A program made the position numbers and the translations under genes. DNA of 60,533 nucleotides. Source: a virus. Where the stretch lies: positions 1 to 60,533 of IMG/VR virus record IMGVR_UViG_3300009130_001666; one strand, given 5' to 3'. Shown here piece by piece: positions 1-60,533 of the stretch. Each line of letters begins with the position of its first letter. The stretch's first letter is position 1. The notes beneath the pieces were generated by a model. The model saw only the letters and a list, made by a program, of their open reading frames with translations. It did no database searches and was not told the origin of the DNA.

Positions 1-1
1 T

Positions 2-82
2 TCAGCCTGGCCAGCGGCTAGTGATTCATCAGGAGATTTCATTAAATTCAAATATCTTAGATATGAGATTGTAGATGAGTAA
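2..82 (+). CDS. 3' end of an upstream gene (partial)
   Basis: Frame 2 is open from the first bases of the window to a TAA at 80-82 and encodes 26 residues ending in YEIVDE. The next gene starts 34 bases later on the same strand with its own ribosome binding site, so this looks like the C-terminus of the preceding gene in the structural cluster. Too little is present to identify the protein. Confidence 0.55.
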   Translation, partial: SAWPAASDSSGDFIKFKYLRYEIVDE

Positions 83-116
83 AAATCTGAACTAATTAAT
101 TTGCGAGGAAAAACAC

Positions 117-779
117 ATGGTGAAGAAAGTAAAGGGAATAAAAGTACAAAACAAACTAACTGACAAGTTTAAGTTTGATCGTGAAGGAAATTCACAGATA
201 GGTTCTTCCCCCACAGATTCCCATGCAGTCTCCGGGACCATGAACACTGGTCCTGGAGAGCTGACGCTTACTGGGGACTTGGTTCTAGATCGAAGATTGC
301 AAGATGCTCTATTCGGCGTTCCGCAACTTGACGGAGCGACACAGACATCTGAAATCCAAGACCTGCTTACGAACATTGCCAACTACGAGGGGTTCATTGT
401 TTATCTTACAAACGCCTCCTCTTTTGACCCTTTTGTGGTCCCAGAGAAGTTTTTCTTTTGTGAAAATGGTGAATGGCATCCAAGTCCGTTTACTAAAGTT
501 GTTGACACCGACGGCGATGGTGTCTTCGACGACACGGACGCCTTCCCGAACGACGCCACAGAATGGGCAGATTCTGACAACGATGGCATTGGAGACAATG
601 CAGACCCATTTATTACGGCAGGAGATAACACAATTATCACCACAAGCAACATCCCTGTCACCGATCCGATCTTTGAACAAGACCAATCAGGAAACATATT
701 AATAACTGCCGCCGCTGCGGGAGAAACTAACGGCAACTTTGAAGTAGATGCCAATGGAAATATTGTGCTAATAGCATAG
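117..779 (+). CDS. Fibre/appendage protein with thrombospondin-3-like Asp-rich repeats
   Basis: 220 residues, probably a virion appendage protein. ATG at 117 follows a GAGG at 105-108. The N-terminus (basic start, a KLTD-type segment near residue 13, then EGNSQIG) loosely matches the first 45 residues of the three long fibres downstream, which suggests a shared attachment segment. Residues about 90-128 carry the aromatic module seen in other fibres here (YL, then FFFCENGEW and SPF). Residues about 131-167 hold Asp-rich repeats (DTDGDGVFDD, DSDNDGIGDN) like thrombospondin type 3 repeats, which bind calcium in known families. The Ala/Asn-rich C-terminus is not recognised. Exact virion position is unknown. 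Confidence 0.7.
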   Translation: MVKKVKGIKVQNKLTDKFKFDREGNSQIGSSPTDSHAVSGTMNTGPGELTLTGDLVLDRRLQDALFGVPQLDGATQTSEIQDLLTNIANYEGFIVYLTNASSFDPFVVPEKFFFCENGEWHPSPFTKVVDTDGDGVFDDTDAFPNDATEWADSDNDGIGDNADPFITAGDNTIITTSNIPVTDPIFEQDQSGNILITAAAAGETNGNFEVDANGNIVLIA

Positions 780-801
780 AGACATTCAGGAGGAAAGCGA
801 C

Positions 802-1668
802 ATGTCAACAACCAATCTTATTTTATCAGGTTCCAACAGCGGTTCACTCGGTATCCCATCGAAACCGTGGACAGCGGTCTACGCTAACGAGTTCCACGGC
901 GACGGAAGTAATTTAATAGGTGTTACAGGATCACAAGGTCCAGCAGGTCCAGCAGGTGCTGACGGCGCTCCTGGCGCACAAGGTCCGACAGGCCCCCAGG
1001 GTCCAGCAGGTCCCCAAGGTCCCCAAGGTCCACAAGGCCCTGCAGGAACTCTCACAGGTTCAGTAACAAACCTCAGTGCATCCGGTCACATCTCCGCATC
1101 CTTCTATGGAGGTTTGGGCGGAACAATGGGAAGTCACATCATTCCGAGCGAGAATGCTCAGTTTGATTTGGGTAATGCAGAATACAAAATCCGCCACCTC
1201 TTCTTATCCGACAACTCTCTTTGGGTTGGTGACGAACACAAGATTTCCATTGTGGACGGCAGCATGAAATTCAAAAAGAGAAACGGTGTTCCGCTCATGC
1301 TCGAAAATGCAATGGCAAATGCTCACGGCTCCGTCTTCAACTCAGTTGATCACTTTGTCGCTCAGGGTGTACTTACCCTCGACGGCAGAGGCAGCATCAC
1401 GGTTAGCAACCTCAGATTAGATGAAGTGTATCTTATCGCAGACCAATTGGCCGTGCCCCACGAAGACCTGTTCCGCGAACAAGACATGGACAACGACTTC
1501 AACGACGATGTAGTTGAATTGTCCACAGCAGGAGCTGGCATGTTGCCAGACTTGGCTACTGCTAAGTTGGGAACAATGGTTTATGACACCAACGAACATA
1601 ATGTTAAAGTTGTTGCCTCCGATGACGGCGGTGCTACCAAGGTTTGGAAAACACTTAGTTTCGTATAA
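802..1668 (+). CDS. Collagen-like tail fibre protein
   Basis: 288 residues. Residues about 46-83 are uninterrupted Gly-X-Y triplets (GPAGPAGADG, GPQGPQGPQG), the hallmark of collagen-like trimeric phage fibres. An N-terminal segment with SLGIPSKPWTAVYANEF precedes the triplets; such segments are common in fibres that dock on the virion. The remaining roughly 200 residues form a globular tip with no recognised catalytic motif and a C-terminal KVWKTLSFV strand. ATG at 802 follows AGGAGG at 789-794, and a rho-independent terminator lies just after the stop. The role in host recognition is inferred from the architecture. Confidence 0.8.
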   Translation: MSTTNLILSGSNSGSLGIPSKPWTAVYANEFHGDGSNLIGVTGSQGPAGPAGADGAPGAQGPTGPQGPAGPQGPQGPQGPAGTLTGSVTNLSASGHISASFYGGLGGTMGSHIIPSENAQFDLGNAEYKIRHLFLSDNSLWVGDEHKISIVDGSMKFKKRNGVPLMLENAMANAHGSVFNSVDHFVAQGVLTLDGRGSITVSNLRLDEVYLIADQLAVPHEDLFREQDMDNDFNDDVVELSTAGAGMLPDLATAKLGTMVYDTNEHNVKVVASDDGGATKVWKTLSFV

Positions 1669-1694
1669 TCTAAATTATACACTCTAAACTTACC

Positions 1695-1739
1695 AAGGCA
1701 CCCTCTTAACTGCGGGTGCCTTTGCTATTTCTTTTTGGA
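1695..1739 (+). terminator. Rho-independent terminator after collagen-like fibre
   Basis: AAGGCACCC (1695-1703) and GGGTGCCTT (1714-1722) form a perfect 9-bp stem with a 10-nt loop, followed by a T-rich stretch containing CTTTTTGG. The same stem recurs after the fibre genes ending at 4096, 6593 and 12463. Confidence 0.85.
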
Positions 1740-1775
1740 TCTCCCTGCAAACTGCCCTCTATTTCGCGGGAACAA

Positions 1776-1783
1776 CATAAATA
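1776..1783 (+). promoter_or_regulatory. Putative late promoter, CATAAATA
   Basis: CATAAATA fits the NATAAATA/TATAAATA -10 element of T4-like late promoters (family knowledge). It sits in a 23-base block (1767-1789) identical to one at 6684-6706, also upstream of a long fibre gene. The start of transcription is not shown by sequence alone. Confidence 0.45.
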
Positions 1784-1814
1784 AAAAACAGACAGACTAC
1801 AAGACTTTGTGTAT

Positions 1815-1930
1815 CTATTTATAGCAAAAGATCTTAGGCACACGTGTGCCCAGAGATCGTGTTAGTTATCAGCATGCAGGTGTGCTGTGTTATAACAAAT
1901 AATAACAAAATTATTAAATCCTTGGAGGGA
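1815..1930 (+). promoter_or_regulatory. Conserved fibre-gene leader: CTATTTAT, dyad, second dyad, RBS
   Basis: Ordered elements are CTATTTATAG at 1815, a perfect palindrome GGCACACGTGTGCC at 1837-1850, a weaker dyad around CAGCA/TGCTG, and the ribosome binding site CCTTGGAGGGAT ending 7 bases before the ATG at 1937. The same order precedes the genes at 4347 and 6827. It is most likely a shared promoter or 5' leader; its function is inferred. Confidence 0.6.
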
Positions 1931-1936
1931 TAAATA

Positions 1937-4096
1937 ATGACTTTACTTAAGAAAAAAGGTATTGCGGTACTCAAAGGAGTAGACGTAGTACACAAATTAA
2001 CCGGCGACGGGGCAGCAAACCTCGGTGTCTCCGGTTCCTCACTCATCCTCAGCGGGACTGTATATACAGAGCGAGACCCCCTTGCTCTCCGTCTGACCTG
2101 GACAGGGCAAGACGTTCAACTTTACGGCGTCACTGAACCAAACAGTCTCATGGCGGAGACAGCGACAAACCACACGGCATCTTACAACACTGCTAGTGGT
2201 CAGGTCAGTCTTGCGACTTCTGCTTCAGACTCGATTCTCGTTTCTTTGCAGGACGGTTCCAGTCTTCTCATTTCCGCAGTTGATAGCATCAACACCGCAT
2301 TCGAGACAGACCATTCGACTCAGACGTCGACAAACCAAAGTGCTTTGGATAGTCACACCACTGTCTTCGACGGTCACGTGTCCACTCAAAACTCTCTCAT
2401 TTCTGCTCTTGAAACAGAATTGAGCGATCTTAAAGACGACGCGAACATTGACACAATTGCAGAAGTTGAATCCTTGATCCTCTCTGCGGCAGCAGCACAG
2501 TCTGGCAGTTTGCTTACTAAAGTTGGCGAATTCAACACGCAGATTTCTGCAGAAATCAGCACTCAGTTGTCTGCTGACATTCAAGTCAAAGCAGAATTGG
2601 ACCAGTCCGGTTCCACAGACTTTAACACTCAGCACAGCACTCTCCTCAGTATGATTAGTTCTGAGTTCTCTTCACAGAGTTCCGCTTTTGTAAGTTATCA
2701 GAATAACGAACTCTCAACAAAAGCATCTTTGGCAACCTTGATCAACAGTGCTGACGACTCCTTGTCTTCAATGCTTAGTGTCGAGACTTCAGCAAGAATT
2801 TCAGCTGACACTTCCTTGTCCACAAGAATCTCAGCAGCACTTCTAAACGTCAACACTGCTACTGGTAGTTTTAATCCACTCATCTCTGCCGAAGAATCCA
2901 TTCAGGAACAGGCAAGAGGCGACTCTGAAGATCAGATCTCCGTTGCAAAAGCAGCAGGTAACACTGATGTCCTTCGTGGCGCAGACAATGTTGTTGGTTC
3001 TGTTGCAGAGGAAGCATCCTTGAGAGTAGCAGCATATGCTGACGCGGCTACCGAGATCTCTGTTCAATACAGCACTGCACACTCTGCTGCAGACTCTGTG
3101 CACGGCGTTTTGACTGGTGCACTTGACGATGCTATTAGTTCACGTGCCTCTGCGTTCACCGCACTTTCTGGAACAATCAACACCGAATTGAGCGGCACAA
3201 GAGTTGCACACATCAGCAATCTCAGCGCACAATTGTCTGCTGAAATTGTTGCAGAAGGCAGCGACGTCGGCAACACAGAGACTTCCTTGTCTACACAACA
3301 GTCCAGATTGTCTGAACTTCAGGATGCAGGCGTTGACTTGGATACATTCTCCGAAATCGTATCTTTGGTTAGCGAGTTGTCTTCCAGTAACTCTGGCACA
3401 CTTGCCAGCACAGTGTCTACAACTGTTGCTGACTTGACCAGCCTTACAGACCACCGCATCTCTGCTGACAATTCTCTCAAGGCATACTTGACGGGCACTG
3501 TCACTACAAATAGAGGCGACGCAAATTCTGGCGACATCAGTTCTATGGCATCTTTGATTTCTAATGCTGAATCCGAATTCTCTACTATGGAATCCGCACA
3601 CACAAGTTACTTGGTTGTTGCAGATGCATCTCTGAGTACAGCGGTTTCCAGTTGGGAAGCAACGACACTCTCTGTCGCACTTAGCAACATGGTTTCATCC
3701 AGAATTTCTGGTGACACTGTTCTTAGTGGCAACATCTCTTCTTTGGCGTCTTTGCGTCAAGACCTTGCTGATGATGAAGAAGGATTGCGTATTGCAGGAG
3801 ACGACGACCTCGATGCTAGACTCGATGACCTTGAATCCGCATGGGACGGCGACACTTTGACCCTTACAGGTCTTGTCTCCATCGCAGGAAATCTTGAAGT
3901 TACTGGTGAACTTAAGTTGGGCGTGCACACAACTGTGCCAGCTGCCTATACTTCAGGTTCCCAAGCAACCAATAATGGTGCTCTTTTCTACCTCGATGCT
4001 GCTGACGATGCAAATCGAACAGGCTTCGAAAAAGGTAATTCATGGTATTTCTGTGAGGACGGCGTTTGGTTCGCATCCCCATTTGATAATGAATAA
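1937..4096 (+). CDS. Long coiled-coil tail fibre protein
   Basis: 719 residues. The first 45 residues (LKKKGIAVL, then VVHKLTGDG, then SLILSG) match the N-termini of the fibres at 4347 and 6827 and probably form the docking segment. Residues about 50-650 are rich in Ser, Thr, Ala and Leu with recurring phrases such as ISADTSLSTRIS, LSTEVS and ALSGTI, and almost no Cys, Trp or Pro, which fits a long trimeric coiled-coil or beta-helical shaft. Residues about 670-719 hold the aromatic module (LFYLD, SWYFCEDGVW, SPFDNE) at the very C-terminus. GGAGGG lies at 1924-1929. The receptor is unknown. Confidence 0.75.
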   Translation: MTLLKKKGIAVLKGVDVVHKLTGDGAANLGVSGSSLILSGTVYTERDPLALRLTWTGQDVQLYGVTEPNSLMAETATNHTASYNTASGQVSLATSASDSILVSLQDGSSLLISAVDSINTAFETDHSTQTSTNQSALDSHTTVFDGHVSTQNSLISALETELSDLKDDANIDTIAEVESLILSAAAAQSGSLLTKVGEFNTQISAEISTQLSADIQVKAELDQSGSTDFNTQHSTLLSMISSEFSSQSSAFVSYQNNELSTKASLATLINSADDSLSSMLSVETSARISADTSLSTRISAALLNVNTATGSFNPLISAEESIQEQARGDSEDQISVAKAAGNTDVLRGADNVVGSVAEEASLRVAAYADAATEISVQYSTAHSAADSVHGVLTGALDDAISSRASAFTALSGTINTELSGTRVAHISNLSAQLSAEIVAEGSDVGNTETSLSTQQSRLSELQDAGVDLDTFSEIVSLVSELSSSNSGTLASTVSTTVADLTSLTDHRISADNSLKAYLTGTVTTNRGDANSGDISSMASLISNAESEFSTMESAHTSYLVVADASLSTAVSSWEATTLSVALSNMVSSRISGDTVLSGNISSLASLRQDLADDEEGLRIAGDDDLDARLDDLESAWDGDTLTLTGLVSIAGNLEVTGELKLGVHTTVPAAYTSGSQATNNGALFYLDAADDANRTGFEKGNSWYFCEDGVWFASPFDNE

Positions 4097-4098
4097 TC

Positions 4099-4117
4099 TT
4101 TAACTTTATAAGTTAAA
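4099..4117. repeat. Short inverted repeat after fibre gene
   Basis: TTTAACTT at 4099-4106 and AAGTTAAA at 4110-4117 form a perfect 8-bp stem with a 3-base loop directly before the terminator. It is AT-rich and of unknown significance. Confidence 0.5.
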
Positions 4118-4125
4118 ACTTTTAT

Positions 4126-4160
4126 AAGGGTGCCCTCTTCGGAGGGTACCTTTTTCTTTT
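4126..4160 (+). terminator. Rho-independent terminator after fibre gene
   Basis: GGTGCCCTC, then TTC, then GGAGGGTACC, forms a strong stem with one G-U pair and is followed by TTTTTCTTTTT. It belongs to the same family as the terminators at 1695 and 12506. Confidence 0.85.
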
Positions 4161-4239
4161 TGGATCTCTTTTATTTGTGCCCGTTAATTGCGAGGAACAA
4201 AAGAAATACAATACTTTCAGTTTCAGCATCTTTACGTTC

Positions 4240-4338
4240 CTATTTATAGCAAAGGTTCTAGGCACAGGTGTGTCTAAAATCTGATGTATTTTGTTCGAAC
4301 AAGTACAGATTTTAAAATTTATTTAAATCCTTGGAGGG
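4240..4338 (+). promoter_or_regulatory. Conserved fibre-gene leader, second copy
   Basis: CTATTTATAG at 4240-4249, an imperfect dyad TAGGCACAGGTGTGTCTA at 4259-4276, a second dyad TTGTTCGAACAA at 4291-4302, and TTGGAGGG ending at 4338, nine bases before the ATG at 4347. The order matches the copies at 1815 and 6732, while the second dyad differs in sequence. Confidence 0.6.
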
Positions 4339-4346
4339 ATTAAATT

Positions 4347-6593
4347 ATGACAATTAAAAAAGGTTTAGCGGTTATTGATTCTAGCGGATCAGTAATCCAC
4401 AAATTAATGGACGACGGTTCCGGTAAACTTGGTAAAACAGGTGCCGACCTCTTCCTCGATGGACCACTCTACTTGGGTCCAAACAACAGCAACAAGTCTA
4501 TTGATACTGTTACGCAAAACATGGTGAACTACTTGCCAGGAGCACCGTTCTTGGAAGCGTTATCGACTATCACGACCGAGGTCAAATCTCAGGTCTTCGG
4601 CGCTGCCCAACAGCATAGAGGCGACATGGGTGCTTTCGACACTGCTCAGGCAAATGCAATTTCTGCTTCTTACACCGACTTTGCAGATCCGGGTTCTGAA
4701 ACTGCACTTCTCGAAGCAGCAGCAGATCAGAACATGACGGACCTCTCTACGTTCCGCAACACGACTCATGTTAATGACGAGTCCGGAAAAGACAGTGTTT
4801 TGAGTTTAGAGCATCAGGCAAACGTTGATGCCATCGGTGCAGAGGTTATTGCTGAAGGTGTAGCAAACACAACCCAGCAAAACACAAAAACAACTCCTGC
4901 TACAAACGCAGTTAATGCGTTTATGACGCTCAATAATGCTGCAGCAACTGTTGACACGTTCTCTGAGATTGTAAGTTTGATTAATCAAAAAGATTCTGAT
5001 AATGACACCAGTATGATTTCTTCAATGGCGTCCTTGTCCGCAGGTATCGTTACCGAATCCGTAGATCGCGCCGCAGGTGACTCTACGTTGCGTGCCCTAC
5101 TCTCTACAGAGGTGAGCACCAGAGGTAGTTACTTCACGATCCACTCTGCTTCAATTTCATCTGAAGCATCAACAAGAGTCGGTGCGTATGAAGCTCAAAT
5201 GACAGCATTGAGTGGCACGATCACTACGATCACCTCTTCTTATCTTTCTGGCGACCTTACGGTTTCCGGTGCAATCACTGGTGCAACTTCTGCAAGAATT
5301 TCCGGTGATGCAAGTCTTCAATCTCAAATTGTTGACATCGAAAACGGCAGCAGCAATGGCAGCGGTTCTTTCGCGTCTGCATTGTCCGTCGAGATTTCTA
5401 CTCGCGACTCTGCATTCTCCGTATTGAGCGCATCCATTTCCGCAATGGAAGTTTCACAATCCAGCGTTTTAGCAAGTTTGGAATCAGACCTCTCAACGAG
5501 AGCTTCCACACGTCAAGACAATATTGACTCTTTGATTTCTGCTGGCGGACTCATGGAAAATGACGTAAATGCGTTCAGCACACACGTAAGTTTGTCTCAC
5601 GCTTCTTTGTCTACACAATTGAGCACTGCAGACTCCGCAAGAGTTGTTGCTGACGATTCTGTATCTTCTCAGATCGTTTCCGATAAAGGTGACATGGATT
5701 CTGAAGAAAGCAGTTTGTCTGGCACAATTGTACAAGAAGTCGCTGATCGCGCAAGCAATCACAACAGTTTGAGATCTCTTATCTCAACTATGGACGTGAC
5801 TCTTGATGCGATTATCAACACCACAAGCAGTCTAGATGAATTCTCAGAAATCGTTAATTACATCAACACTGAAATGAGTGGTGCTGACGGTGCTGCTTTA
5901 TCGGCATTGAACTCTTCTATCGACTCTTTGAGTTTGGATATCGCAACGGAGAGAACATCTTCTAACAATGCAGATATCTCCTTGAAGACTCTCTTGGATA
6001 ATGAGTTGAGTTCTATGAATTCTGCTTTGGCATCCATGACAACTCGTCACAACACTTACACGACGGTAACTATTCCTAACTTGTCTAGTTCCATCGCAGA
6101 CGATTATACGCTTGATCACGGCACTTTCACCGGAAGTTTTAACGGTGAGAAATTGTCCCTTCTTCAGTTGATCACTGACGAAGAGAATACTAGATCCGGA
6201 GCAGATGCGTCTGTTCAGTTGCTTATCAATGCTGAGTTCGGCACAATGCAAACTGCTATCGTGACGACCGAAGCAACTACACGTGCTGCAGGCGACCTCG
6301 CTTTGAGTTCTTCAATCGATTCGTTCTTGGGTTCAGGTTTCAGTGGTAATAACCTTACTGTTACGGGAAGTGCGACAATCGGCGACCTTACTTTGGGTTC
6401 TGCTGCAACAGCACAGATTGGTACAGTTACCGATCCAACTCCTTATGCTTCTGGCGACCAGACAGCAAACAATGGTATGATGTTTTATCTTGACATGCCT
6501 TCCTTCTCCGCAAGCGGTGCATTTGTTTCTAACAAGAAATGGTACTTCTGCGAGAATGGCGTATGGCACATGTCTCCATTCTACAAGGAATAA
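4347..6593 (+). CDS. Long coiled-coil tail fibre protein, paralogue
   Basis: 748 residues with the same plan as the preceding gene. The N-terminal segment (TIKKGLAVI, VIHKLMDDG, GKLGKTG, LFLDG) is followed by a Ser/Thr/Ala-rich shaft of about 600 residues with repeated phrases such as SARISGDASLQ and LSTRAS. The C-terminal module is MMFYLD, KWYFCENGVW and SPFYKE. The two genes also share the phrase DTFSEIV.LI within the shaft, so they are probably duplicates that diverged. The start at 4347 is set by GGAGGG at 4333-4338. Carrying several paralogous fibres side by side suggests a branched fibre or alternative receptors; this is inference. Confidence 0.75.
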   Translation: MTIKKGLAVIDSSGSVIHKLMDDGSGKLGKTGADLFLDGPLYLGPNNSNKSIDTVTQNMVNYLPGAPFLEALSTITTEVKSQVFGAAQQHRGDMGAFDTAQANAISASYTDFADPGSETALLEAAADQNMTDLSTFRNTTHVNDESGKDSVLSLEHQANVDAIGAEVIAEGVANTTQQNTKTTPATNAVNAFMTLNNAAATVDTFSEIVSLINQKDSDNDTSMISSMASLSAGIVTESVDRAAGDSTLRALLSTEVSTRGSYFTIHSASISSEASTRVGAYEAQMTALSGTITTITSSYLSGDLTVSGAITGATSARISGDASLQSQIVDIENGSSNGSGSFASALSVEISTRDSAFSVLSASISAMEVSQSSVLASLESDLSTRASTRQDNIDSLISAGGLMENDVNAFSTHVSLSHASLSTQLSTADSARVVADDSVSSQIVSDKGDMDSEESSLSGTIVQEVADRASNHNSLRSLISTMDVTLDAIINTTSSLDEFSEIVNYINTEMSGADGAALSALNSSIDSLSLDIATERTSSNNADISLKTLLDNELSSMNSALASMTTRHNTYTTVTIPNLSSSIADDYTLDHGTFTGSFNGEKLSLLQLITDEENTRSGADASVQLLINAEFGTMQTAIVTTEATTRAAGDLALSSSIDSFLGSGFSGNNLTVTGSATIGDLTLGSAATAQIGTVTDPTPYASGDQTANNGMMFYLDMPSFSASGAFVSNKKWYFCENGVWHMSPFYKE

Positions 6594-6621
6594 TCGTTAC
6601 TTTACAATTATTAATTCCTTT

Positions 6622-6652
6622 AAGGCACCCCTCGTGGGTGCCTTTTTCTTTT
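6622..6652 (+). terminator. Rho-independent terminator after second long fibre
   Basis: AAGGCACCC (6622-6630), loop CTCGT, GGGTGCCTT (6636-6644), then TTTTCTTTTT. It is a perfect 9-bp stem identical to that at 1695. Confidence 0.88.
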
Positions 6653-6692
6653 TGGATCCGAACTATTTGCGTCGTCTAAAAGTCGGGAACAA

Positions 6693-6700
6693 CATAAATA
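6693..6700 (+). promoter_or_regulatory. Putative late promoter, CATAAATA
   Basis: This is the second copy of CATAAATA, inside a 23-base block identical to that at 1767-1789. The match to T4-like late promoter -10 elements is family knowledge; the promoter call is inference. Confidence 0.45.
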
Positions 6701-6731
6701 AAAAACATTCAGATTTCAAAGAATTTCACTT

Positions 6732-6818
6732 CTATTTATCACAAAGAATCTAGGCACACCTGTGTCTAAATTCTGACAATAACGTTATTGTAAACACATT
6801 ACATTAATCCTTGGAGGG
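6732..6818 (+). promoter_or_regulatory. Conserved fibre-gene leader, third copy
   Basis: CTATTTAT at 6732-6739, dyad TAGGCACACCTGTGTCTA at 6751-6768, a perfect 16-bp palindrome ACAATAACGTTATTGT at 6776-6791, and TTGGAGGG ending at 6818, eight bases before the ATG at 6827. Confidence 0.6.
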
Positions 6819-6826
6819 ATAAAATA

Positions 6827-9800
6827 ATGGCAATTAAAAAAGGTATTGTAGTTCTTTCTGGTTCAACAGAAGGACACAAATTATTAGATGACGGTTCTGC
6901 CGTTATCGGTAACGCCAGCACAGATCTGATTATGTCAGGTTCTGTCTTTGTTGAAGGCGTCACCAGCGACCTCGTGACTGAGGTCGAAACTCTTGTCGAC
7001 GCAGTAGACTCACACAGATTGAGTGTTTCTGTACGTGCCGACAACCAATCCGCAGCGATTTCTGGCAACTGGTCAGCGTTGGCAAATGCAGCATCTGCAT
7101 CCATCGCTTCCATTCGTTCTGACATCGATGCAGAGATTGTATTGAACAACGGTCAGATGACATCCGCAACAACTGCGCTGTCCACTCTTGACTCCGCTGC
7201 CTTGTCAGCAATTGATGTTCTTTCATCATCCATTTCCACTCAGGTCTCCGCAAGAGGTTCTGCGTTTAGCTCTTTGGCAACTAGAGCAGATGGCGTGGTA
7301 ACACAAGTTAACACAATCATCACTGGTTCCAGTGCACTTTTTGACGCAGCAAGCGGAACATATGATCCAGCAGTTATTGGTATGGTTCAGTATGTTATTG
7401 ATGCCGACGGCACCAGTGACGGCGCTTTGACCGGTTCCAACCTGTCTTTGTCTACCAGACTTTCCACACAGGTGTCTACTAGACTTTCGGCAGACAATTC
7501 TTTGCAGACTGTTTTGGATAATTACGAAACAACTCGCAACAATGCGTTTTCCTTGACAGGTACCCTTTCTGGAAACCTTCAGAACAACGCAACAGCACAT
7601 CGCGAAACTAACATTTCCACTCTGAACTCCACGAGAGATTCTGTTCAAACTTCTTTGAGCACTCGCATCTCTGCTGGCGATCAGACAGTAACAGATAACT
7701 TGGGAGATGCTAACTCTGGCGAGATTTCTACTAGAATCTCAGCAGATGCTTCTTTGCAAGTTTTGGTAAACGCCCTTAGCGCAAGCGACAGCGGCAGTTT
7801 CACTTCCCTGGCAGCACGCTTGGATGCGCAGGAATTGAAGAGAGCAAATAACATTAACTCTCTCACCACAAAGATCACTACAGAGTCTACAGCAAACAGT
7901 ATTTTGCAGTCTACTACTGATTCTTTGATTACTGCTGAAGCAACCGCTGAAGGTGCAGCATACACTGCAGCATCTGGTTCTCTTTCTAATCGCATCATTG
8001 CAGAGAAAGCAGCACACGATGCAGAAGACCTCACTTTGTCTTCTTCCATCGCATCGGAGAACGCTACAAGAATCAGCAGAGATTCCGACTTGTCTAATTT
8101 GATGAGTACTGAAGTTTCTTTGTTCGACTCTTCCATGACGGTTCTTTCCGGCAACGTGTCCACACAAGTTTCGACACGATTGTCCAATGTTGCAAGTATT
8201 TCCACAAGAATCAGCGGCACAAACGCAACCATTTCTGAAATGATTGCAGGTGTTGATTTTGACGGCAACTTGTCTGCATTGGTAAGCTTCGTCGACGTAG
8301 TTGACGGTGCAAATGATTCTGCAATTCTTGCAGCAATCGACACTTTGACTGGCACATTGGCAACAGAAGTTACCAATCGTATCAGCGGAGATAATTCTCT
8401 TTCCACACTCATTTCTACTGAAGAGAGTTTAAGAGTATCTGCAGTGTCTGCTCAGGACAGCACTTTTGTTTCCATGACTGATGACCACTTGGTCAGAACA
8501 GGAAGCATGAAGACCGCTACTGATAACATGTTCTCTTCTGTTCAGACAGATTACGTGAACACTCTTGTTACTTCCGCAACATCCTCTATCGAGTCTGAAG
8601 CAGGAACAAGAGCATCTGAAGACAACTTGGTTACTGCCTCTTTGGACACTGAAATTGGAAACCGTCAGTCCACGGTTCTTAGTTTGCAAACTGCTCGCAT
8701 TTCTGGCGACACATCTTTGCAAAACAGAATCAATGCTTTGACTGGCACTTTGACAACTGGTCAATTGACTTTGAACGCACTTTCTGGCGCATCCCAATTG
8801 GATGTTGACGGAACAGTTCAGGTTGGTCGTCTTGATGTTGCAGCAGTTACCGCTGCTGGTTACTTGACTCAGAACACAGACCATAATGGTAAGTTGTTCT
8901 ACTTGGACGCACCTGCAGGTGGCGATTACGCTGCTTCTAGCGCATTCAAGGCAGTCTTCCCTATTCCACAAAAGTGGTACTTCTATGAAGACGGCACTTG
9001 GCACCCACTGCCATTCTACAATGATGCAGATGGCGACCACACTATGGATCAGTTGGATCATTATCCAAACAATGAGTATCTAACTGGTTTCGAAAATGTT
9101 ATGATGAGACTTACATGGGACGGATATCCTTCTGAAGGTTTTATTGAAATGACCGAAGAGCACAACGGCGTTGACGCTGGTGAAAAGATTAAGATCCAAT
9201 CGTACCCCACATATGATGCATTAAACAAAACCGTCGACATTCCACTTGGTGCCACAAGCACAACTGACGTGATAAATATCATCATTGGTGATACTTACGG
9301 CGACGGCGGTCTGCAAAAGGTTGAATTCTTGACCCCAGCAGGCGACGTGATTAAAGAAATCACAGGTTTCGCCGCTTACGGTAACGACGGTTGGATGTAT
9401 GATGCAAGTTCAGGTCAATGGGTGCAACCAGGTGTACCAGCGAGCGAAAAGGGTCCTAGACTAACTAAAACCTTTTCTTATGATGGAACAAATCTTTTCT
9501 TCGACGGCACTTACGTCTTACAAAACATGGACGGCATTTGGATGACCGGTGGCACCACTAACGTTGTTTATCGTGAATTGATGGTCGCAGGTATGTTGAC
9601 GAGAGTCACTACAGACGCATACATGGGTGCAGGCGATGACGATGGTCACTTGATCATTGGCGGTGTTGACCATGTTGCTAACGGCAACGTTGTTGCTAGT
9701 AGCATAGATGCTGATTTGATTATTCCTTTCGCATCCGAAAGCGGTTCGGCAGCAATTGCCGGTTCTTTCATGAACATGGCAGTCGGCGAAGTAGGTTTCG

Positions 9801-12463
9801 ACCACGACAATGACCCAGCAACTCCGAATCTCACAGACGGCGGCATCAGAATGGATATCATCGATCTTCGTGACGGCAGTGTTATGTTTGAGTTCGGCGG
9901 CGGCGGTTTCCCATCCCTCGGTGGACAGTTCCCAGACGGGCCTTATAAGTTGTATCCACAACCAAACGGTCTTGATTTCATCATTTTTGATGACAATGAC
10001 GTAGAGGTTTACTCTAGTCTGTCCGCACCGGATTTGAATGAGAACAGCATCGACGATGATGACGACGTTGATAATATCAATGCTGCAATCGCTTCGGGAA
10101 GTGTAGAACAATTTACATTGATCATCGACAGACACGACACATATCCAACTGCTGGTAATGTTCAGGCAATCGGTCATGTTGCTTCTGTTTCCGGTGATGC
10201 TCTTGTCGCTGAAGACTTTGGCGGTTCGTCCACTACCCATGTGGGCGGTCCAGAGGTTGGTACCCCGACGACACATGTTGTTGAAATTGCACACGGTGCT
10301 GACAACTACATGCTTGTTCAGGTTAGTAGTCCTTACGCTTCCTTGTCACCAGCGGTAAAACTTGAGGGCAGCAACGGCGTTGTTGTGGATCTTCACACCG
10401 CCGGCAATTCCAGTCAGGCAAGATACAAAATTGTAGCTTCTGCAGGAAACGTTTTTGAACTGTATACTGAAAGTTCTTTTGGTGCAGGCGACTGGACATT
10501 GGCACAAAACAACCAGAACATGCCAGCACGATTGGCAGTTGAATACTACAACTCCATGTCCACCTCAAATTGGTTGCACGTGGACACCACTTTGGAGGCC
10601 TTTGGTCAACCAAGTGACAGCGGTCGTGAAAAAATCGGCACCCAGACGTCTGGTTTTTATATCTTCCAACCTGCAAGGGAAGGATCTACTATTGTTGCAG
10701 ATCTTCAGCATTTGTGGATGGTCGATTCCGGTTCCGCCGCAACAGCTGTTGTTAATCTACCACAGGTGCAAACTGCAGGAACTGCTTCTTTCGAACTTTT
10801 CCTTCAGTGGCATGATGCTCAAACAGGAAACTATATGTATCTTGATGCAACAGGCAGTAATCATGCAACCCCGGTGGCAATTCCTCATGATGGCAGTAGA
10901 TACTTTAACGCTACCATACCAGCAGGATTTGGTTCGATTGATGGAAATACCAACAATCTTGTTAGACTCAAATATCGACTTACTGATAAACAAGGTCTAA
11001 CGTTAGGATTGCAAACTCTGGTTCCAGATCAGTTGTTTCCGCACTATGACGCTAACGCTCTCGACGGCAACCAAACCGGAGCCACCGGAGAAGATTATTA
11101 CATTCGCGTTTATGCGGACGAAAGAGACTACAAAGTCAACGCCGGCATTATTACGCTTCAGGACACTAGGTATGCCACGTATGGTGGAGTTTTTGAAGAG
11201 CAGACGAACTCCAATCAACTGATTAGTGGTTCTTCTTCCGACGTTGCGATAGATCTTCACAGCACCTCAACCGATTGGACCCACACCACCGGACTCGACG
11301 GTACCGTGCTCACTGTTCAGGCACCAAGTCTCTACGAGTGGGTTTCTGGTTCTCGTGTCCCGGCATCCAATTCTGATTATGCGGTTGAAATAAGAAGTGT
11401 CGACCGGCATGATTGGAGCACCACAGTTGTATCGCCAGGGGCATCGTTTGTAATTGAACCGGATACTGTAACTCCAAGAAACTATGGTTATAAGCAGAAA
11501 GGGAGACGATACTTAACTGCCAATGCTCTTTCCCTCGCAGGTAATGGAGAGAGTAAGGCCGTTGCGTACGTGGGCCCAGACGTTGTTGTTGATGTACCGA
11601 CTATGAACTTTCTGAAGGATCTTTCCGATGAAGTTGTTCTCTCTACTCAGTTTGGCGCACAGTATGCAGTGTCCACTTGGCCCAATACCGGTTCTGACGG
11701 ATCGAGATGGTTCTTCGCTGACAGCACCGGTCGCCAGTCGAGTTTGAATACTTGGTGGTCGTCGACGCTTCATAAGGCATCTGTTCCAGCCGCCTTTGGA
11801 AAACCAGCTGCAGAGACAGGAATGAACTCTTTCTTTGATCAGCCAGCGCCTTTTCAGAGCAACTATCCAATTATCATTCCGGTCTGCATTCAATCGGATG
11901 AATATGTCCAGGTCCCAGGGCCAGGTTTGGATTGGAATAACCCTTATGCAAAGATTGCTGTGTCGCATGTGACAACATATACACCAGGGTTTAACCTAAA
12001 TCACGTTCCAGCAACTCCTAATGAGTCTGCTCTAACGTGGGTTCCAAATCCAGGATATGTTCCAGGTTTGCCAACATCCCAGGTCCAATACGGCGGCACG
12101 AATGATGAAATCGTTGGTTACTGGTCAGGTTCTGTAGACTTTTCCATGTATGACGGCGTTGTTTCTGGTTCGGACTGGGCTTCCCCAACCGGACAGTACC
12201 CTGATGATGCTTCTAAAGAGTCGTTAACCATGCAAGACAACGGTCAAAACAGACACTTTAAATTACAGGTCGTTTTGACTGATGCAGCAGGAAACAGTGT
12301 CAACAACGGTAATGATTTCACCGACTATAACGGTCTTGTTTATCCAGTTTCCCCAGGATCGATGGGTGTTCTTCAACTTGAAGTCACCCAGAACAGAGAT
12401 ATTGACGGCGACGGTGTTCATCAACCCTTTGACGCTGACGATTACGATCCAAGCGTTCAGTAA
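6827..12463 (+). CDS. Giant tail fibre/adhesin protein (1878 residues)
   Basis: The largest protein in the window. Residues 1-45 repeat the docking segment (AIKKGIVVL, GHKLLDDG, DLIMSG). Residues about 50-650 form a Ser/Thr/Ala-rich shaft like the two preceding fibres (RISGDNSLSTLIS, VSTRLS). Residues about 678-732 hold the aromatic module (LFYLDA, KWYFYEDGTW, PFYND), followed at once by a TSP3-like stretch DADGDHTMDQLD. The remaining roughly 1100 residues, absent from the sister fibres, are Gly/Asp/aromatic-rich and look like a string of beta-sandwich domains. The protein ends with a second Ca-binding-like stretch DIDGDGV.FDADDYD. It reads as a sister fibre extended by a large receptor-binding region. 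No enzymatic motif was recognised. Confidence 0.75.
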   Translation: MAIKKGIVVLSGSTEGHKLLDDGSAVIGNASTDLIMSGSVFVEGVTSDLVTEVETLVDAVDSHRLSVSVRADNQSAAISGNWSALANAASASIASIRSDIDAEIVLNNGQMTSATTALSTLDSAALSAIDVLSSSISTQVSARGSAFSSLATRADGVVTQVNTIITGSSALFDAASGTYDPAVIGMVQYVIDADGTSDGALTGSNLSLSTRLSTQVSTRLSADNSLQTVLDNYETTRNNAFSLTGTLSGNLQNNATAHRETNISTLNSTRDSVQTSLSTRISAGDQTVTDNLGDANSGEISTRISADASLQVLVNALSASDSGSFTSLAARLDAQELKRANNINSLTTKITTESTANSILQSTTDSLITAEATAEGAAYTAASGSLSNRIIAEKAAHDAEDLTLSSSIASENATRISRDSDLSNLMSTEVSLFDSSMTVLSGNVSTQVSTRLSNVASISTRISGTNATISEMIAGVDFDGNLSALVSFVDVVDGANDSAILAAIDTLTGTLATEVTNRISGDNSLSTLISTEESLRVSAVSAQDSTFVSMTDDHLVRTGSMKTATDNMFSSVQTDYVNTLVTSATSSIESEAGTRASEDNLVTASLDTEIGNRQSTVLSLQTARISGDTSLQNRINALTGTLTTGQLTLNALSGASQLDVDGTVQVGRLDVAAVTAAGYLTQNTDHNGKLFYLDAPAGGDYAASSAFKAVFPIPQKWYFYEDGTWHPLPFYNDADGDHTMDQLDHYPNNEYLTGFENVMMRLTWDGYPSEGFIEMTEEHNGVDAGEKIKIQSYPTYDALNKTVDIPLGATSTTDVINIIIGDTYGDGGLQKVEFLTPAGDVIKEITGFAAYGNDGWMYDASSGQWVQPGVPASEKGPRLTKTFSYDGTNLFFDGTYVLQNMDGIWMTGGTTNVVYRELMVAGMLTRVTTDAYMGAGDDDGHLIIGGVDHVANGNVVASSIDADLIIPFASESGSAAIAGSFMNMAVGEVGFDHDNDPATPNLTDGGIRMDIIDLRDGSVMFEFGGGGFPSLGGQFPDGPYKLYPQPNGLDFIIFDDNDVEVYSSLSAPDLNENSIDDDDDVDNINAAIASGSVEQFTLIIDRHDTYPTAGNVQAIGHVASVSGDALVAEDFGGSSTTHVGGPEVGTPTTHVVEIAHGADNYMLVQVSSPYASLSPAVKLEGSNGVVVDLHTAGNSSQARYKIVASAGNVFELYTESSFGAGDWTLAQNNQNMPARLAVEYYNSMSTSNWLHVDTTLEAFGQPSDSGREKIGTQTSGFYIFQPAREGSTIVADLQHLWMVDSGSAATAVVNLPQVQTAGTASFELFLQWHDAQTGNYMYLDATGSNHATPVAIPHDGSRYFNATIPAGFGSIDGNTNNLVRLKYRLTDKQGLTLGLQTLVPDQLFPHYDANALDGNQTGATGEDYYIRVYADERDYKVNAGIITLQDTRYATYGGVFEEQTNSNQLISGSSSDVAIDLHSTSTDWTHTTGLDGTVLTVQAPSLYEWVSGSRVPASNSDYAVEIRSVDRHDWSTTVVSPGASFVIEPDTVTPRNYGYKQKGRRYLTANALSLAGNGESKAVAYVGPDVVVDVPTMNFLKDLSDEVVLSTQFGAQYAVSTWPNTGSDGSRWFFADSTGRQSSLNTWWSSTLHKASVPAAFGKPAAETGMNSFFDQPAPFQSNYPIIIPVCIQSDEYVQVPGPGLDWNNPYAKIAVSHVTTYTPGFNLNHVPATPNESALTWVPNPGYVPGLPTSQVQYGGTNDEIVGYWSGSVDFSMYDGVVSGSDWASPTGQYPDDASKESLTMQDNGQNRHFKLQVVLTDAAGNSVNNGNDFTDYNGLVYPVSPGSMGVLQLEVTQNRDIDGDGVHQPFDADDYDPSVQ

Positions 12464-12505
12464 TCTCTAGTTCACTAGACTTTTACTTTACAACTTAATT
12501 TACCC

Positions 12506-12538
12506 AAGGCACCCTCTTCGGAGGGTGTCTTTATTTTT
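12506..12538 (+). terminator. Rho-independent terminator at the end of the fibre cluster
   Basis: AGGCACCCTC, TTCG, GAGGGTGTCT form a 10-bp stem with one G-U pair and a stable TTCG loop, followed by TTATTTTT. It separates the fibre genes from the capsid genes. Confidence 0.88.
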
Positions 12539-12704
12539 GAAATAAACTGAAAAAACTCCTTAAGAATAGTCTGAACTGTGCTATTATACTAAGTAGATTT
12601 TGTTTTTTTTGTAAAAACGGCATTTAAAGAATGAAAACACTATTTATTATAGTTATAAAGCCCTTTCCGGCACACAAACAAAGATTTTATAGGGAGTAAG
12701 CGAA
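12539..12704 (+). promoter_or_regulatory. Intergenic region before capsid genes with CTATTTAT motif
   Basis: An AT-rich gap. It holds a weak TATTAT/TATACT element near 12577-12588, CTATTTAT at 12640-12647 (the same word as in the fibre leaders), and a GGGAG ribosome binding site before the ATG at 12705. A promoter for the capsid operon is expected here, but its exact position is not certain. Confidence 0.4.
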
Positions 12705-13748
12705 ATGTCAAAAATGTTGGAACAAGCAATTATCGATGCTACAGCACTTAAAGAGGCAGCTCTGAAGAGCGCAGAAGCAGAGATCGTAGAGAAATATGCA
12801 CCTGAAGTTAAGAAGGTGATGGAAAGCATTCTGGAGGCAGATGATGATATTCCCGGCGAAGAAGTTGCCGGCATCGAAGATCCGACAGCAATGAAACTAC
12901 CCCTCGGTGCAACCGACGGTGAAGAGATGTGCGGATGTCCAGACAAAGATGACACCGTTATTGTAAACCTCGGCGGTCTTGAAGGCATCGTTGCCGACGA
13001 AGAACCAGAAGCATTTGACGACATGGAACCTGCTGAGACTGCACTTGCACCAGCAATCCAAGAAGAAGACGAACTCCCCTTGGAGGAAGATGAATTGGCA
13101 GCAGTGGTTGCCGAACTCCTCGGTGAAGAAGAAGAGACATTAGAAGAAGAAACGGTTGAGGAAGTTAAACTCGAAGAAAGTCCCTGCGATGCATGCGACA
13201 AACCATCTTGCGAATGTGACATGATGGAAGAAGACACTCAACCAGTTATTGCCGAAGCAAAAGAAGAAAAGAAAGACACTCTCCAATTGGAAGAGATTGC
13301 CGGCAAAACAAAAGAACTTTTAAAAACAATCACTGCCCTCCAAGAGCAAAATGATGGTTTTAAGTCTGATAACAAGAAATTGGCATCAGAAACAACAGAG
13401 ATGAAGGAATCTATCCAGACTCTCACTACGACGTTAGAAGATCTCAGTTTACAGAATGCTAAACTGCTTTACATCAACGAAGTCCTTAAGAACAACTCCC
13501 TGAATGAGCGACAGAGACAAATCGCTGTCGAGGCACTTCAAGAAGCAAAGTCGGTTGAGCAGGCAAAGACTGTATTCGATACTCTTCAAAGCACAGTGGC
13601 GTCCTCTACAAAGAGGCACGGACGAAATGAATCACTGAGCGAAGCAGTAAGTAATAACACGTCAATTCGAATGCCTCGAAAACAAAAACAACAACAATCA
13701 AATGATCCCCATTCATCCAGATGGAAACTTCTGGCGGGAATCAAATAA
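12705..13748 (+). CDS. Prohead core/scaffolding protein (gp22-like), putative
   Basis: 347 residues, directly upstream of the major capsid gene, where T4-like phages keep the scaffold gene 22. The first 130 residues are strongly acidic (EEEDELPLEEDE and EEEETLEEETVEE nearby); the middle, about 185-290, is a charged predicted coiled coil (ETTEMKESIQTLTTTLEDL); the C-terminus is basic (MPRKQKQQQ). Acidic, helical scaffolds that are proteolysed during maturation are typical of the family. An odd Cys cluster (CDACDKPSCECDMM, residues about 163-176) could bind metal. The gp22 assignment rests mainly on position and composition. Start chosen at 12705 after TAGGGAG. Confidence 0.6.
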   Translation: MSKMLEQAIIDATALKEAALKSAEAEIVEKYAPEVKKVMESILEADDDIPGEEVAGIEDPTAMKLPLGATDGEEMCGCPDKDDTVIVNLGGLEGIVADEEPEAFDDMEPAETALAPAIQEEDELPLEEDELAAVVAELLGEEEETLEEETVEEVKLEESPCDACDKPSCECDMMEEDTQPVIAEAKEEKKDTLQLEEIAGKTKELLKTITALQEQNDGFKSDNKKLASETTEMKESIQTLTTTLEDLSLQNAKLLYINEVLKNNSLNERQRQIAVEALQEAKSVEQAKTVFDTLQSTVASSTKRHGRNESLSEAVSNNTSIRMPRKQKQQQSNDPHSSRWKLLAGIK

Positions 13749-13771
13749 TATTTCTATAGGAGAAATTTAAA

Positions 13772-15403
13772 ATGTCAGTATTAGAAAAATTAACTGAAGG
13801 CATTGTTGATCGTGATCTTTCCAAGGAAGGTGCTGCTTTACTAGATAAGTGGGAGCAGACTGGTCTGTTGGAAGGTCTTGGCAATGACCGTGATAAAAAC
13901 TACATGAGTCGCTTACTCGAAAACCAAGCAAAAGAGCTTCTTCGTGAAGCATCCACAATGGCAGGCGGAGACGTTGAAGGTTTCGCAGCTGTTGCTTTCC
14001 CAATCGTTCGTCGTGTATTCGGTGGATTGATTGCAAACGATTTGGTCTCCGTGCAGCCTATGAGCTTGCCTTCTGGCCTTATCTTCTTCATGGACTTCCA
14101 ATTGTCCTCCGCACCTCGTGCAGGCATCGGTGAAGATGCTTCTGTATACGGCGGCGGCGTTGTTGGCTCTCAATTGACCGGTGGTGTTGCTGGTTTGACC
14201 GAAGACGAAGGTGGTTTCTACAACCTCCAGTCCGGTTACAGCTCCCCATTGTTCGACGAAGCAGCAACTTTGACTGTTGGTTCCTCTGCTGCAGTTTCTG
14301 CATCTTTGGACGACATTCGTCACGACCCTGACCTTATCGCTGCTGGCGGTTCTGTTGCAACTGCAACAATGGCGCTCACTGGCGCAGCATCCTTGAACAG
14401 AGATAACTTGATTGCTATCACTATCGCTGGTCTTGATGCGAACGACTCCTTGATTCGTCGTCTTACGACAATCTCCGGAGACACGTTGACTGTTGTTCTT
14501 CACAACACCGCTGACGGTTCTGTGCAAACAACAACTGCAACAAAAACTGCTACATTGCCTCACAAAGATACTTTCGGCGAAGGCAACGCACTCGGTGCTG
14601 TTGTTGGCGGAAGTCCTTGGCACTTGGAAGCAGAAACAGCAATTCCAGAAATCGACATCAAAGTTGACTCCGTTGCTGTTACAGCAGTGACCAAAAAGTT
14701 GAAAGCAAAGTGGAGCCCTGAATTGGGTCAAGACTTGAACGCTTATCACAACCTCGACGCTGAAGTTGAGTTGACAAGCATCTTGTCTGAGCAAATCGCT
14801 TTGGAAATCGACCAAGAAATCTTGAATGACTTGATCAAAGGTGCTACCGCTGGTACACTTTACTGGTCCCGTCGTCCAGGTAAATTCGTAAACCGCACAA
14901 CTGGTGCTGACTTGACTAGTGGCGGAGCAGCTGGTCCTGACTTCACTGGTACTGTGTCTGAGTGGTATGAGACATTGCTCGAAACCGTCAATGACGTGTC
15001 CGCAGCAATTCACCGCAAGACATTGCGCGGTGGAGCAACGTTCATCGTTGTTTCCCCTGAAGTTGCTAACATCCTCGAATTCACTTCTGGCTTCCGTGCC
15101 AACGTGACTCACGACGATGACAAAGGCACTTCCGGTGCAGTTAACGTTGGTTCCTTGCAAAGCAAGTGGGAAGTTTATGTTGATCCTTACTTCCCTCGCA
15201 ACGTAATCTTGGTTGGTCGTAAAGGTAACAACTTCCTCGAAAGCGGTTATGTTTACTCCCCATACGTGCCACTGCAAGTCACTCCTACCATTTTTGGCCC
15301 TGAAGACTTCGTACCTAGAAAAGGTGTGATGACTCGTTACGCCAAGAAGATGGTACGTCCTGACATGTACGGCTTGGTCGTTGTAACTGACTTGCTCGGT
15401 TAA
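13772..15403 (+). CDS. Major capsid protein (gp23-like)
   Basis: 543 residues, near the size of T4 gp23 (521). The N-terminal half contains the family-typical run from a helical leader (LLDKWEQTGLLEGL) through FPIVRRVFGGLIANDLVSVQPMS, interrupted here only for length, and PSGLIFFMDF. The C-terminal half contains ELTSILSEQIALEIDQEI, HRKTLRGGATFIVVSPEVA and a terminal MVRPDMYGLVVV. T4 gp23 is cleaved after its N-terminal leader; a comparable site is plausible here but not identified. A Thr/Ala-rich segment around residues 190-265 looks like an inserted decoration-type domain. RBS AGGAG at 13758-13762; terminator downstream at 15428. Confidence 0.92.
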   Translation: MSVLEKLTEGIVDRDLSKEGAALLDKWEQTGLLEGLGNDRDKNYMSRLLENQAKELLREASTMAGGDVEGFAAVAFPIVRRVFGGLIANDLVSVQPMSLPSGLIFFMDFQLSSAPRAGIGEDASVYGGGVVGSQLTGGVAGLTEDEGGFYNLQSGYSSPLFDEAATLTVGSSAAVSASLDDIRHDPDLIAAGGSVATATMALTGAASLNRDNLIAITIAGLDANDSLIRRLTTISGDTLTVVLHNTADGSVQTTTATKTATLPHKDTFGEGNALGAVVGGSPWHLEAETAIPEIDIKVDSVAVTAVTKKLKAKWSPELGQDLNAYHNLDAEVELTSILSEQIALEIDQEILNDLIKGATAGTLYWSRRPGKFVNRTTGADLTSGGAAGPDFTGTVSEWYETLLETVNDVSAAIHRKTLRGGATFIVVSPEVANILEFTSGFRANVTHDDDKGTSGAVNVGSLQSKWEVYVDPYFPRNVILVGRKGNNFLESGYVYSPYVPLQVTPTIFGPEDFVPRKGVMTRYAKKMVRPDMYGLVVVTDLLG

Positions 15404-15427
15404 TATCGACTCAAGAGTCTAAACTGA

Positions 15428-15460
15428 GAAACCCGTCCTTGTGGCGGGTTTTTCATTTTT
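15428..15460 (+). terminator. Rho-independent terminator after major capsid gene
   Basis: AAACCCG and CGGGTTT pair around a 9-nt loop, followed by TTCATTTTT. It ends the scaffold-capsid unit. Confidence 0.85.
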
Positions 15461-15524
15461 GCGGGAAAACAAACAAAAATAAACTACTTACTTATGGATT
15501 ATTATAACTTTCGAGGTATTCTCA

Positions 15525-16775
15525 ATGGCACTCCCCAAATTGACACCAAAAAGCAACACCAGCGTTTCCGTGTTGCCAGAGACAGGTTCTCACGACAACG
15601 TTCGCTCTTCACTCGCAACAGCAGCATATGACTCAGCAGATTTCTGCTCTGGTGCTGTTGACCAAGTGACTTATGTTTACCGCAAATTGGGCGGTGACGT
15701 TCTGGATATTGAACTCAGAGAAGAGAGTGTCTATGCTGCCTACGAAGAAGCATGCCTTGAGTATTCGTACCTCATCAACATTCATCAGTCAAAGAACATC
15801 CTCTCTGACGTCCTGGGTGCCCAGACAGGCACTTTTGACCACAAAGGTGACATCAAGGCAGGCGATCTAAGTTCGTCCCTTGACGGGACACACGTTGCCC
15901 TCAAATACCCCAACTTCGATTATGCATATGCAAGACGAGTTGCCGACGGTATCTCCGAGGAAGCAAACGTTGGTGGTAACACGACTGTGTACTCTGCTTC
16001 TTTTGACTTGGCAGACGGCATTCAAGACTATGACCTGCAGGACATCATTTCCACCAGTTCGGAATATAGCGGTTCTGTCGGGAACAAAAAAGTATTAATT
16101 AAGAAGGTGTTCTACAAGACGCCCAATGCTATGTGGAGATTCTTTGGTTATCACGGTGCATTAAACGTCATTGGTAACTTGACATCTTACGGTCAGTATG
16201 CTGACGACAGCACATTCCAAGTTGTCCCAGTGTGGGAAAACAAACTTCAAGCAATGGCATACGAAGACAGTCTCTATACAAGAACCTCTCACTGGTCCTA
16301 CGAACTTCGTAATAACAAATTGAGAATCTTTCCAATGCCAGGTGCATACCACAACGAGAAGATGTGGGTTGAGTTTACAATTCCAGGAAACAACTGGGAA
16401 TCTCCAGGCGACACAGACATCGGTGTTGACGGCATTAATAATATGAACACACTGCCAATGGGCAACATTCCATATGAAAACATCAACGGAATTGGTAAGC
16501 AGTGGATTCGCAGATTCGCATTGGCACTCAGCAAGGAGACCTTGGGTCACGTTCGCGGCAAGTTCGCAACAATCCCAATCCCAGGTGAGTCTGTCACTCT
16601 TAACGGTACAGAACTTGCAGCACAGGCAAGGGATGAACAGAGTGCTTTGAGAGATGAGTTGAAAACAATCCTTGACGAAATGACCTACGGTCAACTGATG
16701 TCTGGCGATGCTGACCTTCTCGACAACGCAAACAGGATTCAGACAAAAATACCTTTGACAATTTTCGTTGGATAG
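15525..16775 (+). CDS. Neck/head completion protein (gp13-like)
   Basis: 416 residues. The N-terminal part (VDQVTYVYRKLGGDVLDIEL, then a Tyr/Glu-rich helix YAAYEEACLEYSYLI) and the C-terminal part (RRFALALSKETLGHVRGKF, then a PIPGESVTLNG segment and a long helix QARDEQSALRDELKTIL) match what I recall of gp13-type neck proteins in T4-like phages, which join the head vertex to the tail. The position right after the capsid gene and before the tail genes agrees. GAGGT lies before the ATG at 15525. The following gene starts 14 bases downstream. Confidence 0.6.
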   Translation: MALPKLTPKSNTSVSVLPETGSHDNVRSSLATAAYDSADFCSGAVDQVTYVYRKLGGDVLDIELREESVYAAYEEACLEYSYLINIHQSKNILSDVLGAQTGTFDHKGDIKAGDLSSSLDGTHVALKYPNFDYAYARRVADGISEEANVGGNTTVYSASFDLADGIQDYDLQDIISTSSEYSGSVGNKKVLIKKVFYKTPNAMWRFFGYHGALNVIGNLTSYGQYADDSTFQVVPVWENKLQAMAYEDSLYTRTSHWSYELRNNKLRIFPMPGAYHNEKMWVEFTIPGNNWESPGDTDIGVDGINNMNTLPMGNIPYENINGIGKQWIRRFALALSKETLGHVRGKFATIPIPGESVTLNGTELAAQARDEQSALRDELKTILDEMTYGQLMSGDADLLDNANRIQTKIPLTIFVG

Positions 16776-16788
16776 GAGGGCGTAATTC

Positions 16789-19700
16789 GTGTCTGAAAAC
16801 AAGTGGGAACAACCTGATGCACCTCCACCACCACTCTTTACGGGAAACAAAGAAAAAGACCTCGTAAAGCAGGTTACTGACGAGGTAATAGAGAGAGTAA
16901 TTGGCGTATCCGTCCTTTACTATCCTATTAGTCTGAAACATTCACAATATCACCCCCTTTATGGCGAAGCAGTTAATAAAACTTTCCTGCCTCCTGTCAA
17001 GGTTGACGTGCTTGCAGAGTGGGAAGGCGAACAGACAGACACAACAGGATTCGGGATTGATAAGAAATCCTCAGTCACTCTACACTTTCACAAAAGAAGA
17101 CTCACCGAAGACCAGAACCTCTTCGTCCGTGAGGGTGACTTTATTCAATACGGTGAGCAGAAATATGAAATTACAAGTCTCGGACAACCTAGACAGTTGT
17201 TCGGACAACCAGAAGCAAAGATTGAGATCGTTGCCAAGTGTGTTCGTGCAAGAGACGGTGCATTTCCCTCCGATACATATGCCGAAGCAGACGATGACGA
17301 TCCAAGATTGACAGCACCTGCATGCGATCCTGTCGAAGAGATAAGGGTGTTGACTGGTGATGTGCGATCCCACGGTGGATCTGGTGAACAACCATGTGCT
17401 GAGGAGTATGAGCGCCCTGGAACTCCACCGCCACCACTGTTTACGGGCAAAAAAGAAACAAATTTGGTTAAACAGGTCAACGATGAACTTCTCGAAAGGG
17501 TTGTTGGTCAACAAATTGTGTATTTTCCCGTCTCGGTGCCTCATTCTAACTTCCACGAACTCTACGGAGAGGCAGTTAACAAAACTTTTCTTCCTCCCAT
17601 CCGTGTTTTTGCGTCTGTCGACTGGAAAGGCAGCGATACGACGACGAGTAACTACGGAATTGACAGAAAATCAGCGATTGATGTCAAATTTCACAAGCGC
17701 AGACTGTCTGAAGACCAAAATCTCTTCGTAAGAGAGGGTGATTACGTTCTTTATGGCAATATTCTCTATGAAATTGCCACAGTTGGTCAACCAAGACTGC
17801 TTTTTGGCAAAATTGACGAGAAATTCGAGGTTGTGGCAAGTTGTATCCGCGCACGTGAAGGTATTTTCAGACTTTCCGAAATTCCAGGCGCTTTGGGTGA
17901 CTTTGATCTCGATTCTGTGACCGCATGTGACAATGCCGAGTTGGTTTCCGTCTCTGATGGCGTCGACAACACAATGGCGAACGTTGGAACCGGTGAAGGC
18001 GTGTTTAAAAACAAAACAGGCACACAATTCAACATGAAAACCCTGATTGCAGGGCAAGACATAACATTAACCTCAGATTCAAACGAAATTACGATTTCTG
18101 TCTCGTCTTCTGGACCAGTTGCAGGAATTATCGGAGAAGCAGAAGATGGAAGTTATACTGACGGCATCTTTACAGACTTTCTCCCTTCGACACCCATCGG
18201 TGTTGCTATTGACAGGTTCAACGAGATCTTAAAGATCCTCGCACCTTCCCCTGCTCCAGATGTTAGCAGACTTAATGCCACAACGCTTGCCGGAGTATCG
18301 ACAAAACTGTCCTTCGGCGCAAGCAATGCGATAGCGGGATATATCGATGTGTCCAGCATCGGTTCTTTTTCTGCCATCGATGCCTCGGAAACATATGAAT
18401 CAGAGACTTCTGGCAGCGATTTCCGCAGAGGGACTTACGACGGCACGAGCAATATCGAAGGTGTTGTAAACTTCCACGTGGATGACGATACTTATGACAA
18501 CGCAGTCAACAATTATCCGGAAGACTCTTTTGGCAATGCAACAACTGGTTCCCTTGAACTTTACTTGAACGGCGTACTCTTGCACACGATTGACTTGAGT
18601 TCCCCATCAATCGGAACAGGCACACCAGGCTCCGGAACCGGAACACATCTCAACACCAACGGTTCTGGATTTATTGACGTTTCCGAAGCAGACTCTGCAG
18701 AAGACCGCAGCGGAAACCTTTTTAATATCTTCCAGCACCGAACAGCAAACTATATTATCGACACCAGTGACCAGACTGATGGTCTAAACTATGTAGAGGT
18801 CAAGCATTCAGGTTCTTGGGGTTACAAGACGACGAACCACGTTCAGTGGGTTAATGACTCCAATGCAAACGCACTGACCGCAGCAACTCCTCGCTTTGCC
18901 AATGAGACGGGCACAGGAAGTAAGTTTCTCTCCGGTGTCGAGTATTTTACTGGCGGAACAGCAGATTACCTCGTTGTGGTGAACAACGCATATCGAAACG
19001 TTTACTCTACGCAGGACATTACTTTCACAACATCAAACTGCAGCATTGCACCCATCCCTTTTCCAGAGCTCAACACAGGAGCGGGAGAAGACGAAACAAA
19101 ACAATTGCACATTACAGGCAGTGCCACCCTTACAGACTCTGAGTCTCTCGGCGGATCCATTAACGCATCCGTCAACGTGGCACACCCTCTCAAAGCAGAC
19201 TTAAGTTCTGGCGGAAGTGCAACGCTGGACGGCATATTAATTTACGACGTTGCAGGAAGTTCCACAAACCTCCTGGAAACGTTTAACGAAGAGACCTACA
19301 GACTTGCCTCCGGAGATTACGACAACCAGGCAGCAATCACAGCAGGTGCATGGAACTCTGAGACCCACATGTTGGGCGCAGACGATCATTCAAACGGACT
19401 GCAGATGTACGACGGAGCACTTTACTCTCCCGTCAACACTCTTAACTCTGGTGATTTCCGTGATGATGCCGATGGTGGAGCACTCCGCCTTGCTCCAGCA
19501 GGCAATCCAGATTACTCTGGCGTTTCGGGAACAAGAACGTTCTACAGATACTTTACCAATTCGACGGGAGAAACAAAAAGAGATATTTCCTTGACAATTG
19601 AAGGAGATTCCACTACAATAGTGACTGCAGGTTCTTCGCTGGACCCATCCAAGATCAAGGTCTTTGTAAAGATTCCAGGAACAACCGGGTTTATGGACGT

Positions 19701-21672
19701 TGCGTCTCCTTTTGTTTTGGGCAGCACTACAGACGATGATGGTGCTTATGTGTTGTCTCTCGACGGCATCCTTGACGCAACCAACATTCTTTCTTTCGGC
19801 ATCGACGGTGTTGCAAATGGAGACAGTCTGGTGATTAAGATCGAAGCAGATGCTGCTTGGGCAGGAACAATTGACAGAATTCAGGTTGTATTCGGTGCCG
19901 GAACAGGGACCACCCCGTCTGAAGCACCTGACCTTGACGATATCGACATCAACGACGATGGTGTGGATGCCAAACTCTCATTCGGCACATCAAAACCAAT
20001 CACAGGGTACGAAAGTGTCACGACGAGCACAGGACATGCGGCAACAGACCTCAACAATATTTTCTCAAACACTGGAGACATTGCAGGGATCTTCAACGGT
20101 TCTGTCGTCATGGACGGGGAATTAAATGAAGATGTTCCATCAAATGGCACAAGTTATGTTGCGAACTCTTTCAACGATGCAGTTGTGGGAACATTGAAGC
20201 TGGAGGTTAACGGCACAGTTGTCCACACAGTGGATCTAACAAATCCTGCAGTTGGAACGGGATCTCCCGGAGCAGGAAGTTATTCCACCCTCAACCCCAA
20301 TGGTTCTGGGTTCACAAATCTTAGTGAATATGCTTATGCGATATATTCAGGCAACAGTGTTCCAGATTACACAAAAAATTACAGAACGGGTAAGTACCAA
20401 GTTGGTCTAGCAGATCAAGTAAATGGTTGGAACTATGCTCGTGTAATTCATTCAAAAACCTCGGGCGACATAGAAACAAATTATGTAGAATGGGTGAACG
20501 ACGACAACTCTGATGCTCTGACTGCTTCGGACGTTGTTCTCGATAACTTTAACGGTTCGTCATTTTACTCCTTGTCCGGCGTTAGATACTTCACTTCCTG
20601 TTCTTCATCTTATCACTACTCAGCAGATAACGTCTACAAGAACGTTTATTACAAAAACAACGATGCCATCTCATTCCCGACGACAAACTACACAACGATT
20701 ACAGCCGTCCGTGCCTCGGGGACACTGACAGCAGCATCCGCAGTTGCCCTGCCGCCACTGTCAACAACAACAGACTCGCAGAACGGCACACTCCACATTA
20801 CAGGCACGGTATCTTTTGATCCTTCTGAGTCGCTGGTTGGCACATACGCAAGCGCGACACACACAGTCTCTGTTAATTCAAGAGTCAAGCACCCGTTGAA
20901 ATCAAACCTCACGACGGCAACAAAAACAAAGAACAACTTCTTGGTATATCAGGGATCAGAAACAGGAGACATTAACAGTCACGAGCACATGGACGGAGAA
21001 GAATATAGAATCCAATCAGGATCCTACGATGCTCAGTCCGATGTCACAGACGTTGCAAGCACGTGGGACTCAACAGTCAGCGTGAACAACACTGCCAGCG
21101 CAGGATATGCTAACGGACTCCTTCTTTATTCAGAGAAACTTATTTCCCCAACCAAGGGCGCACTGACTGGTGACTTCCGCTCAGTCGACGATGGCGGCGT
21201 ATGTCAGGCACCCTCTGGAAATCCAGACTACTCGACACTTACGAATTCAACCCGCGAATACTATCGCTATTTCCAGTCCAGTCAAGTCGGCGACGTCTCG
21301 CTCGCCACTGTCACTATTTATGGCGATGCCAACCTTGTGGCAAAAGGCGGAGCATTTAACCTCGGAACTCCGGGGGCAAACAAAGACATTCATATAGAAG
21401 TTAAGATTCCCGGAGACACTGGTTGGTTAGATCTGGCACGTCCTGCTTCCGTATCCGAAGACATCACTCAGGATGTCGGTGGGTTCAACGGCGGCGGAAC
21501 AGATGTGGACCAAACAATCGATTCTGGTGGAACATCTTACGGAATCAACTTCAGAACAGCAACTCTCAACGGAACTTCAGGCGGCACTGCAGACTATTTA
21601 GTAATAAGGGTTACTGCCCACGAAGACTGGACAGGACACCTAGAGAGAATTTCTTTTACTTATGGGACATAA
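16789..21672 (+). CDS. Giant neck/appendage protein made of two duplicated domain pairs
   Basis: 1627 residues; GTG start at 16789 behind AGGAGG (16774-16780 region). Residues about 8-165 and 210-368 are two copies of one domain (PPPPLFTG; LYGEAVNKTFLPP; GID.KS; FHKRRL.EDQNLFVREGD; GQPR.LFG; RAR.G.F). This domain resembles a conserved neck/tail-connector family of T4-like phages (possibly gp14-like). Residues about 493-1040 and 1052-1627 are two copies of a second, beta-rich region (KLSFG.S; NGSGF; VEWVND or VQWVND; Y.N.YY/YS). Between the pairs lies a short fibre-like linker (GTQFNMKTL, DITLTSDSNEITISVSS). It is probably a connector with a large external appendage. No catalytic motif was seen. 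Confidence 0.65.
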   Translation: MSENKWEQPDAPPPPLFTGNKEKDLVKQVTDEVIERVIGVSVLYYPISLKHSQYHPLYGEAVNKTFLPPVKVDVLAEWEGEQTDTTGFGIDKKSSVTLHFHKRRLTEDQNLFVREGDFIQYGEQKYEITSLGQPRQLFGQPEAKIEIVAKCVRARDGAFPSDTYAEADDDDPRLTAPACDPVEEIRVLTGDVRSHGGSGEQPCAEEYERPGTPPPPLFTGKKETNLVKQVNDELLERVVGQQIVYFPVSVPHSNFHELYGEAVNKTFLPPIRVFASVDWKGSDTTTSNYGIDRKSAIDVKFHKRRLSEDQNLFVREGDYVLYGNILYEIATVGQPRLLFGKIDEKFEVVASCIRAREGIFRLSEIPGALGDFDLDSVTACDNAELVSVSDGVDNTMANVGTGEGVFKNKTGTQFNMKTLIAGQDITLTSDSNEITISVSSSGPVAGIIGEAEDGSYTDGIFTDFLPSTPIGVAIDRFNEILKILAPSPAPDVSRLNATTLAGVSTKLSFGASNAIAGYIDVSSIGSFSAIDASETYESETSGSDFRRGTYDGTSNIEGVVNFHVDDDTYDNAVNNYPEDSFGNATTGSLELYLNGVLLHTIDLSSPSIGTGTPGSGTGTHLNTNGSGFIDVSEADSAEDRSGNLFNIFQHRTANYIIDTSDQTDGLNYVEVKHSGSWGYKTTNHVQWVNDSNANALTAATPRFANETGTGSKFLSGVEYFTGGTADYLVVVNNAYRNVYSTQDITFTTSNCSIAPIPFPELNTGAGEDETKQLHITGSATLTDSESLGGSINASVNVAHPLKADLSSGGSATLDGILIYDVAGSSTNLLETFNEETYRLASGDYDNQAAITAGAWNSETHMLGADDHSNGLQMYDGALYSPVNTLNSGDFRDDADGGALRLAPAGNPDYSGVSGTRTFYRYFTNSTGETKRDISLTIEGDSTTIVTAGSSLDPSKIKVFVKIPGTTGFMDVASPFVLGSTTDDDGAYVLSLDGILDATNILSFGIDGVANGDSLVIKIEADAAWAGTIDRIQVVFGAGTGTTPSEAPDLDDIDINDDGVDAKLSFGTSKPITGYESVTTSTGHAATDLNNIFSNTGDIAGIFNGSVVMDGELNEDVPSNGTSYVANSFNDAVVGTLKLEVNGTVVHTVDLTNPAVGTGSPGAGSYSTLNPNGSGFTNLSEYAYAIYSGNSVPDYTKNYRTGKYQVGLADQVNGWNYARVIHSKTSGDIETNYVEWVNDDNSDALTASDVVLDNFNGSSFYSLSGVRYFTSCSSSYHYSADNVYKNVYYKNNDAISFPTTNYTTITAVRASGTLTAASAVALPPLSTTTDSQNGTLHITGTVSFDPSESLVGTYASATHTVSVNSRVKHPLKSNLTTATKTKNNFLVYQGSETGDINSHEHMDGEEYRIQSGSYDAQSDVTDVASTWDSTVSVNNTASAGYANGLLLYSEKLISPTKGALTGDFRSVDDGGVCQAPSGNPDYSTLTNSTREYYRYFQSSQVGDVSLATVTIYGDANLVAKGGAFNLGTPGANKDIHIEVKIPGDTGWLDLARPASVSEDITQDVGGFNGGGTDVDQTIDSGGTSYGINFRTATLNGTSGGTADYLVIRVTAHEDWTGHLERISFTYGT

Positions 21673-21681
21673 TTATAATTT

Positions 21682-23040
21682 ATGGCAGGCAAATCTAATA
21701 TAACAGCGACCCTATTTTCGCAAAAGAAACTGCTTGGTCGAGCACACACTTCAAATCTGAAGTCCGATGCCCAAGAAGCAATCCCTTCAGGCATTCAGAT
21801 CGCTGCGCATACAATCTTCGGGCAAGAGATTCCAGAAAATCCAGTACAACAGTTGTATCTCCCACAGAGTGCGTCTGCAGGTGGTGCATCGACAGTTGAA
21901 TACGTAGACTTCATTGTACAACCAATCGGCGGCACTTCTTATGATGCCAACACCGGATCTTTCGGCAACGTTGGTTTCGGCGGCGGTGACGAGGAGACCT
22001 CTGCAGGTACTCACGGATACAAGTTGGTTATGACTGGCAACTACGAGCAATTGTCCCTAAACCCAAAGCGCGGCAATGGATACTTTGATAACGGTCGAAT
22101 TGTCTATGAGACTCTGGGCAAGACACAATTGGTGCCACCAAACTTTTCCAACCAGGCAGCAAACCCATATTTCTTAAAGATGTACAAGGGCGACCCGTCA
22201 GATCCCACAAACGAGATCACATCACTGGATGAGACAGATTGGCAGATAGATTATTATAGCGGTATCATCTTTATTCAGGATTATCGTGCTGACCGAGTGC
22301 CGACCCATGCAAGAGGTTTCTTGTATGTAGGAAACATGACAGGAGAACTGACGCTCTCTGGCAGCAATGGCGGCGGCGGAGGAGGAGACGATCACTCTAG
22401 TGGTGTCACCTTCCCTCAATTGACCACAGCGCAAAGAGACAACCTGGGCGTAACAACGAACGGCACAATGATTTTTAATATTGATGAGGATGCCTTCCAG
22501 TATTATCAAGACGGAGTGTGGGAAGAACTTTCTACATCCACAACCACCACAACCGTTAATGTTGCAGGTGTTGGATCGGGTATCCTCACTCTTACAGACG
22601 ATGGTCCCAGTGGTTCAAACCGAGCACTGTTGCAAGAGTACGCAACCAATCCACTTGACTACGTTGGTAAGACACTTTATCTGGCGAACACAGCACAGAG
22701 TCCTGTCGCTCCGTTCGTGATTGGTTCCAAGTTTTACTTTAACGAGGGCGGCATTTGGCACCCCTCTCACTTCTTCAGTTCCAACACACCTTCTGGTCCA
22801 TCCAGTCCAAGTGCGTTCCCGGACGTGCAAGATATTCTAACTCTAGATGCAAACCGTGCTGAAGACAGGGCAATCCTGACTGGATTGACACAAAACTCAG
22901 GATCTTATGCTGGGCGTGCTATTTACTTAGTGAGCACCGGCAGCGGTGCAATTGGCGAATTTATCCATGAGCAAAAATACTACTTTAATGAAGCAGGCGT
23001 ATGGTTCGTAAGTAACTTCTACGCAAAAGGGGGCCCATAG
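21682..23040 (+). CDS. Neck/appendage structural protein with two aromatic modules
   Basis: 452 residues. Residues 1-215 form a domain with GRAHTS, VEYVDFIV, YFDNGRIVYE and WQIDYYSGIIFIQDY, resembling conserved virion proteins of the T4-like neck region; I do not recognise a T4 number. Gly-rich GGGGGGDDHSSG marks a flexible hinge. Residues about 327-366 and 409-450 are two copies of the aromatic module also found in the tail fibres (KTLYLA, KFYFNEGGIW; RAIYLVS, KYYFNEAGVW). ATG at 21682 lacks an obvious Shine-Dalgarno, so translation may couple to the preceding gene ending 10 bases upstream. Its shared module links this protein to the fibres, perhaps as a whisker or collar. Confidence 0.6.
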   Translation: MAGKSNITATLFSQKKLLGRAHTSNLKSDAQEAIPSGIQIAAHTIFGQEIPENPVQQLYLPQSASAGGASTVEYVDFIVQPIGGTSYDANTGSFGNVGFGGGDEETSAGTHGYKLVMTGNYEQLSLNPKRGNGYFDNGRIVYETLGKTQLVPPNFSNQAANPYFLKMYKGDPSDPTNEITSLDETDWQIDYYSGIIFIQDYRADRVPTHARGFLYVGNMTGELTLSGSNGGGGGGDDHSSGVTFPQLTTAQRDNLGVTTNGTMIFNIDEDAFQYYQDGVWEELSTSTTTTTVNVAGVGSGILTLTDDGPSGSNRALLQEYATNPLDYVGKTLYLANTAQSPVAPFVIGSKFYFNEGGIWHPSHFFSSNTPSGPSSPSAFPDVQDILTLDANRAEDRAILTGLTQNSGSYAGRAIYLVSTGSGAIGEFIHEQKYYFNEAGVWFVSNFYAKGGP

Positions 23041-23862
23041 ATGCCGGAGAAGAAAAAAGAAAACGTCTTAACTCTTGAACCTTCCACAGTTGAAACAGTC
23101 GATATGTCTGTTTTTGAGTGGGTGAATGAGGACATGGATCTGCACACGACCACAAACAGGGGTTTCAAGAAGGTCCCAGTGATTTGGGTGTCCGCAGAAA
23201 GAGCATTTCAGTCCAAGAGATCGAAAGAGATGAGAGATAAAGAGGGTGCATTGATTCTTCCATTGGTGTCTGTAGAAAGAACTGCTTTTAACAAGGAGAC
23301 CAACAGCAAGAATCGACGCATTGGTGGCAACTTGCTTCCTGTCGATGACGAGAGAGGCGGGTCCTTCACGATCACAAGACAGGTCAAACAGGACAAGACA
23401 TCTAACTTTGCAAATGCGGATTCTGCAAGGACTCGTGGACAAATAAATTTTCCGAGGAAGAACGAAAAGATCGTTTATGAAACAATCTCTATTCCTCTCC
23501 CTGTTTATGTTAATGTAGAGTATGCTATCAAATTAAGAACAGAGTATCAACAGCAAATGAACGACCTTGTTCAACCATTTCTAACCAAGACCGGCAACAT
23601 CAATTATTTCATTCTGGAAAAAGACGGTCACAAGTACGAAGCATTCATCGACGGTTCTCTTGCCTCCACAAGTAACGTCGAGCAAATGGGCGAAGATGAG
23701 AGAATGTATGAGACCGAAATCAAACTTCGAGTCCTGGCATATCTCGTTGGAGAAGGGCCAAATCAGGATCAACCAAAGGTTGTTCGCCGCGAAAATGCAG
23801 TAGAGGTTAAAATCCCAAGAGAAAGAACCATTTTGACTGACGACGACTTGGACTTATTGTAA
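23041..23862 (+). CDS. Tail terminator/sheath stabiliser (gp15-like)
   Basis: 273 residues. Segments follow the order of T4 gp15: VPVIWVSAERAF near residue 40, ILPLVSVERTAF near 75, a strand-helix unit (SIPLPVYVNVEYAIKL, QMNDLVQPF) near 155-190, and YETEIKLRVLAYLVG near 225. T4 gp15 caps the tail and holds the contracted sheath; the location directly before the sheath gene supports this role. The start codon abuts the previous stop (TAGATG), with GGGGG a few bases upstream. The assignment comes from remembered family patterns, not an alignment. Confidence 0.65.
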   Translation: MPEKKKENVLTLEPSTVETVDMSVFEWVNEDMDLHTTTNRGFKKVPVIWVSAERAFQSKRSKEMRDKEGALILPLVSVERTAFNKETNSKNRRIGGNLLPVDDERGGSFTITRQVKQDKTSNFANADSARTRGQINFPRKNEKIVYETISIPLPVYVNVEYAIKLRTEYQQQMNDLVQPFLTKTGNINYFILEKDGHKYEAFIDGSLASTSNVEQMGEDERMYETEIKLRVLAYLVGEGPNQDQPKVVRRENAVEVKIPRERTILTDDDLDLL

Positions 23863-23984
23863 AAAACCCCATTTAAATAACAGAAAAAACACTTTTTTTT
23901 CTTTTGAATATTTAAAATACTATTTAATATGGTATATAATAGGCACTATAGTGCTTGAAACGCCCTCAAAAGGAGATCGCCAAA
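23863..23984 (+). promoter_or_regulatory. Region before the sheath gene: CTATTTA, TATAAT, palindrome
   Basis: After an A/T-rich stretch come CTATTTAATA at 23920, TATAAT at 23935-23940 without a good -35, and a perfect 12-bp palindrome GCACTATAGTGC at 23943-23954. AGGAG at 23971-23975 sets the start at 23985. A late promoter here is likely. Confidence 0.45.
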
Positions 23985-26702
23985 ATGTCAGAAAAGAAAT
24001 TTAGATTTGTATCCCCCGGAATTTTCTTAAATGAAATTGATAATTCCTTACTACCAAGACAACCAGAAGATGTAGGACCAGTAGTTATCGGTCGTACTCA
24101 GAGAGGACCTGCAATGCGTCCTGTCAAGGTTAATTCATTCTTGGAATTTACCGAACTCTTCGGTTCACCAGTACCTGGTGGCGAAGGTGGAGACGTTTGG
24201 CGTAATGGAAATAGAACAACTCCAATGTATGCCACATATGCAGCACGTGCATGGTTGAGAAACGGAAGTCCTTTGACTGTTGTCAGAACTCTCGGCTCCC
24301 AAGCAGACCAAGGTGCTCTTCCTGCAGGTGAAGCAGGTTGGCAAGTTGGAACAGATTCCTATGGTTTGTTCGTTTGCGCAAGCGGTTCCGGTTCTATGAC
24401 TGGTACTATGGCAGCGATTTTCTATCTCGATGCAAGTTCCTCCTTTCAGCTCTCTGGAAATCAGGTTAGCGGCGGTGCAACCACTGCAGCAGCAACCCTC
24501 ATCGAGAGTCAGGGTGCTAATTACGAATTCAAAGCAGTCGTTAGCGACGGCGTAACACCCACAAACATTGTGTTTAACTTGAACCCAGGTTCTAGCAAGT
24601 ACATCAGAAAAGTGTTCAACACGAACCCAACTCTTCTCGGAGCAGAGACCCCAACTGGCGAAGCAAAGACTTACTTCTTGGGCGAGTCCTTCGAAAGAAA
24701 CGTATCAGACGTTCTTACTGCGGCAAATGCTGACGCTGCATTGTCGGGCGGAGCATATGCCTACATTGCCAAGTTGACAAACGGCGGAGACAGAAAAGGT
24801 TCAGACTTCGCAGCAACAAACGCATCGACCGGAATGGTTGTTGCCCAGCACACTGGCGAAGCAGGCGACTTTACAACAACAGGTCTCAAAGACTTGTTCC
24901 GCTTAGAAGCAATCGATTCTGGTGAGCATGCGAATGCTAACATTAAGATCTCCATCTCAGACATCAAGGCATCTTCCAACGAAGACGTGAATCCTTACGG
25001 TTCCTTCACTGTTGAAGTTCGTGCCGCAAATGATACGGATGCTCGCAAGAAGGTTTTGGAAACATTTACAAACTGTAACTTGAACCATGAATCCCCTGAT
25101 TACATCGCTGCAAAGATCGGCGACAAGTATGCAGATTGGAGCGATGCAGATTCTCGCTTCATCGAGTATGGTGACTATGACAACAAGTCCAGTTACATCC
25201 GTGTTGCAGATATCGCAACAATTAACAACAAATCCTTGTTGCCTTTCGGTTTCCGTGGTCCTCAGACCTACATCGGTCATGAAGTTGACACTTCCGGAAC
25301 AATTTCGGGCGACAACAATTTGATTAACGAAGGTTCAATCAGCGCAGGTGCTGTTCCTTTGTCTATCTCCGGTCCAAAACACGCACTTCGTGTTAGCAGT
25401 TCGGACGGTGGATTGACTGACCCAACAGCAGCTTACTTCGGTGCTGACATGTCAAAGGAATCTGGAAAGGGTTTTGAAAAGTCTAACATTGACTTGAATA
25501 GACTTTTGCCAGAAATCGCAGCAAATCAAAAGGCAGACTCTTTCGTGTTTACCTTGGACAACCTGAAGCGCATCACTATCGAAGGTGAAGAAAGTCCCCA
25601 TGTTGCTCACGTTGAAGGTTCCCGCCTCGCAGGTGATTCCCTGAACAGCACTGGCACAGATGACTATCAGAACGTCCTCGACGCAGGTTTCAACAAATTC
25701 ACAATGCCTATGGTTGGCGGATTCGACGGATTCGACGTAACTGAAGCAGATCCTTTGAGAAACGGTTTGATGACTGGCGACGAACGTTCCAGTTCCCCAG
25801 TGAACACTCTCAAGAGAGCAATCAACATGGTTTCTGACCCAGAGCTCATCGAGATGAACTTGGCATGTGTTCCTGGTATCACTGCTCCTGCAATTACCAA
25901 TCACTTGGTTGACACTTGTGAACGTCGCGCAGACGCACTTGCTATCATCGACCTCGAAGGTGGATACCAACCTGCTCACGAGAGTTCCTCTGGTGCGGTT
26001 GTTGGTTCTGCCAAATCCGTCGTCACAGAAGCAAAGACTCGCGCAATGAACACAAGTTACGCATGTGCTTATCACCCCTGGATTCAGTCCAAGGACGAGT
26101 TTGGCAGCGGAAAGATGTTGTGGTTACCACCTTCTATCGCAGCACTCGGTACTTTCGCAAGCACTGACAGAAACTCTGCACCTTGGTTTGCCCCCGCAGG
26201 TTTTACTCGCGGCGGATTGACAGACGGTTCAGCAGGTATCCCAGTTTCTGGTGTTCGTGAGCACTTGACTCGCAAGATGAGAGACAGTCTCTACGAAAAC
26301 AACATTAACCCAATCGCTAAGTTCCCCGCAGAAGGTATCGTTATCTTCGGTCAGAAGACTCTTCAAGCATCCGATTCGGCACTTGACAGAGTAAACGTCC
26401 GCAGATTGATGCTCCACGTGAAAAAGGGAATTTCCAGAATCGCATCCACGTTGCTGTTCGACCAAAACCTAGACGTGACTTGGGAGAGGTTTTCTTCTCA
26501 AGCAAACGGTTTCTTGGCAGACGTTCAATCACGCCTCGGTCTTACTGAGTTTAGAGTTGTTTTGGATGAAACCACGACAACTGCAGATTTAGTTGACAGA
26601 AACACAATGTATGCTAAAGTATTCTTGAAACCAGCAAGATCTATCGAATTTATCGCTGTTGATTTTGTTATTCAGAAAACCGGAGCATCATTCGACGATT
26701 AA
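23985..26702 (+). CDS. Contractile tail sheath protein (gp18-like)
   Basis: 905 residues. The N-terminus (RFVSPGIFLNEID, VGPVVIGRTQRGPAMRPVKV, F.ELFGSPVPGGEGGDVWRNGN, YAARAWLRNG) is the hallmark of T4-like tail sheaths. The C-terminal third carries the other conserved part (GIPVSGVREHLTRKMRDSL, INPIAKFPAEGIVIFGQKT, NVRRLMLHVKKGI, FEN-like ARSIEFIAVDFVI). The middle is a large variable, surface-exposed region. The protein is larger than T4 gp18 (659), so it probably has extra outer domains. An upstream in-frame ATG at 23955 is less likely because AGGAG (23971-23975) serves the ATG at 23985. Confidence 0.93.
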   Translation: MSEKKFRFVSPGIFLNEIDNSLLPRQPEDVGPVVIGRTQRGPAMRPVKVNSFLEFTELFGSPVPGGEGGDVWRNGNRTTPMYATYAARAWLRNGSPLTVVRTLGSQADQGALPAGEAGWQVGTDSYGLFVCASGSGSMTGTMAAIFYLDASSSFQLSGNQVSGGATTAAATLIESQGANYEFKAVVSDGVTPTNIVFNLNPGSSKYIRKVFNTNPTLLGAETPTGEAKTYFLGESFERNVSDVLTAANADAALSGGAYAYIAKLTNGGDRKGSDFAATNASTGMVVAQHTGEAGDFTTTGLKDLFRLEAIDSGEHANANIKISISDIKASSNEDVNPYGSFTVEVRAANDTDARKKVLETFTNCNLNHESPDYIAAKIGDKYADWSDADSRFIEYGDYDNKSSYIRVADIATINNKSLLPFGFRGPQTYIGHEVDTSGTISGDNNLINEGSISAGAVPLSISGPKHALRVSSSDGGLTDPTAAYFGADMSKESGKGFEKSNIDLNRLLPEIAANQKADSFVFTLDNLKRITIEGEESPHVAHVEGSRLAGDSLNSTGTDDYQNVLDAGFNKFTMPMVGGFDGFDVTEADPLRNGLMTGDERSSSPVNTLKRAINMVSDPELIEMNLACVPGITAPAITNHLVDTCERRADALAIIDLEGGYQPAHESSSGAVVGSAKSVVTEAKTRAMNTSYACAYHPWIQSKDEFGSGKMLWLPPSIAALGTFASTDRNSAPWFAPAGFTRGGLTDGSAGIPVSGVREHLTRKMRDSLYENNINPIAKFPAEGIVIFGQKTLQASDSALDRVNVRRLMLHVKKGISRIASTLLFDQNLDVTWERFSSQANGFLADVQSRLGLTEFRVVLDETTTTADLVDRNTMYAKVFLKPARSIEFIAVDFVIQKTGASFDD

Positions 26703-26754
26703 TCGGGTAGCAACTAATTATTTATGAAATTGACTCATAAGGAGAACTTTTAAA

Positions 26755-27321
26755 ATGACATTCTGGACACAAAAGGCATTAGACCCAAAAAGAGCGTTTA
26801 AATTTAGAATCTTGATCGGTTCCACCGCTGCTGGTCAATTGACATCCAACATCGCTTGGATGGCAACCCAGGCAGACAAACCAAGATTCACAGTGAGCAA
26901 CACTCAGCATAGGTATCTTAATCACACATTCAACTATCCTGGTCGAGTGGAATGGGAGGCAGTTAATCTTACACTTGTTGATCCTGCTTCTCCCGACGCT
27001 GCAGCGGAAACAATGAAAATTCTTCAGGCAATGGGATATGAAGTTCCGAACAATGCCAACGAAAAAATGAACATCATTTCAAAGAAAGATGCAGTCGATG
27101 CCCTAACTTCTATCAAGGTCCAGCAACTCGGAGAGGATAGTCAGACTGTCATCGAAGAGTGGACTCTGAACAACGCATGGATTGAGGGAGCAACCTTCAG
27201 TCAGTTGAGTTATGAGTCTGAAGACTTGAGCACGATTGAGTTAGTAGTAAGGTTTGACTGGGCATCCTATAGCGGCGGTCCTGGTACTACTTCCTACTTC
27301 ACATCAGGGCAACAAGGGTAG
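26755..27321 (+). CDS. Tail tube protein (gp19-like)
   Basis: 188 residues, close to T4 gp19 (163). It contains the typical start (DPKRAFKFRILI), a strand with WMATQADKPRFTVSNTQHRY, NHTFNYPGRVEWEAVNLTLVD, an LTSIKVQQLGEDSQTVIEEW segment, and the closing ELVVRFDWASY. The protein forms hexameric rings stacked inside the sheath. It follows the sheath gene by 52 bases, with AAGGAGAAC before the ATG. The same gene order is found in T4. Confidence 0.92.
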   Translation: MTFWTQKALDPKRAFKFRILIGSTAAGQLTSNIAWMATQADKPRFTVSNTQHRYLNHTFNYPGRVEWEAVNLTLVDPASPDAAAETMKILQAMGYEVPNNANEKMNIISKKDAVDALTSIKVQQLGEDSQTVIEEWTLNNAWIEGATFSQLSYESEDLSTIELVVRFDWASYSGGPGTTSYFTSGQQG

Positions 27322-27346
27322 TCATACATAAAGAAAAGAGGTTTAT

Positions 27347-28382
27347 ATGACATCAAGGAATAACAATGATCGCTTCAAAGCAGGCGATCAGGAGAATTCC
27401 TCTCAGGACAGCAAATCAAATACTAACAGTTTGTTGTCCTTTTCTGTTCCAACAGAATTCGTTGATCTTCCATCCAAGGGTTTATATTACCCCGAAGGTC
27501 ACTCTTTGCACAATGTGTCACAAGTAGAAATCAGACACATGACGGCAAAAGAAGAGGATATTCTCGCAAATCAAAGTTTATTAAAAAGCGGAAAGGCAAT
27601 AGATAGAATGCTTCAAAATGTGATTCTAACGCCTGACGTGGATATTACAGATCTCCTCACAGGAGACAAGAATGCCATTACAGTGGCAGCAAGAATCACA
27701 GGATATGGTCCAGAGTATTCTGTAGATGTTACTTGCCCCGCATGTGGCACAAAGCAAAAGAAGTCTTTTGATCTAAGCAATTCTAAGATCGTTGGTGCTT
27801 CTTTTGATAGAGACACAATTAACGAAAAACTAGAAGGAATCAACGTCACAGACAGAGGTACCTTTAAAGTAACACTTCCGGCATCCAACTTCGAAGCAGA
27901 ATTTAGAATGTTGACGGGCAAGGATGAGGAAAAAGTAGAAAGTTTCGCAAACAGAGCAACAAATTCAGAAAAAGGTTCTCTTCTTGTGGATACAATCTCT
28001 TATATGCTGGTAAGCGTCCAGGACGTGACCGACTACTCTCAGATTAGAGAGTTCGTTGAGAACATGCCAGCAAAGGATTCAAAGTATCTCAGAAACCTCT
28101 ACGCAAAACTCAAACCAGATATTGATTTGACACAGGAGTTCGTCTGTCGCGATTGCAAACACGAACAGGACCTAGAGGTTCCTATTACCGCCGAGTTTTT
28201 TTGGCCTCAATCCTGAATACATTGAGTCCGTCTATGAGGAAATGTTTTCTCTAAAGTATTACGGTAACTGGAGTTTCGCTGAGGCATACACTTTGCCAGT
28301 CCAGATCCGACGGTGGTTTTTGAAAAGACTTAAGAAACAAAAAGAAGATGAGGCAGAAGCTGCCGATCCAAAGCGACGCTAA
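27347..28382 (+). CDS. Baseplate hub assembly protein (gp26/gp51-like), probable +1 frameshift product
   Basis: The zero-frame product is 289 residues and stops at TGA 28214-28216. A downstream extension in the +1 frame (28203-28382, 59 residues, starting GLNPEYIESVYEEMF and containing YYGNWSF.EAYTLP) has coding character but no start codon of its own at its beginning. Joined at the T7 run 28196-28202, the product would be 344 residues. The N-terminal part has VPTEFVDLPSKGLYYP and HMTAKEEDIL, matching the T4 baseplate gp26/gp51 family as I recall it. Two CxxC pairs (CPAC near 130, CRDC near 267) suggest a zinc site. It probably acts as a chaperone for the baseplate hub. Confidence 0.7.
28196..28202 (+). 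promoter_or_regulatory. Candidate +1 ribosomal frameshift site
   Basis: Seven consecutive T residues are read GAG TTT TTT TGG in frame zero. A Phe-tRNA on the second TTT can re-pair perfectly one base on, after which GGC begins the conserved-looking extension. The zero-frame stop follows only four codons later. Transcriptional slippage on the T run is an alternative. Confidence 0.6.
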
Positions 28383-28458
28383 GATGAAGTTTGCCTTCAT
28401 TTTGGTGTCGTTTACTATTTATTAAATGAAATTTTATCTTTCCCTCGGAGGCACGGAA

Positions 28459-28791
28459 ATGGAAGAAAATAAAGAATTACAAGAAGTTGTCATTGACCTT
28501 GATGCTCACGCAAAAGGACAGGTTAATGAAAGTTATTTAAAGATGTTCGGTTGGGCAGTCCAAAAGATCATGGGCACCATGTTTGGTGGTTCCAGGATCC
28601 CTGTCCAGGTAAAAGGAAGTCCGAACCAGGTTCGTGACTTTGCTCGTGTTCTCGGAAGAGAAAAGAAATACTTAGACAAATATAGAAAGTTCGGTCTTGA
28701 CAACCCTCAGACCTACAAGAGCAAGTTCTCTTTGGACTCAGCAGTTAAGAAGTTTCAAAGAAGCACTGGTCTCAAGTGGCCTTTCAAATAA
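28459..28791 (+). CDS. Conserved tail-module protein of unknown function
   Basis: 110 residues from ATG 28459, preferred over 28426 because GGAGG (28447-28451) lies 7 bases upstream. It has two parts: a central MFGWAVQKIMGTMFGG segment followed by VKGSPNQVRDFARVLGREKKYLDKYRKFGLDNP, then a basic end (KFQRSTGLKWPFK). I recall similar small proteins between gp26-like and tape measure genes in T4-like phages but no established function. The CTATTTAT word at 28415-28422 lies just upstream and could start a transcript. Confidence 0.75.
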   Translation: MEENKELQEVVIDLDAHAKGQVNESYLKMFGWAVQKIMGTMFGGSRIPVQVKGSPNQVRDFARVLGREKKYLDKYRKFGLDNPQTYKSKFSLDSAVKKFQRSTGLKWPFK

Positions 28792-28806
28792 TCGGAGGAC
28801 CACTGA

Positions 28807-31164
28807 GTGGCAGACATTAATGATTTAATAAAATCTATAGATAAACTTATCAAGAAGATGGACAGTAAGGGTGATGGCAATTCCTCTGGCCGCTCTTATG
28901 ATTTTGATGAAAAGAACACCAGGTCCTCCACCGACGCAGTAAAAAAGTTCAACGAAGAACTGGAAAAAACGGAAGATCATCAAAAAGCCATTGCGGATAT
29001 CACAAAGATAAGAAATGCTCAAGAAAGTGAAGCACTTCGAAATTACATTGAAGCAGCAAAAGCAGTATCAAATCTCGAAGAAAAATTAAAAGACTTAGAT
29101 CAGAGTTCACCGGATTGGAAGAAGACGAATAATGATCTTCTCGACGCCATCGTAACCCTGGAAAAGGCGGAGGACGCAACAGAGAATCTGACAGGTGCCA
29201 CCAAAAAAACTGCTGATGAACTTATCGAACTAGATCACGCTGCTATTGCTGCTGCCAGTTCTCTCAACGACTTCGCTAAAGCAGCAGAGAAGTCAGTTGA
29301 CGAGCAATACGCAGATGCCATAAAAGACTTTAAAAATGAGTTCCTTGGCATGACAGGTGCAGTCAATTCCACACAGACGACGGTAGGCAAACTTGCTGAA
29401 TCAATGGCGCTTGCCAAGGTTAGCGGCAATAGTTTCATAAAGTCAATGACGGAAAACATCTTGACGATGCAGGGTAGTGCCAATGCTGCAGCATCCGTTG
29501 CCAGCAAATTAAAAGAGGCACTTGCAGTCGGCACAATTGATGTAATGCAGGACTTCGAATCCGGTGTTAGAGGGTTCCAAAGTTCCACAGGTCTGCTGAA
29601 CGCAAGCATCGATGGTGTCACCGAAGCAGGCGATGATTTAGAACAACTTATCGTCAAAAACACGATGGGTGTTCGAAAATATGGTGTGACTATCCAAGAC
29701 ACATCGGCAGCACTTCAGGCATTTACTGCTGAAGGTCTCCTTAGAACAAGTCAGGGACAAGAGGTGCTTCGCGATGGTCAATTGAAAAACATTGCCCTTT
29801 TGAGCAAGTTGGGTGTATCAGCAGAGACAACATCAAAGTCGTTTAAATCTCTCACGATGAATATCGGATTCGATGCCGCCCAGTCAATGACCATAATTTC
29901 TGATCGGATAACTGCCCTTGGTCGTGCCACTGGAGTAGGTGTTGCAGAGATGCAAAGTCGCTTCGCAGAAGCATTGCCAAGACTTTCATTGTATGGAAAA
30001 AGGGCAGTGGACATCTTCGAAGAAGTTCAAGCGAGTGCTACAACACTAGGGGTGTCTGCCGATAGCATCTTAAGTCTCGGAGAAAGTTTCCAGACATTCG
30101 AAGGTGCAGCAGAAGCAGCAGGTCAATTGAACGCAGTTCTTGGTGGGAATCTACTAGATCCAATCGAGATGATGCGACAGTCTTTTGACGATCCTGCAGC
30201 TGCAGCAATGAAGATCCGAGAAGTTTTTCAGCAGTCTCGAAAGTCTATTGAGGGCATGAACTCGATGGAGATTAAGTTTATTGCCGAGAGAATCGGCATG
30301 GACGTCGAGTCTGCAAGAAAGTTCCTGTCCGGACAAATGGACAAAGACGCCGTTACGAAAATTCAAGCAGAGGCAAACATCACCCTCGAAGAGTCAGCGA
30401 GAGAAACTCTCTCGGTGCTCGAAGCAACTCGTGCCCAAGCAGCAGAAGGAAACATGGCAATGCTGGAGAGCATGGAAATGCTCGGTGGCGGAATGTATGA
30501 AACTGCTCGCAGTGTTGCCACTGGTTTCGCTGCTCTCAATAGTGGATTCACGGGTCTCGCAATCGGCGTCGGTGCCTTTGTCACTCAGGCAATTATACAA
30601 TACAGAATTACAAACTCGCAACACCAACAGCAAATGGCGACGCTCAACCAAATTCAAGCAAATACAGCACAAACCGCCGCTGCAACCCAAGCAGACTTAG
30701 TGAACGGCGATGGTGATGGCAACGGACCTACAGGCGGTGCACCGCTCATCGCTGGAGGAGGTCTCATGAAAGCACTCGGCATCGTCGGCGCAGTTGCTGG
30801 ATTGGGTGCCACAGTTTACGGTGCATATCAAATGTCGCAGGGCAAAGTTGATGCTGCCCGTGCCGCAAAAGCACAAGAACATGCAAATCAGGCAGCTCAG
30901 ATGACCCCTCTTGCTCATTTCGCCACGCCAGCAGGACCAACACCCGGACCATCTGTTCCAGGACCAGCAGCACCTGCAGGAGCAAAAGCAGCAGCACGAA
31001 CGAAACAGACAGCACCAAGCACATCTATTGCTGACATGCTCACTGCACAGAGAGACACAAACGCTGCCCTCGGCGGATTGATGACAGAGATCAAAAAGCA
31101 GGGCACCGAACTGACAAAGATTGCAAAGAACACAGGTTCAACTGCATCAAGTTTGAATCAATAG
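28807..31164 (+). CDS. Tail tape measure protein
   Basis: 785 residues from GTG 28807, with GGAGG at 28794-28798. Long predicted coiled coils occupy residues 1-180 (FNEELEKTEDHQKAIADI, ALRNYIEAAKAVSNLEEKL). There are Ala/Gly-rich helices in the middle and two hydrophobic stretches: about 560-600 (ATGFAALNSGFTGLAIGVGAF) split here, and about 650-675 (ALGIVGAVAGLGATVYGAY). These features are typical of proteins that set tail length and later insert into the host membrane. A Pro/Ala-rich linker (PAGPTPGPSVPGPAAPAG) and a short C-terminal helix follow. The position after tube and chaperone genes agrees. Confidence 0.85.
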   Translation: MADINDLIKSIDKLIKKMDSKGDGNSSGRSYDFDEKNTRSSTDAVKKFNEELEKTEDHQKAIADITKIRNAQESEALRNYIEAAKAVSNLEEKLKDLDQSSPDWKKTNNDLLDAIVTLEKAEDATENLTGATKKTADELIELDHAAIAAASSLNDFAKAAEKSVDEQYADAIKDFKNEFLGMTGAVNSTQTTVGKLAESMALAKVSGNSFIKSMTENILTMQGSANAAASVASKLKEALAVGTIDVMQDFESGVRGFQSSTGLLNASIDGVTEAGDDLEQLIVKNTMGVRKYGVTIQDTSAALQAFTAEGLLRTSQGQEVLRDGQLKNIALLSKLGVSAETTSKSFKSLTMNIGFDAAQSMTIISDRITALGRATGVGVAEMQSRFAEALPRLSLYGKRAVDIFEEVQASATTLGVSADSILSLGESFQTFEGAAEAAGQLNAVLGGNLLDPIEMMRQSFDDPAAAAMKIREVFQQSRKSIEGMNSMEIKFIAERIGMDVESARKFLSGQMDKDAVTKIQAEANITLEESARETLSVLEATRAQAAEGNMAMLESMEMLGGGMYETARSVATGFAALNSGFTGLAIGVGAFVTQAIIQYRITNSQHQQQMATLNQIQANTAQTAAATQADLVNGDGDGNGPTGGAPLIAGGGLMKALGIVGAVAGLGATVYGAYQMSQGKVDAARAAKAQEHANQAAQMTPLAHFATPAGPTPGPSVPGPAAPAGAKAAARTKQTAPSTSIADMLTAQRDTNAALGGLMTEIKKQGTELTKIAKNTGSTASSLNQ

Positions 31165-31173
31165 GAAAAAGAC

Positions 31174-31863
31174 ATGGCATCATATGTAAACGTAGAAGAC
31201 ACATTAAAAACACTGTTCCCGCTGAAGATAACGCATTTGCCATCTGACGGCGAACCACTTGAGTTTAAAGCAATGATTACCGTGTTCGAAGACCAGTACA
31301 CTTCTGAGTGGAACACCGAAAATGTCTTTGGTCGCATGGATCCGATTAGAAACTTTAAGGGAACATCGAGAAGTATCACACTTGGATGGGATGTGGTTGC
31401 TGCAGACCTGACCGAGGCAAAGGCCAACATGGACAATTGCTCGACACTACTTGCAATGCTTTATCCTTCTTATGAGGCAACCGGCGATTCGCTCAATCCG
31501 AAGCTAGTCACAGAAAACAAAGAAGGACAAAAGAAATTTCAGAAAAACAATGCAGCACTGATCAAGGCAGCGCCACTTTTTGAACTGAAGTTCGCGAACT
31601 TGATTGCAGATGCCAAAACTGAAGAGAAGGGGTTAATTGGTTCCATCGAGGGACTCGTTTACGCTCCAGACCTTGAGCAAGATTTCTTTTCTGAAGGAAA
31701 AGACCTGTTTCCACAGACAATTAAACTGTCTTTTCAGTTCACTGTAGCACATACTCATCCATTGGGTTGGAACTCTACCGGAAAAGAACAACGACAACCA
31801 AACTTCCCATATAAAACAACTCAAGAAACCAAAAAAGGCCCCAATTCGACGGGAGGACAATAA
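31174..31863 (+). CDS. Baseplate/tail-tube junction protein (gp48/gp54-type), putative
   Basis: 229 residues. Features seen are a tube-protein-like start (FPLKITHLPSDGEPLEFKAMI), NFKGTSRSITLGWDV, a helix ANMDNCSTLLAMLYPSYE, then APLFELKFANLI, GSIEGLVYAP, and a final FPQTIKLSFQFTVAHTHPLGW. The order of strands and helix resembles tail-tube and tube-initiator proteins. It sits between the tape measure and the LysM protein, where tube initiator or baseplate cap proteins are usual. An alternative is another baseplate component. The next gene follows after 3 bases. Confidence 0.5.
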   Translation: MASYVNVEDTLKTLFPLKITHLPSDGEPLEFKAMITVFEDQYTSEWNTENVFGRMDPIRNFKGTSRSITLGWDVVAADLTEAKANMDNCSTLLAMLYPSYEATGDSLNPKLVTENKEGQKKFQKNNAALIKAAPLFELKFANLIADAKTEEKGLIGSIEGLVYAPDLEQDFFSEGKDLFPQTIKLSFQFTVAHTHPLGWNSTGKEQRQPNFPYKTTQETKKGPNSTGGQ

Positions 31864-31866
31864 AAC

Positions 31867-32205
31867 ATGTCTAGATATGATAAGTCGACCGTCAAGGTCA
31901 CAAGAAAAAAGAATATGAACAAGATTCTCAAGGATAGAGATATCAAAGATCGCCTGTACCACTACATGACGACAAGGCAGCAGTCCATCCCTACGGCAAA
32001 TTATGATCAATTAAAGGTTCAGGCACATATATGGAATGTTGGAGATAGATTTTACAAATTAGCAAATACGTATTATAATGATCCTAGACTCTGGTGGATT
32101 ATCGCTTGGTACAACAAAAAACCAACCGAAGGGCATGTTGCCTTGGGGGACAAGATATACATTCCACTTCCACTGGAAGATGTTTTAAGTTTGTGGGAAG
32201 GTTAG
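31867..32205 (+). CDS. LysM-domain baseplate wedge protein (gp53-like)
   Basis: 112 residues. Residues about 48-105 form a LysM-like domain (WNVGDRFYKLANTYYNDPRLWWIIAWYN, then GDKIYIPLP). In contractile phages such a protein (T4 gp53 class) links baseplate parts. The first 45 residues are basic and may be an extended arm. It lies 3 bases after the previous stop and 3 bases before the next start, so the three baseplate genes are probably translated together. Confidence 0.75.
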   Translation: MSRYDKSTVKVTRKKNMNKILKDRDIKDRLYHYMTTRQQSIPTANYDQLKVQAHIWNVGDRFYKLANTYYNDPRLWWIIAWYNKKPTEGHVALGDKIYIPLPLEDVLSLWEG

Positions 32206-32208
32206 AGA

Positions 32209-35200
32209 ATGTCGATAGAATTTTCGAAATTTACAGATCCAGAATGGAGTGTCGTCAACATCACCGACTGGGGTGATGACATCACATATGAAGACTCCAA
32301 TACTTATTATAGAGGGGTCTACGTTGAGACCCCAGAGGAATTGATTCCAGATCCAGGTCTCAAAAGCACCGTTCCCGACGCTGCCTCAAGATGCAAGATC
32401 TATCACCTTGTAGTCCAGGTCGGCAGCAAGACCCGCCTAAAAGAACTGAATGATCAACCAAGCGAACGCGAAAAGGTCCTTGAATACGCCGCCGAAAACT
32501 TAATTCCTCAAGTAGAGGGGCATTCTGATAAGTATCAAGAGAAATACATTGTTCACGAAATGCTTCGTGCACATCGCTCCGGTCCTGCCAAAGTGGGCAA
32601 CATAGGGTTTCCACAACTGGGGAGAGGCAAAACTTGGCACTCACCAGAGACATGGAGAGAAGATTTTCTCGATCCCGCCAACCAACTCGACGAGCAGTCC
32701 GGTGCAAACCTTGGGACGAACATTGCAACTTTCTTTTTTTCTTTTAGAGTGTATGAGATCATCCCTGTCTCCAAGGCAAAACTGGAAAGGATCGCCAAAG
32801 CAGCATCTCTAGACCCGCCCACCGGACTCTTCCCATTTGGTTCCGGCGCTGAAAGCACGTGGCAGCGACAATCTCTAACAAGTTTTAAAAACAACCTGAA
32901 AAGACTTGTGCCCCCCGACATTTCTACATTTCCAAATTTAAAAGATGCGGACAAATCACATGTTCTTGTCGAACCAGATGGCATAACGGCAAATTTTCCT
33001 GCCTACTACTTGAGCATGACAAGGGACGACCTCGCCGCCCTAGAAAACCAGCGAAACAGAGAAGAATTTGATAAAACAGGCAAAAGACCTTCAGAAACTA
33101 GAAAAGAAAAACTCGCAGCCCATGCAAAAGCAGCAGAGCGAAAAAGAAAACTAGAGGAATTCAAAAAAGACAAAGAATCAGAAGCGGCACTTGTTCTCAA
33201 TAACGCCTTAGAACTGGCAAAAAGAAGAAGAAAGTTGAGAAAAGAAAAGGGGCAAATACACAAGAACTTTGCATGTTTCGATTTTAAAGATTCCGACCTC
33301 GAAGTTCGCCTTGACGACATTGGTTCCGTCGTCTCTGCGCCAAAGAACATGGCAGCATTCTTTGAGGATCTTCGACCAATTCACTACTCCGCACTAATAC
33401 CGAGAGTCAGGATCTACAAAGATCAGGTTGATTCTCCAAACAAGTCCAAGAACTTACTAGAATATGAATTTGAAGAGTATTTCGACATCACCAGTGCCGG
33501 CAACTCTGCGGGTATTCTTAAAAACCTGTATGCGACATCCAACGGTGTGAATGTGACATCATTTGACTGGAATTACACAGGAAAAGATCCATATCAGGCA
33601 TCCACGATTATCATGGTTGACATCAAGTTCCGAGCACAAAACATCGACGTCCTCTATGAACCTCGAACTTTTATCGACAAAGACGGCAAGTCAACAAAGT
33701 ATAAATTCGCAGACCTGATGATTCCTGGTTTCCTCAACACTCAAGACGACGGCGTGAGAGACGAAAAGACCTCCACCGCCCTGAGAACAGTTGTTGAATA
33801 CTCGGTTAACGAAAGTGACGGCATTTGGGAAGGGTACGAAGACCTTAAAAATGTCATCAAAAGCATGAGAACGGAAATGTCCCTCTATTTGATGAACTAT
33901 GAAATAGACCTGCAAGACACAGGGACTGTCGTCATCAGTGCTCGTTACACCGGACGCCTAAATTCTGATTTTGAAGATCCCAAGAAGTCTGTCTTGGGGC
34001 AACTCCCCGCCGCAAAAGACAATTCAGGGAAATATTTTAAAGAGAGAAAATTGGCACGAAAACAGATCGATATTGATAAGAAAAAGGTCGACCGACTGTC
34101 ACGCGAAATACAGGAACTTAAAGAAACAAAGGCATATGCCGCTAATGCCACCAGTAAGACCGTTGAAGAGCAGGGCAAAGAAATTCAAAAGAGAAAAACA
34201 GAAAAGATTAACCTCGAAGCAGGCATTGCCGAGAGTGATAGAAAGTTTAGGTTTGATCTAGAGGAAAAGGATGCCTATGAACTTTTTGCATCAGAACTGA
34301 GTACAAAAATAATTTATAGAGACTTCGCTTCAGAGATCTTAAAAAAGATTCAGGTTTCCCCTGTCAGCATTGTCACCAAAAAACTAGCAGGGCAACTTAA
34401 TTCATATCAAGAAGACGCCTCCGCATCTCGCCAGCAACACCGCAATAAGAGTTTCTCTGAGACCATAGTTAATTTACCTGAAAACGAAGATACTCGCCAG
34501 AAGGCCCAAGAGAATTTTAATGCCATCAAGGGTTCCCTTTTGCCAACTTACGACGACGAGAACTACTACATTAAGTATGTGTACTTCGGCGACATTGTAG
34601 AGCATGCAATTGCTTCCTTTCTCAAAAACAAACTCCAAGATCCGTTTGATGCTAACGACGTCCGCATTGCCCTTGGACCTGTTGATTTTCTGGAAAATAT
34701 CAATGACCACGGCGTGGCACCTTTGGTCATTAAGCAGGAATATGTTGATGAATCCGCAGCGTTAAGGGAGAAGGTTCGCGAAATCGCCGCAACAACCGAT
34801 CTGGAACCTCACGAGATCGCGGAACGATTCCTCGACGTCACACCCGAAGAGATCGAGGAAATGCTAATGCCAGAAGAGATGCAGGGTGATTCGGTTACTG
34901 AAAGGTCTCTTGCGAATCTTCGTGGAGACACTAACGCTGCCCCACTTAAGCACAGAATCAATATTGCAGACATTCCAATATCTGTAAACCTTCTTTTGGA
35001 CCACTTTAACGACAAAATCGTTCAAGGAGGAAAACAGAACTACACTTTATCGAACTTCCTCAGAGATTCCTTCTTGGAACTGATTCAGAAGCAGTTTACA
35101 GTGGATAGCGAGCATGCCCTTATGAAAAAACAGACAATCACTGTTGGCGGTTATTCAAGTTTTATCACAACGATTGAGAACAAGAACGATAAAAAAGATG

Positions 35201-35814
35201 CTCTTGGTTTTAAATTCGTCACAAGGGACGACATCAGGGGAAAGAAGGGTGAAACAGGAAAGTTCGCTGTCTGGAGTCCTGACCTCAAGACAGGTCCAAA
35301 TGCAGACAACCTGGTTTACTTGACAGGGTTAAAAGAAAATGGTAAACTACCAATAGTAACTCATAAGTCAAATTATCACGAAGCGAACAGTACAACAAGT
35401 TATTTGTTCATTTACGGGAAGGACAGAGGCGAGGTCACCAGGGCAAACAAGACAAAGAAACAAGACCTCGAAGATGGCATCTATCACCTCAAGGTTGGTG
35501 CAGAAGCGGGAGCAGTTAAGGACATTTCTCTTAAAACCGCATCATCTGCAACTTACGAGGCAATGACCCTGCAGATTGCAGACAAGAAGGGTCAACCAAT
35601 CTCTCGTCGCGTTTACGATGCCACGGTAACACTGCACGGAACGCCGTTCGTGATACCGGGTCAGGTTGTTTACATCAACCCTGCTGCTTTCGGTACAGAA
35701 AAGCACCTAAAAGACCTCGGTCTGGTTGGTTACTTTCTTGTCATCAGTGTATCCAACAGTATCAGCGAAGGCAGATACGAAACAGTGCTAGAATGCAAGT
35801 TTACGGGGAATTAA
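32209..35814 (+). CDS. Large baseplate hub protein
   Basis: 1201 residues. The final 70 residues (VTLHGTPFVIPGQVVYINP, FLVISVSNSISEGRYETVLECKF) resemble the end of hub proteins of the gp27/late-control-D type. Two very charged, helical insertions stand out: residues about 275-350 (NREEFDKTGKRPSETRKEKL and further Lys/Glu/Arg helices) and about 610-690 (KQIDIDKKKVDRLSREIQEL). There is a small amphipathic motif near 865 (HEIAERFLDVTPEEIEEML). Much larger than T4 gp27 (391), so this is either a fused hub or hub plus spike-bearing regions. No lysozyme motif was recognised. Hub identity is an inference from position and the C-terminus. Confidence 0.55.
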   Translation: MSIEFSKFTDPEWSVVNITDWGDDITYEDSNTYYRGVYVETPEELIPDPGLKSTVPDAASRCKIYHLVVQVGSKTRLKELNDQPSEREKVLEYAAENLIPQVEGHSDKYQEKYIVHEMLRAHRSGPAKVGNIGFPQLGRGKTWHSPETWREDFLDPANQLDEQSGANLGTNIATFFFSFRVYEIIPVSKAKLERIAKAASLDPPTGLFPFGSGAESTWQRQSLTSFKNNLKRLVPPDISTFPNLKDADKSHVLVEPDGITANFPAYYLSMTRDDLAALENQRNREEFDKTGKRPSETRKEKLAAHAKAAERKRKLEEFKKDKESEAALVLNNALELAKRRRKLRKEKGQIHKNFACFDFKDSDLEVRLDDIGSVVSAPKNMAAFFEDLRPIHYSALIPRVRIYKDQVDSPNKSKNLLEYEFEEYFDITSAGNSAGILKNLYATSNGVNVTSFDWNYTGKDPYQASTIIMVDIKFRAQNIDVLYEPRTFIDKDGKSTKYKFADLMIPGFLNTQDDGVRDEKTSTALRTVVEYSVNESDGIWEGYEDLKNVIKSMRTEMSLYLMNYEIDLQDTGTVVISARYTGRLNSDFEDPKKSVLGQLPAAKDNSGKYFKERKLARKQIDIDKKKVDRLSREIQELKETKAYAANATSKTVEEQGKEIQKRKTEKINLEAGIAESDRKFRFDLEEKDAYELFASELSTKIIYRDFASEILKKIQVSPVSIVTKKLAGQLNSYQEDASASRQQHRNKSFSETIVNLPENEDTRQKAQENFNAIKGSLLPTYDDENYYIKYVYFGDIVEHAIASFLKNKLQDPFDANDVRIALGPVDFLENINDHGVAPLVIKQEYVDESAALREKVREIAATTDLEPHEIAERFLDVTPEEIEEMLMPEEMQGDSVTERSLANLRGDTNAAPLKHRINIADIPISVNLLLDHFNDKIVQGGKQNYTLSNFLRDSFLELIQKQFTVDSEHALMKKQTITVGGYSSFITTIENKNDKKDALGFKFVTRDDIRGKKGETGKFAVWSPDLKTGPNADNLVYLTGLKENGKLPIVTHKSNYHEANSTTSYLFIYGKDRGEVTRANKTKKQDLEDGIYHLKVGAEAGAVKDISLKTASSATYEAMTLQIADKKGQPISRRVYDATVTLHGTPFVIPGQVVYINPAAFGTEKHLKDLGLVGYFLVISVSNSISEGRYETVLECKFTGN

Positions 35815-35817
35815 TAA

Positions 35818-36999
35818 ATGGTATTAAATCCAAAAGGCAAAAATAACATGGGAGCACGTGCTGCATATTACTCCAGAGGTATAATGGAGGATTATATGGA
35901 CGAAACAGCAGAGGTCGACCAAAGTGTATCATTTATCGATTTGCGCAAAAAGGCACTCTATGGAAAAATGAACCTAGAGAACAAAGTTGTCTGCCCAAAC
36001 CTTAATTTCATGAAACCTAGCGCCATTGGCGGGTATGTAACTTTTGACTTTGTTGACGACGCAATTTCTGACCTTAAAGAAGCAATTAAAAATGGTCTAC
36101 AGAATGGTGGAATCCGCAAAGGCAGTGTTTTTGCAGGTTTTGAACCCGTTGCCCTCAAGAACGATTGGCGAGGAGAGTACAGAGACTATCTAAACTCAGC
36201 AAAGACTGGTTTTCGAGACACTTTTCTAGAATCACCACTCAGAAGATCCCGCATTGAACGCTTTTCTGACTTTTTGCCCGTTTTTGCTGAATTCGCAGCA
36301 CTCAATTTACCAGACTTTCCAATAACCTTTTCCAGGTACTGGGTTTCCCGCCAAGTTGACCCTGGATTTACCGGTTTGGCATTTTCTGTGGCACAAGAGA
36401 AATTTGGTGATGACGCAATATCTGTTGAGAAGTACCTTGGCGACTTATCTTACAATGCTTTTGCTCGCGAGGCACAAAATCATGGTTTTATCATGGATCG
36501 CCACTCACCCTTCCGACTGGTTGTCAACTTCAGTTCCGCAAAAATGCAGGAATACATGAAAAACCGTGATATATTGAATTTGAAGGATTTCTTCAAGAAA
36601 AGAACAGTTGAACCTCTCCTTGCAGAGTTTAACGAATTGGTCATGTTTGTCTCATCTCTATATCCAGAACTTCTTGGCGATTTTGACCCATTGGTTGACA
36701 TCTGCTATAAGAACGGAAAAACAACCCACAGAATGCGACAGAGAGAAACATTCAATCCCACCAGTCTTGAGCAATGCTTGGCAATGGGTAGTGTTTCCAA
36801 GTGGTTAAGACTCTATGCTTTTATTAAGGCACACGAGGTGAACAAAAAAATTACTCAACGAGAGTTCGACAAAATCGTATCAAAAGCAATATCGATGAAT
36901 AAAAACCTTGACATCATCGCTTCTTTGGTGTATATTAATGAAGAGTTCAATTCTGCGCTCTCTTATAAGAACGGCATAAAACCCCAAATTGTATTTTAG
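35818..36999 (+). CDS. Unrecognised structural-region protein
   Basis: 393 residues; I do not recognise a family. It has a soluble, mixed alpha/beta look with distinctive segments ALYGKMNLENKVVCPNLNFM, FPITFSRYWVSRQVDPGFTG, PFRLVVNFSSAKMQEYM and RTVEPLLAEFNELVMFVSSL. No signal peptide or membrane segment is visible. It starts 3 bases after the hub gene (TAATAAATG) and ends 7 bases before the polymerase gene, so it may be a baseplate or wedge component, or the first protein of the replication cluster. Position favours a virion protein. Confidence 0.6.
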   Translation: MVLNPKGKNNMGARAAYYSRGIMEDYMDETAEVDQSVSFIDLRKKALYGKMNLENKVVCPNLNFMKPSAIGGYVTFDFVDDAISDLKEAIKNGLQNGGIRKGSVFAGFEPVALKNDWRGEYRDYLNSAKTGFRDTFLESPLRRSRIERFSDFLPVFAEFAALNLPDFPITFSRYWVSRQVDPGFTGLAFSVAQEKFGDDAISVEKYLGDLSYNAFAREAQNHGFIMDRHSPFRLVVNFSSAKMQEYMKNRDILNLKDFFKKRTVEPLLAEFNELVMFVSSLYPELLGDFDPLVDICYKNGKTTHRMRQRETFNPTSLEQCLAMGSVSKWLRLYAFIKAHEVNKKITQREFDKIVSKAISMNKNLDIIASLVYINEEFNSALSYKNGIKPQIVF

Positions 37000-37006
37000 G
37001 TGGTAA

Positions 37007-38215
37007 ATGAAACATTTCGTAACCCTTGACGACAAATCAGAGTGCGTTGGGGTCTATTGCGACGGTGAATTGCATTTTGATAGCATTCCCGAAGACCTTA
37101 CGCATACTTGGTGCCACACCGATTCGCTAAAGACCATTGGCGCATCTAAGGTGGAGTATGCCAACCTGTATTGTCAGGGCAAAACACTGGAACAAGTGTG
37201 TCCGAAAGACATGAGATCTCGTTGGGAGAAGATAAACAAGAGAATGGCAGCATACTTCAGTTCATTTATCGAGGCAAAGGTTGATTTGAGCGAAAATTGC
37301 TTTTTTGACCTCATTCCGAAGCAGTATTTGACAGAGTATTGTGACCTCAAGACGAGAATCGTTAAATCCGTGTTCGCAGAGCATGATAAGCCCCAAAATT
37401 ATGATTTATTGAAAGATTTGGTGGTGATGGTCGGGGACATCAAAAAAAGAAAAATAACCCTCGATATGGCATCTCTGAGAAAGCAGGCACACAAGAGGAG
37501 AGCAAGGGATCTTTTGAAGTCTTTTAAAGAAAAGAGCAAGACAAACTTTATTGTATATGATCCTTTTAAGACAAAGACAGGCAGACTTGCGGTAAAATCA
37601 GGAAGTTTCCCAATACTTAATTTAGACAAGGAATTCCGCACTGTCGTTTTGCCCGAAAACGATCTGCTCTTGGAACTCGATTACAATGCTGCAGAGATTC
37701 GCGTTTTGCTCGCCTTGGCAGGCATGGAACAACCAGAAGGAGACATTCATCAGTGGCACGCTTCACATCTCAACGTATCAAGAGAAAGAGCGAAAGAACT
37801 CGTGCTATCGTGGCTGTATGGCTCGAAGACCTCCGATATTGGAGAAAATATACAAAAGCTTTACGACAAGGACAAGATCCTGACCTCTTTTTACAACCGC
37901 CAGGAAGATTCAGTTACCACCCCAATGGGGAGGACGATCAAGACTGATGACTTCCGAGCCTTAAACCACCTCGTGCAGTCAACCACTGCAGATATGGTTT
38001 TTGAGCAGATGGCAAAGGTCTACAGGCACCTTCAAGGTAAAGAGAGTTTTATCAAGTTTTGTTTGCACGATTCTATTGTAATTGATCTTAAAAAAGAAGA
38101 TTTAGATGGTATAATGGATCTTGTGGATCTTTTTTCGAATACCAGATTCGGAAGAATCAGGGTCGGCGCAAGTGCCGGTAAAAACTTTGGAAATATGAAA
38201 AAGTTGGAGATTTAA
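37007..38215 (+). CDS. Family A DNA polymerase domain, no exonuclease domain
   Basis: 402 residues. The C-terminal 220 hold the Pol I palm and fingers motifs: TGRLAVKSGSFPILNL; motif A LLLELDYNAAEIRVLLALAG, with catalytic Asp at DYNAAE; motif B (O helix) RERAKELVLSWLYG, keeping Arg, Lys and Tyr; a RALNHLVQSTTADMV helix; and motif C FCLHDSIVI, where the usual HDE is HDS. The first 180 residues show no 3'-5' exonuclease motif and are unlike standard Pol I, which is over 800 residues. It is probably an accessory or lesion/primer-processing polymerase, given the DnaE at 51533. RBS AGGTGG; its stop overlaps the next start. Confidence 0.85.
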   Translation: MKHFVTLDDKSECVGVYCDGELHFDSIPEDLTHTWCHTDSLKTIGASKVEYANLYCQGKTLEQVCPKDMRSRWEKINKRMAAYFSSFIEAKVDLSENCFFDLIPKQYLTEYCDLKTRIVKSVFAEHDKPQNYDLLKDLVVMVGDIKKRKITLDMASLRKQAHKRRARDLLKSFKEKSKTNFIVYDPFKTKTGRLAVKSGSFPILNLDKEFRTVVLPENDLLLELDYNAAEIRVLLALAGMEQPEGDIHQWHASHLNVSRERAKELVLSWLYGSKTSDIGENIQKLYDKDKILTSFYNRQEDSVTTPMGRTIKTDDFRALNHLVQSTTADMVFEQMAKVYRHLQGKESFIKFCLHDSIVIDLKKEDLDGIMDLVDLFSNTRFGRIRVGASAGKNFGNMKKLEI

Positions 38216-39054
38216 TGATAAACGTTGTTGGAATTGGTAAGTTTGGTTGCGAACTCGCGTCAGACTTCGAAAAACTTAAAAACTACGATGTATACAAGAT
38301 CGATCATGATCTTGAAAAGTCAAAGAGAACTCGCGGTGTAAAGAAAGAAAAGACACCCGAGAAATATGAAGAAAACTGCCCAGGAATGTCTTACTTTTTT
38401 AAAGGCATCTCCGGCAGGAGTCTTCTGATTGTACCTGGAGGAGAGACCATCTCTGCGATCACTCTCCGAGTCTTGGAACACATGAACAACAAAAAAACAA
38501 CCGTTCTATATGTTCAACCAGACTTTAGAAATCTCAATGGTCCTGCACGACTCCATGAGCGTGTGGTCTTCAATGTCCTCCAGGAATATGCTCGTTCAGG
38601 CATGATTGCAGGTCTCATTCTTGCAAATGTCGGCGACATAGAGAAAGCAATTGGCGATGTGCCCGTTATTGGATACGAAGAAACCTTTCGCGGGTACATC
38701 GTCAATTCTCTCAACTTGATATATTATTTTGAACACAGTACGCCCGTCTTGGTGTCGGATTCTGACAAGATTGACCATTCTAGAATTATGACGATTGGTC
38801 TTGTTGATTTCGAATCGGGCGAAGAGAAAACATTTTTTCCTCTTGACAACATCAAAGAAAGAATGTATTATTATGGAATAAATGATAATGAACTTAGAAA
38901 CGACAACCAACTTATCTCAAAGATAAGAGGACAAATTGATTCTAAGAGGGACGCAGACCAGAGAACTTCTTATAGGGTCTATTCTACGTCCTACGAAGAA
39001 CCTCATGTTTTCTGTATCCAGTCATCATTGATGATACAGAAAACATTGAAATAG
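38215..39054 (+). CDS. Divergent tubulin/FtsZ-like protein, putative
   Basis: 279 residues. The order of elements matches the FtsZ/tubulin fold: VVGIGKFG (residues 4-11, as FtsZ GVGGGGG), a strand ending DVYKID (25-30, as FtsZ NTD), SLLIVPGGETISAITLRVLEH (69-89, at the place of the GGGTGTG loop), TVLYVQPDFRNLNGPAR (96-112, as FtsZ VVTKPFNFEGKKR), LILANVGDIEKAI, and SDKIDHSRIMTIGL at the T7 loop place. The canonical GGGTGTG signature and the second T7 Asp are missing, so GTPase activity is doubtful. It starts inside the polymerase stop codon (TAATGA). A Rossmann-type enzyme is the main alternative. Confidence 0.5.
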   Translation: MINVVGIGKFGCELASDFEKLKNYDVYKIDHDLEKSKRTRGVKKEKTPEKYEENCPGMSYFFKGISGRSLLIVPGGETISAITLRVLEHMNNKKTTVLYVQPDFRNLNGPARLHERVVFNVLQEYARSGMIAGLILANVGDIEKAIGDVPVIGYEETFRGYIVNSLNLIYYFEHSTPVLVSDSDKIDHSRIMTIGLVDFESGEEKTFFPLDNIKERMYYYGINDNELRNDNQLISKIRGQIDSKRDADQRTSYRVYSTSYEEPHVFCIQSSLMIQKTLK

Positions 39055-39082
39055 TGATTATTAAAAGGAAAACGCACAGCAT

Positions 39083-40663
39083 ATGAGCAAATGTTTAAAC
39101 TGCAACAAAGAAAACCCGCCATCGCTCGGCGCAAAGAAAAGAAAGTACTGTTCAAAGGGGTGTTCAAAAGAATACTACAAGAAGACACATCGGTATAAAA
39201 AAGACCCTTGGGTTAGAAAATACCAGATCGCAGAAGAGGACCTCCGCCAGCGAAAAGAAAAGTATGAGGACCTCCTGAAGACACACATGACCAGCGACCA
39301 GATATTCCAGAAGTTTGGAATATTGCCGGCAACCGTCCACCGCCGTGCCAACTTGCTTGACATCGTTCCTTTGCGCCACACTTATCAGACCCGCCGCGAT
39401 CACTATTCTGCTGAACAGGTCAAAAAGATTGTCAACTTTGAAACTTTGCGAAACGCCCGACCCTCTGCCCCTAATCCTGCTGGGTACATTGATCGAAAAG
39501 AATTGCTTTCAGAATTGCAGATCCACGAAGCGACTCTTCTTGAGTGGTTTAAGAAATTCGGAAAAATACCAAACACAATAATTGGAACGATGTCCCAACC
39601 GCGCAAAGAGTTCTACAACATACAAGCAGTTCAACAGTGGGCACAGGCAATAGAACTTATCCGCCAGGAGAAGAAAGCAGCGAAGCATGCGCAACGATTG
39701 GCACGTCAAAGTGCCATCGAGTCCGAAAGACTTGCCAAAGAGAAAGACTTTAAAAAGAGAGTAAAAAGACTCGTAACTCGCAAGCAAGCCACAGAAATGT
39801 TGGATTATAAAACATTTAATGGTCGTGTGCGAGAACTTCTGCTAGAGCACGAAGTGGCTCTAGTCCCGCCTCACACCGGAAAACGACAGTATTACTACCC
39901 AGAGAAAGAGGTTAAAAAGGCAAAGAAGCTTCTCGATGCAGAAAGGTTCAATCGGAGGAGCAATAGATACCCGAAACTTGGAGTCGACGTCAGAATCTTC
40001 ACTGAGCAGAGGGCAATAGATAGGATAATGACGAAGCATAGACTCGGTAAACTTAGAAAGACCGAGCAAAAACACTATCCAGCGTTCTTGGAGCAGGTGA
40101 ACCGCCTCAGCGCAGGTGAGAAGATTTTAAAGATCTGTAAAGACTGCAGGGTTGAGAAGGATATTACTGAATATGGTTTGGATCTGAGTTATTCACAGTG
40201 CAGGTGTCATTCCTGCAAGGCCTGCAAGAAATCTAAAAGAACCCCCGGCTCTCCTGAAAAATCTCGAAAGATGAAGTTTAAGGCAACATTTCTTACGGCG
40301 ATAAAAAAGAGTATTGCCGCCCACCGAGGCCAGCACTATTACATCTCAACATTGAGTGCTTGGGAGAAGATAGAGAAAGAGTGCGGATATACTTGGGAGG
40401 ATCTTGTTAGGCACATTGAGGCTCAATTTGAACCCTGGATGTCGTGGGAAAACTGGGGTCAACTTCCCAGGGGCAAGATTAGGGGCGTTACATGGCAAAT
40501 AGATCATTGCCTCCCAAAAGCGATGTTTGTCTATAGGGATTTTTCTGATGAGGATTTCAAAAGGTGCTGGTCTTTAGAAAATCTGCAGGTTTTAGACTCT
40601 GTTGAAAATTCGATAAAATCCCACACCGAAGATAAAAAACATTATTCCCGAGCATCTACTTGA
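39083..40663 (+). CDS. HNH endonuclease with zinc and helix-turn-helix modules
   Basis: 526 residues. The N-terminus has a zinc-finger-like CLNCNKENP...KYCSKGCSKEYY. Residues 70-260 contain three HTH-like units (SDQIFQKFGILPATVHRRAN; RKELLSELQIHEATLLEWFKK; TRKQATEMLDYKTFNGRV). After a basic linker come CKDCRVEKDI and CHSCKACKKS, then the HNH core near residues 470-520 (WQIDHCLPKAMF, CWSLENLQVLDSVENSIKSH). Phage free-standing HNH proteins of this kind are often homing endonucleases; the several HTH units suit recognition of a long site. A stray Shine-Dalgarno (AAAAGGA) lies upstream of ATG 39083. Confidence 0.8.
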   Translation: MSKCLNCNKENPPSLGAKKRKYCSKGCSKEYYKKTHRYKKDPWVRKYQIAEEDLRQRKEKYEDLLKTHMTSDQIFQKFGILPATVHRRANLLDIVPLRHTYQTRRDHYSAEQVKKIVNFETLRNARPSAPNPAGYIDRKELLSELQIHEATLLEWFKKFGKIPNTIIGTMSQPRKEFYNIQAVQQWAQAIELIRQEKKAAKHAQRLARQSAIESERLAKEKDFKKRVKRLVTRKQATEMLDYKTFNGRVRELLLEHEVALVPPHTGKRQYYYPEKEVKKAKKLLDAERFNRRSNRYPKLGVDVRIFTEQRAIDRIMTKHRLGKLRKTEQKHYPAFLEQVNRLSAGEKILKICKDCRVEKDITEYGLDLSYSQCRCHSCKACKKSKRTPGSPEKSRKMKFKATFLTAIKKSIAAHRGQHYYISTLSAWEKIEKECGYTWEDLVRHIEAQFEPWMSWENWGQLPRGKIRGVTWQIDHCLPKAMFVYRDFSDEDFKRCWSLENLQVLDSVENSIKSHTEDKKHYSRAST

Positions 40664-40688
40664 CACTTAAGTGATCCCGTGATATAAT
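40660..40688 (+). promoter_or_regulatory. Sigma70-type promoter for SSB gene
   Basis: TTGACA (40660-40665), 17-base spacer, TATAAT (40683-40688): a full consensus match. The spacer holds a perfect palindrome CACTTAAGTG (40664-40673) and the word TGATCCCGT (40672-40680), also found in the promoter at 51473. Likely read by unmodified host RNA polymerase early in infection. Confidence 0.9.
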
Positions 40689-40749
40689 GATAACTAACAA
40701 CCAGGCACTTGGGGAGATTTGCCCAGTGTCTTTAAAAGGAGAAAATAAT

Positions 40750-41514
40750 ATGGCAATTGATATGAGTAAAATGAGAGACCGTTTGACCAAATTGACCACT
40801 AAAGGTCAAGGCGGAGGTTCCAACTTCTGGCGACCATCTGACGGCAATCAAACAATTCGCATTGTACCTACGAAAGATGGCGATCCCTTCAAGGATTATT
40901 TCTTTCACTACAATGTTGGCAAGAACGGTGGATTCTTATGTCCAAAGAAGAACTATGGCGAAGAGTGCCCAGTTTGCGATTTCGCAAGCACCCTCTATCG
41001 TGCAGGTGACGAGGACAGCATCAAGACAGCGAAGGAATTGACCGCACGTCAGCGTTTCTTTTCTCCTGTGTTGGTTCGTGGCGAAGAGAACCTCGGTGTT
41101 AAGGTTTGGGGTTATGGCAAGACTGCTTATGAAACCCTCCTTAATCTGGTTCTCAACCCCGAGTACGGAGACATCACCGATGTTCAGGAAGGTACCGATT
41201 TGGACTTGCACTATGGCAAGGCACCAGGTCAATCTTTTCCTATGACCAAACTGACTCCGAAGCGTAAGTCTTCTGCGGTTTGTGAGGATTCCTCCCCTGA
41301 GCAGTGCGCAGAGATTCTCGACACCGTTCCAGAATTGGATGGTTTGTTCGAGCGCAAGTCCACTGCTGATGTTCAGGCAATTCTCGATGAGCACTTGTCT
41401 GGCGATGATTCTGCAGAAGATGGTTCTAACGAAATCTCTAAGTACGGAGATGCCAGTCCAGCAGCGTCTGGTGGTACAGTGAAAGATCAGTTAAACGATC
41501 TGCTCAATGCCTAA
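40750..41514 (+). CDS. Single-stranded DNA-binding protein (gp32-like)
   Basis: 254 residues from ATG 40750 (AAAAGGAG just upstream); an in-frame start at 40687 overlaps the promoter and is unlikely. The N-terminal basic arm (MRDRLTKLTTKG) is followed by the OB-type core (FWRPSDGNQTIRIVPTKDG, FFHYNVG) and a zinc-type cluster GFLCPKKNYGEECPVCDF as in T4 gp32. The C-terminal 60 residues are acidic with a final DQLNDLLNA tail, typical of SSBs that recruit partners. It coats ssDNA for replication and recombination. Own promoter and terminator allow strong independent expression. Confidence 0.88.
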   Translation: MAIDMSKMRDRLTKLTTKGQGGGSNFWRPSDGNQTIRIVPTKDGDPFKDYFFHYNVGKNGGFLCPKKNYGEECPVCDFASTLYRAGDEDSIKTAKELTARQRFFSPVLVRGEENLGVKVWGYGKTAYETLLNLVLNPEYGDITDVQEGTDLDLHYGKAPGQSFPMTKLTPKRKSSAVCEDSSPEQCAEILDTVPELDGLFERKSTADVQAILDEHLSGDDSAEDGSNEISKYGDASPAASGGTVKDQLNDLLNA

Positions 41515-41520
41515 ACACTT

Positions 41521-41551
41521 GTCGGGGGGTTTATCCCCCCGACTTTTATAT
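41521..41551 (+). terminator. Strong rho-independent terminator between SSB and recombinase
   Basis: GTCGGGGGG (41521-41529), 5-base loop, CCCCCCGAC (41535-41543), then TTTTATAT. The perfect 9-bp GC-rich stem isolates the SSB transcript. Confidence 0.93.
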
Positions 41552-41568
41552 CTAAATGAGGTATTGCA

Positions 41569-42702
41569 ATGGCAACAGATATTAAAAAAATGAGAAGCAA
41601 GCCCGGCAAATTGGGCATCAGCGGCATCAAGTCTGTCTTGAATAAGAAGATGGGAATGACAGTTGCGCAAACCCTTACCGACGAGAACCCTTCGGATGTT
41701 AAAGATTGGATTTCAACCGGATGTACATGGTTGGACGGTGTTATTGCCCGAGGCAGAATGGGAGGCATCCCTGTCGGAAGAATTACTGAAATGTGCGGAC
41801 TTGAAGGTTCCGGTAAATCATATCTTGCTGCCCAGGTCGCAGCAAACGCAAATGCAAAAGGCATCGGTGTCGTGTACTTTGACTCCGAAGCAGCATTGGA
41901 TTTTAACTTTTTGAAAAAAGCAGGCATCGACGAAGACAACTTCTTGAGAGTAACTCCCACTTCCGTGGAGAACGTCTTCGAAACAATTGAAACGATCCTG
42001 ACAGAAGAAAACTCCCAAATCCTCTTTATTTGGGATTCCCTTGCCAACACTCCAACGGAATTGGACGTTGCAGGGACATACAACCCTTCAGAATCGATTG
42101 GTGTTAAAGCACGGATTCTTTCAAAGGCAATGGCAAAACTGACCGTTCCTCTGAATGAGACGAACAGCACTTTTCTGGTTCTGAATCAACTAAAGACAAA
42201 CATCACCCGAGATATGGCATCAGCACTAATTGATCCCTACATCTCTCCAGGTGGCAAGTCCATGCACTATTCGTCCAGTCTGCGTATTTTCCTGACAGGT
42301 CGTAAGGGCAAAGCATCCTATATCTATGACGACAATGGTTTTCGAATTGGTTCAGAGACCAAGGCAAAGATTAAAAAGTCGAGATTTGGCACAGAAGGTC
42401 GCGAAGCATTCTTCAAGATCATGTGGGGCGATGACGTCTTTATTGAAGATGATGCAAGTATCTTTGAGGCAGTCAAAGGGAAGTCAGACAAAATGACATC
42501 GGCAGGTGCATGGTTTACGCTTACACACTCCGATGGCACAACAGAGAAGTTCCAGTCAAAACAATGGAACGAAAAGATGAAAGACGATAAGTTCAGAACC
42601 TCCGTAATGGAAATCTTTGAAGAAGAAGTGGTCCGCAATTTCGCTGATCGCAAAGGCAAAGCAGAAGATTTTTACGGAGAGGATGAACAAGATGTCGAAT
42701 AA
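41569..42702 (+). CDS. uvsX: RecA/UvsX-type recombinase
   Basis: 377 residues. Walker A is GLEGSGKS near residue 81, followed by YFDSEAALD (the catalytic Glu region), Walker B ILFIWDSLA near 150, and LNQLKTNI near 205 in the L2 region. The C-terminus is acidic (EDFYGEDEQDVE). The protein forms filaments on ssDNA and drives strand exchange and recombination-dependent replication, as UvsX in T4. The placement between SSB and the exonuclease/helicase genes fits. Start at 41569 follows ATGAGGT. Confidence 0.92.
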   Translation: MATDIKKMRSKPGKLGISGIKSVLNKKMGMTVAQTLTDENPSDVKDWISTGCTWLDGVIARGRMGGIPVGRITEMCGLEGSGKSYLAAQVAANANAKGIGVVYFDSEAALDFNFLKKAGIDEDNFLRVTPTSVENVFETIETILTEENSQILFIWDSLANTPTELDVAGTYNPSESIGVKARILSKAMAKLTVPLNETNSTFLVLNQLKTNITRDMASALIDPYISPGGKSMHYSSSLRIFLTGRKGKASYIYDDNGFRIGSETKAKIKKSRFGTEGREAFFKIMWGDDVFIEDDASIFEAVKGKSDKMTSAGAWFTLTHSDGTTEKFQSKQWNEKMKDDKFRTSVMEIFEEEVVRNFADRKGKAEDFYGEDEQDVE

Positions 42703-43696
42703 GAAGAAAAGAATATTAATCATCGACGGCTCCAACATGTTCCGTAGAAACTTCGAGGCAAACCCTAAAGTTTCACAAAACGGACCTGTTGGAGGTCTGT
42801 TTGGAACAATGAACTCCATTCAGAAGGTCTGCAACGAATTGATGCCAGACAAGGTTGTTATGGTTTGGGATGGCGCAGGTGGCAGTCTTCGAAAACGAAA
42901 GATTGCCCCTGGTTACAAGCAAGGTCGCAAACCACCTAGACTAAACCGATTTGATAGACAACAGATGACACCGGAACAACATGCGGCAAGTCATCTGTGG
43001 CAACAGAAGAGGCTGATTGACTACATTGACCTGATGCCGATCCACCAGATCAGAATTGATGACGTGGAGGCAGATGACGTGATCTCTTATGTCTCTCAGA
43101 TGGAAGATTTTGCCGACTGGCAAAAGGTTATCTATTCTTCCGATAAAGACTTTTATCAACTTGCGAGAGGAAGTCTTGGTGACATCGACACCCTTATCTA
43201 CCGCCCACAAACTGGTGGCCGAGCAGAACTCGTTCATCAAGACATTATTCTAGAAGACAACGGAATTCACCCTCGAAACTTTGCTGTTGCAAGGGCAATC
43301 GCAGGGGACAAGTCCGATAACCTTCCAGGCGCACCCAACGTGGGTCTTGGCAAGATTGCTAAAAGGTTTCCATTTCTCGCGGAAGAAAAAGAGTACGCTC
43401 TTCAAGATATTTTTGAAGATTGCGAAAAAAACCTTGGCAAATTGAAAATATATGATAGTATAATAGATAATAGAAACACGATCTTGACGAACTACGGAAT
43501 GATGCAACTCGATGCTCCAAACATTCCATATCAGTCAACCAAGATCATTAAAGAGAGTATCAGAAACATGGACATGTCCTTCGACAAAACCTCAATTGAA
43601 CTGATGAAGCGACAGGACGACATTGCTGAGGCAAAGCATGATCTTCTGTACTCTCACTGCAGGCGCTTTTCCGCAGAGGGTAAAGAACGTGAATGA
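42692..43696 (+). CDS. 5'-3' exonuclease / RNase H (FEN family)
   Basis: 334 residues from ATG 42692, nine bases after GGAGAGG; it overlaps the recombinase stop. Metal-binding Asp motifs are visible in order: IIDGSNMFRRNF near residue 10, VMVWDGAGGSLRKRKIAPGY near 55, DDVEADDVI near 120, YSSDKDFYQL near 150, and the helix-hairpin-helix AGDKSDNLPGAPNVGLGKI near 205. T4 RNase H is of this family and removes RNA primers of Okazaki fragments. All catalytic acids appear present, so it should be active. Confidence 0.9.
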   Translation: MSNKKKRILIIDGSNMFRRNFEANPKVSQNGPVGGLFGTMNSIQKVCNELMPDKVVMVWDGAGGSLRKRKIAPGYKQGRKPPRLNRFDRQQMTPEQHAASHLWQQKRLIDYIDLMPIHQIRIDDVEADDVISYVSQMEDFADWQKVIYSSDKDFYQLARGSLGDIDTLIYRPQTGGRAELVHQDIILEDNGIHPRNFAVARAIAGDKSDNLPGAPNVGLGKIAKRFPFLAEEKEYALQDIFEDCEKNLGKLKIYDSIIDNRNTILTNYGMMQLDAPNIPYQSTKIIKESIRNMDMSFDKTSIELMKRQDDIAEAKHDLLYSHCRRFSAEGKERE

Positions 43697-45077
43697 AAAC
43701 TTTGCCCGTTTCGGGAAGACATTTCAAGAGAACCTCTCCAGACTGATCATGGATGATCGTGCCTTCTCCGATCAGATCCTGGAGGTCCTCGACGTTAACT
43801 TTTTTGAGCAGAAGTATCTGCAGGTCTTTAATAAACTTATTATCGACTATAAAGAAAAGTATAGCGTTCATCCAACTCGCACAATCCTGGAAACAGTGTT
43901 GCGCACCAGTCTGGACGAAGAGAATGAACTGATTCAAAAGCAGGTTAGGGATTTCTTTGTTCGTTCATCGACAGCAGTGGACGATGTTACCGATGTTGAC
44001 TACATCAAAGAGCACTCTCTAGATTTCTGCAAAAAACAGAAACTCAAAGAAGCAATGTTGTCCTGCACTGACCTTCTCAAGAGTTGCAAGTTCGAAGAGA
44101 TTAAAAGTAAACTCGATACTGCGATGAATCTCGGCATAGACAACGACTTTGGTCACGAGTATATCAAGGACTTCGAAGAACGATTCAAGATTAGACACCG
44201 CGCTGAAGTGACGACAGGTTGGGACGAAATTGACAAGATCACTGATGGTGGTCTTGGAAAAGGAGAACTTGGTGTCGTTATCGCTCCAACGGGTGCCGGT
44301 AAATCTATGGCACTGGTTCATCTTGGGGCACAGGCAGTCAAGAAAGGTCTCCACGTGGTTCACTATACTCTCGAACTCGCGCAGACCGTTGTCGGTAACA
44401 GATATGATGCCTGTTTGACCAAAAATGCCCTCGGTGCGCTTCATGGACTAAAAGATGAAATTTATGAAGAAATTAAAGATCTTTCTGGCGGTCTGATAAT
44501 TAAAGAATATCCGACCAAAACCGCATCTACCAACACGATCAAGAATCACTTAGAGAAGATGCGCAAAAGAGGGATACCCATCGACATGATCATCGTTGAT
44601 TATGGAGATCTGCTGAGACCGGTATCCGTTCAGAAAGAAAAGAGGAACGAGTTGGAATCAATTTATGAAGAGATGAGAGGACTTGCTCAGGAATATGAGT
44701 GCCCCATCTGGACAGCATCCCAGACAAATAGAACTGGGTACAATGCCGATTGCATCAGTCTCGACGCAATTAGCGAAGCGTTTAGCAAATGCTTTGTTGC
44801 CGACTTCATTTGCACAATTTCACGCAATACAGAACAAAAAGAAAGCAAAACGGGTAAAATGCTCGTAGCAAAAAACAGAAATGGCATCGATGGACTCGTC
44901 TATCCGATGTATATCGATACAAGCAGAATTGATATGCAAGTACTGCCATACCAGGGTGATACGCCATCTTCTGTCGTTGTTACCACGGCAAAGGAGCAAT
45001 TCAAGAAGGTGCAAGAACAATACAAAAACCACATGTCAAAGAAGAGAAACGGAGAAGGGAAAAATGCCAAAAATTGA
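43689..45077 (+). CDS. Replicative DNA helicase (gp41/DnaB-like)
   Basis: 462 residues from GTG 43689, chosen because GAGGG lies 8 bases upstream and the longer frame runs inside the exonuclease gene. Residues 1-165 are a helical N-terminal domain; residues 170-440 are the RecA-type motor with TGWDEIDKITDGGLGKGEL, Walker A APTGAGKS near 200, Walker B IDMIIVDYGDLLRP near 300, WTASQTNRTGYN near 345 and a final ISRNTEQKES...VAKNRNG segment. A hexameric 5'-3' unwinding enzyme of T4 gp41 type. It overlaps the exonuclease by 8 bases and the RNR gene by 14. Confidence 0.92.
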   Translation: MNENFARFGKTFQENLSRLIMDDRAFSDQILEVLDVNFFEQKYLQVFNKLIIDYKEKYSVHPTRTILETVLRTSLDEENELIQKQVRDFFVRSSTAVDDVTDVDYIKEHSLDFCKKQKLKEAMLSCTDLLKSCKFEEIKSKLDTAMNLGIDNDFGHEYIKDFEERFKIRHRAEVTTGWDEIDKITDGGLGKGELGVVIAPTGAGKSMALVHLGAQAVKKGLHVVHYTLELAQTVVGNRYDACLTKNALGALHGLKDEIYEEIKDLSGGLIIKEYPTKTASTNTIKNHLEKMRKRGIPIDMIIVDYGDLLRPVSVQKEKRNELESIYEEMRGLAQEYECPIWTASQTNRTGYNADCISLDAISEAFSKCFVADFICTISRNTEQKESKTGKMLVAKNRNGIDGLVYPMYIDTSRIDMQVLPYQGDTPSSVVVTTAKEQFKKVQEQYKNHMSKKRNGEGKNAKN

Positions 45078-47493
45078 AACAGTTACCAGGGAAACAAAGG
45101 AGTACTTTGAAGGAGACGAACTCGCAACCAACGTGTTCATCACAAAGTATGCCCTAAGAGACAAGGAAGGACAATTCCAGGAGGCAAGTCCGAACGACAT
45201 GCACGTTCGCCTCGCAGGTGAGTTTGCTCGTATCGAAGATAAGTTCGGCGGGAGCAAAATGTCCAAAGAAGAGATTTTCGAGAGCATAAAAGGATTTAAA
45301 AAGATTGTACCACAGGGTTCACCCATGTACGGTATTGGAAACAACTTCGTCAACGTCTCCTTGTCGAACTGTGTTGTTGTAGAGTCTCCAGGTGACAATA
45401 TTTCATCTATTGTGGATTCTGGCAAGGATTTGGCAAACCTTTTTAAACGTCGATGTGGTGTCGGATTAGATATCTCAGAACTGCGCCCCGAAGGTGCTGC
45501 AGTCAGCAACAGTGCCGGAACAACAACAGGTGCCTGGTCTTTTGCTGATTTCTATTCTTATGTATGTCGTATGGTTGGTCAGAATGGTCGCCGAGGTGCC
45601 CTGATGATCACAATGGACGTCCGCCATCCAGACATCGAGAAGTTTATCACAATGAAGCACGACTTGACCAAGGTTACAGGTGCAAATGTCTCAGTTAAAA
45701 TCAGCGATGACTTCATGCAAGCAGTTGAGAACGACGAGACATTCACTTTGACCTACCCTGTCGGTACTGCTAAACCAAAAATTACAAAAGAAGTTTGTGC
45801 ACTTGACGTCTGGGACAAAATTGTTGAATCTGCTACAACCACTGCAGAACCAGGCATCTTGATGTGGGACAATATCACTAAAAATCTACCTGCTCACGAC
45901 TATCCAGCATACAAGACCATTTGCACAAATCCCTGTGCAGAGATTCCTTTGTCTGCTTACGATAGTTGCCGCCTTATTTCTGTCAATTTGAAGAACTTCG
46001 TCGAGAATCCCTTCACCGACAAAGCATCTTTCAATTTTGACTCTTTTGGCGATACGGTGCGTCAAGCAATGCGTCTTTCTGACGATTTGGTGGAATTGGA
46101 AATTGAGAAGATTGAATCAATCATGAATTCCTGCGACACAAAGGACGAAAAGGCACTTTGGTTGAAACTTCGTGATGCTGCAGCAAATGGCCGCCGAACT
46201 GGTCTTGGAACTCACGGTCTTGCCGATGCCTTGGCATGTTTGCGACTCCGATATGACAGTGACGATGCGATTAAGGTCATCGACAAGATTTACGGCACCC
46301 TGAAGACAGAGGCATATCGAGAATCTTGCAACCTTGCCGCTGAGAGAGGTCCGTTCCCCCACTTTGATTGGGAGATTGAAAAAGACAATGCCTACATCAA
46401 AGCACTGCCCAAAGAGATTCGGGATTTAATCAAAAAGCATGGTCGCAGAAACATTTCAATTCTGACCAATGCCCCGACTGGTTCCGTATCCATCATGAGT
46501 CAAACAAGTTCAGGTTTAGAACCAGTGTTCCGCAACTTTTACGTCAGACGTCGTAAAATCAGTCACAATGACACTGAAACGAAAGTTGATTTCGTCGATG
46601 AGATCGGAGACAAGTGGCAGGAATATAAAGTGTTCCACCACAATGTTCAAGACTGGCGAGAAGAGAATGATTTCCACACAGGAGAAATGTCCGACGAAAT
46701 CCCAGACTTTTTTGTAGAGTCAGACCAGATCGACTGGTTGCGTCGTGTGGAAATTCAAGAAACAATTCAGAGACACATTGATCATGCGATTTCCTCAACA
46801 ATCAACCTTCCCGCAGGCACCAAACCAGAGGTTGTCGGCGAACTTTACAAAGAAGGTTGGAAACGAGGTCTTAAAGGTATCACAGTGTATGTGGATGGTT
46901 CCAGAACCGGCGTCCTCGTCACAGAGACGCAAAAAGAGGAAGAGGGCTTCATTCAGCGTGATGCTGCCCCTCGTCCAGAACTGGTTGAATGTGAAATTCA
47001 CCGCACAACCATCAAGGGAGAGAAGTGGGTCGTGCTGGTCGGCCTTGTCGAAGGCAAACCATACGAACTTTTTGCAGGTCTTTCTTCTAAAATTACCTTG
47101 CCAAACAAGTATACTCATGGTATAATTGTAAAGCACCCAAGAAAGACAACCAGATCAATTTACGATTTGGTATTGGGCGAAGGTGACGATCAGTTGGTTA
47201 TCAGCGATATTATCAATATCTTTGACAACCCAAACAATGCGATTATGACTCGTATGATCTCACTTTCTCTGCGACACGGTGCAAACGTCAAGTTTGTCGT
47301 CGAGCAGATGCAGAAGGATCAAGACACCGACTTCACATCCTTTAACAAGGTGTTGTCTCGGGTCTTGAAGAAGTATATTCCTGATGGGGAGAAAGCATCG
47401 GATAAAACCTGCCCAAGTTGCAGTGCCGAAGGTCTCATCTACCAGGATGGTTGTGTAACATGCACTCAGTGCGGATATGCTAAATGTGGATAA
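45064..47493 (+). CDS. nrdJ: Ribonucleotide reductase, class II (B12-dependent)
   Basis: 809 residues from ATG 45064 after GGAGAAGGGA. Catalytic motifs are NCVVVES, RCGVGLDISELRP, NPCAEIPLS (radical Cys and Glu) and TNAPTGSVSIM. The C-terminal tail has the swinging cysteines CPSC and CTQCGYAKCG. There is no small subunit gene, as expected for a single-chain adenosylcobalamin-dependent enzyme. It makes deoxynucleotides for phage DNA synthesis without oxygen dependence. The helicase overlap suggests translational coupling. Residues about 615-730 also show a TSCPD-like domain (EFFIN-type EIHRTTIKGEKWVVLVGL, LFAGLSSKI) often fused to NrdJ. Confidence 0.93.
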   Translation: MPKIETVTRETKEYFEGDELATNVFITKYALRDKEGQFQEASPNDMHVRLAGEFARIEDKFGGSKMSKEEIFESIKGFKKIVPQGSPMYGIGNNFVNVSLSNCVVVESPGDNISSIVDSGKDLANLFKRRCGVGLDISELRPEGAAVSNSAGTTTGAWSFADFYSYVCRMVGQNGRRGALMITMDVRHPDIEKFITMKHDLTKVTGANVSVKISDDFMQAVENDETFTLTYPVGTAKPKITKEVCALDVWDKIVESATTTAEPGILMWDNITKNLPAHDYPAYKTICTNPCAEIPLSAYDSCRLISVNLKNFVENPFTDKASFNFDSFGDTVRQAMRLSDDLVELEIEKIESIMNSCDTKDEKALWLKLRDAAANGRRTGLGTHGLADALACLRLRYDSDDAIKVIDKIYGTLKTEAYRESCNLAAERGPFPHFDWEIEKDNAYIKALPKEIRDLIKKHGRRNISILTNAPTGSVSIMSQTSSGLEPVFRNFYVRRRKISHNDTETKVDFVDEIGDKWQEYKVFHHNVQDWREENDFHTGEMSDEIPDFFVESDQIDWLRRVEIQETIQRHIDHAISSTINLPAGTKPEVVGELYKEGWKRGLKGITVYVDGSRTGVLVTETQKEEEGFIQRDAAPRPELVECEIHRTTIKGEKWVVLVGLVEGKPYELFAGLSSKITLPNKYTHGIIVKHPRKTTRSIYDLVLGEGDDQLVISDIINIFDNPNNAIMTRMISLSLRHGANVKFVVEQMQKDQDTDFTSFNKVLSRVLKKYIPDGEKASDKTCPSCSAEGLIYQDGCVTCTQCGYAKCG
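47098..47126 (+). promoter_or_regulatory. Possible internal sigma70-type promoter inside nrdJ
   Basis: TTGCCA (47098-47103), 17-base spacer, TATAAT (47121-47126). It would direct transcription into the small genes from 47503. Because it lies in coding sequence, chance is possible. Confidence 0.35.
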
Positions 47494-47502
47494 GGAGAAA
47501 AC

Positions 47503-47775
47503 ATGAAATTAGCAGTTGATAACACTCAAAACGAAGACCAAAAAGTAAGCAAAGAAGAACGCATTGTTGACTACATCAAGTCTATTGCAGCGATTGAAGA
47601 GGCAATTGAACCTTTTAAAGAGCAAAAGAAGGCACTGAAGACCAACTACGTAGAGAACGGTTGGTTGGATAAAGAAGAGATCAAGTTGGCAATGAAAGCG
47701 TACAAGATGCTTAAAGATGATGTCGACCTTGATCAGTTGACCGACTTCTATGAAACTGTTGGAGGTAGTCTATAA
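47503..47775 (+). CDS. Small coiled-coil protein (GapR-like architecture)
   Basis: 90 residues. A disordered N-terminus is followed by a helical core (RIVDYIKSIAAIEEAIEPFKEQKKALKTNYVENGWLDKEEIK split by a turn, then an AYKMLK.DVDLDQLTDFYE helix). The pattern of a coiled coil followed by a G/DxK turn and a short helix recalls GapR/DUF2312 proteins, which bind overtwisted DNA, but the match is loose. RBS AAGGAG; it shares its last base with the start of the next gene. Confidence 0.65.
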   Translation: MKLAVDNTQNEDQKVSKEERIVDYIKSIAAIEEAIEPFKEQKKALKTNYVENGWLDKEEIKLAMKAYKMLKDDVDLDQLTDFYETVGGSL

Positions 47776-48047
47776 TGAACGTGCTTCCAAAGAATAGGCA
47801 TATTCTTATTGAACCACTTGCGGAAGAAGAGCAGGATAAACCAACTGTTCTTCTTCCAGCAGATTATCAGAAGAAACAAGAGTATGTCGTAGCAAAAGTT
47901 CTCAACGTGCACGATTCCGTAAAAGAGGAGATCCAAGAAGGGTCTCTCGTCGTTGCAGAACCAAATATGGTGCGGGAGATTACCCTTGAGGGTCAAACTC
48001 ACTACTTACTGCAAGCAAACTACGTGCTTTGCGAAGTGAGACTCTAG
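47775..48047 (+). CDS. GroES/gp31-like co-chaperonin
   Basis: 90 residues, as for GroES (97) and T4 gp31 (111). It begins with the GroES-type MNVLPKNRHILIEPL, has a mobile-loop position (DKPTVLLPADYQKK) in place of the bacterial GGIVL loop, then VAKVLNVHD, LVVAEP and a final YLLQANYVLCEV strand. It would cap the host GroEL to fold a phage protein, in T4 the major capsid protein gp23. It is translationally coupled to the preceding gene (TATAATG overlap at 47775). Confidence 0.8.
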   Translation: MNVLPKNRHILIEPLAEEEQDKPTVLLPADYQKKQEYVVAKVLNVHDSVKEEIQEGSLVVAEPNMVREITLEGQTHYLLQANYVLCEVRL

Positions 48048-48073
48048 ACAAGAGGAATCGAAAAAGAGTCTTA

Positions 48074-48108
48074 TGGCATTATGCCAACCTGGTCAGGGTC
48101 TCTGACCA
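48074..48108. repeat. Two tandem dyads after the co-chaperonin gene
   Basis: TGGCAT-T-ATGCCA (48074-48086) and TGGTCAG-GGTCT-CTGACCA (48090-48108) are perfect inverted repeats separated by three bases. No T-run follows, so they are not simple terminators. Paired operators or RNA processing sites are possible. Confidence 0.6.
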
Positions 48109-48115
48109 ACAAGCT

Positions 48116-48328
48116 ATGTCAAGACACTTAAGAAGAATAATTCGAGTCGTCATTACCCCGTTCCTGCTCTTTGTCCTGCCAGCATCTGCACTTGTTGCCA
48201 CGGTGTGTGTTCCAGGAGTTTCAGAGTGGTTGTACGAATTAATAAAACAGTCAACAATGATTTCGCAGGACATTGTGGCATCTTTTTTTAAAATAATGAC
48301 CTCAGTCATTTGCGCTCTTACTATTTAG
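48116..48328 (+). CDS. Possible small membrane protein
   Basis: 70 residues from ATG 48116 (a longer frame from TTG 48029 exists). One or two hydrophobic segments are visible (VVITPFLLFVLPASALVATV near residues 10-30, and IVASFFKIMTSVICALTI at the end). No Shine-Dalgarno precedes the ATG, and the stop lies inside the hairpin at 48315-48334. This might be a lysis-inhibition or holin-like protein, but the sequence alone cannot say, and the frame may be fortuitous. Confidence 0.3.
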   Translation: MSRHLRRIIRVVITPFLLFVLPASALVATVCVPGVSEWLYELIKQSTMISQDIVASFFKIMTSVICALTI

Positions 48329-48334
48329 TAAGAG
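48315..48334 (+). promoter_or_regulatory. Perfect hairpin overlapping the methyltransferase RBS
   Basis: CTCTTACT (48315-48322), loop ATTT, AGTAAGAG (48327-48334). The 3' arm contains the beginning of the AGAGAGG ribosome binding site of the gene starting at 48343, and the centre contains CTATTTAG. It could control translation or be a promoter dyad. Confidence 0.55.
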
Positions 48335-48342
48335 AGGTTTTT

Positions 48343-48954
48343 ATGTCAGAAAATAAAAAGAGAAGAATTACTAAAAAGTTTATTGAAGCACAGTTAGATG
48401 AACTGTACTCTCATGAGTTGGTGAACCTCGCGTCTGCCCTTGGTAGAGAATCCACCTATGGCGAAGTGCTGAGATATTCTGCTGATTATATGATAGAACT
48501 CTTTTCTAGGAAACTCTCTAAAAGTTCTGTATTTTATGACCTCGGCAGCGGCATGGGCAAACTTGCGTCCCACGTCGCGCTGAAGTCCAAAGCAAAGAGG
48601 GTGGTGGGAATCGAACTGGACAAGAAGAGGCACAAAGAGTCGCTTGACTTGGCGTCCAAGATTGATTTCCCAGCAACACAACCTGAATTCATCAATGATG
48701 ATATATTTGATACTGACTTCTCTGATGCCACAATCGTCTATTTTGACAACACTTCGTACCCAGATGGTTCTTTGGAGAAAATTATAGAACTTCTTCCAAA
48801 AGGGTGTCTCTTGATATACAAGCAGGGTGGTGCCCATATTGGTGATCGGTTTTTTCGACTGGACACAACTTATGGCAATCCGAACGCTACAGAACACGTG
48901 GAGAGTACCCTTGCTAGGTTCTGGTTAATGCATGCTTCGTATCGGTATGTTTAG
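48343..48954 (+). CDS. SAM-dependent methyltransferase, DOT1-like fold
   Basis: 203 residues from ATG 48343, preferred over 48310 because AGAGAGG lies 5 bases upstream. The SAM-binding motif is VFYDLGSGMGKLASHVAL near residues 62-80, followed by RVVGIELDKKRHKESL, an acidic second-strand region INDDIFDTDFSDATIVYFDNTSY and a late LLPKGCLLIYKQGG strand. DLGSGxGK with GIE and YFDN (in place of NPPY) resembles the DOT1-like protein lysine methyltransferase family. The substrate is unknown. The N-terminal 40 residues (basic, helical) may bind the target. Confidence 0.7.
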   Translation: MSENKKRRITKKFIEAQLDELYSHELVNLASALGRESTYGEVLRYSADYMIELFSRKLSKSSVFYDLGSGMGKLASHVALKSKAKRVVGIELDKKRHKESLDLASKIDFPATQPEFINDDIFDTDFSDATIVYFDNTSYPDGSLEKIIELLPKGCLLIYKQGGAHIGDRFFRLDTTYGNPNATEHVESTLARFWLMHASYRYV

Positions 48955-48961
48955 GTGATAT

Positions 48962-49819
48962 TTGCGCGGATGTAGGTTAAAATACAAAGACATTGTTGTG
49001 GGGGGCAGTTTAGAGGCACTTTCTTACGCCTATTCCAAAGGGTACCCTGTGGTCGGAATAAAGCAAAGACCGCATTTTTTCCTCGATAAACACCGCTCTG
49101 AATGGGACAGTTTGTCTTTTTTCTTGTCTCTCTCTGGTCAATTGCCAATTGCCAAGGGTTTGACGTCAATTCGTATCCTGGAAGACGAGAAACTTATCAA
49201 ATGCTTCACCGAAAACTCAAGAATGATTGAGATCGAATATGAGAAAATTCACCTTGTAGATGATCACGGCGTTGGTGGATTGCCCTTGCCGACAATTGAG
49301 GCAAAAAAAGAATATCTCGTATTCGACTGGTTGAAGGTTGTTCGAGGCGGAAAGCATGCCTATGATTATATTCTGGATGAGGACAGTGACGACTTCGTTA
49401 AAAAGGTTGTATTTTACTCAGGAATCGGATACAGGAAGCAGCACAAGAATGCCTGTGCCGTGTCCGTGCTGACAGAGTACAAATTGAAGTCACTAGACTA
49501 CTCAGAGACCTACACTCTTCTCAAGGTTCGACAGATGATGACAGACGCAGGACTGAAAGGGAACAGAAACGGAACACAGGCATACAATGGCAAACCTGCC
49601 TATCAGTCGCTCAAGGTGGAGTTCTCTCAGCGAGACAAAGTGCCCCTTCATCGAAATCAATACGCAAATACGAAAACAATTAAATTCATAAAGGATATAG
49701 ACCTTAAAAAAGATGAAAAATTGCCTTATAATGAGTTATTAGAGGTTGTTTTCGGGAGTCCATATGAAAGAGGAAAATCTAGAACAAGTAAGGATGTTGA
49801 AGGAGAAAAGAAAGTCTAA
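48962..49819 (+). CDS. Unrecognised protein with Rossmann-like N-terminus
   Basis: 285 residues from TTG 48962; the start is uncertain because no ATG occurs before the conserved-looking part. The beginning (YKDIVVGGSLEALSYAYSKGYPVVGI) looks like a dinucleotide- or nucleotide-sugar-binding strand-loop-helix with GGS. Other parts, such as KEYLVFDWLKVVRGG, VVFYSGIGYRK and QSLKVEFSQRDKVPLHRNQ, are not assignable. The 3' end overlaps the next gene by 56 bases, which suggests co-translation with that gene. Function not recognised. Confidence 0.6.
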   Translation: MRGCRLKYKDIVVGGSLEALSYAYSKGYPVVGIKQRPHFFLDKHRSEWDSLSFFLSLSGQLPIAKGLTSIRILEDEKLIKCFTENSRMIEIEYEKIHLVDDHGVGGLPLPTIEAKKEYLVFDWLKVVRGGKHAYDYILDEDSDDFVKKVVFYSGIGYRKQHKNACAVSVLTEYKLKSLDYSETYTLLKVRQMMTDAGLKGNRNGTQAYNGKPAYQSLKVEFSQRDKVPLHRNQYANTKTIKFIKDIDLKKDEKLPYNELLEVVFGSPYERGKSRTSKDVEGEKKV

Positions 49820-50660
49820 GAGAGGCAAGTATGCCGTCGGAGACTTTCACATGTCCGGCATAGTCCCAGTAACGGGAGAGATCCTGGACTTCAACATGCC
49901 TTGGCACGACTCCTTAACTCCAATTGCGCAGAATTACCTTGCAATCGAACATGCCGTTTACGAGTGTGCATGTGCGGGTGCAAATACCATCTGGGTCGTC
50001 TGCAAGGAGGGTACAACACCTCTCCTTCGACACCGCCTTGGGGACTGGTTGTATGATCCTGTTGAGGTTGACAGCATCTCAAAGAACCCTCGGTCAAAGA
50101 TAAAGGACAACATCAGAAGGATTCCAATCTATTATGTAAAATTGAAACCAGTGGACTTCCAGCGACGAGAAAGTCTTGGATGGAGCGTGCTTACTGGTGC
50201 GATCAATTCGTTCCGCATGTCCTATCGTGTTAGCAAGTGGTTGATTCCAGATAAGTACTATGTCTCTTTCCCATACGGCATATACCCCATGAAGGATGTG
50301 AGACTATCTAGGAATCTGTTTAGAAGCAGCAACCCTTATGTGCTAACCTACGATGGCAAGTCTGTTGCTGACGGTCTTTACACAGGGTTCACTTTTGACC
50401 GTGACGTATTTGTATATGCACGGCGAGAAATAAGAAAATATAAAACAACACTTGACGAAGTTTTTAAATCTGTTAAACTAGACAAACCGAAAGAGATCGA
50501 ACTAGACTGGTATTATCCAATTGACTCATGGGACAATTACAAGGAATACCTTTCTTCAGAACACTCAGTGAGTAGAAATGGGAATGTGGCAAATGGCATC
50601 ACGGTCTTCCAAAAAGAAGAATACAAAAGAGAATACACCGGTATTGGCAGAGAGACTTGA
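49764..50660 (+). CDS. Unrecognised protein, possible nucleotidyltransferase-like N-terminus
   Basis: 298 residues from ATG 49764 (GGGAG at 49753-49757). Residues 25-100 (GIVPVTGEILDFNMPWHDSL, AIEHAVYECACAGANTIWVVC, LLRHRLGDWLYDP) recall nucleotidyltransferases, in which a G-x-G-rich start and a 'AGAxxIxVVxxxG' strand bind nucleotide, but the usual GGxGTRL is absent. Later segments (FPYGIYPMKDVRLSRNLFR, ADGLYTGFTFDRDVF) are unfamiliar. It is encoded between an unknown protein and another unknown protein, each with overlaps. Confidence 0.6.
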   Translation: MKEENLEQVRMLKEKRKSKRGKYAVGDFHMSGIVPVTGEILDFNMPWHDSLTPIAQNYLAIEHAVYECACAGANTIWVVCKEGTTPLLRHRLGDWLYDPVEVDSISKNPRSKIKDNIRRIPIYYVKLKPVDFQRRESLGWSVLTGAINSFRMSYRVSKWLIPDKYYVSFPYGIYPMKDVRLSRNLFRSSNPYVLTYDGKSVADGLYTGFTFDRDVFVYARREIRKYKTTLDEVFKSVKLDKPKEIELDWYYPIDSWDNYKEYLSSEHSVSRNGNVANGITVFQKEEYKREYTGIGRET

Positions 50661-50913
50661 ACATATAATTCCAGGAATGTTCTCTCTTTCCGCAGGCGAC
50701 CTCGTTGTTGTTTCTAACGGCAACTACTTCCGCCGCGATACGCCCAAGCTTGGCATTGTGCTGGAGGACGCCCCAAAGGGGTTTACGTTCGCCAAGATCC
50801 ATTATGACGGAGAGACAGAAATGTTACTCTCCTGCAATTTCCACAGAATCGAAGAGTGGAAGAGAATCACAGCGGCAAAGAAGGTGAACCTTGACAAAGC
50901 GAACATTGTTTAG
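50593..50913 (+). CDS. Small unrecognised protein
   Basis: 106 residues from ATG 50593 (also possible: 50578). A basic N-terminus (RSSKKKNTKEN) precedes a compact beta-rich part (SLSAGDLVVVSNGNYFRRD, PKLGIVLEDAPKGFTFAKIHYDG, CNFHRIEEW), which looks like a small barrel, for example SH3- or KOW-like. It overlaps both neighbours (68 and 23 bases). Function unknown. Confidence 0.6.
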   Translation: MASRSSKKKNTKENTPVLAERLEHIIPGMFSLSAGDLVVVSNGNYFRRDTPKLGIVLEDAPKGFTFAKIHYDGETEMLLSCNFHRIEEWKRITAAKKVNLDKANIV

Positions 50914-51469
50914 TGCCTCCTTTGCCACTACGGTCACTTTTTCCACTTTGCTGATTGCCTCCTTTCTGAATAACGAGAGCGCATCTAGGAATCCGCCAAA
51001 GCACTCGACGCCGATTGTTTTAAAGACGGCAAAGGAGCAGCCGAAGGTAAAGAAGCGGGTAAAAAGAAAACAGAAAAAACTTAAAAACATCAAGCAGGCA
51101 CCACGAGTGTCGCCCAATTTCGCCATAACGATGGACATCCCCCTGGAGATGCCACAGGTTCAGGACATGCACGCAGAACTCATAGAGCAGGCAGTGGAGG
51201 TTGTGCCTCCCGCACCAAAGGCAGACAACCCTGCCCCAGAATACCCACGTGCTGCTCGCTCAGATGGCATCCAAGGGCGCGTCGTCGCTATGGCACGTGT
51301 TGATGAATATGGTTTCGTGATCCGAACCAAGATTCTCTCATCAGATCCTCCTGGGGTCTTTGATGCTGCAGTCACTTCCGCTCTTCGTAATTGGAAGTTC
51401 TCTCCGGCAACGATGCGAGGACACCCAATTGAGCAGTGGGTCGAAATTCCTTTTAATTTTGTAATGTAA
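50891..51469 (+). CDS. TonB-like periplasm-spanning protein
   Basis: 192 residues from TTG 50891, 23 bases inside the preceding gene. Layout as in TonB: a single membrane anchor at residues about 7-25 (FSASFATTVTFSTLLIASF); a basic then Pro-rich spacer (VKKRVKRKQKKLK; VVPPAPKADNPAPEYP); and a TonB C-terminal domain at about 117-192 (YPRAARSDGIQGRVVAMARV, GFVIRTKIL, FDAAVTSALRNWKF, ATMRGHPIEQWVEIPF). The anchor lacks the Ser/His pair that E. coli TonB needs to couple to ExbB/ExbD. No exbB or exbD genes are nearby. Effect could be helping or blocking host outer-membrane uptake. Confidence 0.8.
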   Translation: MTKRTLFSASFATTVTFSTLLIASFLNNESASRNPPKHSTPIVLKTAKEQPKVKKRVKRKQKKLKNIKQAPRVSPNFAITMDIPLEMPQVQDMHAELIEQAVEVVPPAPKADNPAPEYPRAARSDGIQGRVVAMARVDEYGFVIRTKILSSDPPGVFDAAVTSALRNWKFSPATMRGHPIEQWVEIPFNFVM

Positions 51470-51472
51470 CAC

Positions 51473-51501
51473 TTGACTTGATCCCGTCTTCATGTTATAA
51501 T
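51473..51501 (+). promoter_or_regulatory. Sigma70-type promoter for the DnaE gene
   Basis: TTGACT (51473-51478), 17-base spacer, TATAAT (51496-51501). The spacer begins with TGATCCCGT, shared with the promoter at 40660. GTCTTCA (51486-51492) and TGAAGAC (51501-51507) form a dyad that brackets the -10 element. Confidence 0.88.
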
Positions 51502-51532
51502 GAAGACTGTTAATTTTCAGAAAGAGGTTTGA

Positions 51533-54500
51533 ATGATGGATAGATTGTCTCCAAAAGTAAAGTATGTTGGTCTTCACGCACACAGCGTCGCAGGTTCTCC
51601 CTTTGATGCCCTTGGTTATCCCCAAGAGCACATGGACTCCGCCTACAATAATGGCATGGACGCCCTTGCCTTGACCGACCACGGTAACATGAACGGTCTC
51701 GCTTATCAGGTTCTTCATGCCAAGAAGATGCAGGAAGCAGGCAAAGACTTCAAACCGATCTATGGTTGCGAAGCATATTTTGTTCCAAGTTTGCAAGAAT
51801 GGCACGAAGAAAAGAACGCCGCCGAACTAGATAAGAAGAAGGCAAAAAAAGATGCGGAGGCATCGGGGACAACAGTTGAAGATGAAGAGGCTAGCAAAAG
51901 TGCTGTTAAAGATATTCTTTCTCGTCGTAGTCATCTTGTTCTTATTGCCGCTAATCAGACAGGACTAAAAAACCTCTTTACAATGATCTCCAAGTCTTAT
52001 ACTCCGGAGAACTTCTATCGCTACCCTCGCCTCGACTTCGACACTCTCGAAGCACACAAAGAGGGAATTATTGTTTCCAGTGCTTGCATGGGCGGCGTAT
52101 TCGCCAGTGATTACTGGAAAAACCGTGAACAGGGTGAGGAGGCAGTCATCGAGGCGATGACCAAGACCGCAACCCGTTTTAAAGAAATCTTTGGTGACAA
52201 CTTTTATGGAGAGGTGCAATGGAATGCCATTCCCGACCAGCACGCCATTAACAAGTTCGTCATCAAGGTATGTGGGGAGTTAGGCATCCAACTCGTATCC
52301 ACATCGGACAGTCATTATCCCGACAAGGATTCTTGGAAAGACCGGGAACTTTACAAGAAACTTGGTTGGCTGTCCAAGGGGGGACTCGAAGACGCAACTC
52401 TCCCCGACTCTATCGACGCGACTCGCTGCGAACTCTATCCAAAGAATGGTGATGAGATGGTCGAAGCAATTCGCAAATACACTAAGTCAGAGAACTGGAT
52501 CTATCGAGAGAACGACAAACCCCTGTTTCCAAGGGGTGTAGAATATGATGAGAAACTTCTCATCGAAAGTGTAGAAAGAACACACCAGATCGCCCATGAG
52601 AAGATTGATTCGTTCTTTCCAGATAATACTGTTCGACTTCCCGACTTTGTTGTCCCTGCGTCTCACACAGCGGACGAAGCACTCTGGTCTTACGCAATTG
52701 ACGGTCTCCGAAGTCGAGGTTTGACTGGTCGCAAGAATTACGAGAAGCGACTCGAAAAAGAGTTCGATGTCATCTCCTCCCGTGGTTTTAGTAAATACTT
52801 CCTGACAATGAAGGCGATCTCCGACAAGGCACAAGAGGTGCAACTCGTCGGTGCTGGTCGAGGTTCCGCTGCAGGTTCCCTCGTTGCCTTCTGTCTCAAC
52901 ATCACTCAGATTGACCCCATCAAGTACAATCTCCAGTTCGAGAGATTCCTTCGTAAAGATGCTGTTGATTATCCCGATATCGATTACGATGTCGCCGACC
53001 CGATGGAACTCAAGGATTTGTTGATTGACGAGTGGGGCGACAATGTGGTTGTCCCGATTTCGAACTGGAACACGCTGCAATTGCGCTCTCTCATCAAGGA
53101 TATTTCCAAGTTCTACAAGATTGACTTCTCTGAGGTCAACAAGGTCACAAGTCGCATGCTCGCAGAGGCAACACCTCGTGCAAAGGCAGCGAACAACATC
53201 TCCGCTGGTGTGTATACTCCGACATTCGAAGAACTAATTGAGTATTCAGACAGTCTTCGTGGGTTCCTTGTAAAGTACCCCCACATCAAGACGCACATCT
53301 TGAAACTGTACGGTTCAGTTCGTTCGTGCTCTCGCCATGCCGGTGGTGTGCTTGTCGGTGAGAATCTTGATCAATACATGCCCCTCATCGCTTCCGGTGG
53401 TGTACGGCAGACTCCTTGGTCTGAAGGCATGAACGTCCGTCATCTTGAACCGATGGGTTTCATTAAGTTTGATATTCTCGGATTGGCATCCCTTCGCATG
53501 ATCGAAGGTGCAATTCGCCACATCCTCAAGCGGAAAGAGGGCGTCGAGAACCCAACCTTCGAAGATGTGAAGACATACTACGACAAACACCTCGATCCCA
53601 ATGTCATCGACTTCGAAGACCAAGATGTCTGGGAAAGCGTGTTTCATGATGGCAAGTGGGCAGGTGTCTTCCAGTTCACCCAGCACGGTGCACAGAAGTT
53701 CTGCAAGGACGCAAAACCTCGCAGTCTCGTTGACCTCGCCGCCATTACTGCCATCTTCCGCCCAGGCCCTTTGTCTGCAAAGGTCCACGATCTGTATGTC
53801 GCGGCAAAGTCAAACCCAGATGAGGTTGAATACATCCATCCAATCGTTCGGGACTGTCTCGAAGAAACTTATGGGTTTATCGTCTTTCAGGAGCAATTGG
53901 CGTTGCTGGCACACAAGTTGGGTCGACGTGTCTCCCTGGACGAGGGCAACATGCTTCGTAAACTTCTCACAAAGAAGGGCACTGGCAAGGGTGCCAAGGA
54001 CCTCGAACGAATCCGGAAAAAGTTCATGGCCGGGTGTGAGGACAAGGGAATCCGCATGGAAGATGCCGATGACCTCTGGAAGAAGATGGAATTCTTCTCC
54101 GGGTACGGTTTCAACGCTTCTCATGCCATCTCTTACGCAACACTATCCTTCCAGTGTGCATGGTTGCTCCGCTACCATCAGACAGAGTGGATGGCAGCAT
54201 TCCTCGACAAAGAACCTGAAGGTCGCAAAGAGGCAGCAATCAACATTGCAAAGAGTCTCGGATACAGTATCCAGTCTCTCAATGTGAATACTTCCGGAAA
54301 GGTTTGGGAGTTCGATGACGACGGAACAACCCTGATTCAACCGCTGACTTCGGTCAAGGGTCTTGGTGACTCCGCTATTGATCAGATCTTCGCAGGTCGA
54401 CCGTTCAATACGGTTGAGGACTTTCTCTTTAATGAGGAGATGGTTTATAGTAAATTAAACAAGAAGGCACTTGACGTGCTCGTTCGTTCTCATGCTCTGA

Positions 54501-55000
54501 ATTGTCTCAAGGATGATCGCTTCTCAGGCGACAAACACTTCTGGACTGCAGTGGCAGTTGATCGCCCTCGCAAAGAGAAAGATCTTCACGAGAACATCGA
54601 GAGATATCAACCTGAAGGAGATTTTTCCAAGGAGGAGAAGATTGAAAACCTCACGAACCTAACGGGAGTGTTCCCAATGCACCTCGTGGTCAGCGATGAG
54701 ATCACTTCTCAACTCCACGATCTCGGTGTCCCTCCGATCTCTGACTTTGATCCGATGCTCGGTGCTGCCTGGTTCATCCCTCGCAAGGTCACTGCTCGTC
54801 AAACAAAGAATGGCAAGACCTATTGGGTCGTCGAGGTCATCGATGAGAATAACGTGATCAGTCACATTAAGTGCTGGGGCGTCCGACCGGGCAAAGACCA
54901 CATTAACCTTAATCGTGCTTATATGGCACGCCTTGACCACAGTGAACAGTGGGGTTTCTCCACTCGGAGCATCTCAAGGTTTTTTAGAATGTTGGGGTAA
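51533..55000 (+). CDS. dnaE: DNA polymerase III alpha subunit (DnaE-type)
   Basis: 1155 residues, the length of bacterial DnaE. The PHP domain has its metal ligands (HAHSVAGSP, LTDHGNMNG, GCEAYFVP, SDSHYPD), unlike E. coli where several are lost, so a proofreading-type site may be active. The catalytic core has GAGRGSAAGSLVAF, PDIDYD (two Asp), KFDILGL (third Asp), TAIFRPGPLS and GYGFNASHA. A C-terminal HhH/OB region follows (VKGLGDSAIDQI; TARQTKNGKTYWVVEV). It carries a residue run with extra charged helix near 100-125. Probably the phage replicase. AGAGG lies before the ATG at 51533. Confidence 0.95.
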   Translation: MMDRLSPKVKYVGLHAHSVAGSPFDALGYPQEHMDSAYNNGMDALALTDHGNMNGLAYQVLHAKKMQEAGKDFKPIYGCEAYFVPSLQEWHEEKNAAELDKKKAKKDAEASGTTVEDEEASKSAVKDILSRRSHLVLIAANQTGLKNLFTMISKSYTPENFYRYPRLDFDTLEAHKEGIIVSSACMGGVFASDYWKNREQGEEAVIEAMTKTATRFKEIFGDNFYGEVQWNAIPDQHAINKFVIKVCGELGIQLVSTSDSHYPDKDSWKDRELYKKLGWLSKGGLEDATLPDSIDATRCELYPKNGDEMVEAIRKYTKSENWIYRENDKPLFPRGVEYDEKLLIESVERTHQIAHEKIDSFFPDNTVRLPDFVVPASHTADEALWSYAIDGLRSRGLTGRKNYEKRLEKEFDVISSRGFSKYFLTMKAISDKAQEVQLVGAGRGSAAGSLVAFCLNITQIDPIKYNLQFERFLRKDAVDYPDIDYDVADPMELKDLLIDEWGDNVVVPISNWNTLQLRSLIKDISKFYKIDFSEVNKVTSRMLAEATPRAKAANNISAGVYTPTFEELIEYSDSLRGFLVKYPHIKTHILKLYGSVRSCSRHAGGVLVGENLDQYMPLIASGGVRQTPWSEGMNVRHLEPMGFIKFDILGLASLRMIEGAIRHILKRKEGVENPTFEDVKTYYDKHLDPNVIDFEDQDVWESVFHDGKWAGVFQFTQHGAQKFCKDAKPRSLVDLAAITAIFRPGPLSAKVHDLYVAAKSNPDEVEYIHPIVRDCLEETYGFIVFQEQLALLAHKLGRRVSLDEGNMLRKLLTKKGTGKGAKDLERIRKKFMAGCEDKGIRMEDADDLWKKMEFFSGYGFNASHAISYATLSFQCAWLLRYHQTEWMAAFLDKEPEGRKEAAINIAKSLGYSIQSLNVNTSGKVWEFDDDGTTLIQPLTSVKGLGDSAIDQIFAGRPFNTVEDFLFNEEMVYSKLNKKALDVLVRSHALNCLKDDRFSGDKHFWTAVAVDRPRKEKDLHENIERYQPEGDFSKEEKIENLTNLTGVFPMHLVVSDEITSQLHDLGVPPISDFDPMLGAAWFIPRKVTARQTKNGKTYWVVEVIDENNVISHIKCWGVRPGKDHINLNRAYMARLDHSEQWGFSTRSISRFFRMLG

Positions 55001-55003
55001 CAC

Positions 55004-55213
55004 ATGGACAAGAGACCACCACCCTTTTTGAAAAAGATCTATCTTTCCCGCCGAGAAATTAAAATGATTCTTGACGCAATTGATGTCACGGAAGAGAATA
55101 TGGATGTCGTGTGGAAAAGAGAAATGATTGCCAAGTTAAAGAGGGCAATCAGAAGATCGAAGAAGAAGGAATCAAAAGTTGTTAAAAAAGATGAAAACAA
55201 AACCCAAGTCTAA
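55004..55213 (+). CDS. Small basic protein, unrecognised
   Basis: 69 residues, highly basic in the second half (KLKRAIRRSKKKESK). It begins 3 bases after the DnaE stop and may be translated by reinitiation. Possible nucleic-acid-binding or polymerase-associated peptide, but no family was recognised. Confidence 0.55.
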   Translation: MDKRPPPFLKKIYLSRREIKMILDAIDVTEENMDVVWKREMIAKLKRAIRRSKKKESKVVKKDENKTQV

Positions 55214-55424
55214 CTTTGACACAGTTGTTGTGATTCACAACTCGAAACTAAAGATCGAGGAGAGAAGAACAATTAAAAAAAGAGAAGACACAGAGGCAAC
55301 GGTTAAAGAACTTGTTGACAAATATAGAGAAACAAGTTATGATATAGTAGTGACTTATGGCGGACCTTTCGATATGTTGGCATGGTTGCAACTAAGAGAA
55401 CTGGAAAAAACAGAAGTTAATTAA
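55191..55424 (+). CDS. Small unrecognised protein
   Basis: 77 residues from ATG 55191, overlapping the previous gene by 23 bases in another frame. The middle is charged and helical (IEERRTIKKREDTEATVKEL) and the end is hydrophobic/aromatic (YDIVVTYGGPFDMLAWLQL). No clear Shine-Dalgarno. Only 9 bases separate it from the dUTPase start. Function unknown. Confidence 0.5.
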   Translation: MKTKPKSNFDTVVVIHNSKLKIEERRTIKKREDTEATVKELVDKYRETSYDIVVTYGGPFDMLAWLQLRELEKTEVN

Positions 55425-55433
55425 GGAGAGAAT

Positions 55434-55901
55434 ATGATTTTAGAATACGCAAGAATTAGAGAAGACGCACACCCACCAGAGAGAGCAAACCCATCAGATG
55501 CAGGTTTAGACTTGTTCTTTAACCCCGAAGACGGGAAAGAAATTGTCATTGAACCTGGCAAGTCTGCAGTGTTGCCAACCGGTTGCCGTTTCGGTGTGCC
55601 ACACGGATACATGTTGGAAATTAAGAATCGAAGCAGTGTTGCGGCAAAGAGAAGTCTCATCGTCGGCGCATGTGTTGTGGACTCAGGTTATGATGGCGAA
55701 GTGTTCGTGAACCTTCACAACATTGGAACGGAAGCACAGACCATTGATTCTCAAACAAAGATCGCTCAGGCGGTAATGGTTCCAGTCGTTCACTTCCGAG
55801 CACTTGAGACCCACAGCAAAGATCTTTATAACTGGTACCCAATCACAATTAGTGATCGTGGCGATGGTGCCCTGGGTTCCACCGACGGAGGTAAGAGATG
55901 A
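55434..55901 (+). CDS. dut: dUTP diphosphatase
   Basis: 155 residues with all five trimeric dUTPase motifs in order: SDAGLDLF, KNRSSVAAK, GACVVDSGYDGE, an LHNIGTEA.TI..QTKIAQ block, and the C-terminal RGDGALGSTD. It hydrolyses dUTP to dUMP, which lowers uracil in DNA and supplies thymidylate precursor. AAGGAG precedes the ATG at 55434. It overlaps the next gene by 4 bases (ATGA). Confidence 0.95.
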   Translation: MILEYARIREDAHPPERANPSDAGLDLFFNPEDGKEIVIEPGKSAVLPTGCRFGVPHGYMLEIKNRSSVAAKRSLIVGACVVDSGYDGEVFVNLHNIGTEAQTIDSQTKIAQAVMVPVVHFRALETHSKDLYNWYPITISDRGDGALGSTDGGKR

Positions 55902-56377
55902 AAAAGCATGATGCCAAGGTGTTGTTCAGCAGCAAGAGCATGGAATGGGCAACGCCGCGAGATTTTTTTCGTAAACTAGACTCGCAATTCAACTTTACAT
56001 TGGACCCTTGTGCGAAGAGTCACAATGCTTTGTGCTCAAAGTACTTCACACCAGAAGAAGATGGTCTTGAGCAGGACTGGGGCGGTAACAAAGTGTTCGT
56101 TAATCCACCATATGGCAGAGGTATTGGTCGCTGGTTCGAGAAGGCATATGACGAGAGTCTCAAAAAGGACACAACCGTCGTCATGCTTATCCCTGCTCGT
56201 ACCGACACCAAATATTGGCACAACTATGCGATGAGGGCAGACGAGATTCGCCTCATCAAAGGTCGACTCAAGTTTGGTGGTGGCAAGAACTCTGCTCCGT
56301 TCCCCTCTGCGGTTCTCGTCTTTGGAAGCGGCGCAGGTCATCCCGTGGATAACCCACCCAAATTGGCGGTGATGTGA
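55898..56377 (+). CDS. Phage DNA N6-adenine methyltransferase
   Basis: 159 residues. EWATPRDFFRKLDSQFNFTLDPCA at the start, the catalytic NPPYGRGIGRW near residue 70, and MLIPARTDTKYWH and GRLKFGGGKNSAPFPSAVLVF in the second half match the small Dam-type methylase family of phages. It would methylate adenine in phage DNA, often to avoid restriction; the recognised site is unknown. No partner endonuclease is present nearby. Overlaps dut by 4 bases. Confidence 0.9.
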   Translation: MKKHDAKVLFSSKSMEWATPRDFFRKLDSQFNFTLDPCAKSHNALCSKYFTPEEDGLEQDWGGNKVFVNPPYGRGIGRWFEKAYDESLKKDTTVVMLIPARTDTKYWHNYAMRADEIRLIKGRLKFGGGKNSAPFPSAVLVFGSGAGHPVDNPPKLAVM

Positions 56378-56646
56378 TGGTCCGGAAATTAAAGAACAAG
56401 AAGACTCACAAGCAGACCCAAAAAGACTATAAACAAAAGTTGGGATTGTTTGACAAGTTGCCCGAAGAGTGCCTCGCTTGCTTGGAACCCTTTGATCGGC
56501 AAAACAAAGAACAGGTTATGACGTGGAACGTGGTGGTGCGGAACGAAAAGGAAGAAGTCCGACTGTATTGTCCAGAGTGCTGGTCAAAAGCACAACAAGT
56601 TGTAAAAGACTTTGAACAGCGTATCAAGGAAAGGGAGCAACCATGA
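56377..56646 (+). CDS. Small zinc-finger-like protein
   Basis: 89 residues from ATG 56377 (GTG 56374 also possible). CLAC near residue 36 and CPEC near residue 67 suggest a zinc ribbon, preceded by a very basic segment (KNKKTHKQTQKDYKQK) and followed by an acidic helix. The start overlaps the methylase stop; the end overlaps the IMPDH start by 4 bases. Could bind nucleic acid. Not recognised further. Confidence 0.65.
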   Translation: MVRKLKNKKTHKQTQKDYKQKLGLFDKLPEECLACLEPFDRQNKEQVMTWNVVVRNEKEEVRLYCPECWSKAQQVVKDFEQRIKEREQP

Positions 56647-57665
56647 GAAAGGTCCTATCATACGACGACGTACTTTTGGTACCAAAATATTCGGACATCA
56701 CCAGTCGGTCGGAGGTTGATATCACCACGGACCTTGATAAGGTCATCACCCTCGATCTTCCTATCATCGGTGCCCCAATGGACACCGTGGTCGGTACCAC
56801 AATGGCAACCGCACTGAGTCACATGGGCACGTTCGGCGTCTTGCATCGATACTGCACAATTGACGAACAGTCTGCAATGGTCGAAGAGGTTGTTGCAAAC
56901 TCTCTCGGTGAGCACCCTGTCGCTGCAGCAATCGGTGCAACGGGAGATTTCCTTGAGCGAGCAATGGAGCTACACGGCGCAGGAGCAGAGATATTTTGCA
57001 TTGATGTGGCACATGGTCATCACTCTTTTGTAAAGCGTGCAATCGGTGTGCTACGTGGCAAGTTCGGCAGCGATATCCACATCATGGCAGGCAACGTTGC
57101 AACCGCAGAAGCATTTGAAGATATTTCAAACTGGGGTGCAGACAGTATTCGTGTCGGCGTAGGCGGTGGTGCTGCATGCAGTACGAGAACACGCACTGGT
57201 CACGGACTTCCCGTTCTGGATTCTATCATCCAGTGCGCAGAGTCAGATGCCAGTGCTTTGTTGATCGCAGACGGTGGCATCCGAAACAGCGGCGACATCG
57301 TAAAGGCAATTGCCGCAGGTGCCGATCTTGTGATGGTCGGTTCCCTCTTGGCAGGCACTGATGAGGCACCAGGTGTGGTTATCACTGACGAACGTTCGGG
57401 CAAGAAAGTGAAAGTCTATCGAGGCATGGCATCCGGCGATGCACAGACCTCATGGCGAAACAAGGTTTCCGTTGTCGAGGGTGTGTCGACCACTGTGCCA
57501 TACAAAGGAAGCGTCGTCGACGTGATGGAGAACCTTGTCGGCGGGTTGCGTAGCGGTCTATCTTACAGCGGTTGTCAGAATCTCAATCAGTTGCGCTTGA
57601 CTGCAACATTCGTGAACCAGACATCTGCAGGACTTGCCGAGAGCAAACCACACATCTTGGGTTAA
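56643..57665 (+). CDS. guaB: IMP dehydrogenase/GMP reductase family enzyme, CBS-less
   Basis: 340 residues. [15 protein letters not shown] and [14 protein letters not shown] open the barrel; the nucleotide-binding loop with catalytic Cys is [38 protein letters not shown] binds phosphate; [10 protein letters not shown] marks the flap; and the C-terminus ([33 protein letters not shown]) is more like IMP dehydrogenase than GMP reductase. The regulatory CBS pair found in bacterial GuaB (about 490 residues) is missing, so the enzyme may escape nucleotide feedback. It likely raises guanine nucleotide supply during infection. GMP reductase remains an alternative. Confidence 0.85.
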
Positions 57666-57668
57666 AGC

Positions 57669-58037
57669 ATGTCCGACAAAAAAGAAGAAACAATCAAAGA
57701 AGAATATGGATGGTTAAACAGGAGACTGTTTCCGACCCTCTATATCGATAGTCAAGACTCTGTTTACGTTCGACTGATCATGAAATTGGAATATGAGAAG
57801 TTGACCAAGACGGAGTTCTTCAGGGCGATTGTTCACGGTTTTATCGATGACGATAAAGACATCAACTCGTTCATTGAGCGATACAAAGAAAGAAAAGAGG
57901 TAGACTCCAAGAGGAGCAGGAGAATGATAAGAAAAGAAAGAGAGAAGACAGACGCAATTGATAGGAAATTCGCTCTGTCACCAGAAGACATAGAAAACAT
58001 TTTCGACCTTATTGAATCGGAGGACGACGATGTTTAA
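57669..58037 (+). CDS. Small unrecognised helical protein
   Basis: 122 residues, starting 3 bases after the IMPDH stop. N-terminal half with YGWLNRRLFPTLYID and helix RLIMKLEYEKLTKTEFFRAIVHGF, which recalls ribbon-helix-helix-type proteins; then a basic helix (KRSRRMIRKEREK) and an acidic C-terminus (LIESEDDDV). It overlaps the sigma-region-4 gene by 8 bases. A regulatory DNA-binding role is conceivable but not shown. Confidence 0.6.
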   Translation: MSDKKEETIKEEYGWLNRRLFPTLYIDSQDSVYVRLIMKLEYEKLTKTEFFRAIVHGFIDDDKDINSFIERYKERKEVDSKRSRRMIRKEREKTDAIDRKFALSPEDIENIFDLIESEDDDV

Positions 58038-58320
58038 GTTCAGTATATATGAAGAACCAAAAATTGCAGAGGAAAAAGAATGTATAAAAAAATGCAAGGA
58101 ACACAACGTCTCCTGCCCAAATACGGGTTGTGAGATGTGGATGAATTACGAAGAAGACCTGAACTGTTGTATCGTTGGCGTCGATAACAATCCTGATGGA
58201 ATGACGCTTCATGCTGTCGGAGACCGCCTGGGAATCACCTGGGCAAGGGTTCACCAGATAGAGAAAAAAGCAGTAGAAAAGATGAAGAAAAGATTGCAAA
58301 ATGCCGTTTCAGTTAAATAA
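58030..58320 (+). CDS. Sigma-70 region 4-like HTH protein with Cys-rich N-terminus
   Basis: 96 residues from ATG 58030 (GGAGG at 58019-58023; an upstream in-frame start at 58012 is unlikely). Residues about 58-90 (MTLHAVGDRLGITWARVHQI, then EKKAVEKMKKRL) match sigma-70 region 4.2, the helix-turn-helix that reads -35 elements. Before it are spaced cysteines (CIKKC, CPNTGC, CC) that may bind zinc, and W.NYEEDLNC. Similar small proteins are common in marine T4-like phages as I recall. No regions 1-3 are present, so it cannot be a full sigma factor; it may act as a co-activator or anti-sigma-like factor. Confidence 0.75.
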   Translation: MFKFSIYEEPKIAEEKECIKKCKEHNVSCPNTGCEMWMNYEEDLNCCIVGVDNNPDGMTLHAVGDRLGITWARVHQIEKKAVEKMKKRLQNAVSVK

Positions 58321-58361
58321 ATGGGGTTTTTCAGATCCACAACACTAATTACAAGAGTTAT

Positions 58362-58376
58362 TCCACCTTTCGTGGA
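58362..58376 (+). other. Short stem-loop in gap before acidic repeat gene
   Basis: TCCAC-CTTTC-GTGGA (58362-58376), extended by weak A/T pairs, in the 104-base gap. Neither a T-tract nor a clear -35/-10 pair is evident; its role is unknown. AGAGGAGA serves the ATG at 58425. Confidence 0.4.
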
Positions 58377-58424
58377 GTATATCTTGAAAAAATCGATTTA
58401 AAAATATCAAGAGGAGATAGTACT

Positions 58425-59192
58425 ATGAGCAAGAAACTTTTAAACGAATCAACAGTTCGTCGTTTCATGGGATTGGCAAACCTCGCACCACTTTCCGAGA
58501 ATTTCTTGGAAACTCAGGTGAACGAAGAAGAGCAAATCAGCGAAGAAACCGAAACTGTTGAAGAATCTGCTGAAGCGACTAATGAGTCCGCTGAAGAAAT
58601 CACCGAAGGCGAAGATGCCATCGAGGAAGCAGCAGAAGCAACTAACGAGTCCGCCGAAGAAATTACTGAAGGCGAAGAGACCGTTGAAGAAGCAGCAGAA
58701 GCAACTAACGAAGCAGCAGAAGAAATCACCGAAGGCGAAGAAACTGTTGAAGAAGCAGCAGAAGCAACTAACGAGTCCACTGAAGAAGTGAACGAGTCTG
58801 AAGAAACTGTTGAAGAAGCAGTTGAAGCAACTAACGAAGAACTCGACATGGAAGACGCAGCAGAAGAACCTGCTATGGACGACATGGAAGCAGACGCTGG
58901 CGAAGACATGGCAGACAAAGCACGTGCCCTTTTAGACGCACTCGCTGACGCATTGTCCGCTGCAGGCATCGACGTGAATGTTTCTGATTCTGAAGAAGAA
59001 GCAGAAATGGACGCTGAAATTGACGCCGACATGGAAGACATGACAACTGCCGCTGACGATATGATCGGCGACGAAGAAGAAGAAGGCGAAGAAGTAGAAA
59101 TGGCAGAAGCACAAGTAGAAGAAAGTGCAACTGACTTGGACGCTTTGGTTGCTGAAATCACTTCCCGTGTTATGGCACGCTTGAAGCAGTAA
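58425..59192 (+). CDS. Very acidic protein with 21-residue tandem repeats
   Basis: 255 residues. A basic, hydrophobic first segment (SKKLLNESTVRRFMGLANLAPL) is recalled from acidic T4-like core or scaffold proteins. Residues about 46-138 are four and a half copies of a 21-residue unit (EEAAEATNESAEEITEGEETV-type; 63 bases per copy from 58560). An acidic middle (EDMADKARALLDALADALSAAG helix) and a C-terminal helix (DLDALVAEITSRVMARLK) follow. Isolated between the sigma-like gene and the lysis genes, with its own terminator. A head-core protein, a decoy DNA mimic, or an internal virion protein are possibilities. Confidence 0.65.
   Translation: MSKKLLNESTVRRFMGLANLAPLSENFLETQVNEEEQISEETETVEESAEATNESAEEITEGEDAIEEAAEATNESAEEITEGEETVEEAAEATNEAAEEITEGEETVEEAAEATNESTEEVNESEETVEEAVEATNEELDMEDAAEEPAMDDMEADAGEDMADKARALLDALADALSAAGIDVNVSDSEEEAEMDAEIDADMEDMTTAADDMIGDEEEEGEEVEMAEAQVEESATDLDALVAEITSRVMARLKQ
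58560..58840 (+). repeat. Tandem coding repeat, 63-base unit
   Basis: Four consecutive 63-base units and a partial fifth, encoding E-E-A-A-E-A-T-N-E-S/A followed by AEEITEGEE and small changes between copies. The similarity at DNA level suggests recent expansion. Confidence 0.8.
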
Positions 59193-59209
59193 CTTCAAAC
59201 AAATAATAC

Positions 59210-59238
59210 TTTACAAAAACACTGCAATGTTGTATAAT
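59210..59238 (+). promoter_or_regulatory. Sigma70-type promoter inside a terminator hairpin
   Basis: TTTACA (59210-59215), 17-base spacer, TATAAT (59233-59238). The -10 lies in the loop of the stem at 59215-59256 and the -35 overlaps its first base. Directs the lysis-region genes. Confidence 0.8.
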
Positions 59239-59258
59239 ATACTTTGCAGTGTTTTTTG
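59215..59258 (+). terminator. Terminator hairpin overlapping the downstream promoter
   Basis: AAAAACACTGCAA (59215-59227) pairs perfectly over 13 bases with TTGCAGTGTTTTT (59244-59256), with T-run 59252-59257 at the end. The loop of about 16 bases contains TATAAT. Confidence 0.75.
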
Positions 59259-59274
59259 TTTATAAGGAGTTTGA

Positions 59275-59700
59275 ATGAGCACAACAGTTTTATTTTTGAT
59301 CACTTTGGGAAGTTTCTTTTTCGGAATGCTGTTCCAACGAACAATGGAAGCGTTACGAATTATCTTCGGTCTGCGCAATCGCCCCCTGTTCGTGGTTGAG
59401 AACGAGATTCTTCTTTTCATGTTCACCGTATACTCCCGCTTAATCACCTCACTTGAAACCGGATACATAACGATGCGTGCTGCCGGAGTTAGCGAGGAAA
59501 CAATAAAAAGAATTAAGAATGAAGACGACCACGACCTCCAGACTTGGAAAAAAGAGGTCATGGCCAAGTTCGTCGATTCGTATCCCCCGGTTTATAAAGC
59601 ATACCTGAATGTTAAAACCTGGCAAGAGGCATCAGATCAGTTGATGCTATACAAACAATTCAGGAGAGAAGTAAATGAAAACACTAATAGAAATAATTAA
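59275..59700 (+). CDS. Small membrane protein of unknown function
   Basis: 141 residues. Residues about 5-22 (VLFLITLGSFFFGMLFQ) form a clear transmembrane segment, and about 42-58 (ENEILLFMFTVYSRLI) is partly hydrophobic. The rest is a soluble, helical tail (WKKEVMAKFVDSYPPVYKAY). Position upstream of the amidase and overlap by 26 bases suggest a lysis-related role such as holin or spanin partner, but no signature proves it. AAGGAG precedes the ATG. Confidence 0.6.
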   Translation: MSTTVLFLITLGSFFFGMLFQRTMEALRIIFGLRNRPLFVVENEILLFMFTVYSRLITSLETGYITMRAAGVSEETIKRIKNEDDHDLQTWKKEVMAKFVDSYPPVYKAYLNVKTWQEASDQLMLYKQFRREVNENTNRNN

Positions 59701-60454
59701 CATAATCCTTTCTCTTTTAAAACCAAAGAGAGAAAAGGTCCTGCAACCAAGCAACGAGGCAAAACCAGTCGAACCAGCACCGGAACCTGTTGCAAAACCC
59801 ACTCCGCCAAAGAAAAAGATCGTCTGCAACGACGTCGATGTGGAAATTGACTGGGACAAGGTAACAATATGGACAGAACCCGGTGCCCTGATGTGCAAGT
59901 CAGATCAATACAAGGCAGTTAAGGGCGACCGAAAGCAGAATATCGACAAGATTGTTGTCCACTGGGACGGATGCCTCAGTTCGGAGCAATGTGCAAAAGT
60001 GCTCGGTCAACGAGGACTCTCAGCACACTTTTGTATCAACAATGACGGCACCATCCACCAGTTAATGGACACAAACCATGTTGGTTGGCATGCTCGCGGC
60101 GTAAACACAAAGAGCATCGGCATCGAGATCAGCAATGCGGTTTATATGAAATATGCAAAGAAATACGACCCAAGAAGACCGGTCATCCCGGCAATGAAGT
60201 TGCATGGAAAGACCTTCCCTCAGCACCTCGGTTTCTATGATGTGCAGGTCGAGGCACTCAAACAACTAATAAAATCGCTTACAAAATTCTATAATGTGCC
60301 TTTAGAGTTCCCAAATGCCAATGGTGAACTAATTAAAGGAGTAATCAAGGCAAGTTCCTTCAAGGGTGTCATCTGTCACTACCACGTGACAGAGAACAAG
60401 ACAGACCCTGCATGCTTGGACCTGGCAAAAGTTATCGAGGAGATAAAAGAATGA
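59675..60454 (+). CDS. N-acetylmuramoyl-L-alanine amidase (endolysin)
   Basis: 259 residues. The N-terminus has a short hydrophobic helix (TLIEIINIILSLL) followed by a Pro/Lys-rich linker, perhaps a membrane-tethering or signal-arrest segment. The catalytic amidase_2 domain spans about 85-255: zinc-ligand motif IVVHWDG near residue 95, AHFCINNDGTIHQL, VGWHARGVNTKSIGIEISNA, and the second zinc site CHYHVTENKTDPACLD near 234. It cuts the amide bond between muramic acid and the peptide in the cell wall. RBS AGGAG at 59662-59666, overlapping the membrane protein. Confidence 0.88.
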   Translation: MKTLIEIINIILSLLKPKREKVLQPSNEAKPVEPAPEPVAKPTPPKKKIVCNDVDVEIDWDKVTIWTEPGALMCKSDQYKAVKGDRKQNIDKIVVHWDGCLSSEQCAKVLGQRGLSAHFCINNDGTIHQLMDTNHVGWHARGVNTKSIGIEISNAVYMKYAKKYDPRRPVIPAMKLHGKTFPQHLGFYDVQVEALKQLIKSLTKFYNVPLEFPNANGELIKGVIKASSFKGVICHYHVTENKTDPACLDLAKVIEEIKE

Positions 60455-60533
60455 GCAAGAGTAAACTTATTGAAGAACTTTTTAACGAGTTCGTCACACT
60501 TTCAGAAACAATCCACGGCGGTCCAGTAAACAC
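60451..60533 (+). CDS. Start of a downstream gene (partial)
   Basis: ATG at 60451 overlaps the amidase stop (ATGA) and the frame stays open to the end of the window (27 residues, beginning SKSKLIEELFNEFV). The helical start gives no family clue. Gene continues beyond the window. Confidence 0.65.
   Translation, partial: MSKSKLIEELFNEFVTLSETIHGGPVN

Follow-up and report, generated by a model that had tools for sequence, protein, structure and literature searches.

The window analysed here, a linear 60.5-kb virus fragment (IMG/VR record IMGVR_UViG_3300009130_001666), carries a genuine, intact and complete-looking TonB gene at positions 50891..51469 on the + strand. The phage is uncultured and belongs to a lytic-type lineage of T4-like marine myoviruses whose polymerase is of the DnaE type. 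Stand-alone TonB_C domains are already known from phages, and what is new is that a marine myovirus of lytic type has a TonB that is full-length and anchored. The best explanation, which has about an even chance of being correct, would be that an intact TonB was taken up by the phage lineage and docks on the host ExbBD, shifting TonB-dependent uptake. This raises the testable question of whether a virus can connect to the Ton motor of its host, and whether it would do so for feeding itself or for shutting doors on rivals.

Integrity, domain and fold of the phage TonB

The TonB frame is uninterrupted over 192 codons from a TTG start, and a Shine-Dalgarno-like AAGGTG can be read 4 nt upstream of the TTG (50881..50886, +). 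In the profile searches, the check that had been proposed in the original prediction, the 192-aa protein matched TonB_C (PF03544) with 65 bits (E 8.6e-18; cut-off 24.6) and TIGR01352 with 54.7 bits (cut-off 27.1). Residues 114-191 (51230..51463, +), identified as the TonB C-terminal domain by profile match, AlphaFold2 and Foldseek, align to positions 1-78 of the 79 in the PF03544 model, and the strongly conserved TonB_C positions are present. The best matches in a PDB sequence search were the TonB C-terminal domains 6i97, 6fip, 2k9k and 1u07. The AlphaFold2 model had block-mean pLDDT values of 94-98 for residues 111-192. Its confidence was low ahead of residue 101, and it is uninformative on the anchor. 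The top 17 Foldseek matches of this model were all TonB-family domains; the TonB of FoxA-TonB (6i97) gave a target TM of 0.85, and BtuB-TonB (2gsk) and FhuA-TonB (2grx) were also matched. A chance domain match was ruled out by the two profile scores above their cut-offs together with the Foldseek matches to TonB.

The sole hydrophobic stretch, found by hydropathy, comprises the 21 residues 6-26 (LFSASFATTVTFSTLLIASFL; 50906..50968, +) and is preceded by the N-terminal MTKR. Judged from its sequence, the N-terminus reads as an inner-membrane anchor; alternatively, it could be a cleavable signal peptide, with SAS at residues 30-32. The spacer, residues 33-113 (81 residues), contains 13 Lys and 11 Pro, and its periplasmic stretch at residues 48-113 (51032..51229, +) is Lys/Pro-rich by composition. 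The spacer had been described as Pro-rich; it is indeed present, but Lys/Pro-rich is the better description. The strand IVLKT at residues 42-46 (51014..51028, +), flanked by Pro41 and Pro51, could possibly be D-box-like according to the published description of the ExbD-binding D-box of E. coli TonB (PMC10907165), being placed where the D-box lies in that protein and resembling it by eye only. Hydropathy, composition, PF03544/TIGR01352 and fold all agree with the full TonB plan of anchor, spacer and C-terminal domain that had been proposed.

The missing histidine

The membrane segment at residues 6-26 is without His, as had been noticed in the original prediction, and none occurs anywhere in residues 1-33, so that the Ser-x3-His of the canonical SHLS-type TonB is absent. 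The further claim that the protein lacks the proton-coupling residues was not borne out, since the TonBs of some bacterial exbB-exbD-tonB operons are naturally His-less too. When the whole phage protein was searched against 369 gammaproteobacterial genomes, TonBs of a 210-235 aa class gave the alignments that were both best and longest (query 22-188, 13-189, 15-187 and 10-188), and the full-length bacterial relatives were collinear with the phage TonB. At five readable loci the operon order was exbB-like, exbB, exbD, tonB and a long TPR-like gene (genes named by eye), an arrangement already described for TonB2 of Vibrio, where the system includes TtpC and a TPR protein, TtpD (PMC6957404).

Membrane segments were compared in a hand-chosen set of 11 TonB2-like, 14 other-class and five Vibrio-type TonB2 sequences. 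The core membrane His was absent in all 11 TonBs of the exbB-like/exbB/exbD/tonB/TPR class. A signature, [GVI][TSPV]-x10-Asn, was present in 11/11 of this TonB2-like class, in 0/14 of the other class, most of whose members have the His, and in 0/5 of the Vibrio-type segments; the phage version is VT-x10-N at residues 15-27. Phage residues 1-112 scored 18.5 bits against the profile of the TonB2-like class, a value reached by none of 2000 shuffles (best 16.0), and 4.7 bits against the His-type profile, a value reached by 1506 of the 2000. The full-length protein, however, scored higher with the His-type profile (99 bits) than with the TonB2-like profile (88 bits), and in a tree of the C-terminal domain (95 columns, bootstrap unsettled) the phage protein, on a long branch, fell closer to the His class and not within the TonB2-like clade. 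The anchor is thus TonB2-like and the receptor-binding domain not clearly so, and with this long branch the tree singles out neither a partner type nor a donor.

In a cryo-EM structure, Ser16 and His20 of E. coli TonB are among the residues in contact with ExbB, and the His has been called essential (PMC12215075); according to the title of Swayne and Postle (2011; cited in PMC6957404), a non-protonatable Asn fully replaces His20. Given the His-less TonB2-like class and this report, the missing His marks a type, and loss of function does not follow from it. The idea that the protein is dead since His is missing was rejected on the basis of the His-less bacterial class, the shared signature and the Asn-for-His20 report. 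The missing His does not show that the protein is dead, and the absence of His20 must not be equated with the absence of coupling.

Genome context and history of the locus

The record contains T4-like head, sheath, tube and baseplate genes, encodes a DnaB-like helicase, a UvsX-like recombinase, a ribonucleotide reductase and a DnaE-type polymerase, and also has dUTPase, sigma region 4 and amidase genes. Within the 60.5 kb no tRNA, sought as a host clue, was found. The TonB gene is the last of a gene group ahead of dnaE in the replication block, and the DnaE-type DNA polymerase III alpha gene (51533..55000, +), recognized by profile matches and comparison, served as the synteny anchor. A small upstream ORF (50578..50913, +), called with a mechanical start and with same-site homologues in relatives, overlaps the TonB start; its true start is probably further in, near 50679. 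Between the TonB stop and dnaE, a near-perfect sigma70-like promoter, TTGACT-17-TATAAT, can be read at 51473..51501 (+).

Five relatives (L002-L006), with DnaE protein identities of 93, 90, 80, 80 and 78%, have the same 285-aa and 304-aa genes upstream of dnaE as the window, and remnants in relatives were placed by pairwise alignment. A spacer motif of the phage TonB, QKKLKNIKQAPRVSPN (51071..51118, +), is retained by sequence comparison in the remnants of L003 and L004/L005. In L003 the motif (KQELKDIKQAPNVSPN) is fused to a window-like end, -FVM-stop, which is the junction that a deletion between AATTTCG and AATTTTG would leave. Only the in-frame CCATTTAATTTCGTAATGTAA (PFNFVM-stop) and the promoter remain in L002, and a 51-aa ORF ending in KQKLKDIKQAPRISPNNSVDK remains in L004/L005. 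The pN/pS of the spacer motif was 0.13-0.22 in 3/3 pairs, which, with the tiny sample of 16 codons, would suggest that the protein was under selection while the lineages diverged. In L006 and L164/L165/L169 only the small upstream ORF lies at the site, and in relatives farther removed no gap is left between the 304-aa gene and dnaE, the two being adjacent or overlapping.

TonB_C was found in none of 74 related viral records (49 + 25), several of them longer than 145 kb, and TonB is therefore dispensable. No close homologues were found by a pattern scan in viral or genome contigs or by an alignment-based scan in viral contigs. The simplest history would be one acquisition in the ancestor of a small clade followed by at least three separate losses, and TonB looks like an accessory gene that was repeatedly lost. 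The reverse order, in which a short exported peptide came first and TonB_C was gained later, is less parsimonious, as the in-frame tail retained in L002, PFNFVM-stop, resembles that of the window. An assembly chimera was ruled out by the synteny on both sides and the same-site remnants in four relatives.

Several other features of the region were recorded. In L164 (6824-7277) the small upstream ORF occurs as two adjacent, related-looking copies, and the site before dnaE is thus variable. The -10 box of the dnaE promoter lies inside an 8-bp inverted repeat at 51486-51507 (GTCTTCAT..ATGAAGAC). The pairing of this repeat is maintained through base changes in L002 (GTCTTTAT..ATAAAGAC) and L003, and the repeat may serve as an operator or form a leader hairpin. 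The gene pair at 48962-49819 and 49746-50660, without Pfam/PHROG match, is conserved ahead of dnaE throughout the lineage. A methyltransferase gene lies at 48310-48954 (DOT1 Pfam match of 38 bits, above the cut-off), with similar-looking genes in the same place in L002 and L003, and an IMP dehydrogenase/GMP reductase-like gene lies at 56643-57665.

Comparison with known systems

The phage protein shares with the TonB2-like transducers of TtpC-ExbB2-ExbD2-TonB2-TtpD operons a short cytoplasmic tail, a His-less signature segment, a length of about 200-230 aa and a collinear spacer and TonB_C domain, but the phage copy stands alone, its spacer is somewhat shorter and its C-terminal domain lies outside their clade. 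With the canonical SHLS-type TonB of E. coli it has in common the TonB_C domain and fold and the anchor-spacer-domain plan, whereas it is without the Ser-x3-His pair and its spacer is shorter and Lys-rich. Among phages, TonB_C is annotated in Escherichia phages JLK-2012, 21, ev017 and Perceval and in Klebsiella phage ST13-OXA48phi12.4, the protein of the latter starting like a lipoprotein (LLGC). These lambdoid proteins are likewise stand-alone, with no exbBD annotated alongside at the two loci inspected, but they are only about 110-120 aa long, without the inner-membrane anchor and long spacer, and their genes lie close to lysis genes (two loci inspected) whereas the marine phage copy precedes dnaE. 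ExbB has been proposed as an auxiliary metabolic gene in Lentisphaerae phages (PMC11361711), which is also a phage-borne part of the Ton system and a proposed aid to nutrient uptake; it differs in being ExbB and not TonB, in chronic phages and in another host. A text search of the open-licence literature found no paper on a phage-encoded TonB.

Four matches named "Acinetobacter phage MD-2021a" were not counted as phage precedents, the one inspected appearing bacterial. This contig (CAKLQH020000024.1) has a tonB-tolQ-exbD operon beside an alkanesulfonate monooxygenase gene, and its phage label seems to have been given to bacterial DNA.

Possible function and alternatives

In a domain search, no ExbD, MotA/ExbB or Plug domains were found in the linear 60.5-kb record, while relatives reach 205 kb. 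The absence of exbB and exbD that had been noted therefore holds for the record, and the complete phage could carry them elsewhere; co-occurrence with a TonB-dependent receptor, proposed as a check, was not seen, there being no Plug domain in the record. The TonB2-like operon (exbB-like, exbB, exbD, TPR) is also absent around the phage gene, as would be expected for a phage copy. If the phage TonB works through host partners, it would be produced together with the replication genes and inserted and anchored in the host inner membrane, where its TonB2-like membrane segment would dock on the host ExbBD (or TtpC-ExbB2-ExbD2) motor. The C-terminal domain could then pull on host TonB-dependent receptors, and more iron or B12, whichever is scarce, would be taken up during infection, or its uptake would be redirected. 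That the gene is expressed, that its product docks on the motor and engages receptors, and that the phage gains from this are all steps that we infer. The evidence in favour comprises the TonB_C scores above the cut-offs, the receptor-bound TonB fold, the collinear TonB2-like relatives, the anchor score, the retention of both anchor and spacer, the low pN/pS of the 16-codon spacer motif and the NrdJ match described below. Against it stand the position of the C-terminal domain outside the TonB2-like clade, the lack of TonB_C in the 74 related records, the occurrence of NrdJ in relatives that have no TonB and the alternative signal-peptide reading of the N-terminus. Partnering with host ExbBD and receptor blocking had both been proposed; the former is the better reading, although such partnering would be nothing new in a host with a TonB2-like system, and the latter is possible, with nothing seen that favours it specifically.

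It is possible, though not likely, that the protein is a receptor decoy, which would bind the TonB boxes of host receptors while being poorly energised, and so would shut uptake and exclude TonB-dependent competing phages and colicins. The intact C-terminal domain, modelled near receptor-bound structures, and the lack of exbBD in the record would fit such a role, and the signal-peptide reading (SAS at 30-32) would yield a soluble form; a free periplasmic TonB domain reportedly inhibits FhuA and FecA transport in published work. However, a missing His does not mean missing coupling, and a decoy needs the C-terminal domain only, yet this protein still has its anchor and spacer. Neither a receptor nor an exclusion partner for a decoy was found.

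The gene may instead be a passenger, captured from a host, now without a role and heading for deletion, which is unlikely. Its occurrence as remnants in L002, L003, L004 and L005 and its absence elsewhere are in line with this, but the intact frame, the start signal, the strongly conserved TonB_C positions and the purifying pattern in the spacer motif among the lineages together point to a period of selection. A role in the envelope or in lysis, with TonB_C serving by chance in a spanin-like or wall-binding protein, is highly improbable. In its favour are a weak match (E 0.0088) to phrog_1267 "Rz-like spanin" and the lambdoid TonB_C proteins near holin, endolysin and Rz genes. The gene itself, however, precedes dnaE among the replication genes, with the amidase gene (59675-60454) 8 kb away, and phrog_1267 probably owes its spanin label, by a slip in naming, to the Rz genes neighbouring the lambdoid TonB-family proteins.

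A possible link to B12 and NrdJ

B12 enters Gram-negative cells via TonB-dependent receptors. The record encodes NrdJ, an adenosylcobalamin (B12)-dependent ribonucleotide reductase of 870 aa (44881..47493, +), with a profile match of 484.8 bits (cut-off 399.95). A more specific form of docking on the host motor, which is quite unlikely, would be that the phage TonB speeds host B12 uptake through BtuB-like receptors and so feeds this reductase for the supply of DNA precursors. If true, the virus would rewire the outer-membrane energy system of its host. Of 25 relatives, all of them lacking TonB, 18 had an NrdJ match above the cut-off, and NrdJ is therefore not a specific TonB partner; iron uptake is as plausible as B12 uptake. 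Downstream of NrdJ lie a 90-aa ORF and then a GroES-like ORF (47775-48047).
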